Positions 1 through 35,241 of a stretch of DNA of 35,241 bases are shown here, piece after piece. The stretch is from Nitrospirota bacterium (GTDB lineage: Bacteria > Nitrospirota > Thermodesulfovibrionia > JACRGW01 > JBFLZU01), in the NCBI GenBank assembly GCA_040756155.1, contig JBFLZU010000118.1, forward strand, positions 1 to 35,241. Direction: 5' to 3'. The notes under the pieces were generated by a model. The model saw only the letters and a program-made list of their open reading frames with translations, was not told the DNA's origin and made no database searches. Each line of letters begins with the position of its first letter. The stretch's first letter is position 1. The position numbers were made by a program, and so were the translations under genes.

Positions 1-530
1 TATGCACCATTCATGCCTGTAGAGAAGTTACAATATATCTTTGCTCTCTTTGCCATCTTTCCATTCAATCCCTTTCGTCTATAAAGATAATGAGCAGATA
101 TCTTATAATAGAATCTCCCGAGTGTTCCAGAGAGCGTTCCATCTCTGTTTTCCTTCCACTGTATCTTTCTCTCATTATCGTTTATGACTACTATTAAGTA
201 TATCTTCCCTGCCTGCATCCCCCTTATATCTACCTCGCTTGGATTAGGGATACCTTTCATTGGTCCAAACTGTGTATGTGAATGAAAGTCTCCGAGTACC
301 TGTAGCCTTTCGAATTTCTTGAGTATCTCTTCTATTTTTTTATGTCTCCTGCGCTGAAAGACAACACCCTTCGGTTTTCTCTTCGCTGTCTGGTATGTGA
401 AGGCATGTTCTATTATAAACCTGTCCTCAAGCCGATAACCAAGAAGTATGCCAAGACATTCTTTTTTATATACCTCTGCTGAGCTGAGAACCAGATCCAT
501 AAAAGCGCTTTCTGAAATATACACCTTCAT
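1..530 (-). CDS. JAMM/MPN (JAB, M67-like) metallopeptidase, at the left edge
   Basis: Reading leftward from the ATG at 530-528, the frame stays open for 176 codons to base 1, so the end lies at or just past the edge. The protein starts MKVYISESAFMDLVLSSAEV. It carries the JAMM zinc signature: Glu near residue 24 (ECLGILLGY), His-Ser-His near 81-83 (DFHSHTQFG), then Pro-Ser-x-x-Asp (NPSEVD). Prokaryotic members of this family are zinc isopeptidases or peptidases that trim ubiquitin-like sulfur carriers such as ThiS/MoaD-type proteins; the substrate here is inferred only. The His-to-Ser spacing is slightly longer than in many members. It is 29 bases downstream of uspA on the same strand with no strong Shine-Dalgarno sequence, so it may be read as the last visible gene of that chain. 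The basic C-terminal tail after the MPN core is unassigned. Confidence 0.85.
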   Translation of the reverse strand, partial: MKVYISESAFMDLVLSSAEVYKKECLGILLGYRLEDRFIIEHAFTYQTAKRKPKGVVFQRRRHKKIEEILKKFERLQVLGDFHSHTQFGPMKGIPNPSEVDIRGMQAGKIYLIVVINDNERKIQWKENRDGTLSGTLGRFYYKISAHYLYRRKGLNGKMAKRAKIYCNFSTGMNGA

Positions 531-559
531 CTTCTATAAAAATAGTATAAATATAACTC

Positions 560-1012
560 TTATAATTTATATTCCGGCACCTTCACAGAGAGCACAGGAC
601 ATGGAGCACTTCTAACTACCTTCTCAGCAGTACTACCAAAGATAATACGTTCAATACCTCTGCGTCCATACGTCCCGATAACGATTAGATCAATTTTTTC
701 GTCAGAGGCTGCCTTTATTATCTCCTCTGCAGGCAGACCTCTAACCAGGATCGTTTTTATATCCTTGATTTCCTTTAGAGCTTCTCTGCAATACCTTTCC
801 AGATCCTTTGCAGCATTTTCTTCCATTTCCTTGTATATCTGATCAAGCTGCATGTGAGGCACATGCCACCCGGCAGTCGCAGATATATCATGTATCACAT
901 GCATGAGATAAAGTTTTGCACCATATTCTTTAGATAGTGATGCTGCGTACTTCAGTGCGTTATTTGAACCTTCTGAAAAATCTGTTGGTAAAAGTATTCT
1001 TTCGATCTTCAT
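560..1012 (-). CDS. Universal stress protein, UspA family
   Basis: A 150-residue single-domain Usp protein beginning MKIERILLPTDFSEGS. Near the C-terminus it has the ATP-binding pattern G-x2-G-x9-G-S/T (GTYGRRG...FGST), followed by the usual last strand APCPVLSV, so it probably belongs to the nucleotide-binding subgroup. I chose the ATG at 1012 rather than the upstream in-frame start at 1033 because AGAGGAGG sits a few bases before it, and because the longer form would run into galT. It follows galT by ten bases on the same strand and is probably cotranscribed. Usp proteins are cytoplasmic, usually dimeric, and linked to starvation, redox or energy stress; the exact role here is not shown by the sequence. 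Confidence 0.92.
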   Translation of the reverse strand: MKIERILLPTDFSEGSNNALKYAASLSKEYGAKLYLMHVIHDISATAGWHVPHMQLDQIYKEMEENAAKDLERYCREALKEIKDIKTILVRGLPAEEIIKAASDEKIDLIVIGTYGRRGIERIIFGSTAEKVVRSAPCPVLSVKVPEYKL

Positions 1013-1022
1013 AAAGCCTCCT

Positions 1023-2027
1023 CTAATATTCACCTCTGAGGTATTCTGCTGATTCTTCTGGAGGTGTATATATCACAAAAAAACCTGAGCTCAACTCAAA
1101 TCCTGTTACCATTTTCAGTTTCGGAATAATCTCGATATGCCAGTGAAAATCATCCATGAGGGTAAACCAGTGCCCTTTCCGTGGCATTCGATTTGGTGCT
1201 GTATGCAGAGAATAATTGTATGATGGATTATTGAGAACTGATTTTATCCTATTAAGAATATCAGTCAGTATAGATGCAAGTGATGCAATCTCTGAGTCAT
1301 CAACATCCTGAAATGCACAATTGTGTCTCTTGGGAAGCAGCCATGTCTCAAAAGGAAATATCTGGGCAAAAGGACAGAACGCGATAAAATCCTTATTCTC
1401 TACCACAACCCTCAGCCCTGTTTTCTGTTCCTCTTTTATTATATCGCAGAATATACATCGCTCCTTTATGGAGAAATAATTCTTTGCCCCATCAAGCTCT
1501 TCTTTTATCCTTTTTGGTGTTACTGGTGTAGCAATAAGCTGTGAGTGGGGATGTTCCATGGTAGCACCTGATGCCTCCCCATAGCTTTTAAAAATCAGCA
1601 CATATCTAAGTCTGGAGTCCTTTTCAAGATCAATGATCCTCTCCCCGTAGGTAGTAAGCACCTTTTCCATCTGGCTTGCTCCTATATCCTCAGGCCACCT
1701 CGTGTGTTCAGGAGATTCTATTATTATCTCATTCGCACCTATACCATTCATCTTATCGTACATTCCTACACCCTGTCTGTTAATGTTACCTTCTATTCTC
1801 AGGATGGGAATCCTGTTCGGAATAACTCTCGTAAGCCATTTCCCTGTTTCTTTATCTTTAACAGTCATTATCTCCTTTGTTGTTTTATTCTCCGCTCCTG
1901 GGCAGAATGTACAGCTTTTATCTTTAGGGATGAAGGGGTCAAGATCATAATCAGATAGTTTTTTCGTATCATCTTTGGCTGTGATGGTCCACCTTCCGAG
2001 AAGTGGGTCTTTTCTCAGTTCAAACAT
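1023..2027 (-). CDS. galT: Galactose-1-phosphate uridylyltransferase family (GalT-like) nucleotidyltransferase
   Basis: A 334-residue HIT-superfamily nucleotidyltransferase. It has the GalT active-site HPHSQ at residues 159-163, where the second His is the nucleophile that carries the nucleotide; zinc-type cysteines C39 and C42 (CTFC), with H108 and H159 as likely further ligands; a second CIFC pair at 191-194; and FHWHIEIIPK near 294-303. The family swaps UMP between UDP-glucose and galactose-1-phosphate, but similar proteins act on ADP-glucose. No other Leloir-pathway gene (galK, galE) is nearby, so the substrate is uncertain. Its start overlaps the end of coaX by eight bases, which suggests translational coupling. 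Length and catalytic motifs are intact. Confidence 0.85.
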   Translation of the reverse strand: MFELRKDPLLGRWTITAKDDTKKLSDYDLDPFIPKDKSCTFCPGAENKTTKEIMTVKDKETGKWLTRVIPNRIPILRIEGNINRQGVGMYDKMNGIGANEIIIESPEHTRWPEDIGASQMEKVLTTYGERIIDLEKDSRLRYVLIFKSYGEASGATMEHPHSQLIATPVTPKRIKEELDGAKNYFSIKERCIFCDIIKEEQKTGLRVVVENKDFIAFCPFAQIFPFETWLLPKRHNCAFQDVDDSEIASLASILTDILNRIKSVLNNPSYNYSLHTAPNRMPRKGHWFTLMDDFHWHIEIIPKLKMVTGFELSSGFFVIYTPPEESAEYLRGEY

Positions 2028-2811
2028 CTGCTCCTCTGTTTTTCTCGTAGATTATTCTTAGTCCCTCTAATGTAAGAGATGGCTTTACAATCTTTATATA
2101 TCTTGAAAGTGGCACTATCAGCTCTGCAAATCCTCCTGTAGCAATTATGTGAGGAAGGTTTTCTCCCCATCGATTTGATAGTTCAAATTTTATTTCCTCA
2201 ATAATTCTATCTACAGCACCAACATGTCCGAGCAGTATCCCTGATTGCATGCTTTTGACTGTTGTATCACCTATAATCATATCTGGTTTTTCTAATGATA
2301 CTCGGGTTAGCCTCGATGCCTTGTTCCAGAGTGCCTCGGCAGAGATAGTCAAGCCTGGCATTATTACACCACCAATGTATTCTGCATTCTGAGAAATAAC
2401 ACAAAAAGTAGTTGCAGTTCCAAAATCTACAATTATCGCTGGACCGCCATAAAGTGTATATACTGCTACAGCGTTAACTATCCTATCCGCACCAACCTCA
2501 TCGGGATTCTTATAGCATATATTAAGCCCTGTATTGATACTACTTGATACGATAAGAGGTTTTACCCCATAATATTTTTTTAGTGTGTTTTCTATAACCG
2601 GTGTAAGTGGTGGCACCACAGATGATACAATCGCATCATGAATATCTTCTTTCTTTATTTCTTTAATGGAAAGCAACTCTGTCATCAAAATCCCATATTC
2701 ATCCGAAGTAATATGCATCTTTGTAGATAGTCTCCAGCTTGCCTTAAGCAAATCCCCCTTAAAGACGCCTACCACGATATTTGTATTACCTATGTCAACC
2801 GCCAGTAACAT
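2020..2811 (-). CDS. coaX: Type III pantothenate kinase
   Basis: 263 residues, the usual CoaX length. It opens with MLLAVDIGNTNIVVGVF, the phosphate-1 motif of the ASKHA fold containing the catalytic Asp. The family block GADRIVNAVAVY follows, then the phosphate-2 loop IVDFGTATTF, and YIGGVIMPGL. It phosphorylates pantothenate in the first step of CoA synthesis; type III enzymes differ from CoaA in needing a monovalent cation and resisting CoA feedback. It lies two bases after the birA stop codon with no obvious ribosome-binding site, so it is probably translated by coupling to birA. The birA-coaX pairing is common in bacteria. The last CoA enzyme, coaE, is also in this window at the far right. 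Confidence 0.95.
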   Translation of the reverse strand: MLLAVDIGNTNIVVGVFKGDLLKASWRLSTKMHITSDEYGILMTELLSIKEIKKEDIHDAIVSSVVPPLTPVIENTLKKYYGVKPLIVSSSINTGLNICYKNPDEVGADRIVNAVAVYTLYGGPAIIVDFGTATTFCVISQNAEYIGGVIMPGLTISAEALWNKASRLTRVSLEKPDMIIGDTTVKSMQSGILLGHVGAVDRIIEEIKFELSNRWGENLPHIIATGGFAELIVPLSRYIKIVKPSLTLEGLRIIYEKNRGADV

Positions 2812-2813
2812 AA

Positions 2814-3614
2814 CTATTTTATTACCGTTACATCCCCGGAACTCGCAAGTTCAAATGAGCCATCAGGAAATCCTATAATCAGTCTTCCATCCTCATCGAT
2901 ACCTTCGGCTTTTCCCTCTATTACCTTCTTTGGTGTAGAGAGCCTTATCCTTTTTCCAAGTATGGATGAAAGATTTATCCATTCATTTAAGACTGGATGG
3001 ATACCATCCTTTTTATACACCCTATACCAGTATCCAATTCCCTTTAAAAGGGGTATAAGAATGTCTATCCTTTTTACCTCGTGTCCCAATTCTCTCTTAA
3101 TTGATGTTGCCGTTTTCTGAAGGCCGTCTGGAAGGATTGATATATCCATATTGACATTGATTCCTATACCGATGACTACATAGTTGACCCTGTCCATCTC
3201 AGAATCCATTTCTATTAGTATACCCCCTAATTTTCTGTCTCTTACAAGGATATCGTTTGGCCACCTTATCGTTACAGGAAGTGAAAGTGTCTTCCTTAAT
3301 ACGGATGCAACTGCTACAGCTACCAACATAGTTATTCTGGTTGCCTTTGCAGGAACCAACTCTGGCTTCAGTATAATAGAGATATAAAAGTTTACCCCAG
3401 GTGGTGAGACCCATACTCTACCGAGCCTGCCTCTTCCTTTACTCTGGTTTTCCGCCATTATCACGGTTCCTTCATCATATCCCTTCTCTGCAAGTTCTCT
3501 TGCCTTTGTATTCGTTGAATCAACCTCATCAAACAAAAACACATACTTTCCTATCAACTCACTCTTCAGAGCAGATTCTATCTCATTGGATAAAAGAATA
3601 TCGGGTACATGCAT
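2814..3614 (-). CDS. birA: Biotin--[acetyl-CoA-carboxylase] ligase without DNA-binding domain
   Basis: A 266-residue biotin protein ligase. DEVDSTNTKA (residues 29-38) starts the catalytic domain. GRGRLGR at 60-66 is the biotinyl-AMP loop. RWPNDILV (117-124) and RKLGGIL (127-133) supply the substrate-binding Asn and Lys. The C-terminal 50 residues form the SH3-like cap. It activates biotin with ATP and attaches it to the carrier lysine of biotin carboxylases. Only about 25 residues precede the catalytic domain, so the winged-helix repressor domain of E. coli BirA is absent; this is the class I, non-regulatory form. It is followed directly by coaX and preceded at 15 bases by a small unknown gene. 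Confidence 0.95.
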   Translation of the reverse strand: MHVPDILLSNEIESALKSELIGKYVFLFDEVDSTNTKARELAEKGYDEGTVIMAENQSKGRGRLGRVWVSPPGVNFYISIILKPELVPAKATRITMLVAVAVASVLRKTLSLPVTIRWPNDILVRDRKLGGILIEMDSEMDRVNYVVIGIGINVNMDISILPDGLQKTATSIKRELGHEVKRIDILIPLLKGIGYWYRVYKKDGIHPVLNEWINLSSILGKRIRLSTPKKVIEGKAEGIDEDGRLIIGFPDGSFELASSGDVTVIK

Positions 3615-3629
3615 AAGTCTATATCCTTG

Positions 3630-3869
3630 CTAATTACTCCTGAATTTCTCGGCGATGGCCCTTTGAAATCTCGGTCTATATATGAGTTCAAATAATTCTT
3701 CTTTGCCGGGGAAGAGGCGTGAAGCTACCCCTTTAACACCCTCAACAAGCTGACTTGCCTCAAGCATGGTTACATTGGTCTGCATGATGACACTCATAGT
3801 AAGATCGACAACAAACCTCAATTCTCTTATTTTCCTATTTTCTTCCCTGATATCTTCTTCCCTTCCCAT
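3630..3869 (-). CDS. Small helical protein of unknown function
   Basis: A 79-residue frame starting MGREEDIREENRKIREL, rich in charged and helix-forming residues, with a central block SVIMQTNVTMLEASQLVEGV and a basic end RPRFQRAIAEKFRSN. I do not recognise the family. It shows no signal peptide, membrane segment or metal motif. The chosen ATG (3869) lies inside the 3' end of nth, in a different frame, overlapping it by 43 bases. The frame continues upstream to a start at 3902, but that region is already used by the iron-sulfur cysteines of endonuclease III. The reading frame fills the only gap between nth and birA exactly, which supports a real gene translated by coupling to nth. Function is not inferable. 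Confidence 0.65.
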   Translation of the reverse strand: MGREEDIREENRKIRELRFVVDLTMSVIMQTNVTMLEASQLVEGVKGVASRLFPGKEELFELIYRPRFQRAIAEKFRSN

Positions 3870-4477
3870 CTGCATACCCCATAGAGAACACATGTGCCAC
3901 ATTTTGGATTCTTAGCCGTGCATACCTTTCTACCAAAAAGTATCATGGCGAGTGTGAAAGTAGTCCACTTTTCTTGTGGTATTTGCCTTGTGAGATTCTC
4001 TTCAACCTTATCTGGATCAGAGGAGGTTGCCAATCCAAGTCGATTAGAAACCCTCAGGACATGGGTATCAACCGCTATCGCCTGTCCCTTAAATGCATTA
4101 CCAATCAGTATATTGGCAGTTTTTCTGCCAACTCCTGGAAGTGTTATCAGTTTAGAGATATCCTGTGGTACCTTTCCACCGAATTCCTCGATTATCTTTT
4201 TTGCCCCTTTAATGATATATGCTGCCTTGTTTTTATAGAAAGTTATCTCTTTTATGTCGTTCTCTAAATCTTTTATATCTACCATTGCATAGTCTTTTAC
4301 GCTTTTATATTTTTTGAAAAGCCTGCTGCTAATCTGATTTACCTTTAAATCTGTGCACTGTGCAGCAAGGATAGTAGCTATAAGTAACTCTAATGGATTG
4401 TTAAAACTTAAGGCAAGTTTTGGCTCTGGGTATATCTTCTCAAGAAGATTTAATATCTCGCCAACCCGCTCCTTCAT
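3827..4477 (-). CDS. nth: Endonuclease III (base-excision DNA glycosylase/AP lyase)
   Basis: 216 residues, close to the usual length. The helix-hairpin-helix LPGVGRKTAN is at 113-122, with the Schiff-base lysine at about 119; the catalytic aspartate is in VDTHVLRVSNR at about 137. The C-terminal 4Fe-4S loop has C186-x6-C193-x2-C196-x5-C202. It removes oxidised pyrimidines from DNA and cleaves the abasic site. All catalytic and cluster residues are present, so it should be active. Its end overlaps the small unknown gene. Upstream, after the stop of the MBL-fold gene, lies a short low-complexity stretch of ACAG/AGAC repeats; there is no strong Shine-Dalgarno sequence before the ATG. Confidence 0.96.
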   Translation of the reverse strand: MKERVGEILNLLEKIYPEPKLALSFNNPLELLIATILAAQCTDLKVNQISSRLFKKYKSVKDYAMVDIKDLENDIKEITFYKNKAAYIIKGAKKIIEEFGGKVPQDISKLITLPGVGRKTANILIGNAFKGQAIAVDTHVLRVSNRLGLATSSDPDKVEENLTRQIPQEKWTTFTLAMILFGRKVCTAKNPKCGTCVLYGVCRWEGKKISGKKIGK

Positions 4478-4530
4478 CTCTATTTCTGTCTTCTGTCTTC
4501 TCTGTGATCTGTTTACTATCTACTGTCTAC
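4478..4530 (-). repeat. Degenerate ACAGNAGAC-type low-complexity spacer
   Basis: Between the stop of the MBL-fold gene and the start of nth, the minus strand reads as imperfect repeats built from CAGTAGA, CAGAAGA and ACAGA units. The first units overlap the MBL stop codon. It is short and probably arises from replication slippage. It takes the place where a ribosome-binding site for nth would be expected. Confidence 0.5.
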
Positions 4531-5141
4531 TGTTTTTTAAGTATTTCTACGTCCACCTTTCCTTTAAGCATATCTTTAAACCTCTGTGCATCTGACTCAG
4601 AACCTACTATGGCTCCATAGTGCATTGGAATTGTAAGTTTTGGTTTTATATCAAGTGCTGCCTTGACTGCCTCTTCTGCAGTCATAACATATGTACCGGA
4701 TACTGGAAGTAGTGCAATGTCTACCTTGAAGTTTTTCATCTCCGGGATATAATCTGTATCACCCGCTATATAAATCCTCTGTCCTTGCACTATAAAGATG
4801 AACCCTACCCATCCATTAGCTTTTGGATGAAATGGTTTATTGATATTGTATGAAGGGACTGCTTCGATCTCTACCCCACTAACATTAATCCTGTCTCCAG
4901 GTTTAACAGTCTTTATGTTTCCTCTGAGTTTTCTAGCACAGTCCGCAGTGGTAACAATTGTCGTGTTTGGTCCCTGAATCTTTTTTACATCCTCTGGTGA
5001 GCAGTGGTCGTAGTGCTCATGTGTAATAAGGATTATATCTGCAGTATCAGACTTCTTAATCTGAAATGGGTCTGTGTATATTGTCTTTTCATCAACAATC
5101 TTAAATGTATCATGTCCTAACCATGTAATATTTTTAAGCAT
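4527..5141 (-). CDS. Metallo-beta-lactamase-fold hydrolase, UlaG-like
   Basis: A 204-residue protein starting MLKNITWLGHDTFKI, typical of the short UlaG-like branch of the metallo-beta-lactamase superfamily. THEHYDH at 40-46 gives the HxHxDH zinc motif, AGDTDY supplies the bridging Asp, and PMHYGAIVG near the end gives the last His. The substrate is unknown. I chose the ATG at 5141 because AAGGAGGTG precedes it at good spacing. The frame is also open upstream to 5384, which would add 81 residues including a hydrophobic stretch; that extension is largely palindromic DNA and is treated separately. It is the first gene of the minus-strand chain that runs left to the JAMM protein. Confidence 0.9.
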   Translation of the reverse strand: MLKNITWLGHDTFKIVDEKTIYTDPFQIKKSDTADIILITHEHYDHCSPEDVKKIQGPNTTIVTTADCARKLRGNIKTVKPGDRINVSGVEIEAVPSYNINKPFHPKANGWVGFIFIVQGQRIYIAGDTDYIPEMKNFKVDIALLPVSGTYVMTAEEAVKAALDIKPKLTIPMHYGAIVGSESDAQRFKDMLKGKVDVEILKKQ

Positions 5142-5384
5142 CTTTCGCACCTCCTTCGTCTTTTGCTTTTGAAGCTCAGCTAACTGTAGTGAGCTTCGAA
5201 ATGTAAGGAATTGTTTTGTTTCATATTCGCTCGCTAACGCTCGCTGTGCATTTTCAATCCCTGAAACAGAAGTGGATATAACAATGCTGACTATAAGAAA
5301 CACGAATAGAAGAATACCACCATCTAATATCCCAAAAATCTTTCGATTTTTGGGAGCCCCTTCTTTAGCTCGATGCATATACAA
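5142..5384 (-). other. Open leader frame fused in frame to the MBL gene; possible small membrane peptide or N-terminal extension
   Basis: No independent gene is certain here. The minus-strand frame from 5384 (TTG) or 5378 (ATG) is open straight into the MBL-fold gene. A good AGGGAGGTG site lies just upstream of 5384. The translated segment holds one hydrophobic stretch (ILLFVFLIVSIVISTSVSG) that could span a membrane. Much of the rest is encoded by inverted repeats: a perfect 10-bp hairpin at 5331-5354, GAAGCTCA/TGAGCTTC arms at 5171-5197, and a CGCTCGC direct repeat near 5230. Either it is a true membrane anchor on a longer MBL protein, a separate short peptide, or repeat DNA that happens to stay open. 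Confidence 0.4.
5331..5360 (+). repeat. Hairpin repeat family A, copy 1
   Basis: A perfect 10-bp inverted repeat, CCCAAAAATC and GATTTTTGGG, around the loop TTTC, followed by AGCCCC. Related hairpins occur at 23386-23416 and, on the other strand, 25112-25143. All three share the AAAATC/GATTTT core, flanking C and G runs, and a trailing C-rich segment. The three copies lie in unrelated contexts, which indicates a dispersed element. Confidence 0.65.
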
Positions 5385-5443
5385 AACACCTCCCTATACC
5401 GTTATCTATTGAACAGCCTTAATATAGCATAGATTAAATAGGA

Positions 5444-5473
5444 TTGACAATGACCTTTTTAAAAGGCTATATT
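5444..5473 (+). promoter_or_regulatory. Sigma-70-type promoter for purH
   Basis: TTGACA at 5444-5449 and TATATT at 5468-5473, with an 18-base spacer, about 30 bases before purH. The purH ribosome-binding site GAGGAGGGG follows at 5488-5496. The rest of 5385-5500 shows nothing else clear. No PurR-like operator was identified. Confidence 0.75.
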
Positions 5474-5501
5474 ATCCAAAATTTTCAGAGGAGGGGTAGC
5501 C

Positions 5502-7061
5502 ATGGGTAAAATCAGGAGGGCACTTATAAGTGTTTCAGATAAAAGGGAAATCTCTTCTTTTGCGAGGAGACTGGCTGATTTTAATGTAGAGATAATATCA
5601 ACAGGTGGCACGGCAAGGACATTGATAGAATCAGGGCTTACCATCACGGAAATATCTGATTTTACAGGGTTTCCTGAAATGCTGGATGGGAGGGTAAAAA
5701 CCCTTCACCCAAAGGTTCATGGTGGATTGCTTGGTATAAGGGACAATCCTGAACACAGAAGACAGATGAATGAATACGGAATAAAGCCCATTGATATGGT
5801 GGTTGTAAATCTTTATCCATTTGAAAAGACAATAAATAAATCGGATTGCACCCTTGAAGAGGCGATCGAAAATATAGATATAGGTGGACCTGCTATGCTC
5901 CGTTCTGCGGCTAAAAACTTCAAGGAGGTGGTAGTAATAACTGACCCTGATGACTATCAATTGGTAGCTGATGAAATGGAGAGACTCGATGGCGATGTTA
6001 GTGCAGAGACCAGATATATCTTAGCAATGAAGGTGTTTCAGCATACCTCAAGATACGACAGTATTATCTCGAGATACTTAGAATCGAGGGTATGGAGCCG
6101 AGAGTCGAAATTCCCGCAGATACTAACCCTTCAATTCGAGAAGGAGCAGGATCTCCGGTATGGAGAAAACCCTCACCAGAGGGCAGCCTTTTACAGGGAA
6201 TTCAATGTCAAGGAGCCATGCGTAGCAACAGCAAGACAACTGCAGGGGAAAGAGCTTTCATTTAATAATATACTGGATGCGAACTCGGCACTTGAACTCG
6301 TGAAGGAGTTTGCTGAGACATCCGCGGTCATAATAAAACATAACAATCCCTGCGGTGTAGCAAGGGCAGAAAGGCTCGTTGAGGCATACAGGATGGCAAG
6401 AGAGGTTGACCCTGTATCTGCATTTGGTGGTGTAATAGCCTTTAACCATATAGTAGACGCTGAAACCGCAAAGGAGATAACCTCAACTTTCGTAGAGGTG
6501 GTCATTGCTCCGGGTTTTACGGAGGAGTCGATAGAGATATTTAAGTCAAAGAAGGATATACGGCTTCTTGACATTGGTGCTGAGATAAAGGGCGAATCTC
6601 AAGGGGTGGACATGAAAAAAGTGGTTGGAGGTCTGATATATCAGGACAGAGATCTTGGTAAGATTGAAGATATAAAGGCACTTCGGGTTGTAACAAGGCG
6701 CACACCAACAGATAGCGAGTACAGGGCGATGGAACTTGCATGGAAGGTATGCAAGCATGTAAAATCGAATGCGATTGTATATTCAAATCCAGATGTTGTA
6801 GTAGGTATAGGCGCAGGACAGATGTCGAGGGTGGATTCTGCAAAGATAGGCATAATGAAGGCGCGCTTCCCTGTAAAGGGTACGGTTATCGCATCTGATG
6901 CATTCTTCCCGTTCAGAGACTCTATAGACGCAGCATCAGAGGCAGGGGTAACTGCAATCATCCAGCCCGGTGGTTCGCTCAGGGATGAAGAAGTTATTCA
7001 TGCGGCTGACGAGCATGGAATGGCAATGGTATTTACAGGAATGAGACACTTCAGACACTAA
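5502..7061 (+). CDS. purH: Bifunctional AICAR formyltransferase / IMP cyclohydrolase
   Basis: 519 residues, full length. The N-terminal MGS-like IMP cyclohydrolase domain (about 1-145) contains RRALISVSDK, STGGTART and DGRVKTLHP. The C-terminal AICAR transformylase domain contains LRYGENPHQ (218-226) and the catalytic KHNNPCGVA (279-287), where Lys-His is essential. It carries out the last two steps of de novo IMP synthesis, using 10-formyl-tetrahydrofolate. The start is fixed by GAGGAGGGG just upstream and by a clear promoter. It heads a plus-strand run with purD, so the two likely form an operon, although a palindromic repeat lies between them. No damage is seen. Confidence 0.97.
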   Translation: MGKIRRALISVSDKREISSFARRLADFNVEIISTGGTARTLIESGLTITEISDFTGFPEMLDGRVKTLHPKVHGGLLGIRDNPEHRRQMNEYGIKPIDMVVVNLYPFEKTINKSDCTLEEAIENIDIGGPAMLRSAAKNFKEVVVITDPDDYQLVADEMERLDGDVSAETRYILAMKVFQHTSRYDSIISRYLESRVWSRESKFPQILTLQFEKEQDLRYGENPHQRAAFYREFNVKEPCVATARQLQGKELSFNNILDANSALELVKEFAETSAVIIKHNNPCGVARAERLVEAYRMAREVDPVSAFGGVIAFNHIVDAETAKEITSTFVEVVIAPGFTEESIEIFKSKKDIRLLDIGAEIKGESQGVDMKKVVGGLIYQDRDLGKIEDIKALRVVTRRTPTDSEYRAMELAWKVCKHVKSNAIVYSNPDVVVGIGAGQMSRVDSAKIGIMKARFPVKGTVIASDAFFPFRDSIDAASEAGVTAIIQPGGSLRDEEVIHAADEHGMAMVFTGMRHFRH

Positions 7062-7072
7062 CTTAGAGGGTC

Positions 7073-7090
7073 AAGGGGTAAGAGTTGAAT
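7073..7090 (+). repeat. Heptamer-type repeat after purH
   Basis: AAGGGGT then AAGAGTT then GAAT, directly after the purH stop. Nearly the same run (AAGGGGT, AAGGGTT, GAGTTA) follows purD at 8464-8483, so it is a recurrent gene-end motif, not chance. Confidence 0.5.
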
Positions 7091-7092
7091 TT

Positions 7093-7159
7093 GGTAGACA
7101 ACGAGGTTTATCCTCGTTGAATCAGAGAGAATCAACGGACATAAAGTCCGTTGTCTACC
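7093..7159 (+). repeat. Double-hairpin palindrome family B, copy 1 (67 bp)
   Basis: The ends GGTAGACAACG and CGTTGTCTACC are exact inverted repeats. Each arm also folds on itself: AACGAGG with CCTCGTT around a short TTTAT-type loop, and AACGGAC with GTCCGTT around ATAAA. A central AGAGAG-like spacer separates the arms. A near-identical 66-bp copy occurs at 18461-18526. It lies between purH and purD, 28 bases before the purD ATG, and takes the space where a ribosome-binding site or processing signal would be. Confidence 0.85.
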
Positions 7160-7187
7160 GAATAGGATTTGATAATTTCAAAAAATT

Positions 7188-8465
7188 ATGAAGGTTCTTG
7201 TAATAGGCAGTGGTGGAAGAGAGCATGCCCTTGTCTGGAAGTTAGCACAGAGCACAAAGGTGCGTAAGATATTCTGCGCCCCTGGCAATGCAGGGATATC
7301 TACGATAGCCGAATGTATAAATATCAAGCCTGATAATATAGAAGACCTTCTCACATTCGCAAAATATGAGGCGGTTGACCTCACCGTTATTGGTCCTGAA
7401 CTTCCACTTACGCTCGGTATAGTTGATGCATTTGAAAAAGAGAGGTTAAGAATCTTTGGCCCTAACAGGAGGGCATCACAGATAGAAGGAAGTAAGGCGT
7501 TTGCAAAGGAATTGATGCGGAGATATGGCGTTCCAACCGCCGAGTTCAGGGTATTCTCATCCATCCGTGAGGCAGAGGAATACATAAGGTTAAAGGGCGC
7601 ACCTATAGTTGTCAAGGCAGACGGACTTGCAGCAGGAAAGGGCGTCATTGTTGCAAATACTGTGGATGATGCGATTAATACCCTCAGACTGATAATGAAA
7701 GAGCGGGTATTCGGTGAGGCAGGCAACAGGGTTGTTATTGAAGAGCATCTTCAGGGCGAAGAGGCATCATTTATGGTATTTACAGACGGGAAGACGATAC
7801 TTCCCATGGCGTCTTCCCAGGACCACAAGAGGTTGTATGACAATGATGAAGGTCCGAATACAGGTGGAATGGGTGCATATTCACCTGCCCCTGTAGTCAC
7901 AAGGAGATTGGAAAAGAAGATAATGAATAATATTATGGCTCCTGTAATCAGGGGGTTAAGGTCTGAAGGGATAAATTATAAAGGTGTTTTATATGCAGGA
8001 TTGATGATTTCAGATGGAGAACCAATAGTTCTTGAGTTCAATGCACGATTTGGAGACCCTGAGATACAGCCCGTAATAGTCAAGATGAAGAGTGATATTG
8101 TTCCTGTGCTTGAGAGTGTTGTTGAAGAGAGACTCTCTGAGGTAGATATAGAGTGGGATACGAGGGCCGCTGTATGTGTTGTAATGGCATCTGAAGGCTA
8201 TCCGGGTAAATACAGAAAGGGTGATATAATCGAAGGGCTAAGTGAATCTATAAAACTGGATAATGTTATTGTCTTTCATGCAGGCACAGAGATTAAAGAT
8301 GGGGAATTTGTTACTGCAGGAGGAAGGGTCTTAGGAGTTACCTCACTTGGCATGGGAATAAAGACAGCAATAGAGAATACATATAAAGCTGTAAGTAAAA
8401 TAAAATGGGAAGGGGTTCATTACAGGAAGGATATAGGGAGAAAAGGATTAAGGATTAAGGATTAA
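7188..8465 (+). CDS. purD: Phosphoribosylamine--glycine ligase (GAR synthetase)
   Basis: 425 residues. The N-terminal domain opens MKVLVIGSGGREHALVWKL. An ATP-grasp core follows with IVVKADGLAAGKGVIV, the GPNTGGMGAYSPAP motif and the metal-binding FNARFGDPE. It joins phosphoribosylamine and glycine in purine synthesis. No Shine-Dalgarno sequence is visible before the ATG (TTCAAAAAATT), and palindrome family B ends 28 bases upstream, so translation may rely on coupling or RNA structure. The last residues (KGLRIKD) and the stop are encoded by AAGGATT heptamers, so the C-terminus has probably been reshaped by repeat expansion. All catalytic motifs lie well before that tail. Confidence 0.97.
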   Translation: MKVLVIGSGGREHALVWKLAQSTKVRKIFCAPGNAGISTIAECINIKPDNIEDLLTFAKYEAVDLTVIGPELPLTLGIVDAFEKERLRIFGPNRRASQIEGSKAFAKELMRRYGVPTAEFRVFSSIREAEEYIRLKGAPIVVKADGLAAGKGVIVANTVDDAINTLRLIMKERVFGEAGNRVVIEEHLQGEEASFMVFTDGKTILPMASSQDHKRLYDNDEGPNTGGMGAYSPAPVVTRRLEKKIMNNIMAPVIRGLRSEGINYKGVLYAGLMISDGEPIVLEFNARFGDPEIQPVIVKMKSDIVPVLESVVEERLSEVDIEWDTRAAVCVVMASEGYPGKYRKGDIIEGLSESIKLDNVIVFHAGTEIKDGEFVTAGGRVLGVTSLGMGIKTAIENTYKAVSKIKWEGVHYRKDIGRKGLRIKD

Positions 8466-8477
8466 GGGGTAAGGGTT
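8443..8477 (+). repeat. Tandem AAGGATT heptamers at the purD 3' end
   Basis: Three exact AAGGATT units (8443-8463) followed by the variants AAGGGGT and AAGGGTT. The purD stop codon TAA (8463-8465) is formed inside the array. The G-rich last units may also act as a weak ribosome-binding site for the next gene. Confidence 0.75.
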
Positions 8478-8483
8478 GAGTTA

Positions 8484-9140
8484 ATGATTGATCTGCATAC
8501 ACATTCAATATTCAGTGATGGAGAACTTCTTCCCTCCGAGCTTGTAAGAAGGGCAGTTGTAATAGGATACACAGCCATAGCCATTACAGATCATGTTGAT
8601 AGCTCTAATATCGATTTTGTAGTACCCCGTATAGTCAGGGTATGTGAGGAATTAAACAGATTCTGGGAAATAATCGCAATACCAGGCGCAGAAATCACAC
8701 ATGTGCCTCCAGAGACAATACCATCCATGGTAAAGATGGCAAGAGAACTCGGTGCAAAGATTGTGGTTGTTCATGGTGAAAGCCCTATTGAACCAGTTAT
8801 TACTGGAACGAACATGGCAGCGATAGAGGCTGGTGCTGATATACTCGCTCACCCTGGATTCATAACAGATGAAGAGATTGCTCTGGCTCATGAGAGAGGG
8901 ATTCATTTAGAACTCACATCAAGGAGAGGACACTGTATTTCAAACGGCTTCATCGTCACAAAGGCAATGCTCTTCGGGACTAAGTTGGTAATCAATACCG
9001 ATGCTCACTCACCTGCAGACCTTATATCAGATATAGATGCAGAGAGGATACTTCTATCTGCTGGTTTACCAAAAGAAAGGATTATTGAAGTATTCAACAA
9101 TTCTAAGAAGATAGTGGAGGAAAAATCTGGCAAGATTTAG
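8484..9140 (+). CDS. PHP-domain phosphoesterase (histidinol-phosphatase-like)
   Basis: A 218-residue PHP domain with its metal-binding motifs in order: DLHTHSIFSDGE at 3-14, AITDHVD near 38, PGAEITH near 67, VVHGES near 94, LAHPGF near 121 and NTDAHSP near 172. Such proteins hydrolyse phosphoesters, using a two- or three-metal centre. Relatives include histidinol phosphatase, polymerase-associated PHP domains and nucleoside 3',5'-bisphosphate phosphatases; the substrate cannot be told from the sequence. No other histidine genes are adjacent. It starts 18 bases after purD. Its end overlaps the likely start of the TPR gene, suggesting the two are translated together. Confidence 0.88.
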   Translation: MIDLHTHSIFSDGELLPSELVRRAVVIGYTAIAITDHVDSSNIDFVVPRIVRVCEELNRFWEIIAIPGAEITHVPPETIPSMVKMARELGAKIVVVHGESPIEPVITGTNMAAIEAGADILAHPGFITDEEIALAHERGIHLELTSRRGHCISNGFIVTKAMLFGTKLVINTDAHSPADLISDIDAERILLSAGLPKERIIEVFNNSKKIVEEKSGKI

Positions 9141-9195
9141 AAAAAAGGTAAAAAAGAAAATAGTACCAGAAGAGCCAAAAAGCATATTTACCCCT

Positions 9196-9801
9196 GTGCT
9201 TGTTTTTATACAGGAAAGACGACGGTTCTTTATCATTGCATCTGCATCGATCTTTATGGTTGTGTTGACCATTGCAGGAAGTATCTATGCAAATATATAT
9301 ATCAACAAAAAGGCTGAGGCATTAATGTATGATGCCTCAGTTGAGTATTATCAGGATACCAAATACAATAAGGCACTGGAGTTGTATAATCAGGTTGTTA
9401 CAAAATATCCAAGAACAAAGAGTGCCCCTTTAGCACAATTCGGGGTAGGAAATTCATACTACAAGATGGGTGATTTCGACAATGCTATTAAATCTTATAG
9501 GGTTTTTATTGACAGATATCATAAAGTTACATGGCTTCTTCCACTGGTTTATCACAAAATGGGATACGCATATCTGCGGGTGGGAGATACATCTAAGGCA
9601 ATCGAATCATTCGAACTTGCATCAAGGTCAGAAGAATGTGGGATCAGAGACCTCTGTTATCTTGAAATAGCAAGGATATACGAGTCTATAGGGGAAAAGG
9701 GTAATGCCATCAAGAATTATCAGGTTATTGTAGAAAAATTTCCCTTCTCACCATGGCTAACAGAGGCTTCTGAATCAATCAAGAGGCTTAAGAAGGATTA
9801 A
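9196..9801 (+). CDS. Membrane-anchored tetratricopeptide-repeat protein
   Basis: From the GTG at 9196 the protein has 201 residues: a short N-terminus, a hydrophobic segment (about 12-33, FFIIASASIFMVVLTIAG) and then TPR units (for example YNKALELYNQVVTKYPRTK, AIKSYRVFIDRY, AIESFELASRS, AIKNYQVIVEKFP). It resembles periplasmic TPR proteins such as YbgF or BamD in style, with an uncleaved anchor instead of a lipobox. The GTG has no Shine-Dalgarno sequence. The frame is open upstream to 9115 and encodes a basic stretch with FRKKVKKK, and GTGGAGG at 9114-9120 stands six bases before an in-frame CTG at 9127, so the true start may be that CTG. Function unknown; scaffolding of an envelope complex is plausible. 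Confidence 0.8.
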   Translation: MLVFIQERRRFFIIASASIFMVVLTIAGSIYANIYINKKAEALMYDASVEYYQDTKYNKALELYNQVVTKYPRTKSAPLAQFGVGNSYYKMGDFDNAIKSYRVFIDRYHKVTWLLPLVYHKMGYAYLRVGDTSKAIESFELASRSEECGIRDLCYLEIARIYESIGEKGNAIKNYQVIVEKFPFSPWLTEASESIKRLKKD

Positions 9802-9828
9802 AAAGGATTAAGAGTAAGTAATCCTTTT
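9801..9828. terminator. Possible bidirectional terminator between converging genes
   Basis: AAAAGGATTA (9801-9810) and TAATCCTTTT (9819-9828) form a perfect 10-bp stem with an 8-base loop. A/T runs on both sides would give U-runs in both directions. It overlaps the stop codons of the TPR gene and of the transglycosylase gene. The stem is AT-rich, so the strength is uncertain. The left arm belongs to the AAGGATT-type repeat. Confidence 0.5.
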
Positions 9829-11034
9829 CTTCTTTTTCTTGCTCTTTTTTACATTATCCGTTTCCGCATATAACCCCTTTTTAGGTATGAAAATTCGGTC
9901 TCCTGCTGATAGAATATGCCCCTTCGTTAAGGCGTTCGCTTCTATAATTGTTTTATATGAGACACCGTATCCCTTTGCAATTTTCTTTAAGGTATCTCCT
10001 TTCTTGACGGTATAGAAGTTACCACTGAGTCTTTCATTCTCTGGTATCTGTTCGATATTTGTGAGAAATTCCTCTTTTGTTCCAAAAGGTAATCTTATTT
10101 TATACTCAGAATGATTTGGAGGTGTACACCATCGTTTCAGTTCAGGATTAAGTTCCTTGATCTCTTCGACAGATACACCTGCCGCTTTTGCAATTACCTT
10201 TAGATCGGTAGGGGTATTGATCACAACTTCATCAAAAAGAAACGGTTCGTGGGGTTGCACCTCAAAACCAAAACTCTGAGGGTCTTTGGCTATTATGGTA
10301 GCGGCTATATATCTTGGAACATATTCTTTTGTCTCGCGCTTGATGTAGCGTGTCTCCCTTATTTTCCAGAAATCATCAACCTTTGTCTTTGTGAGTGCTT
10401 TCATTACCGTTCGCTCACCAGCATTATATGCAGCAAGTGCCAGTTTCCATGATCCAAACATTTCATAGAGGTCTTTAAGATATAAAGCAGCAGCCTCCGT
10501 GGATTTAATAGGGTCGCGTCTCTCATCAACCCACCAGTTAATCTTTAGCCCATACCGCTTTGCTGTAGATGCAATAAACTGCCATGGACCACTTGCCTTG
10601 GCACGAGAATAAGCATAGGGATTAAATCCACTTTCTACCAGTGGCAGATAGACAAGGTCTTCTGGAATCTCTTTATCCCTTATTATCTCCCTCATAAGGT
10701 CTAAATATCTCTCTGACCTGTTAAGCCAGAGATTGAAGCGGTCTCTGATAGCGTAAGTGAAAAGCTTGATACTTTTCTCAACGGCGTTGTTTATAACAAT
10801 CGGGACATCCAGATTAACAAGAGAGGCATAATAATTTACAGAATTAATGATTTGCTGTGGACTATCAGATATATCATCTCTTGTGTTTTTGTCCGGTGAT
10901 ACATGAGAATCTGTTTCTTCTTTCTGGTTTATTTCACTAACAGTTGTTGGATCTGCATGGGTGTTTTTAAAAAATAAAAAGATAATTGCAAACAAGATGA
11001 GGGGATACCACAAAAAGTTATAAGACTTTAACAT
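9808..11034 (-). CDS. mltD: MltD-like lytic murein transglycosylase with LysM domain
   Basis: 408 residues from the ATG at 11034, chosen because AAAGGAGG precedes it; an upstream in-frame GTG (11052) would place that site inside the gene. An N-terminal hydrophobic segment (about 8-24) is a signal peptide or anchor without a clear lipobox. The SLT domain shows VYLPLVESGFNP with the catalytic Glu at about 134, then SGPWQFI and LALAAYNAGERTV. A full LysM domain lies at about 341-387 (YTVKKGDTLKKIAKGYGV), preceded by a degenerate LysM-like region. The C-terminus is a lysine run. It cleaves peptidoglycan with 1,6-anhydro product formation in the periplasm. It converges on the TPR gene and diverges from tusA. 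Confidence 0.93.
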   Translation of the reverse strand: MLKSYNFLWYPLILFAIIFLFFKNTHADPTTVSEINQKEETDSHVSPDKNTRDDISDSPQQIINSVNYYASLVNLDVPIVINNAVEKSIKLFTYAIRDRFNLWLNRSERYLDLMREIIRDKEIPEDLVYLPLVESGFNPYAYSRAKASGPWQFIASTAKRYGLKINWWVDERRDPIKSTEAAALYLKDLYEMFGSWKLALAAYNAGERTVMKALTKTKVDDFWKIRETRYIKRETKEYVPRYIAATIIAKDPQSFGFEVQPHEPFLFDEVVINTPTDLKVIAKAAGVSVEEIKELNPELKRWCTPPNHSEYKIRLPFGTKEEFLTNIEQIPENERLSGNFYTVKKGDTLKKIAKGYGVSYKTIIEANALTKGHILSAGDRIFIPKKGLYAETDNVKKSKKKKKRITYS

Positions 11035-11159
11035 CGTTATGCCTCCTTTCACATGACATATCTAAAATAAGAATTGACACAGCTTGACAAAACTTTTACC
11101 CTAAAATTCAAGTAATGTCAAGCAAAATTATCTTGGCTGTTTCATAAAAACAAAATGTC

Positions 11160-11188
11160 TTGACTTAACTAACTGTATTGTCTATAGT
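11160..11188 (+). promoter_or_regulatory. Sigma-70-type promoter for tusA
   Basis: TTGACT at 11160-11165 and TATAGT at 11183-11188 with a 17-base spacer. A leader of about 60 bases follows, ending in AAGGAGGT before the ATG. Confidence 0.7.
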
Positions 11189-11256
11189 ATTTATCGTATC
11201 TGCTCAAATCACTTAATCCTTGATAAGGCATAAAGATCGATAAGGAGGTATGAGGA

Positions 11257-11508
11257 ATGTCTGAGTTAAGTAATAGGGAACCAGTACAGGTAGTTGATGT
11301 ACTCGGTAGGGTCTGTCCATATCCTCTCTTAATGACCAAGAAGGCGATTGAAAAGGCTCAGAGCGGCCAAGTAATTAAGGTAATATGTGATGCTCCTGCC
11401 TCAGCAGAGGATAGTATACCGAAATTCTGTGAAAAAACGGGACACAAGTTTGAAGCTGTCAGGCTTGAGGATAAAGGTTACTGGGAGCTCTACATTCAAA
11501 AAGCTTGA
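11257..11508 (+). CDS. tusA: TusA-family sulfurtransferase (sulfur carrier)
   Basis: An 83-residue protein with the family's CPxP motif at residues 20-23 (RVCPYPLLMTKKAI), where Cys20 carries persulfide sulfur. The middle KVICDAPASAEDSIPKFCEKTGH is typical of the TusA/YeeD/DsrE-partner group. It has its own promoter and a strong AAGGAGGT site. Members pass sulfur to tRNA thiolation, molybdenum cofactor synthesis or, in sulfur-metabolising organisms, dissimilatory sulfur enzymes. It stands alone here, without tusBCD, dsr or hdr genes, so its partner is unknown. It converges on ndk with a 16-base gap and no clear terminator. Confidence 0.93.
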   Translation: MSELSNREPVQVVDVLGRVCPYPLLMTKKAIEKAQSGQVIKVICDAPASAEDSIPKFCEKTGHKFEAVRLEDKGYWELYIQKA

Positions 11509-11524
11509 TTGTAAAAATAAATTG

Positions 11525-11944
11525 TTAACCCACTATCTCTACCACGCTGAAAAAATATGGAATCTCAAAGGCTGCCGACTCTTGTGAGTCTGAACCATGA
11601 ACGATGTTTTGTTCTACATCAGAGGCAAAGTCTGCCCTGATAGTTCCCGGCGCAGCATTCGCTGGATTTGTCGTACCCATAAGTTCACGATTTTTATTTA
11701 TAGCATCTTCGCCTTCAAGAACGATCAGAACTACAGAACCTGAAGACATAAATTCGGTAAGGCTTTTATAGAATGGCTTATCTTTATGGACAATGTAAAA
11801 ACCCTCAACTTCTTTTTTACTCAGATGTGCCATCTTCATCGCAATTAGTTTAAGTTTATTGTTCTCAAATCTCTTTATTATCTCGCCTATGAGACCTTTA
11901 GATACGCCGTCAGGTTTTATTATCGAAAGTGTCCTCTCAATCAC
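11525..11944 (-). CDS. ndk: Nucleoside diphosphate kinase
   Basis: 139 residues from a GTG start, giving [20 protein letters not shown]. The phosphate-carrying His is in NIVHGSDS at about 116, and [14 protein letters not shown] precedes it. It balances NTP pools by phosphate transfer. I prefer the GTG at 11944 over an ATG at 11962 because ACAGGAGGTTGA, which contains both the ribosome-binding site and the mdh stop codon, lies directly before it; the GTG is one base past the mdh stop. It is the last gene of the citrate synthase candidate-IDH-MDH operon. Confidence 0.95.
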
Positions 11945-11945
11945 T

Positions 11946-12887
11946 TCAACCTCCTGTAACATCCATCTTTAACTTTTCTATCCCTTTTCTTACCGAATCT
12001 ACAGACCTGAGAAATGCTGCCATTTCTTCATCCGTTAACTTGAGTTCAAGTATGTCTTCCACACCACCCCTACCGAGCTTCACAGGAACTCCTGCATAGA
12101 TGCCTCTCACGCCATAGCGTCCATCAAGATAGGCAGCACACGGTAGTATCTTTTTTTTATCCTTTATGATAGCCTCTACCATCTCTACTACTGCTGAAGA
12201 TGGAGCATAATACGCACTACCAGTCTTTAAAAGACCGACTATCTCTGCACCACCATCTCTGGTTCTCTTTATGATTGCATCAATTTTATCTGAAGGAATA
12301 AGTTCGATAATAGGTATACCAGCAACCGTTGTATATCTTGGAAGCGGCACCATATCGTCGCCATGGCCGCCAAGCACCATCGCATGGATATTCTCTATAG
12401 ATACACCGAGTTCCATAGAGATAAATGCACGGAACCGAGCAGAATCCAATATCCCTCCCATACCAATAACCCTGTTCTTTGGAAATCTACTTTCCACAGC
12501 AGCCACATAGGTCATAACATCCATAGGGTTTGTTACAATTATAATCACAGAAGAGGGGGACTTCTTTGAGACCTCAGCAGTAACAGATCTGACAATCTCA
12601 AAATTAGCCATAATCAGATCATCCCTGCTCATGCCTGGTTTTCTCGCCAGCCCTGCTGTTATAACCACTACATCAGAGTTAGCGGTATCTTCATAAGTGT
12701 TTGTCCCGATAGAGAAACAATCAAACCCTTCTACAGGGGCGCTTTCTGCAAGATCAAGTGCCTTTCCTTGAGGAAGCCCTTCCACAACATCAACAAGGAC
12801 AACATTGGCGAGTTCTTTCTCGAGTATTCTCTGGGCTGTAGATGCCCCCACATTCCCTGCGCCTATGATTGATACCTTTCTTCTCAT
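11946..12887 (-). CDS. mdh: Malate dehydrogenase (NAD-dependent, LDH-like type)
   Basis: 313 residues. The Rossmann motif GAGNVG is at 9-14, with Asp33 at the end of strand 2 favouring NAD. The substrate loop ARKPGMSR places Arg82 and Arg88, and Arg82 marks malate rather than lactate specificity. Asp148 with Arg151 (ILDSARFR) and catalytic His175 (GGHGDD) are intact. It interconverts malate and oxaloacetate. The ATG overlaps the stop of the isocitrate dehydrogenase gene (ATGA), and ndk follows without a gap. In this operon it would supply oxaloacetate to the citrate-synthase candidate or run the reductive direction. Confidence 0.96.
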
Positions 12888-13975
12888 CTATAACTTTTTG
12901 TAAATTCCTTTATCACGGCATCAGCCATTTCTGATGTGCCAACTGCTGAAGAGTCATCAGGTGAAGTTTTCATATCATATGTAACATATCTCCCTTCAGC
13001 GATTATGGATGCTATCGTATTCTCCAATCTCTCCGCAGCATGCCTCTCCCCTATATAGTTAAGCATCATTACCCCTGAAAGCATCATGGCTGTTGGATTT
13101 ACCTTGTTCATACCTCTATATTTTGGGGCGCTTCCATGTGTAGCCTCAAAAATTGCAATATTTTCCCCGATATTTGCTCCTGGAGCAACACCAAGTCCTC
13201 CTATCAGCCCTGCTGCGAGATCAGAGATTATGTCTCCATATAGATTTGGCATCACAAGTACATCGAACGCCTCAGGTCGTCTTACAAGCTGCATACACAT
13301 ATTATCTACTATCCTGTCATCAAATTTTAAATCAGGATACTCCGTAGCAACCTCCCTCGCAGTCTCGAGAAAGAGACCATCTGAATATTTCATAATATTT
13401 GCCTTGTGAACAGCAGTAACCTTTTTCCTGCCATTTGCCCTTGCATACTCAAATGCAAACCTTACTATCCGTTCTGAACCCTTCACCGAGATTGGCTTTA
13501 TGCTTATTCCAGAGTCATCAGCGATGGATATGCCTGTTGTATTAGCCACGGTTTCTCTAATCTTCTTTGCCCCTTCAGTTCCAACTTCATATTCTATTCC
13601 TGCATAGAGGTCTTCTGTATTTTCACGGATTATTACAATGTCAACCTTATCGAATCTTGAGGGAACACCCCTATAGAGTTTACATGGTCTAAGACAACAG
13701 TAAAGGTCAAGATTTCTCCTCAGGGTAACATTAACACTCCTGAAGCCACCTCCTACAGGTGTCGTAATAGGTCCTTTTAATCCAATCCTGTTGCGTTTTA
13801 ATGATTCAATAACACCTTCAGGGAGTGGATTACCCGTTTTGTTATATACATCTATCCCTGCTTCCTGTATATCCCACGCAAAATTTACACCTGTTGCATC
13901 GAGCACCCTTCTTGTTGCCTCGGTTATTTCTGGGCCAGTACCATCGCCTGGAATGAGGGTTATTTGGTATATCAT
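12884..13975 (-). CDS. icd: Isocitrate dehydrogenase (isocitrate/isopropylmalate dehydrogenase family)
   Basis: 363 residues from the ATG at 13975; an in-frame TTG at 13987 is less likely. [13 protein letters not shown] opens the fold. [13 protein letters not shown] carries the substrate-binding Ser and Arg residues, [12 protein letters not shown] follows, and [19 protein letters not shown] holds the metal-binding aspartates. The cofactor loop reads [11 protein letters not shown]: the Lys-Tyr pair matches the residues that bind the 2'-phosphate of NADP in E. coli isocitrate dehydrogenase, while NAD enzymes usually have Asp-Ile there. NADP use is therefore likely, although the short length resembles NAD types. 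Homoisocitrate or 3-isopropylmalate are alternative substrates, but the mdh and citrate-synthase-like neighbours favour isocitrate. Confidence 0.9.
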
Positions 13976-14006
13976 TTTTGTTACCAATCACTCGTTACCC
14001 TCAGAT

Positions 14007-15242
14007 TTAGGGCATGATTGTCAAAATTTTCTTTGCCTGCTCTGGGTATGATGCTATAAACCTCAGTTCATCGTCTGTCAGAGGCTTCTGTGTATGGAGG
14101 TTAGCATACCGAACAAGTTCGAGTATCCTTCTTGCCTCAGCATCATCGTGAAAATGTACCCCTAATTTTTCATAGACATGCCGGAATCCTTTAATACCGC
14201 CATACGCTCCTGTGGTTATTATCCTTCCTGTCTCGAGAAGCTCTGGTTCACCCCTACCCACATCCTCTGGTTCATAAAGTTCATAATTTCTTCTATCCTT
14301 GAGCATACCATCAGCATGGATTCCCGACTCGTGAGCAAAGGCATTTGCACCTATCCCTGGATGGGTTATCGGTATAGGTATTCCGAAGGTGTAAGATGCA
14401 TATCTCGAAATCTTCCACGCCTTTTTGAGATCTATATGTTCATCAAGAAGCATTCTGTCTTTGAATCCACTTGAATATTTGAATGCAAGTATGATTGAAA
14501 CAAGGTCACAATTCCCTGCCCTTTCGCCATATCCGTTTACAGTCGTATTTATATAGGTATCCATTCCACCATCTATAGCACCTAATGCCCCTGCAGCCGA
14601 TGTTGCCTCAGCCATACCAAGGTCGTTGTGGCAGTGCATCTCAATAGGTATGCCAGATTTTTCGGCTATCGTCCTTATCCTTGTATAAATGGTTAATGGA
14701 TCGTCTGCACCAAGTGTATCACAATAGCGGAATCTGTCAGCCCCGTGTTCCTTACCTACCGATGCAAACTCAATAAGCCTATCGAGTTCTGTTCTTGAGG
14801 CATCCTCTGCATTCACGCCTATTGTTTCCGCACCGTGGGCTTTTGCTGCATCAACTGCATCTGTAACAGACTTCAATATGTCCTTCCACTCTTTCTTTCC
14901 TCGGAACTTTGCTTCAATCATTATGGGAGAGGTAGACATGGATAGATTCAGATGTTTTATCTTTGGACAGTTTTTGAACGTAGTCTCTACATCCTCTACA
15001 ACAGCCCTGCACCATCCCTCAAGATGTAGCCTTTTAATAACCCCCATCTCTGCAAGTTCGAGATTTGCATTTATATAATTGACTTCATGTCTGAGAACAG
15101 GAAAACCAACCTCACTCTGATAGAAGCCCATCTCATCAAGATAGATATTAAGCATGGTCTTAGCAAGCTTGCTGAGAAGTATCCTTGATGTCTGGACCCC
15201 ATCTCTGTTTGTAACATCTATCAGATATATCTTCTTTTTCAT
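14007..15242 (-). CDS. DRE-TIM aldolase: homocitrate-synthase-like, candidate Re-citrate synthase
   Basis: 411 residues from the ATG at 15242, preceded by AAAGGAAGG. An alpha-isopropylmalate/homocitrate synthase TIM barrel: DVTNRDGVQ at 9-17 (metal-binding Asp, catalytic Arg), HCHNDLGMA at about 203-211 (metal-binding His residues), NGYGERAGNCDL at 236-247, then GIGANAFAHESGIHADGML and a helical C-terminal part, but no LeuA regulatory domain. The family condenses acetyl-CoA with a 2-oxo acid. Being the first gene of an operon with isocitrate and malate dehydrogenases points to oxaloacetate as the acceptor, that is Re-citrate synthase, known in Clostridium kluyveri and some anaerobes lacking the normal enzyme. 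A NifV-type homocitrate synthase is the main alternative; no nif gene is in view. Confidence 0.85.
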   Translation of the reverse strand: MKKKIYLIDVTNRDGVQTSRILLSKLAKTMLNIYLDEMGFYQSEVGFPVLRHEVNYINANLELAEMGVIKRLHLEGWCRAVVEDVETTFKNCPKIKHLNLSMSTSPIMIEAKFRGKKEWKDILKSVTDAVDAAKAHGAETIGVNAEDASRTELDRLIEFASVGKEHGADRFRYCDTLGADDPLTIYTRIRTIAEKSGIPIEMHCHNDLGMAEATSAAGALGAIDGGMDTYINTTVNGYGERAGNCDLVSIILAFKYSSGFKDRMLLDEHIDLKKAWKISRYASYTFGIPIPITHPGIGANAFAHESGIHADGMLKDRRNYELYEPEDVGRGEPELLETGRIITTGAYGGIKGFRHVYEKLGVHFHDDAEARRILELVRYANLHTQKPLTDDELRFIASYPEQAKKILTIMP

Positions 15243-15276
15243 ACGCCTTCCTTTCTCCATGATTTGTTTAACATAA

Positions 15277-15295
15277 GTCAGGGATCTTGCCTGAC
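15277..15295 (-). promoter_or_regulatory. Stem-loop in the leader of the citrate-module operon
   Basis: GTCAGG and CCTGAC form a 6-bp stem with a 7-base loop, placed where the 5' end of the transcript is expected, just downstream of the proposed -10 box. No U-run follows in the minus direction, so it is not a standard terminator. It may be a 5' stabiliser or an operator. Confidence 0.4.
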
Positions 15296-15300
15296 AGGAT

Positions 15301-15330
15301 TTTATAACATAAATACGAGGAGAGTTACAA
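15301..15330 (-). promoter_or_regulatory. Sigma-70-type promoter for the citrate-module operon
   Basis: On the minus strand TTGTAA (15330-15325) and TATAAA (15306-15301) with an 18-base spacer, about 60 bases before the synthase ATG. Confidence 0.6.
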
Positions 15331-15340
15331 GACCCATCGC

Positions 15341-17047
15341 CTACATCTTCTCAGGTGCTGATACACCGAGTATTGTCAATGCGTTCCTGAGCGTGATGCC
15401 ACACGCATTTATAAGATAAAGCCTTGCATAGGTCAACTCCTGGTCTTCAGAAATAATCCGATATTTATTATAATAACTATGAAGATAAGATGCAAGTTCA
15501 TGAAGATAGGATGTAAGCCTGTGAGGCTCAAGGGCAATAACAGCCCCTTCAAGAATAAGTGGATAGAAACAGATAAGCCTGAGGATATCTATCTCTTCAG
15601 GAATATCAAGTCTTGTAAGATTTACCTTATTTATCTCAGGGGGGATGGCGCCTTTCTCTTTAGCGTGTCTGAAGACGCTCGATATCCTCGCATGGGCATA
15701 CTGAACATAATAAACCGGATTTTCTTCTGATTGTTTCTTAGCAATCTCCAGATCAAATTCAAGATGACTATCAGGACGCCTTGTAAGAAATATAAATCTT
15801 GTAGCATCAACACCTACCTCCTCTACAACCTCCCTGAGGGTTATAAATTCTCCTGTCCTTGTTGACATCGCCACTGGTTTTCCACCCCTAAGCAATGTCA
15901 CAAGCTGTACAAGGAGTATCTTTAACGGTTCAGGGTCATAGCCCAGTATCTTTACCATCGCCTTCATTCTCGGGACATAGCCGTGATGATCAGCACCCCA
16001 TACATCAATTATCTTTTTGAATCCCCTCTCGAATTTATTCTTATGGTATGCAATATCAGAAGCAAAATATGTTTTCTCTCCACCTCTACGGACGACTACC
16101 CTGTCTTTATCGTCACCGAAGTCTACTGATCTCAGCCAGAGGGCGCCATCCTCTTCATATATATGTCCATCTTGCTGCAATTCCTTTATAATCTTATCAA
16201 CCTCTCCATTTCTGTAAAGGTCACTCTCAGAAAACCACTTATCAAACTTCACACGAAATAGGCTTAAATCATTCTTTATTCCATCGAGTATCTCTCCTGC
16301 TGTATACTCTGAAAAGAATGCGATGCATTCTTCTTCAGAAACCTTCGTCAAAGAGTATTTATCGCTGTAGTTCGAGAAGAGATGTCTTGCAATTTCTCTG
16401 ATATAAGCTCCTGCATATGGGCTCTCTCTGCCTTGTAGGCGATGATAAGATGACTCATCTATCAAGCCATTTTCTTTAAGTATCTCCTGATACCTAAGAT
16501 ATGTAGAGACGCCGAGATTCTTCATCTGTGTCCCTGTATCATTTATATAGTACTCACGATGGACATCGTATCCTGCCACCACTGACAGAAGATTCGCAAT
16601 CGCATCCCCGACAGCTGCACCCCTCCCATGCCCAATATGTAAAGGTCCTGTCGGATTGGCGCTTACGAACTCTACCTGAACCTTTAAACCCATTCCTGTA
16701 TCAATCCTCCCATAATCACTACCCTTTTCAACAATATCCCTCAGGGTCTCATACCAGTAGGACTTTTTAAACCTGAAGTTTATAAATCCTGGACCAGCGA
16801 TATCTACGCTTTCGATAGCGTCACTGCATTCTATCGCTCTGAGAAGACTTTCTGCGATCTTTTTTGAATTACTTTTAGTCATCGAGGCTATTGTCATCGC
16901 TACAGTAGTTGCAAGGTCTCCGAATCGGTTATCTCGTGGTATCTCTATGGTTATCTGTGGGGTATCTTTAAGGCTCAGCGTGCCATCTGCTCTCGCCTTC
17001 TCGATGGCATTTTCGATGAGTTTTGTTACAATATCTTTAATTCTCAC
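15341..17047 (-). CDS. argS: Arginyl-tRNA synthetase
   Basis: 568 residues, class I. An N-terminal Add-1 domain precedes the HIGH motif (VSANPTGPLHIGHGRGAAVGD, His137-His140). The KMSK-like loop reads KPVAMSTRTGEF, as is usual for this enzyme, which often lacks the second Lys. The C-terminal anticodon-binding helical domain ends NALTILGVSAPEKM. It charges tRNA-Arg and needs the tRNA to activate arginine. It lies about 140 bases after ahcY on the same strand, separated by a structured palindromic element. Its stop is about 100 bases before the start of the citrate-module operon, which has its own promoter. Confidence 0.97.
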   Translation of the reverse strand: MRIKDIVTKLIENAIEKARADGTLSLKDTPQITIEIPRDNRFGDLATTVAMTIASMTKSNSKKIAESLLRAIECSDAIESVDIAGPGFINFRFKKSYWYETLRDIVEKGSDYGRIDTGMGLKVQVEFVSANPTGPLHIGHGRGAAVGDAIANLLSVVAGYDVHREYYINDTGTQMKNLGVSTYLRYQEILKENGLIDESSYHRLQGRESPYAGAYIREIARHLFSNYSDKYSLTKVSEEECIAFFSEYTAGEILDGIKNDLSLFRVKFDKWFSESDLYRNGEVDKIIKELQQDGHIYEEDGALWLRSVDFGDDKDRVVVRRGGEKTYFASDIAYHKNKFERGFKKIIDVWGADHHGYVPRMKAMVKILGYDPEPLKILLVQLVTLLRGGKPVAMSTRTGEFITLREVVEEVGVDATRFIFLTRRPDSHLEFDLEIAKKQSEENPVYYVQYAHARISSVFRHAKEKGAIPPEINKVNLTRLDIPEEIDILRLICFYPLILEGAVIALEPHRLTSYLHELASYLHSYYNKYRIISEDQELTYARLYLINACGITLRNALTILGVSAPEKM

Positions 17048-17061
17048 TTTTTACTATCTTT

Positions 17062-17187
17062 ACCACCACACCAGAAAGCCCTGTCTGCAAAGACAGGGAT
17101 GAATGGCCTGAATTCCTCGCAAAGCGAGTAACAGGGAAAGCCACCCCTGCACCAAAATCTTTGGTGTGAGGGTAAAGGTGTGGTGGT
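17062..17187. repeat. 126-bp structured element with terminal inverted repeats and three inner hairpins
   Basis: The ends ACCACCACACC (17062-17072) and GGTGTGGTGGT (17177-17187) are exact inverted repeats. Inside are CCCTGTCT-GCAA-AGACAGGG (17079-17098, a GNRA tetraloop), CTCGC-AAA-GCGAG (17116-17128) and CACCAAA-ATC-TTTGGTG (17150-17166). The right end touches the ahcY stop codon. It fills the ahcY-argS gap. It could be a miniature non-autonomous mobile element (the first hairpin followed by ATGAATGG recalls ends of IS200/IS605-type elements) or a structured RNA. No transposase is present. Confidence 0.75.
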
Positions 17188-18444
<1,257 letters not shown>

Positions 18445-18460
18445 TTACCCCCCTGATTTT

Positions 18461-18526
18461 GGTAGACAACGAGGTTTACCTCGTTGATTTAGGCAGAATC
18501 AACGGACATAAAGTCCGTTGTCTACC
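18461..18526 (+). repeat. Double-hairpin palindrome family B, copy 2 (66 bp)
   Basis: GGTAGACAACG at 18461-18471 and CGTTGTCTACC at 18516-18526 are inverted repeats. Inner hairpins are AACGAGG/CCTCGTT and AACGGAC/GTCCGTT. Almost the same sequence and the same plus-strand orientation as the copy at 7093-7159; differences are mainly in the left loop and the central spacer (AGGCAG). It starts six bases beyond the metK stop and ends shortly before the ahcY ribosome-binding site. Confidence 0.85.
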
Positions 18527-18531
18527 GAGAA

Positions 18532-19683
18532 TTATACCCCCGCAGCCTTCTTCAGAGTTTCTACCAGATCTGTTTTTTCCCATGTAAATTCTGGCTCATT
18601 TCTTCCAAAGTGTCCGTAGGCAGCTGTCTTCTTGAATATAGGTCTCCTCAGATCGAGTTTTATTATGATTCCTTTGGGGGTCATATCAAAATAATCCCTG
18701 ATTATTTTTGTTAGCTCTTTTGCTGGTATCTTTCCTGTGCCGAATGTATCAACGAGGACAGAGACAGGCTCGGGAACACCTATGGCATATGCAAGCTGTA
18801 TCTCGCATTTCTCTGCAATTCCTGATGCAACTATATTTTTTGCTATGTAACGTGCCATGTAGGAAGCAGATCTGTCGACCTTTGATGGATCCTTTCCCGA
18901 AAAACATCCACCACCGTGGCTACCAACACCACCATAGCTGTCTACAATAATCTTTCTCCCCGTGAGACCTGTATCACCCATTGGTCCACCAATCACGAAA
19001 CGACCAGTTGGATTTACATGATAGGTGACATATTCTTCATCAAGTAAATGTGGTGGCATAACAGGTTTTATTACTTTCTCGATGATATCTTCCCTTAGCT
19101 CTTTCAGTGTTATATCAGGGCTATGTTGTGCAGATACAACGACAGCATCTACCCTGAATGGTTTTCCATCTCTGTATTCCACAGTAACCTGTGATTTTCC
19201 ATCAGGTCTCAGATAACCGAGTATATCTTTTTTCCTCACCTCTGCAAGCCTTCTGACAAGTTTGTGTGCAAGCATAATCGTAAGGGGCATCAGCTCCTCT
19301 GTCTCATTACATGCATAGCCAAACATTAACCCCTGATCCCCTGCACCTCCGATGTCCACACCTAGTGCTATATCAGATGACTGCTCATGAATAGATGTTA
19401 TAACGGCGCATGTCTCATAATCAAAACCATACTTCGCTCTTGTATAACCTATGTCCCTTATAATCTCTCTCACTATATCAGGAATATGCACATAGCAGGT
19501 TGTTGTAATCTCACCAGCAACAAAGGCAAGTCCGGTGGTCACCATTGTTTCACACGCAACCCTTGCCGCAGGGTCCTGTGCAAGCATGGCATCGAGTATA
19601 CCATCTGAGATCTGGTCGGCTATCTTGTCGGGATGTCCTTCAGTAACCGACTCCGAAGTAAAAAAATAATCAGCCTTTTCCAT
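18532..19683 (-). CDS. metK: S-adenosylmethionine synthetase
   Basis: 383 residues, full length. [21 protein letters not shown] at the start includes the methionine and ATP-binding GHPDK (16-20). [12 protein letters not shown] is the family signature near 113-124. [17 protein letters not shown] and [16 protein letters not shown] follow. It makes AdoMet from ATP and methionine. AAAGGAGAG precedes the ATG at good spacing. The leader between metK and ntrX is only about 100 bases. A TTGACA box lies at 19750-19745 on this strand, but no convincing -10 at normal spacing, and a short AGACT/AGTCT hairpin is near 19712. I see no SAM riboswitch core there. Confidence 0.97.
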
Positions 19684-19784
19684 TACTTCTCTCCTTTCGG
19701 TATATAAATTTTAGACTACTAAGTCTGCATTTCTATGACATTTTTGTCAAGGATAAATTTATGGTCTCTATTGGGGCTACTTCC

Positions 19785-21146
19785 CTATGGCAGGGTAATG
19801 CCTAATGCCTTGATCTTTCTATGAAGGTTACTTCGCTCTATCTCAAGGTCATCAGCGGTCTTTGTTATGTTCCAGTTGTTTTCCCTTAGTCGCTTGAGTA
19901 TAAATTCCCGTTCAAATGAAGCCCTCGCCTCTCTCAGTGTATTATATTGAGAAAAAAACTCTGTCTCCGGTGCAACAACAGGCTCAGTTAATGGTGAAGG
20001 AATGTCATCAATGGTTATGATAGATGAATCGGTCATTATTACAACTCGTTCAATCATATTCCTTAGTTCCCTTACATTTCCAGGCCAATCATATGAATCC
20101 AGAACAGAAAGTGCCTTTTCGTCTATCTCCTTTGGCTTTTGTCCATACTCAGATGCAAACTCCTTAAGAAAATATCTACTGAGAAGAGATATGTCTTCTT
20201 TCCTTTCTCTTAAGGGTGGAACAACGATAGGAATTACATTAAGTCGATAATAGAGGTCTTCCCTGAAAGTTCCTTTTTTAATTTCTTCTTCAAGGTTTTT
20301 ATTGGTAGCAGTTATAACACGAACATCCACCTTGATAGTCTTACCTCCTCCGACACGCTGGAATTCCTGTTCTTGAAGCACCCGTAGCACTTTCGCCTGT
20401 GTATTTAGACTCATATCCCCTACCTCATCGAGAAATAGTGTGCCTTCATCTGCAATCTCAAATTTTCCTTTCTTGGAGGTTGTAGCCCCTGTAAATGCGC
20501 CCTTTTCATGTCCAAATAACTCACTCTCAATTAAATCGGTGGGTATCGCTGCACAATTTACCTCTATAAAGGGTTTCTCTCTCCTCCTGCTATAATTGTG
20601 TATAGCCCTTGCAACCAGCTCTTTACCAGAGCCACTTTCACCGAATATCAAAACCCTGCTATTTGAAGGACCTGCAGTCTTTATAACCTCTAAAAGCCTG
20701 CGGATCGCAGGGCTATCACCTACTATTTCGTATTTCTTTTGTATCTTGATACGGAGGTTCCTGTTTTCTTCCTCAAGCCTTTTATGTTCTATGGCATTAC
20801 TTATGGTCAAGATTACCTTATTACTATCAAAGGGCTTTTCTAAAAAATCATAAGCCCCCAGTTTAATAGCTTTCACAGCGTCTTCTATTGTCCCATGCCC
20901 TGACATCATTATTACAACAGGATTGCTGTTAAGTTCACTCATTCTTTGTAAAACCTCTAATCCATCCATCGCAGACATCCGTATATCGAGCATCATAAGA
21001 TCGGGAGTGTTTTCTCTTAATATCTTTAGCGCCTCATGCCCGCTCTCTGCTTCTAACACCCCATATCCCTCATCCTCAAGATGTCCCCTGAGCGAGTCGA
21101 GTATACTCTTTTCATCATCTACTATGAGTATATTTCCTTTAGACAT
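19785..21146 (-). CDS. ntrX: Sigma-54-dependent response regulator, NtrX-like
   Basis: 453 residues from the ATG at 21146, which overlaps the ntrY stop by eight bases. Receiver domain (about 4-120) with acidic pocket Asp10-Asp11, phosphorylation site Asp54 and Lys104 (FLEKPF). AAA+ domain with Walker A GESGSGKE at 169-176, the sigma-54-contacting GAFTGA at 216-221, Walker B TLFLDEVGD, and the arginine-finger region PPLRERKEDI. A Fis-type helix-turn-helix closes the protein (NWNITKTADDLEIERSNLHRKI). Phosphorylation by the adjacent NtrY should control sigma-54 promoters. The target genes are unknown; in related systems they concern nitrogen, redox or envelope functions. No -24/-12 promoter was identified nearby. 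Confidence 0.93.
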   Translation of the reverse strand: MSKGNILIVDDEKSILDSLRGHLEDEGYGVLEAESGHEALKILRENTPDLMMLDIRMSAMDGLEVLQRMSELNSNPVVIMMSGHGTIEDAVKAIKLGAYDFLEKPFDSNKVILTISNAIEHKRLEEENRNLRIKIQKKYEIVGDSPAIRRLLEVIKTAGPSNSRVLIFGESGSGKELVARAIHNYSRRREKPFIEVNCAAIPTDLIESELFGHEKGAFTGATTSKKGKFEIADEGTLFLDEVGDMSLNTQAKVLRVLQEQEFQRVGGGKTIKVDVRVITATNKNLEEEIKKGTFREDLYYRLNVIPIVVPPLRERKEDISLLSRYFLKEFASEYGQKPKEIDEKALSVLDSYDWPGNVRELRNMIERVVIMTDSSIITIDDIPSPLTEPVVAPETEFFSQYNTLREARASFEREFILKRLRENNWNITKTADDLEIERSNLHRKIKALGITLP

Positions 21147-23349
21147 ATGCAGGTAGTTCGATAGTAAATACCGTGCCTTTTGGTTCACGGTCACTTATCC
21201 GTATATTTCCTCCGTGATCAGTGATAATCTTATCAACAATTGCAAGACCTAAGCCTGTCCCTCCTTTCTTTTTCGAGAAATAAGGAAGAAAGAGTTTATC
21301 TTTATCTTCAGAAGGTATCCCAGAACCATCGTCTGCAATATCGATCCTGACCTTCGTCATTTCAGGGTCGTATGTTGTAGTCACCCATATATTACCTCTG
21401 TTATTCATAGCCTCAATTGCGTTTTCAAAAAGATTAAGGAATACCCTTTTTATCTGGTCTTTATCCATCTTAATCATCGGAGGAGAATTTACTGCTTCAA
21501 CAATTATATTAACATATTTATGTGCTGATCTGTAAAGTGCCACAACATCCTCGATTACCTCATTTATATGTTGTGGTACAAGCTTTGCTTCAGGCATACG
21601 CGCAAACCGCGAAAACTCATCAATAAGGGATTTAATACCATACACCTCTTTTATTATGGTTGATGTGCACTCCTCAAGCACCGCCTGGTAATCAGGTGAA
21701 CCCTCTGCATATTTCTTTTTCAGTCGCTGCGCAGAGAGTTGAATTGGGGTAAGTGGATTTTTTACCTCGTGGGCAATCCTTCGTGCCACTTCCTGCCATG
21801 CAGCAGTTCTCTGTGCCTTGATAAGTTCCGTAAGGTCATCAAAGACCACGAGCGTACCGAGTAGATTTTCCTCTTTATCCCTGAGAGTAGAGATATTTAG
21901 ATGAAGGGTCATAACTCTTTTATTAATAGATAGTGTTATCTCTGTATCTATATCTTTTCTGTATTTCCTCATCTTTTCAATTAAGGTTATAATCTTCTCA
22001 GACTCAACAAATCTAAAGAGCTCGGTGTATTCTTTATCTTGGAGGTCTTCTCCTGAGATGCCGAGGATATGTTCTGCAGCCTTGTTTATTGTTGTTATCC
22101 GTCCATCTTTATCTATGGAGATAACACCAGTGGCGATATCCTCAAGCACAGTCTCCATATAGGTAAGCGCCTGATCTAATTCAATATTGGCTTTTCTGAG
22201 GGAGAGGTTTATTTTCTCGATGTTATCATTGCCGATCTTCAAATCCTTTGTCATCTGATTAAAAGAGTCTACAAGCATCTTCAGCTCATCTTTGGCTTCT
22301 ACATCTATCTGAACATCAAGATTACCCTGAGCTACAGAATGTGTTGCCTCTGCAAGCCTTTGTATGGGAATGGTTATTCCTTTTGCTATGTAAAGTGCAA
22401 TCCATGTAGCTGAAAATATTATGAGCAGAGTAGCCAAGAGAAATACTATTATATAAGCGAATCTTATAGGTGACTTAACACTCTTGAGTTGTGTAAACTC
22501 CTCAATTGAATTCCTTATCTCAGACATCTTTGCCACAACATCTTTCGTAATAGATGTTGTAACAACTATTATCCCAGCAACCTCATTATTTTTAAGTATC
22601 GGTATAGCTGCCTTTACCATCTCTCCACCCTTTGAGGGAAATATCTCAGAGACCTTATTGCCACTCAATACATCGTTGAGGAAATCCTGTTTCGTGGTTT
22701 CAGATATATTTTTTCTGTGGGTCATCTCAACAGATTTAGCCAGCCCACTGAGCTGTGGCGAATACACCTCGATCGCTGTAACACCATATTCTTTTCTCCT
22801 GTCATTTATCCAGATGGCTAAATTTTTCTCATTTCCTTTCTTGAGAAGGTCTTGCTCTGTTATCTCATTGCTTAACCTGTATGCATAAGACAGCGTGTTA
22901 TCCTTCATATTGCGATAAAACTCCTGTGCTACATCAAGGGAATTACGTAAAGAGCCTTCTACCTGAGTACTAAACCAATGTTCGATTATATTTGTAAACA
23001 ACCCTGTAGCAAGAATAAAGAGTAGTGTCGACGGTATCAGAGAAAGACCAACAAATGCAACAACCAATTTTATGCGGAATTTTGAACCAGGAATCTTCTG
23101 CCTTCTTTCAAAATAGAGTTTTATCAGGTTGCGTCCTACAAGGAGAATAATAACCATAAGAAGGATCAGATTTATGTTCACAAGTGCAAGAAAAATAATG
23201 TTGTTCAGAAGGTAATCGCTTCGTATTCCGATATATTTTATTTCAACAGCGATAGCTATTAAACCACCAATCAAAAGCAACAGGAATATTACGAGACTCC
23301 TCTTCCCCTTGCGTGTTTCTTTATCTTTCTCTTTGCCACGATCTATCAT
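21139..23349 (-). CDS. ntrY: Membrane sensor histidine kinase, NtrY-like
   Basis: 736 residues. Three N-terminal hydrophobic segments (about 18-36, 49-71 and 95-118), an extracytoplasmic sensor region (about 125-295) and a fourth transmembrane helix (about 297-322) lead to a HAMP domain (323-375), a PAS domain (400-505) and the kinase core. The H-box is RRIAHEVKNPLTPIQLSAQR with phospho-His at about 527. The N-box is NLFENAIEAM, and G-boxes DDGSGIP and GGTGLGLAIV follow. This matches NtrY. The ligand is unknown. No good Shine-Dalgarno sequence is visible at the ATG. It sits between DUF4390 and ntrX, an arrangement also seen in Betaproteobacteria. Confidence 0.93.
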   Translation of the reverse strand: MIDRGKEKDKETRKGKRSLVIFLLLLIGGLIAIAVEIKYIGIRSDYLLNNIIFLALVNINLILLMVIILLVGRNLIKLYFERRQKIPGSKFRIKLVVAFVGLSLIPSTLLFILATGLFTNIIEHWFSTQVEGSLRNSLDVAQEFYRNMKDNTLSYAYRLSNEITEQDLLKKGNEKNLAIWINDRRKEYGVTAIEVYSPQLSGLAKSVEMTHRKNISETTKQDFLNDVLSGNKVSEIFPSKGGEMVKAAIPILKNNEVAGIIVVTTSITKDVVAKMSEIRNSIEEFTQLKSVKSPIRFAYIIVFLLATLLIIFSATWIALYIAKGITIPIQRLAEATHSVAQGNLDVQIDVEAKDELKMLVDSFNQMTKDLKIGNDNIEKINLSLRKANIELDQALTYMETVLEDIATGVISIDKDGRITTINKAAEHILGISGEDLQDKEYTELFRFVESEKIITLIEKMRKYRKDIDTEITLSINKRVMTLHLNISTLRDKEENLLGTLVVFDDLTELIKAQRTAAWQEVARRIAHEVKNPLTPIQLSAQRLKKKYAEGSPDYQAVLEECTSTIIKEVYGIKSLIDEFSRFARMPEAKLVPQHINEVIEDVVALYRSAHKYVNIIVEAVNSPPMIKMDKDQIKRVFLNLFENAIEAMNNRGNIWVTTTYDPEMTKVRIDIADDGSGIPSEDKDKLFLPYFSKKKGGTGLGLAIVDKIITDHGGNIRISDREPKGTVFTIELPAYV

Positions 23350-23385
23350 ATCTACTATCTCAGAATTACTACCCTCTTACGAACA

Positions 23386-23416
23386 CCCCAAAAAATCTTT
23401 GGATTTTCGGATTCCC
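23386..23416 (+). repeat. Hairpin repeat family A, copy 2
   Basis: CCCCAAAAAATC, loop TTTG, GATTTTCGG, then ATTCCC. An imperfect version of the hairpin at 5331-5360, in the same orientation, with the same trailing C-rich part. It lies in the DUF4390-ntrY gap immediately beyond the DUF4390 stop and might act as an intercistronic stem-loop; no U-run is present for termination. Confidence 0.6.
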
Positions 23417-23417
23417 T

Positions 23418-23987
23418 TTACTTACTCCTCTTAATGGTAAAGAATTGCGATTTCTTCCATTCAGTCTTAAAGTCAGAAGTTGGAACAAAGAAAAGCACAT
23501 ATTCAAGAAGTGGGTGGAGTTTTCTGAATTTCGACTCTGCCATAACACGAACAAAATATAAACTATCAGGTTGTAGCACTGAAGTATCGAGCACTTTAAT
23601 ACGGTCTACAACTGTAACCCATTTCTTCATATCATCAAAGCTGGAAAACATCCTCTCACTAAGATAGAGACCATCATAGGATGTGATACGATAATCCTTT
23701 TTAATCATATCGTATTTTATAGTTCTCTGTATGGTTTTAGATGCTATGAATTCATCCGGCCAGTATCTCCAAACCCTGAACACATCTATATGGAATGTGA
23801 TCTCTTTTTCAATGCCATTATGGATAGCATCAATGAATTCTTTACTAAAACCGCTGAGGGAAGCAGAGACAATCATATTATTGGTATTTGTTGTAACAGT
23901 GACATTAGAGATGCTGCTGGCATTAGCCCATGTGTTGTAACCTGTAAAGATGGCGAGGAATATAAAAAGCACCACAGCTTTCTTCAT
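23418..23987 (-). CDS. Exported DUF4390 family protein
   Basis: 189 residues with a clear signal peptide (MKKAVVLFIFLAIFTGYNTW, cleavage likely after WANA). The mature part is beta-rich: VTVTTNTNNMIVSASLSGFSKEFIDAI, then EITFHIDVFRVWRYWPDEFIASKTIQRTIKYD, ending EWKKSQFFTIKRSK. This pattern and its place before ntrY-ntrX fit DUF4390, a family of unknown function found next to NtrY in several phyla. It may be an extracytoplasmic partner of the NtrY sensor, but this is inference. GAGGT precedes the ATG. It has a promoter candidate and heads the DUF4390-ntrY-ntrX operon, with a hairpin repeat in the gap after it. Confidence 0.8.
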   Translation of the reverse strand: MKKAVVLFIFLAIFTGYNTWANASSISNVTVTTNTNNMIVSASLSGFSKEFIDAIHNGIEKEITFHIDVFRVWRYWPDEFIASKTIQRTIKYDMIKKDYRITSYDGLYLSERMFSSFDDMKKWVTVVDRIKVLDTSVLQPDSLYFVRVMAESKFRKLHPLLEYVLFFVPTSDFKTEWKKSQFFTIKRSK

Positions 23988-23995
23988 ACCTCAAA

Positions 23996-24022
23996 AATAT
24001 AATATATACAGCGAATTGTCAA
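23996..24022 (-). promoter_or_regulatory. Promoter candidate for DUF4390-ntrY-ntrX
   Basis: On the minus strand TTGACA at 24022-24017, then TATATT at 24001-23996 (15-base spacer) or TATTTT at 23999-23994 (17-base spacer). It is back to back with the PAP2 promoter. Confidence 0.55.
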
Positions 24023-24046
24023 GGACTAAGGAGACCTTTAAAGTGC

Positions 24047-24076
24047 TTGAAATTTATCTAAACAGCCTCTTATAAT
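24047..24076 (+). promoter_or_regulatory. Promoter for PAP2 gene, placed for a leaderless transcript
   Basis: TTGAAA at 24047-24052 and a perfect TATAAT at 24071-24076, with an 18-base spacer. Six bases separate the -10 box from the ATG at 24083, so transcription should begin at about the start codon itself. Confidence 0.65.
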
Positions 24077-24082
24077 TACCAC

Positions 24083-24964
24083 ATGGGGGCTTATTCCATA
24101 AAACCAGTTGACATACTCACCTTAATATTTCTCAGCTTTTTAATGACCACTACTGTTATCTTTGCCGAAAATATACCTGGATGGAGGCTGTTGATGTTTA
24201 TATATCTCATGCTCTCAATTATACTTATTTCGCTTATATATTTCAGAGGTAGAAATCCTGCACTTACCTTTGAGATTATACATGACATCCTTTTCCCTGT
24301 AATAGTTGTACTCCTGATATTTGATAGTCTCGGTGGGATTGTTCACTATATTAATCCACGAGATATAGACCCTATACTTATAAAAATAGACTATTCCATC
24401 TTCGGGGTACACCCCACTGTATGGCTCGAAAGGCTCTCGACACCATTGCTGACAGACATATTACACATATCATACACTACATATTATTTCCTTCCTATCA
24501 TCCTCGGTATAATTCTGAAACTTAAGAAAAAACATGCTGAATTTGATCTTACAATCTTTTTGATTCTGCTCGGTTTTTATACCTCATATATTGGATACAT
24601 CCTCTTCCCAGCGCTAGGACCAAGATTTACCATAGAACACCTCCATGCATCGGAGATCACAGGCAGCGGAATTACACAATGGATTCGTCAAACCCTTGAT
24701 AGTTTAGAGGGAATAAAACGCGATGCATTTCCGAGTGGTCATACAGAGATCGTACTAATTTTGCTTTACATCGTATGGAGATTCGAAAAGTTATTATTCT
24801 ACATATATATACCACTCATTGTAATGTTGATGTTTTCTACTGTCTACTGTCGCTATCACTATGTTATAGATGTCTTAGCTGGTGGGTTACTCGCTGTTGT
24901 GTGCATATTAATTGGTCCAAAACTTTACAATCTCCTCGAATTTAACAAACAACGACGCATTTGA
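24083..24964 (+). CDS. PAP2-superfamily membrane phosphatase (Aur1/PAP2_3-like)
   Basis: 293 residues with about six hydrophobic helices. The catalytic part has AFPSGHTE (215-222) and CRYHYVIDVLAGG (256-268); the Arg-x-His-x3-Asp form is that of the Aur1/PAP2_3 branch rather than the classic SRx5Hx3D motif. Such enzymes remove or transfer phosphate on lipid phosphates at the membrane face. Standing before uppS and cdsA, it could act on undecaprenyl pyrophosphate or on a phospholipid phosphate; this is inference. There is no Shine-Dalgarno sequence, and the -10 box lies six bases before the ATG, so a leaderless mRNA is likely. Its stop overlaps the -35 box of the next promoter. Confidence 0.85.
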   Translation: MGAYSIKPVDILTLIFLSFLMTTTVIFAENIPGWRLLMFIYLMLSIILISLIYFRGRNPALTFEIIHDILFPVIVVLLIFDSLGGIVHYINPRDIDPILIKIDYSIFGVHPTVWLERLSTPLLTDILHISYTTYYFLPIILGIILKLKKKHAEFDLTIFLILLGFYTSYIGYILFPALGPRFTIEHLHASEITGSGITQWIRQTLDSLEGIKRDAFPSGHTEIVLILLYIVWRFEKLLFYIYIPLIVMLMFSTVYCRYHYVIDVLAGGLLAVVCILIGPKLYNLLEFNKQRRI

Positions 24965-24990
24965 CTTTTACTGCGTAAAAAAGATACACT
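24961..24990 (+). promoter_or_regulatory. Promoter candidate for the VCBS-uppS-cdsA-dxr-rseP operon
   Basis: TTGACT at 24961-24966, overlapping the PAP2 stop codon, and TACACT at 24985-24990 with an 18-base spacer (GATACA at 24983 is an alternative). GAAAGGGCG follows before the ATG. Confidence 0.5.
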
Positions 24991-25016
24991 TATTTTAAAA
25001 TAGAAAGGGCGTTTTG

Positions 25017-26858
25017 ATGAAAAGGCATTTGATTCTCTTATCTCTATGGCTACTATCAATCTTTTTCCTCTTTACAGTTAGTTCTTCTACCGCCTCAGAG
25101 CCGCAAGAGGGGACTTCCCCAAAATCCCTCGATTTTTTGGGGGCTCAAGATGAGGCAGATATGTCCTTGATTGCTAAGAGATTAGCTGATTATTTCCCCC
25201 CTGTTGAGGGAAGGGTTGTAGCGGTTGTGGACAGACATCTGAAGATAGATGTTGGTAAGAAGGCTGGTCTTGCTAAGGGAATGCGGCTCTCTGTCTTCAG
25301 AAAGGGAAAGGAATTCTATCATCCTGTAACCAAACAGGTTCTCGGCAGGATGGAGGAATCTCTTGGAACCGTTGAGGTAGAAGGTATCTCAGATGATTCT
25401 GCTATTGTCCGGAGGTTAGATACCTCAAATACAGCAATAAGACCGGGTGACGGTGTAAGAATAACAAAAGCACCTATAAGACTGGCGATTGTCACTGCTA
25501 AAGGCTCAGATGAAGATATTATTAACATGCTTGCGGAAATTCTTGAAGGAACTGAACGCTTTAATATAAAATTTACCCCCGATCTTCCTCAGAAGACCAC
25601 AAAGGAATTAGTAGAAGAATCTATCAAAAAAAGAGGTGGAACAATCGGTGCAGATGCAGTATTATTCGTCGAGACTGAGCCTACGGGTACAAAAATTCGA
25701 GTAAATACATCTCTTTACTGGGCATCAGATGGAACCTACGCCTCAATCTATAAAGGTGAAGTTGATCTCGCTGCATTGAAGAGACTTGCCGAAGAAGAGA
25801 GTATAATACCACTGAGGAAAGACCACTGGAAGGATATTGCATTCAATTTCAGAGCAAGGCTTCTTGTTATAGGTGATTTTGATGGAGATGGCAAAAAGGA
25901 AGTAGCCATAAGTGATGGAATAAAGATAAAGATATATAGACCTGAGAAAGGAGAACTTGTTGAAATCTGGTCAGATAAAGATGACTTCAACAACAATCAT
26001 ATAGCCCTTGATGTAGGTGATATAAACAAAGATGGGAAGGACGAGATATTTGTCACCAACTGGGTAGATGGAATTTTGAGTTCTTATGTAATAGAGTATG
26101 TGGATGGTGGTTATAAGAGGATATGGGAGAAGGCAAGACTATTCTTTCGTGTGCTTGCTCTCCCTGAAAAGGGAATGTCCCTTATAGCGCAGGAGTCAGG
26201 CACAGCAGAGCCGTATGGTGGAATGATATATGAATACCACTGGAAGGATAGAAGATATATTAGGAAGGATGCATTAAAGCTTCCAAGGGATATAACTTCG
26301 ATATATGGTTTTGCTTACATCGACTGGAACAAAACCAATTCTTATCAGATAATTACTATAGATAACGACGATTATCTAAACCTTTATAGTATAGATGGAA
26401 GCAGAATATGGAAGAGCACTGAAAGATACGGTGGTGCAACTGTAAGGTTCGATACCACATTCACAGCGGGTGGGCTCTTTGGTGAAACTGTTACTGTAAT
26501 GGTAACAGGCAGGATACTTGTCAAGGATTCTGAGGATGGCAAAAGACAGGAGGCTATAATAATAAAAAATATACCCATGACATATATATTCAAGTATTTT
26601 AAGGGGTATAAAGAGGCAGAGGTCTATGGTTTCTGGTGGAATGGAAGCCAGATGGCTGAGCGGTGGTTCATAAAAAAGATTAACGGTGTCATAACCGATT
26701 ATCAGATAGCAGACATCTTTGAAAAGGGTAAAAAGAACCTTATGCTTCTTACAAACCCTACGCTCCGAATGATTACAGGTAAGAAGTTCACACTTAGAGG
26801 TGTTGATAGCATCTTTGCATCGAGGAGTAACATCCTTATGTATTTTATACCCAACTGA
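25017..26858 (+). CDS. Exported FlgT_C/VCBS (FG-GAP)-like protein
   Basis: 613 residues from the ATG at 25017 (site GAAAGGGCG). A signal peptide covers about 1-27. Residues 62-150 (VEGRVVAVVDRHLKIDVGKK, GMRLSVFRKG, LGTVEVEGISDDSAIVRR) resemble the C-terminal domain of FlgT-type proteins. A middle domain (155-250) follows. Two FG-GAP/VCBS calcium-binding loops are clear, GDFDGDGKKEVAISDG at about 286-301 and GDINKDGKDEIFV at about 334-346, in a probable beta-propeller to the end. The function is unknown; a periplasmic or surface scaffold is plausible. Residues 34-42 (SPKSLDFLG) are encoded by hairpin repeat A, an inserted linker. It overlaps uppS by one base. Confidence 0.8.
   Translation: MKRHLILLSLWLLSIFFLFTVSSSTASEPQEGTSPKSLDFLGAQDEADMSLIAKRLADYFPPVEGRVVAVVDRHLKIDVGKKAGLAKGMRLSVFRKGKEFYHPVTKQVLGRMEESLGTVEVEGISDDSAIVRRLDTSNTAIRPGDGVRITKAPIRLAIVTAKGSDEDIINMLAEILEGTERFNIKFTPDLPQKTTKELVEESIKKRGGTIGADAVLFVETEPTGTKIRVNTSLYWASDGTYASIYKGEVDLAALKRLAEEESIIPLRKDHWKDIAFNFRARLLVIGDFDGDGKKEVAISDGIKIKIYRPEKGELVEIWSDKDDFNNNHIALDVGDINKDGKDEIFVTNWVDGILSSYVIEYVDGGYKRIWEKARLFFRVLALPEKGMSLIAQESGTAEPYGGMIYEYHWKDRRYIRKDALKLPRDITSIYGFAYIDWNKTNSYQIITIDNDDYLNLYSIDGSRIWKSTERYGGATVRFDTTFTAGGLFGETVTVMVTGRILVKDSEDGKRQEAIIIKNIPMTYIFKYFKGYKEAEVYGFWWNGSQMAERWFIKKINGVITDYQIADIFEKGKKNLMLLTNPTLRMITGKKFTLRGVDSIFASRSNILMYFIPN
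25112..25143 (-). repeat. Hairpin repeat family A, copy 3, inside a coding sequence
   Basis: On the plus strand CCCCAAAATC, loop CCTC, GATTTTTTGGGGG, preceded by GGACTT. Read on the minus strand it matches copies 1 and 2, including the trailing C-rich segment. It lies in frame within the exported VCBS protein, just after the signal peptide, and is translated as SPKSLDFLG without breaking the gene. Confidence 0.6.
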
Positions 26859-27670
26859 TGGGGATCTCGATGAGTGAAAAACAAAAAGACAGTGGGTTTG
26901 AGAATCCCTCAGAAAAAGAGATGCTCTCTTTAATAGACAGGAATGCTCTACCAAAACATGTTGCTATAATAATGGATGGGAATGGACGATGGGCAGAGCA
27001 CAGGAGATTGCCAAGAATAGCAGGACACAGGAAGGGCATGGAATCGGTCAGAAAGACAGTCACGCTATGTAGAGAGTTGGGTATAAAGGTACTCACATTA
27101 TATGCATTCTCAAAAGAAAACTGGGGAAGACCAAAAAATGAAGTAAATGCACTCATGAGGCTTTTAGAGGTATATCTACAGAAAGAAATAGCTACAATGA
27201 TGAAGAATAATATACGATTTACGATAATTGGTGATACAGAGTTGCTGCCTCACAGGATACAACAGAGGCTTCAGTCTGTCATTAAAAAAACTGCTAATAA
27301 TACAGGTCTGATATTAAATATTGCGCTTAGTTATGGGGGGCGTGCAGAGATACTGAATGCAGTAAAAAAACTATTTCAGGATATATCTGCAGGAAGATTC
27401 TCCATAGAAGGAATCGATGAGGTTACCTTCGAAAGATATCTTAACACTGCTGGAATACCAGAACCAGATCTGATAATCAGAACAAGCGGTGAAATGAGAA
27501 TAAGCAATTTTCTACTATGGCAGTCTGCATACTCTGAACTTTATTTTACTGAAACCCTCTGGCCTGATTTTAAACGGAAAGCGATGCTCGCTGCACTTAT
27601 AGAATATCAAAAAAGAGAACGGAGATTTGGATTGATAAAAAATAAAGATAGGAGCGACTATGGGTTATAA
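26858..27670 (+). CDS. uppS: Undecaprenyl pyrophosphate synthase (cis-prenyltransferase)
   Basis: 270 residues from the ATG at 26858, which shares a base with the previous stop (TGATG); the second ATG at 26870, with GGGG before it, is an alternative start. HVAIIMDGNGRWA holds the catalytic Asp at about 40. TLYAFSKENWGRP, and RTSGEMRISNFLLWQSAYSELYF with LWPDF, are the other conserved regions. It makes the C55 lipid carrier for peptidoglycan and surface glycans by adding isopentenyl units to farnesyl pyrophosphate. An N-terminal extension of about 30 residues precedes the core. It overlaps cdsA by 11 bases. Together with dxr the operon joins isoprenoid precursor supply to carrier-lipid synthesis. 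Confidence 0.96.
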   Translation: MGISMSEKQKDSGFENPSEKEMLSLIDRNALPKHVAIIMDGNGRWAEHRRLPRIAGHRKGMESVRKTVTLCRELGIKVLTLYAFSKENWGRPKNEVNALMRLLEVYLQKEIATMMKNNIRFTIIGDTELLPHRIQQRLQSVIKKTANNTGLILNIALSYGGRAEILNAVKKLFQDISAGRFSIEGIDEVTFERYLNTAGIPEPDLIIRTSGEMRISNFLLWQSAYSELYFTETLWPDFKRKAMLAALIEYQKRERRFGLIKNKDRSDYGL

Positions 27671-28472
27671 TTCGACAGGCTCATCAAGGATACTCTCAGC
27701 TCTTATCCTTATACCTGTTATCTATATTATTGTAAAGTATCTTTCACCACCCTTTTTTTATGCCCTCATAATCCTTGTAGCATGTATAGCCCAGCTTGAG
27801 TTTTACAGGATGTTTGCAGAGAAAGGGATCAAACCCGCGAAACTAATTGGAATAATTCTCGGTATTGCCTCTTTCTTTGTATTCTATTTCAGGGGATACG
27901 GTGTTAACTTAGATATAATAGCTATACTAGCCATATTTTGTATTGCAACAGAGCGATTGTTCTCACGGAAAGATATAAAATTAGCATTTATCGAAATAGT
28001 CATCACATTCTTTGGTATCTTTTATATTAGCTGGCTTCTCTCCTACCACATACTTATAAGAGGTATGGATTGGGGCAGTGAACTTCTTTTGTTTTTGTAT
28101 ACGGTCATCTGGTCAGGTGATACAGCAGCATATTATATAGGAAGCAGATGGGGAAGACACAACTTACATTCCACTGTGAGTCCAAGAAAAACAGTAGAAG
28201 GTTCGATTGCAGGGGTAATCGGAGGAATATTAGCTGTCCTCGCCTTAAGACAATGGTTATTTGACATTCTTACCCCCTTTGATTGTATCACTGCCGGCCT
28301 CATTCTCGGGATATTCGGGCAGCTCGGTGACCTCACAGAGTCGGTCTTTAAAAGAGGCGCAGAAGTAAAAGACTCTGGTGCTATAATACCGGGTCATGGG
28401 GGATTACTAGATCGTATCGATAGCCTTCTCTTCGCAGGTCCTGCACTTTATTATTACTGGATATGGCGGTAA
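27660..28472 (+). CDS. cdsA: Phosphatidate cytidylyltransferase
   Basis: 270 residues and about seven to eight hydrophobic helices. The C-terminal signature is present: GQLGDLTESVFKRGAEVKDS then GAIIPGHGGLLDRIDSLLFA, with the metal-binding Asp residues. SPRKTVEGSIAG is the other conserved part. It makes CDP-diacylglycerol, the branch point of phospholipid synthesis, in the inner membrane. TAGGAG lies at good spacing before the ATG, inside the uppS 3' end. The last 10 bases overlap dxr. The order uppS-cdsA-dxr-rseP is a common bacterial arrangement. Confidence 0.96.
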   Translation: MGYNSTGSSRILSALILIPVIYIIVKYLSPPFFYALIILVACIAQLEFYRMFAEKGIKPAKLIGIILGIASFFVFYFRGYGVNLDIIAILAIFCIATERLFSRKDIKLAFIEIVITFFGIFYISWLLSYHILIRGMDWGSELLLFLYTVIWSGDTAAYYIGSRWGRHNLHSTVSPRKTVEGSIAGVIGGILAVLALRQWLFDILTPFDCITAGLILGIFGQLGDLTESVFKRGAEVKDSGAIIPGHGGLLDRIDSLLFAGPALYYYWIWR

Positions 28473-29641
28473 AAAAATTATCCATATTAGGGTCGACAGG
28501 TTCGATTGGAACAAATACCCTGGATGTTGTGAAAAGATTTCCAGAGAGATTCAAGGTTCTCGGTCTATCCGCAGGACACAATATAGCACTCATCAGTGAA
28601 CAGATCCGTAGATTCAGACCCAGAGTTGTCTCTGTTGCTACTGAATCTGAGGCAAATGTCCTGAAAGAAGAATTCAGTGGATCTGATATCGAGATATTGT
28701 ATGGCACAGAAGGACTTGTAGCTGTATCAACCATTGTGGAGTCAGATATGGTCGTTTCTGCTATTGTCGGTGCAGCAGGACTGATTCCGACATACTCTGC
28801 TATCAAGGCAAAAAAGGATATTGCTATCGCAAACAAGGAAGCCCTTGTTATGGCAGGGGAACTTATTATATCCGAGGCAAATAAACAAAGGATAAGGCTG
28901 CTTCCTGTAGATAGCGAACACTCTGCAATCTTTCAATGCCTTGCAGGACATAACAAAGATGAGATATACAGGATTATACTTACAGCTTCTGGTGGACCAT
29001 TCCTTGATTATTCGGATTCAGAACTCAGAGATGTAAAACCAGATGAGGCACTGAAACACCCTACATGGAAGATGGGCAAAAAGATAACAATAGATTCAGC
29101 CACCCTGATGAATAAAGGGTTCGAGGTAATCGAAGCGAGGTGGTTATTTAACATTGAGCCTGAAAGAATCAGGGTGCTAATTAATCCTGAAAGTATTATA
29201 CATTCTGCGGTAGAATATATAGATGGCTCAGTAATTGCTCAAATGTCATTACCTGATATGAGGGGACCGATTGCATACGCCCTTTCATACCCAGAAAGGA
29301 CGAATCTGGAACTACCAAGGTTGGACCTTGCAATGATAAAACATCTAACATTTATAGAACCCGACATGGAACGATTCCCGTGTCTTAAATATGCCTATAA
29401 TGCTATTAATGCAGGGGGTATTATGCCCACTGTATTAAACGCCGCAAATGAGGTTGCCGTAAATGCATTTCTTAATCACAGATTAAAATTCACGGAAATA
29501 CCTGAGATAATTATCTCAACAATGGAAAGACATAAACAGGAAAATGTGGACAGCATAGATGCTATTCTTTTTGCAGACAGGTTAGCAAGGGAAGAGGCAG
29601 AAGGATATATTAAATCAAGAAAGGAAAAGACCGTATGTTAA
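28463..29641 (+). CDS. dxr: 1-deoxy-D-xylulose-5-phosphate reductoisomerase
   Basis: 392 residues. The NADPH-binding LSILGSTGSIGTNTLDVV is at 6-23. AIANKEALVMAGE is in the middle, followed by LPVDSEHSAIFQCL with metal-binding Asp and Glu. TASGGPF and KMGKKITIDSATLMNKGFEVIEA, plus VHSAVEY-like IIHSAVEYIDGS, complete the active site. It makes methylerythritol phosphate in the MEP isoprenoid pathway, so the organism uses MEP rather than mevalonate. It starts inside cdsA and ends inside the first codons of rseP, so the three genes are translationally linked. Confidence 0.97.
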   Translation: MAVKKLSILGSTGSIGTNTLDVVKRFPERFKVLGLSAGHNIALISEQIRRFRPRVVSVATESEANVLKEEFSGSDIEILYGTEGLVAVSTIVESDMVVSAIVGAAGLIPTYSAIKAKKDIAIANKEALVMAGELIISEANKQRIRLLPVDSEHSAIFQCLAGHNKDEIYRIILTASGGPFLDYSDSELRDVKPDEALKHPTWKMGKKITIDSATLMNKGFEVIEARWLFNIEPERIRVLINPESIIHSAVEYIDGSVIAQMSLPDMRGPIAYALSYPERTNLELPRLDLAMIKHLTFIEPDMERFPCLKYAYNAINAGGIMPTVLNAANEVAVNAFLNHRLKFTEIPEIIISTMERHKQENVDSIDAILFADRLAREEAEGYIKSRKEKTVC

Positions 29642-30714
29642 CAATCATCTCTGCAATAGTGCTCCTCGGTATCCTGATATTTGTCCATGAATTAGGACAT
29701 TTTCTTGCTGCTAAAAGACTTGGTGTAAGTGTTCTGAAATTCTCTCTTGGATTTGGACCGAAGGTTGTTGGTAAAAAGATAGGTGAAACAGAGTACCTCA
29801 TATCAGCTTTTCCACTTGGCGGTTATGTTAAGATGCTTGGAGAAGACCCTGCGGAACTCGTCAATCCCTCTGATGCTAACAGTTCTTTTATGGCTCAGCG
29901 TGTATGGAAAAGGACATTAATAGTCTTTACGGGTCCCTTATCCAATCTCTTGTTTGCGGTTATCATTTTTACAGGGATATTCATTTTAGGTATACCAGTA
30001 TTAACATCAAAAGTAGGAAATGTGCTGGAGGACTCACCTGCGATGTCTGCTGGCATCCAGGAAGATGACAGAATTACAGCAATCAACGGGATAAAGGTCA
30101 ACAAATGGACAGAAATGGTCAAGATAGTTCAGAGGAGCGAGGGTAAGGCATTGAGACTAACGATACAGCGTGATAATCGCACCTTTGATATAGAACTTAC
30201 CCCAAAGAAAAAGATTACAAAGAACATATTCGGAGAAGACAAAGAGGTATGGATGATGGGTATATCTGCCAGCAAAGAATCCATCACTGAACGATCAGAT
30301 CCATTAACTGCTGTAGTTAATGGTGTCTCAAAGACAATTGAGATAACTACCCTGACTGTAATTGGAATCATAAAGATATTCCAGAGGATCGTCCCTACAG
30401 AGACTATAGGTGGTCCCATCCTTATAGCACAGATGGCTGGAGAGCAGGCAGCTCATGGGTTTATGAGTTTTATGATATTCATGGCAATAATAAGCATTAA
30501 CCTCGGTGTGTTGAATCTTTTACCTATTCCTATACTTGATGGTGGACATCTTTTATTTCTTGGGATCGAAAAGATAATGGGAAAACCCTTAAGCATGAGG
30601 AAACGAGAGATCGCACAGCAGATCGGACTATTTTTATTAATATCATTGATGATATTTGCCTTCTATAATGATATAGTGAGACTCTTTGAAGGAAGACCAA
30701 CCATACCCAGATAA
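29635..30714 (+). CDS. rseP: Site-2 zinc protease, RseP family
   Basis: 359 residues. The catalytic HELGH is at 18-22 in the first membrane helix. A single PDZ domain lies at about 112-185 (VLEDSPAMSAGIQEDDRITAINGIKV). NLLPIPILDGGHL near 300-312 is the second catalytic motif, followed by the last membrane helix. The E. coli enzyme has two PDZ domains, so this is the shorter form. It cuts transmembrane proteins such as anti-sigma factors and clears signal peptides. No anti-sigma factor or rseA is nearby. It is the last gene of the plus-strand envelope operon and converges on tRNA-Met. Confidence 0.95.
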   Translation: MLTIISAIVLLGILIFVHELGHFLAAKRLGVSVLKFSLGFGPKVVGKKIGETEYLISAFPLGGYVKMLGEDPAELVNPSDANSSFMAQRVWKRTLIVFTGPLSNLLFAVIIFTGIFILGIPVLTSKVGNVLEDSPAMSAGIQEDDRITAINGIKVNKWTEMVKIVQRSEGKALRLTIQRDNRTFDIELTPKKKITKNIFGEDKEVWMMGISASKESITERSDPLTAVVNGVSKTIEITTLTVIGIIKIFQRIVPTETIGGPILIAQMAGEQAAHGFMSFMIFMAIISINLGVLNLLPIPILDGGHLLFLGIEKIMGKPLSMRKREIAQQIGLFLLISLMIFAFYNDIVRLFEGRPTIPR

Positions 30715-30718
30715 AATC

Positions 30719-30795
30719 TGGTGGCGGTGACTGGATTCGAACCAGTGACTCTGCGGATATGAGCCGCATGCTCTGACCGACTGAGCTACACCGCC
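30719..30795 (-). tRNA. tRNA-Met (anticodon CAT), elongator type
   Basis: A complete 77-base cloverleaf with encoded CCA. Acceptor GGCGGTG pairs with CACCGCC, the D-stem is GCTC/GAGC, and the anticodon stem TGCGG/CCGCA holds loop CTCATAT (anticodon at 30761-30759). The T-stem is ACTGG/CCAGT with loop TTCGAAT. A paired G1-C72 and no GGG/CCC anticodon stem argue against initiator tRNA. A tRNA-Ile with modified CAT cannot be fully excluded. Confidence 0.96.
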
Positions 30796-30814
30796 CTGCT
30801 CTATTATCGAAACA

Positions 30815-30844
30815 AATATAGACAATATCAGAAGTAGTTGTCAA
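30815..30844 (-). promoter_or_regulatory. Promoter for tRNA-Met
   Basis: On the minus strand TTGACA at 30844-30839 and TATATT at 30820-30815 with an 18-base spacer, about 20 bases before the tRNA. Confidence 0.75.
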
Positions 30845-30863
30845 GGGGAGTTAACTCCAATAT

Positions 30864-30892
30864 AAAAAGGGGTTCGGATGAACCCCCCTTTT
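30864..30892 (-). terminator. Rho-independent terminator after groL
   Basis: On the minus strand, AAAAGGGG and a GTTC/GAAC stem around a short ATCC loop, closing with CCCCTTTTT and a TATATT tail. It lies about 35 bases after the groL stop. The flanking A/T tracts mean it could work both ways. Confidence 0.85.
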
Positions 30893-30926
30893 ATATACTA
30901 ATGAACCTTAATCGGCTTTTTGATTT

Positions 30927-32598
<1,672 letters not shown>

Positions 32599-32601
32599 TA
32601 T

Positions 32602-32862
32602 TTATTGAATTATCCCGAGTATCTCTTCTTCCTTCAGTATTAGATAGTCAACATCATCTATCTTAATCTTTGAACCCGAATACTTGTCAAAAAGCACCTT
32701 ATCTCCGACCTTTACCTCCTTCACTTCACTGCCAACTGCCTCTACAATTCCTTTCTGTGGCTTCTCCTTCGCGGTATCAGGCACATATATTCCTCCTGGA
32801 GTTTTTTCCTCCTCTTGAGAATACTTAATAAACACCTTCTCTTTTAATGGCTTGAATTTCAT
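32602..32862 (-). CDS. groS: Co-chaperonin GroES
   Basis: 86 residues. FKPLKEKVFIKYSQEEEKTPGGIYVPD includes the mobile loop that binds GroEL, and AVGSEVKEVKVGDKVLFDKYSGSKIK matches the beta-barrel core. The roof-loop region is short, as in several small GroES proteins. It forms the heptameric lid of the chaperonin. GAAAGGAG stands just before the ATG. The leader of about 150 bases between the promoter and this gene carries the CIRCE operator and two six-codon frames. It is the first gene of the groES-groL operon. Confidence 0.97.
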   Translation of the reverse strand: MKFKPLKEKVFIKYSQEEEKTPGGIYVPDTAKEKPQKGIVEAVGSEVKEVKVGDKVLFDKYSGSKIKIDDVDYLILKEEEILGIIQ

Positions 32863-32912
32863 AGTTTAACTCCTTTCTTTAATCCTGATGTTTAGTTAGT
32901 GTTTTCACTACT

Positions 32913-32933
32913 CTACGAGTCGTAGACCTTCAT
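32913..32933 (-). other. Six-codon frame in the groES leader (MKVYDS)
   Basis: GAGAGGA stands a few bases before an ATG at 32933, followed by five codons and TAG. Its end overlaps the palindrome CTACGACTCGTAG. A second frame (MDEERR then TAG) lies a little upstream near 32977. Either could be a leader peptide or chance. Confidence 0.25.
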
Positions 32934-32991
32934 AAAATTCCTCTCTTTGAGTTAACCTACCTCCTTTCTTCGTCCATATATTATTTTATTA

Positions 32992-33018
32992 TTAGCACTC
33001 ACCTTAAACGAGTGCTAA
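32992..33018. promoter_or_regulatory. CIRCE operator (HrcA-binding site)
   Basis: TTAGCACTC at 32992-33000 and GAGTGCTAA at 33010-33018 form a perfect CIRCE inverted repeat with the standard 9-base spacer. HrcA binds this element to repress groESL until heat stress. It overlaps the end of the -10 box by two bases, so repression would block initiation. No hrcA, grpE or dnaK gene is in the window. Confidence 0.97.
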
Positions 33019-33046
33019 TATATTTTATATTTCGATTTAAAGGCAA
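33017..33046 (-). promoter_or_regulatory. Promoter for groES-groL
   Basis: On the minus strand TTGCCT at 33046-33041 and TATATT at 33022-33017, 18 bases apart, with the -10 box running into the CIRCE operator. Confidence 0.65.
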
Positions 33047-33196
33047 GTATATTTTATAGCAAGAAATTATTATTAAGGTGTGAAAAATAAAATTAACACC
33101 GTCAATCTTTAATTTTCCTATTTTTTCTCTTATTATCTTACGCTTGCTGTCATTTCGCACTTTTTATGCCTTTTTCAGGGCTCTCACCATAATCAT
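33047..33196. other. AT-rich intergenic region between divergent groES and ubiD
   Basis: About 150 bases of AT-rich DNA separate the two promoters. I see one weak inverted repeat (GGTGT near 33077 and ACACC near 33096) and no reading frame, terminator or RNA gene. Confidence 0.5.
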
Positions 33197-33226
33197 TTGA
33201 CAAGTCATGCAATTTTCAATTATCAT
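33197..33226 (+). promoter_or_regulatory. Promoter for ubiD, placed for a leaderless transcript
   Basis: TTGACA at 33197-33202 and TATCAT at 33221-33226, 18 bases apart. Six bases separate the -10 box from the ATG at 33233, exactly as at the PAP2 gene. A longer frame starting at the TTG of the -35 box is an artefact. Confidence 0.65.
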
Positions 33227-33232
33227 TTTTTT

Positions 33233-34675
33233 ATGGCATACAGCGACCTGAGAGAGTTTATAAAAGTCCTTGAAGAAAAAGGACTACTCAGAAGAATAAA
33301 GGCAGAGGTTGATCCAGTTCTTGAGATAACAGAGATAACAGACAGAATAACTAAGCAAGGGGGCCCTGCCCTGCTTTTTGAAAAGGTAAAGGGCTCAAAT
33401 TATCCTGTTCTCATTAATGCCTTTGGCTCATACGAAAGGATGTGTCTCGCCCTAAAAGTAAAGAGCCTTGATGACATAGGTGTCAGAATGCTTGAATTCA
33501 TTGAGCCAGAGATACCAACAAACCTGATAGAGAAGCTCAAAACCCTCCCGAAGTTAAAAAGACTTGCTGATTTTCTACCCCGTTATGTCAGGGACGGTCC
33601 CTGTAAGGAAGTAATAATAAAGGATAATCTATCACTTGCTATCTTTCCTGTCATCAAATGCTGGCCTGAGGATGGGGGAAAATTTATTACCCTGCCTATG
33701 GTCTTTACCAAACATCCAGTCACAGGTGAACGCAACTGTGGCATGTATAGGATGCAGGTATATGACGAAAGGACAACAGGTATGCACTGGCACATCCACA
33801 AAGATGGTGCCAGGCATTACAGGGAGGCAGAGAGGCTCAAAAAGAGGCTTGAGGTGGCAGTAGCCATAGGTTCTGACCCAGCAGTTATATATTCAGCCAC
33901 CGCACCACTTCCACAGGGTATAGATGAAATGCTCTTTGCAGGATTTTTGAGGGAAGAACCTGTCGAACTTGTGAGATGTGAGACGGTAGACCTTGAAATA
34001 CCTGCTAATGCTGAGATTGTGCTTGAGGGCTACTGCGAACCATTCGAAAGAAGGATAGAAGGTCCTTTCGGCGATCATACTGGATATTACTCCTTACAGG
34101 ATGAATACCCTGTGTTTCATATCACCTGCATAACCCACAGAAAGGACTTAATATATCCTACCACCATTGTAGGAAAACCACCGATGGAGGACTGTTTTAT
34201 TGGTAAAGCTACAGAGAGAATCTTTCTACCACTGATTAAAAAGCAGCTTCCTGAAATAGTTGATATAAACCTCCCGATAGAGGGGATATTTCACAATCTC
34301 GCCTTTATCTCTATAGATAAACGTTATCCAGGACATGCAAAGAAAGTGATACATGCAATATGGGGAATGGGGCAGATGATGTTTACAAAGATCATCGTTG
34401 TTGTTGATTCCCATGTGGATGTGCAGAACCTCTCAGAGGTTATCTGGAGGGTAGGAAACAATGTAGATCCCCGCAGGGATGTTGTAATAGCGGAGGGCCC
34501 CCTTGATGTCCTTGACCATTCATCTCCCCTGCCAAATTACGGTGGAAAGATGGGAATTGATGCTACAAAGAAATGGAAATCTGAGGGATTCACCCGCGAG
34601 TGGCCTGATGACATTACTATGAGTGATGAAATAAAACGACTCGTTGATGAAAGGTGGAAGGAATATGGGATTTAG
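33233..34675 (+). CDS. ubiD: UbiD-family decarboxylase (prenylated-FMN dependent)
   Basis: 480 residues from the ATG at 33233, starting MAYSDLREFIKVLEEKGLLRRI. NCGMYRMQVYDERTTGMHWHIHKDGARHY and EGPFGDHTGYYS are the conserved prFMN and metal-binding regions, and the closing part (GKMGIDATKKWKSEGF) matches the family. Relatives decarboxylate 4-hydroxy-3-polyprenylbenzoate in ubiquinone synthesis, or act in the futalosine menaquinone route or on aromatic acids. Without neighbours such as ubiX the exact substrate is open; a menaquinone role is plausible in an anaerobe. No Shine-Dalgarno sequence is present and the -10 box is six bases before the ATG, so the transcript is probably leaderless. Its stop codon overlaps the coaE stop on the other strand. 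Confidence 0.93.
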   Translation: MAYSDLREFIKVLEEKGLLRRIKAEVDPVLEITEITDRITKQGGPALLFEKVKGSNYPVLINAFGSYERMCLALKVKSLDDIGVRMLEFIEPEIPTNLIEKLKTLPKLKRLADFLPRYVRDGPCKEVIIKDNLSLAIFPVIKCWPEDGGKFITLPMVFTKHPVTGERNCGMYRMQVYDERTTGMHWHIHKDGARHYREAERLKKRLEVAVAIGSDPAVIYSATAPLPQGIDEMLFAGFLREEPVELVRCETVDLEIPANAEIVLEGYCEPFERRIEGPFGDHTGYYSLQDEYPVFHITCITHRKDLIYPTTIVGKPPMEDCFIGKATERIFLPLIKKQLPEIVDINLPIEGIFHNLAFISIDKRYPGHAKKVIHAIWGMGQMMFTKIIVVVDSHVDVQNLSEVIWRVGNNVDPRRDVVIAEGPLDVLDHSSPLPNYGGKMGIDATKKWKSEGFTREWPDDITMSDEIKRLVDERWKEYGI

Positions 34676-35241
34676 ATTTCATTACAAATTCTTCTTACCT
34701 CCGACTTCAGATCTTCGATCCTGCTGCTGCCATCAATAATATAATCCGCATAGGCTTTCTTTTCCTCCATCGGTATCTGTGCGTCAATCCGTTCCTCCGC
34801 CTCACTTTCACTCAATCCTCGTTCGATAAGTCGCTCTAACTGTATACGCCTATCCACATAAACAAGCACAACCTTATTTACCTTTTTATGATATCCAGTC
34901 TCGATTAATAGAGGAATATCAAGAACTACTATGGCATCGGCTTCATTTCTCTGAATTTCTTTAATTCGATCCTCTATCACGGTATATACTCGTGGATGAA
35001 TAATATTCTCAAGAGCCCTTCTTTTCTCTTCATCCCTGAATACGAGTGCTCCAAGTTTAGTGCGGTCTATAGAACCATTCGGTTTAAGGACATTCTTGCC
35101 GAATAATTCCACTATTTCCTGCCATACAGGTGTGCCTTCTTCGACAATATCTCTAACTATCTCGTCTGCATCAATGAGATGGGCACCAAGTGATTTAAAG
35201 ACCGAACCTACAGTGCTTTTCCCGCTCGCAATCCCACCTGT
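34672..35241 (-). CDS. coaE: Dephospho-CoA kinase, start cut off by the window edge
   Basis: 189 residues are visible; the first few codons lie past base 35241. The visible part begins TGGIASGKSTVGSVFKSLGA, containing the P-loop (GGIASGKST), then HLIDADEIVRDIV with the substrate Asp. The middle VLDIPLLIETGYHKKVNKVVLVYVD and the LIERGLSESEAEERI region are typical of CoaE. It phosphorylates dephospho-CoA in the last step of CoA synthesis; coaX at the left end does the first. It converges on ubiD with overlapping stop codons and no terminator in between. Confidence 0.96.
   Translation of the reverse strand, partial: TGGIASGKSTVGSVFKSLGAHLIDADEIVRDIVEEGTPVWQEIVELFGKNVLKPNGSIDRTKLGALVFRDEEKRRALENIIHPRVYTVIEDRIKEIQRNEADAIVVLDIPLLIETGYHKKVNKVVLVYVDRRIQLERLIERGLSESEAEERIDAQIPMEEKKAYADYIIDGSSRIEDLKSEVRRICNEI

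Follow-up and report, generated by a model that had tools for sequence, protein, structure and literature searches.

We analyzed a 35,241-nt stretch of a Nitrospirota genome (hereafter, the window), in which the gap between argS (17047) and ahcY (17188) is nearly all taken up by one palindromic element. An earlier note, made from the letters alone, had described this as a 126-bp structure with exact 11-bp terminal repeats and three perfect hairpins, one with a GCAA loop, and all of these features are present. The element extends slightly farther, to 17059–17191, because the word TTTAC stands at each end. The features of the locus are as follows.

15341–17047, minus strand: argS, the gene downstream of the element
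17059–17191, plus strand: whole element including both flanking TTTAC (read from the sequence)
17059–17063, plus strand: left TTTAC, putative target and left cleavage site (constant among copies)
17064–17191, plus strand: inserted segment, 128 bp, itself ending in TTTAC (read from the sequence)
17062–17072, plus strand: left arm of the exact 11-bp inverted repeat, ACCACCACACC
17075–17078, plus strand: putative guide AAAG, directly 5′ of the left hairpin (by position and by the IS608 parallel, as in the available part of PMC5934647)
17079–17098, plus strand: left hairpin, 8 bp, GCAA loop (fold and covariation)
17099–17106, plus strand: ATGAATGG, 3′ of the left hairpin, common to other copies and to the left end of an IS200-type TnpA locus (L122)
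17116–17128, plus strand: middle hairpin CTCGC-AAA-GCGAG, 5 bp (fold and copy alignment)
17137–17140, plus strand: second AAAG, ahead of the right hairpin, putative right guide (copy alignment)
17149–17171, minus strand: nested insertion of 23 nt, placed at the TTTAC (minus strand 17176–17172) within the right hairpin loop
about 17150–17166: right hairpin, 7 bp, perfect (read from the sequence)
17177–17187, plus strand: right arm of the exact 11-bp inverted repeat
17187–17191, plus strand: right TTTAC, putative right cleavage site (read from the sequence)
17188–18444, minus strand: ahcY, the gene upstream of the element

The ahcY stop codon, TAA, is the complement of TTA (17188–17190) within the right TTTAC of the element. 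When the flanks are joined at TTTAC, this stop codon lies about a dozen bases ahead of the argS start.

The predicted RNA fold of the element (−61.5) was far below the mean of dinucleotide shuffles (−38.1; z = −6.25) and was equaled by 0 of 200 of them, and its DNA fold gave z = −7.25, again with 0 of 200 shuffles equaling it. With the gap coordinates, these values bear out the view of a structured element filling the space between the two genes. The exact 11-bp inverted repeat alone is not beyond chance in the 35-kb window (six overlapping counts, against 0–6 in 20 mononucleotide shuffles); despite this, the fold and the dispersed copies described below make the element significant. In a scan of the window for palindromes bordered by TTTAC, the element was the sole match, and 20 mononucleotide shuffles yielded one match altogether.

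Copies, borders and distribution of the element

We investigated whether the sequence recurs, as the earlier note had suggested, and found that it is dispersed rather than unique: a DNA search with the element gave seven matches in its own genome, and a 15-mer with two or fewer mismatches hit 19 places there, some of them being matches to unrelated genes. A scan of about 1.6 Mb of fetched loci, with an upper length bound near 235 nt, found 139 distinct TTTAC-palindrome sites. Their lengths range from 32 to about 207 nt, and the genome of the window accounts for about 39 of them. The copies read in this genome fall into several subfamilies on one plan, namely TTTAC, an arm, AGAAAG or AGAATG, one or more hairpins, the complementary arm and TTTAC. 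Two side observations bear on this set. In some relatives (L084, L086, L087 and L103) the copies have TTGAC, not TTTAC, as their terminal word; this would point to a sister family that recognizes a different target. Near several elements (L006, L102 and L104) stands a different repeat, also widespread, with the form CATTGCGAG...CTCGCAATGAC.

The closest copies of the window element are two 105-nt inserts, one in the same genome (L002) and one in a genome from another family of the class (L328, in G011), and all three align end to end. The additional 23 nt of the window copy sit exactly at the minus-strand TTTAC of the right hairpin loop, and about the first 22 nt of this nested insertion are identical to the letters with which the truA insert (L003) begins. 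From this position and this match, the likeliest history is that one element inserted into another at the word that it targets, the nested copy being incomplete. In an alignment of 10 copies, the left module (AGAAAG-hairpin-ATGAATGG) showed compensatory changes: five of ten hairpin pairs were altered on both sides, a value reached in 1 of 500 shuffles.

Of the 5-mers that stand as direct repeats on the two sides of palindromes, TTTAC/GTAAA was the most frequent (124 sites), followed by GTTTA (29) and others at five or fewer, counts in which ascertainment was partly by TTTAC, as the loci had partly been fetched with TTTAC-bearing patterns. The base 3′ of the right TTTAC was strongly biased toward T and against G (T 74, C 33, A 26, G 6; n = 139; background.228/.292/.328/.153; p = 1e-16). 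None of the upstream positions showed a strong base bias, and this one-sidedness lends the element polarity. Orientation relative to the lagging strand, assessed by GC skew, was unbiased (61 vs 78, p = 0.17). We also sought an orthologous empty site; argS did not adjoin ahcY in the other 29 of the 30 loci, so none was found, and TTTAC was constant in the copies.

With at most one mismatch allowed, a 17-mer taken from the most abundant subfamily occurred in 58 of the 230 genomes of the class, with backward controls near zero. A canonical copy of the window subfamily, used as a DNA query, had matches in 11 of the 230, several of them short. Another, exact 17-mer was found at no fewer than 117 loci in named genomes, and among the matches listed for it, the record titles included Nitrospirae/Nitrospirota, Deltaproteobacteria/Syntrophaceae, Nitrospinota, Omnitrophota, Planctomycetota, Patescibacteria and others. 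Two viral contigs hint at a possible link to phages.

Copies inside protein-coding genes

Sites were scored as intragenic when at least 60 codons were open on each side and at least 200 in all. By this rule, 17 TTTAC palindromes were intragenic, and 15 of them were in frame and free of stop codons. The two that were not open were L056, with one stop, and the window copy, whose chance antisense frames make it an artefact of the rule. Under a looser scoring, seven of eight sites were in frame, the exception being L185 (103 nt). The 15 in-frame sites, whose proteins were named by Pfam in 10 cases and by eye in the remainder, include TruA (33 nt), a NagZ-like protein (138 nt), a TPR protein (207 nt), a GH57 branching enzyme (105 nt), an MqnA-like protein (105 nt), a histidine kinase (87 nt), Ppx/GppA (33 nt), DnaG (72 nt), FdhD (33 nt), a BamA-like protein (96 nt) and CbiB (105 nt). 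In TruA, DnaG and Ppx, the three of the 15 that were aligned, the inserts correspond to gaps against solved homologs, and truA is a single-copy gene in the assembly. Outside the rule, in-frame inserts were found in a VAT-like AAA ATPase (33 nt) and a glutamate-synthase-like protein (42 nt), an insert of 66 nt in a membrane ORF, and a window-type copy in frame at codon 5 of a mobA-like gene, all four named by eye.

In two genera (L294 and L317), the same site of one gene carries one insertion with flanks 86–88% identical; this common insertion was therefore either kept through divergence or moved along with the gene. Lengths divisible by three were favored even among the sites that the rule did not count as intragenic, where 38 of the 76 representatives of clusters had such a length (p = 0.002). 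Among long sites of this class, the +0 and −0 frames were each open in 10 of 23 when the length was divisible by three, versus 3 of 22 and 0 of 22. This excess is suggestive only, the class still including insertions at gene ends, such as the N-terminal L002.

The in-frame copies would add peptides to genes of uncultured bacteria rather than break them. MAG proteins can contain peptides made by the element, such as FTPLE..FLTGFT and VNPVRK..SNG, and these can mislead alignments and annotation. A separate observation concerns a pseudopilin-like gene of Candidatus Omnitrophota UBA12090 (L193, about 123–794, minus strand), in which a 69-nt element has its end precisely at the prepilin-type motif TGFTLIEL, part of which the FLTGFT ending of the element would rebuild.

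Candidate enzymes and alternative explanations

We consider it fairly probable that the element is a palindrome-ended, non-autonomous mini-element that inserts 3′ of TTTAC, itself ends in TTTAC and travels in single-stranded form, mobilized by a Y1 (HUH) transposase that works in trans; its mobility, its enzyme and its translation are inferred. In IS608, according to the available text of PMC5934647, left cleavage occurs at TTAC, the left hairpin has an AAAG guide at its foot, and C is preferred over purines after the target. By analogy, excision and insertion of the TTTAC element would proceed with the guide at the hairpin foot pairing with TTTAC and the transposase being supplied in trans, and selection inside genes would keep only in-frame, stop-free copies. 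At the window locus, insertion at the ahcY stop codon would have widened the space before argS from about a dozen bases to 140 bp, with a possible effect on argS expression.

The genome of the window offers no obvious source of such an enzyme. The earlier note had proposed looking for full-length IS200/IS605 or TnpB partners with matching ends, and none was found: TnpB (PF07282) is absent from the assembly, which is 96.94% complete, no IS200-type TnpA is present, and no autonomous copy with these ends appeared among the fetched loci. A search there for TTTAC-arm ends 300–2600 bp apart returned only two chance pairs, and on reading by eye neither held a Y1 gene. The copies in this genome may be relics of an enzyme lost or not assembled. 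Elsewhere, an IS200-type TnpA locus (L108) in G187, a genome with 31 type-D matches, has the right end AATG-hairpin-TTC-TTTAC, and no TTTAC was found near its left-end hairpin. Two other TnpA left ends (L121 and L122) carry a hairpin-ATGAATG signature similar to the left module of the element, among 30 loci tried, about 10 of which had no recognized ORF. The AAAG/AATG foot, the TTTAC borders, this right end and these left ends make a Y1/HUH enzyme in trans the best guess, and by this analogy the mobilizing enzyme is probably a Y1/HUH transposase. Counting against this reading are the lack of any Y1 gene but a RAYT in the window's genome, the 18 matches in a genome with no Y1_Tnp hit (G042), the exact terminal repeats and the unbiased lagging-strand orientation.

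The only Y1 gene of the genome is RAYT-like (NF047646, 80.5 bits against a cut-off of 80), which raises the alternative that the element is of the REP/REPIN type and that this RAYT mobilizes it. In its favor, Y1_Tnp was commoner in element-positive genomes (50 of 58) than in others (116 of 172; Fisher p = 0.006, kinship ignored), and the elements at L004 and L083 lie close to RAYT sequence. At L004 (1–230), an apparent relic of a RAYT N-terminus, recognized by eye, adjoins an element and lies near an S4/RluD-like N-terminus; a tblastn search with the RAYT gave no match at this place. We nevertheless regard this alternative as unlikely: the hairpin foot is AAAG or AATG, not the REP-type GTAG/GTGG, and only 1 of 20 RAYT loci had a TTTAC palindrome in the 2–5 kb taken. 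The RAYT gene of the window's genome (L026:114–870, contig C108) bears an inverted GAACCGTC motif on its flanks, as do its four relatives at 61% identity or more, so that all five loci of this type (L026, L345, L353, L354 and L356) share it; RAYTs of this type thus seem to possess an end motif of their own, and the RAYT was rejected as the cognate enzyme. A further alternative, quite improbable in our view, is that such palindromes spread or grow without a dedicated transposase, by template switching, hairpin capture or recombination between copies. The many sizes and nested forms fit it, as do the 18 matches without Y1_Tnp in G042, but the constant TTTAC at each end and the polarized base that follows point to a sequence-specific enzyme.

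The earlier note had weighed a miniature mobile element against a multibranched RNA. If the gap between the two genes held an attenuator or other functional RNA, this would account for the strong fold and for one hairpin (17098–17079) that, read in the direction of transcription, weakly resembles a terminator, and beyond the fold nothing spoke for the multibranched form. Rfam gave no match at E ≤ 1, the same sequence lies in frame within mobA and cbiB, and the ahcY–argS pairing is itself not conserved, which together make this reading highly improbable. A TnpB omega-RNA or other known structured RNA was likewise rejected (no TnpB in the genome and no Rfam match). The mobile-element reading, in turn, is backed by dispersed copies, TTTAC at each end, the nested insertion and in-frame copies in unrelated genes.

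Comparison with known mobile and palindromic elements

The element shares its short, non-autonomous build and terminal inverted repeats with DDE-type MITEs; its direct repeat is always TTTAC, and is therefore a fixed site, not a duplicated random target as in that group. With IS608 and the IS200/IS605 family, it has in common subterminal hairpins, AAAG at the foot of its left and right hairpins, and the cleavage-site-like TTTAC, whereas it differs in its exact terminal inverted repeats, the lack of an internal gene, TTTAC at both ends and in-frame insertion into genes. The likeness to this family proposed earlier thus stood for the left hairpin module, seen in 10 copies and with a similar module 5′ of TnpA at L121 and L122, and failed on the exact terminal repeats, the absence of TnpB and the RAYT-like nature of the sole Y1 gene. 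The reservation that long terminal repeats are untypical of the family also holds, as the available text of PMC7290912 states that it has none. Given these repeats and the absence of an IS200-type TnpA from the genome, we do not file the element in IS200/IS605.

REPs of the GTAG/CGTC families, as described in an excerpt of PMC3733652, occur in ORFs of several species, including the tRNA pseudouridine synthase A gene of S. maltophilia. Short palindromic repeats within ORFs are thus a common trait, whereas the TTTAC element lacks the GTAG/CGTC tag, has TTTAC at each end and does not flank RAYT genes.

A close parallel in build is with the Rickettsia palindromic elements (RPE) and their Wolbachia relatives, which in the available parts of PMC2229807 and PMC10969869 are palindromes of about 105–150 bp with terminal inverted repeats, found in frame in unrelated conserved genes and between genes. 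The TTTAC family differs in its hosts, which are other bacteria, in its constant TTTAC boundary and AAAG foot, and in sizes from about 33 nt upward. Selfish DNA that survives in conserved genes by being translatable is best known from Rickettsia, and transposase-driven movement of such small elements was then without experimental support, according to the available part of a 2007 review (PMC2229807). Since the present family is large and has clean borders, a constant target word and transposon-like ends, its mechanism is directly testable. Among the best-ranked matches in the open-licence literature, subscription papers lying outside this scope, we found no description of the TTTAC family. A broader proposal, which we advance tentatively and think doubtful, is that of a superfamily in several mostly uncultured phyla with an IS608-like guide and target rule, shaped by passage through genes (multiple-of-three length and one open frame per strand), which places peptides in essential proteins and would give RPE-like elements the mobility rule that they have lacked. 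The element is a protein-coding palindromic element, a kind already known, and what is new is the TTTAC family with its testable mobility rule; by analogy, it would work like the Rickettsia palindromic elements.
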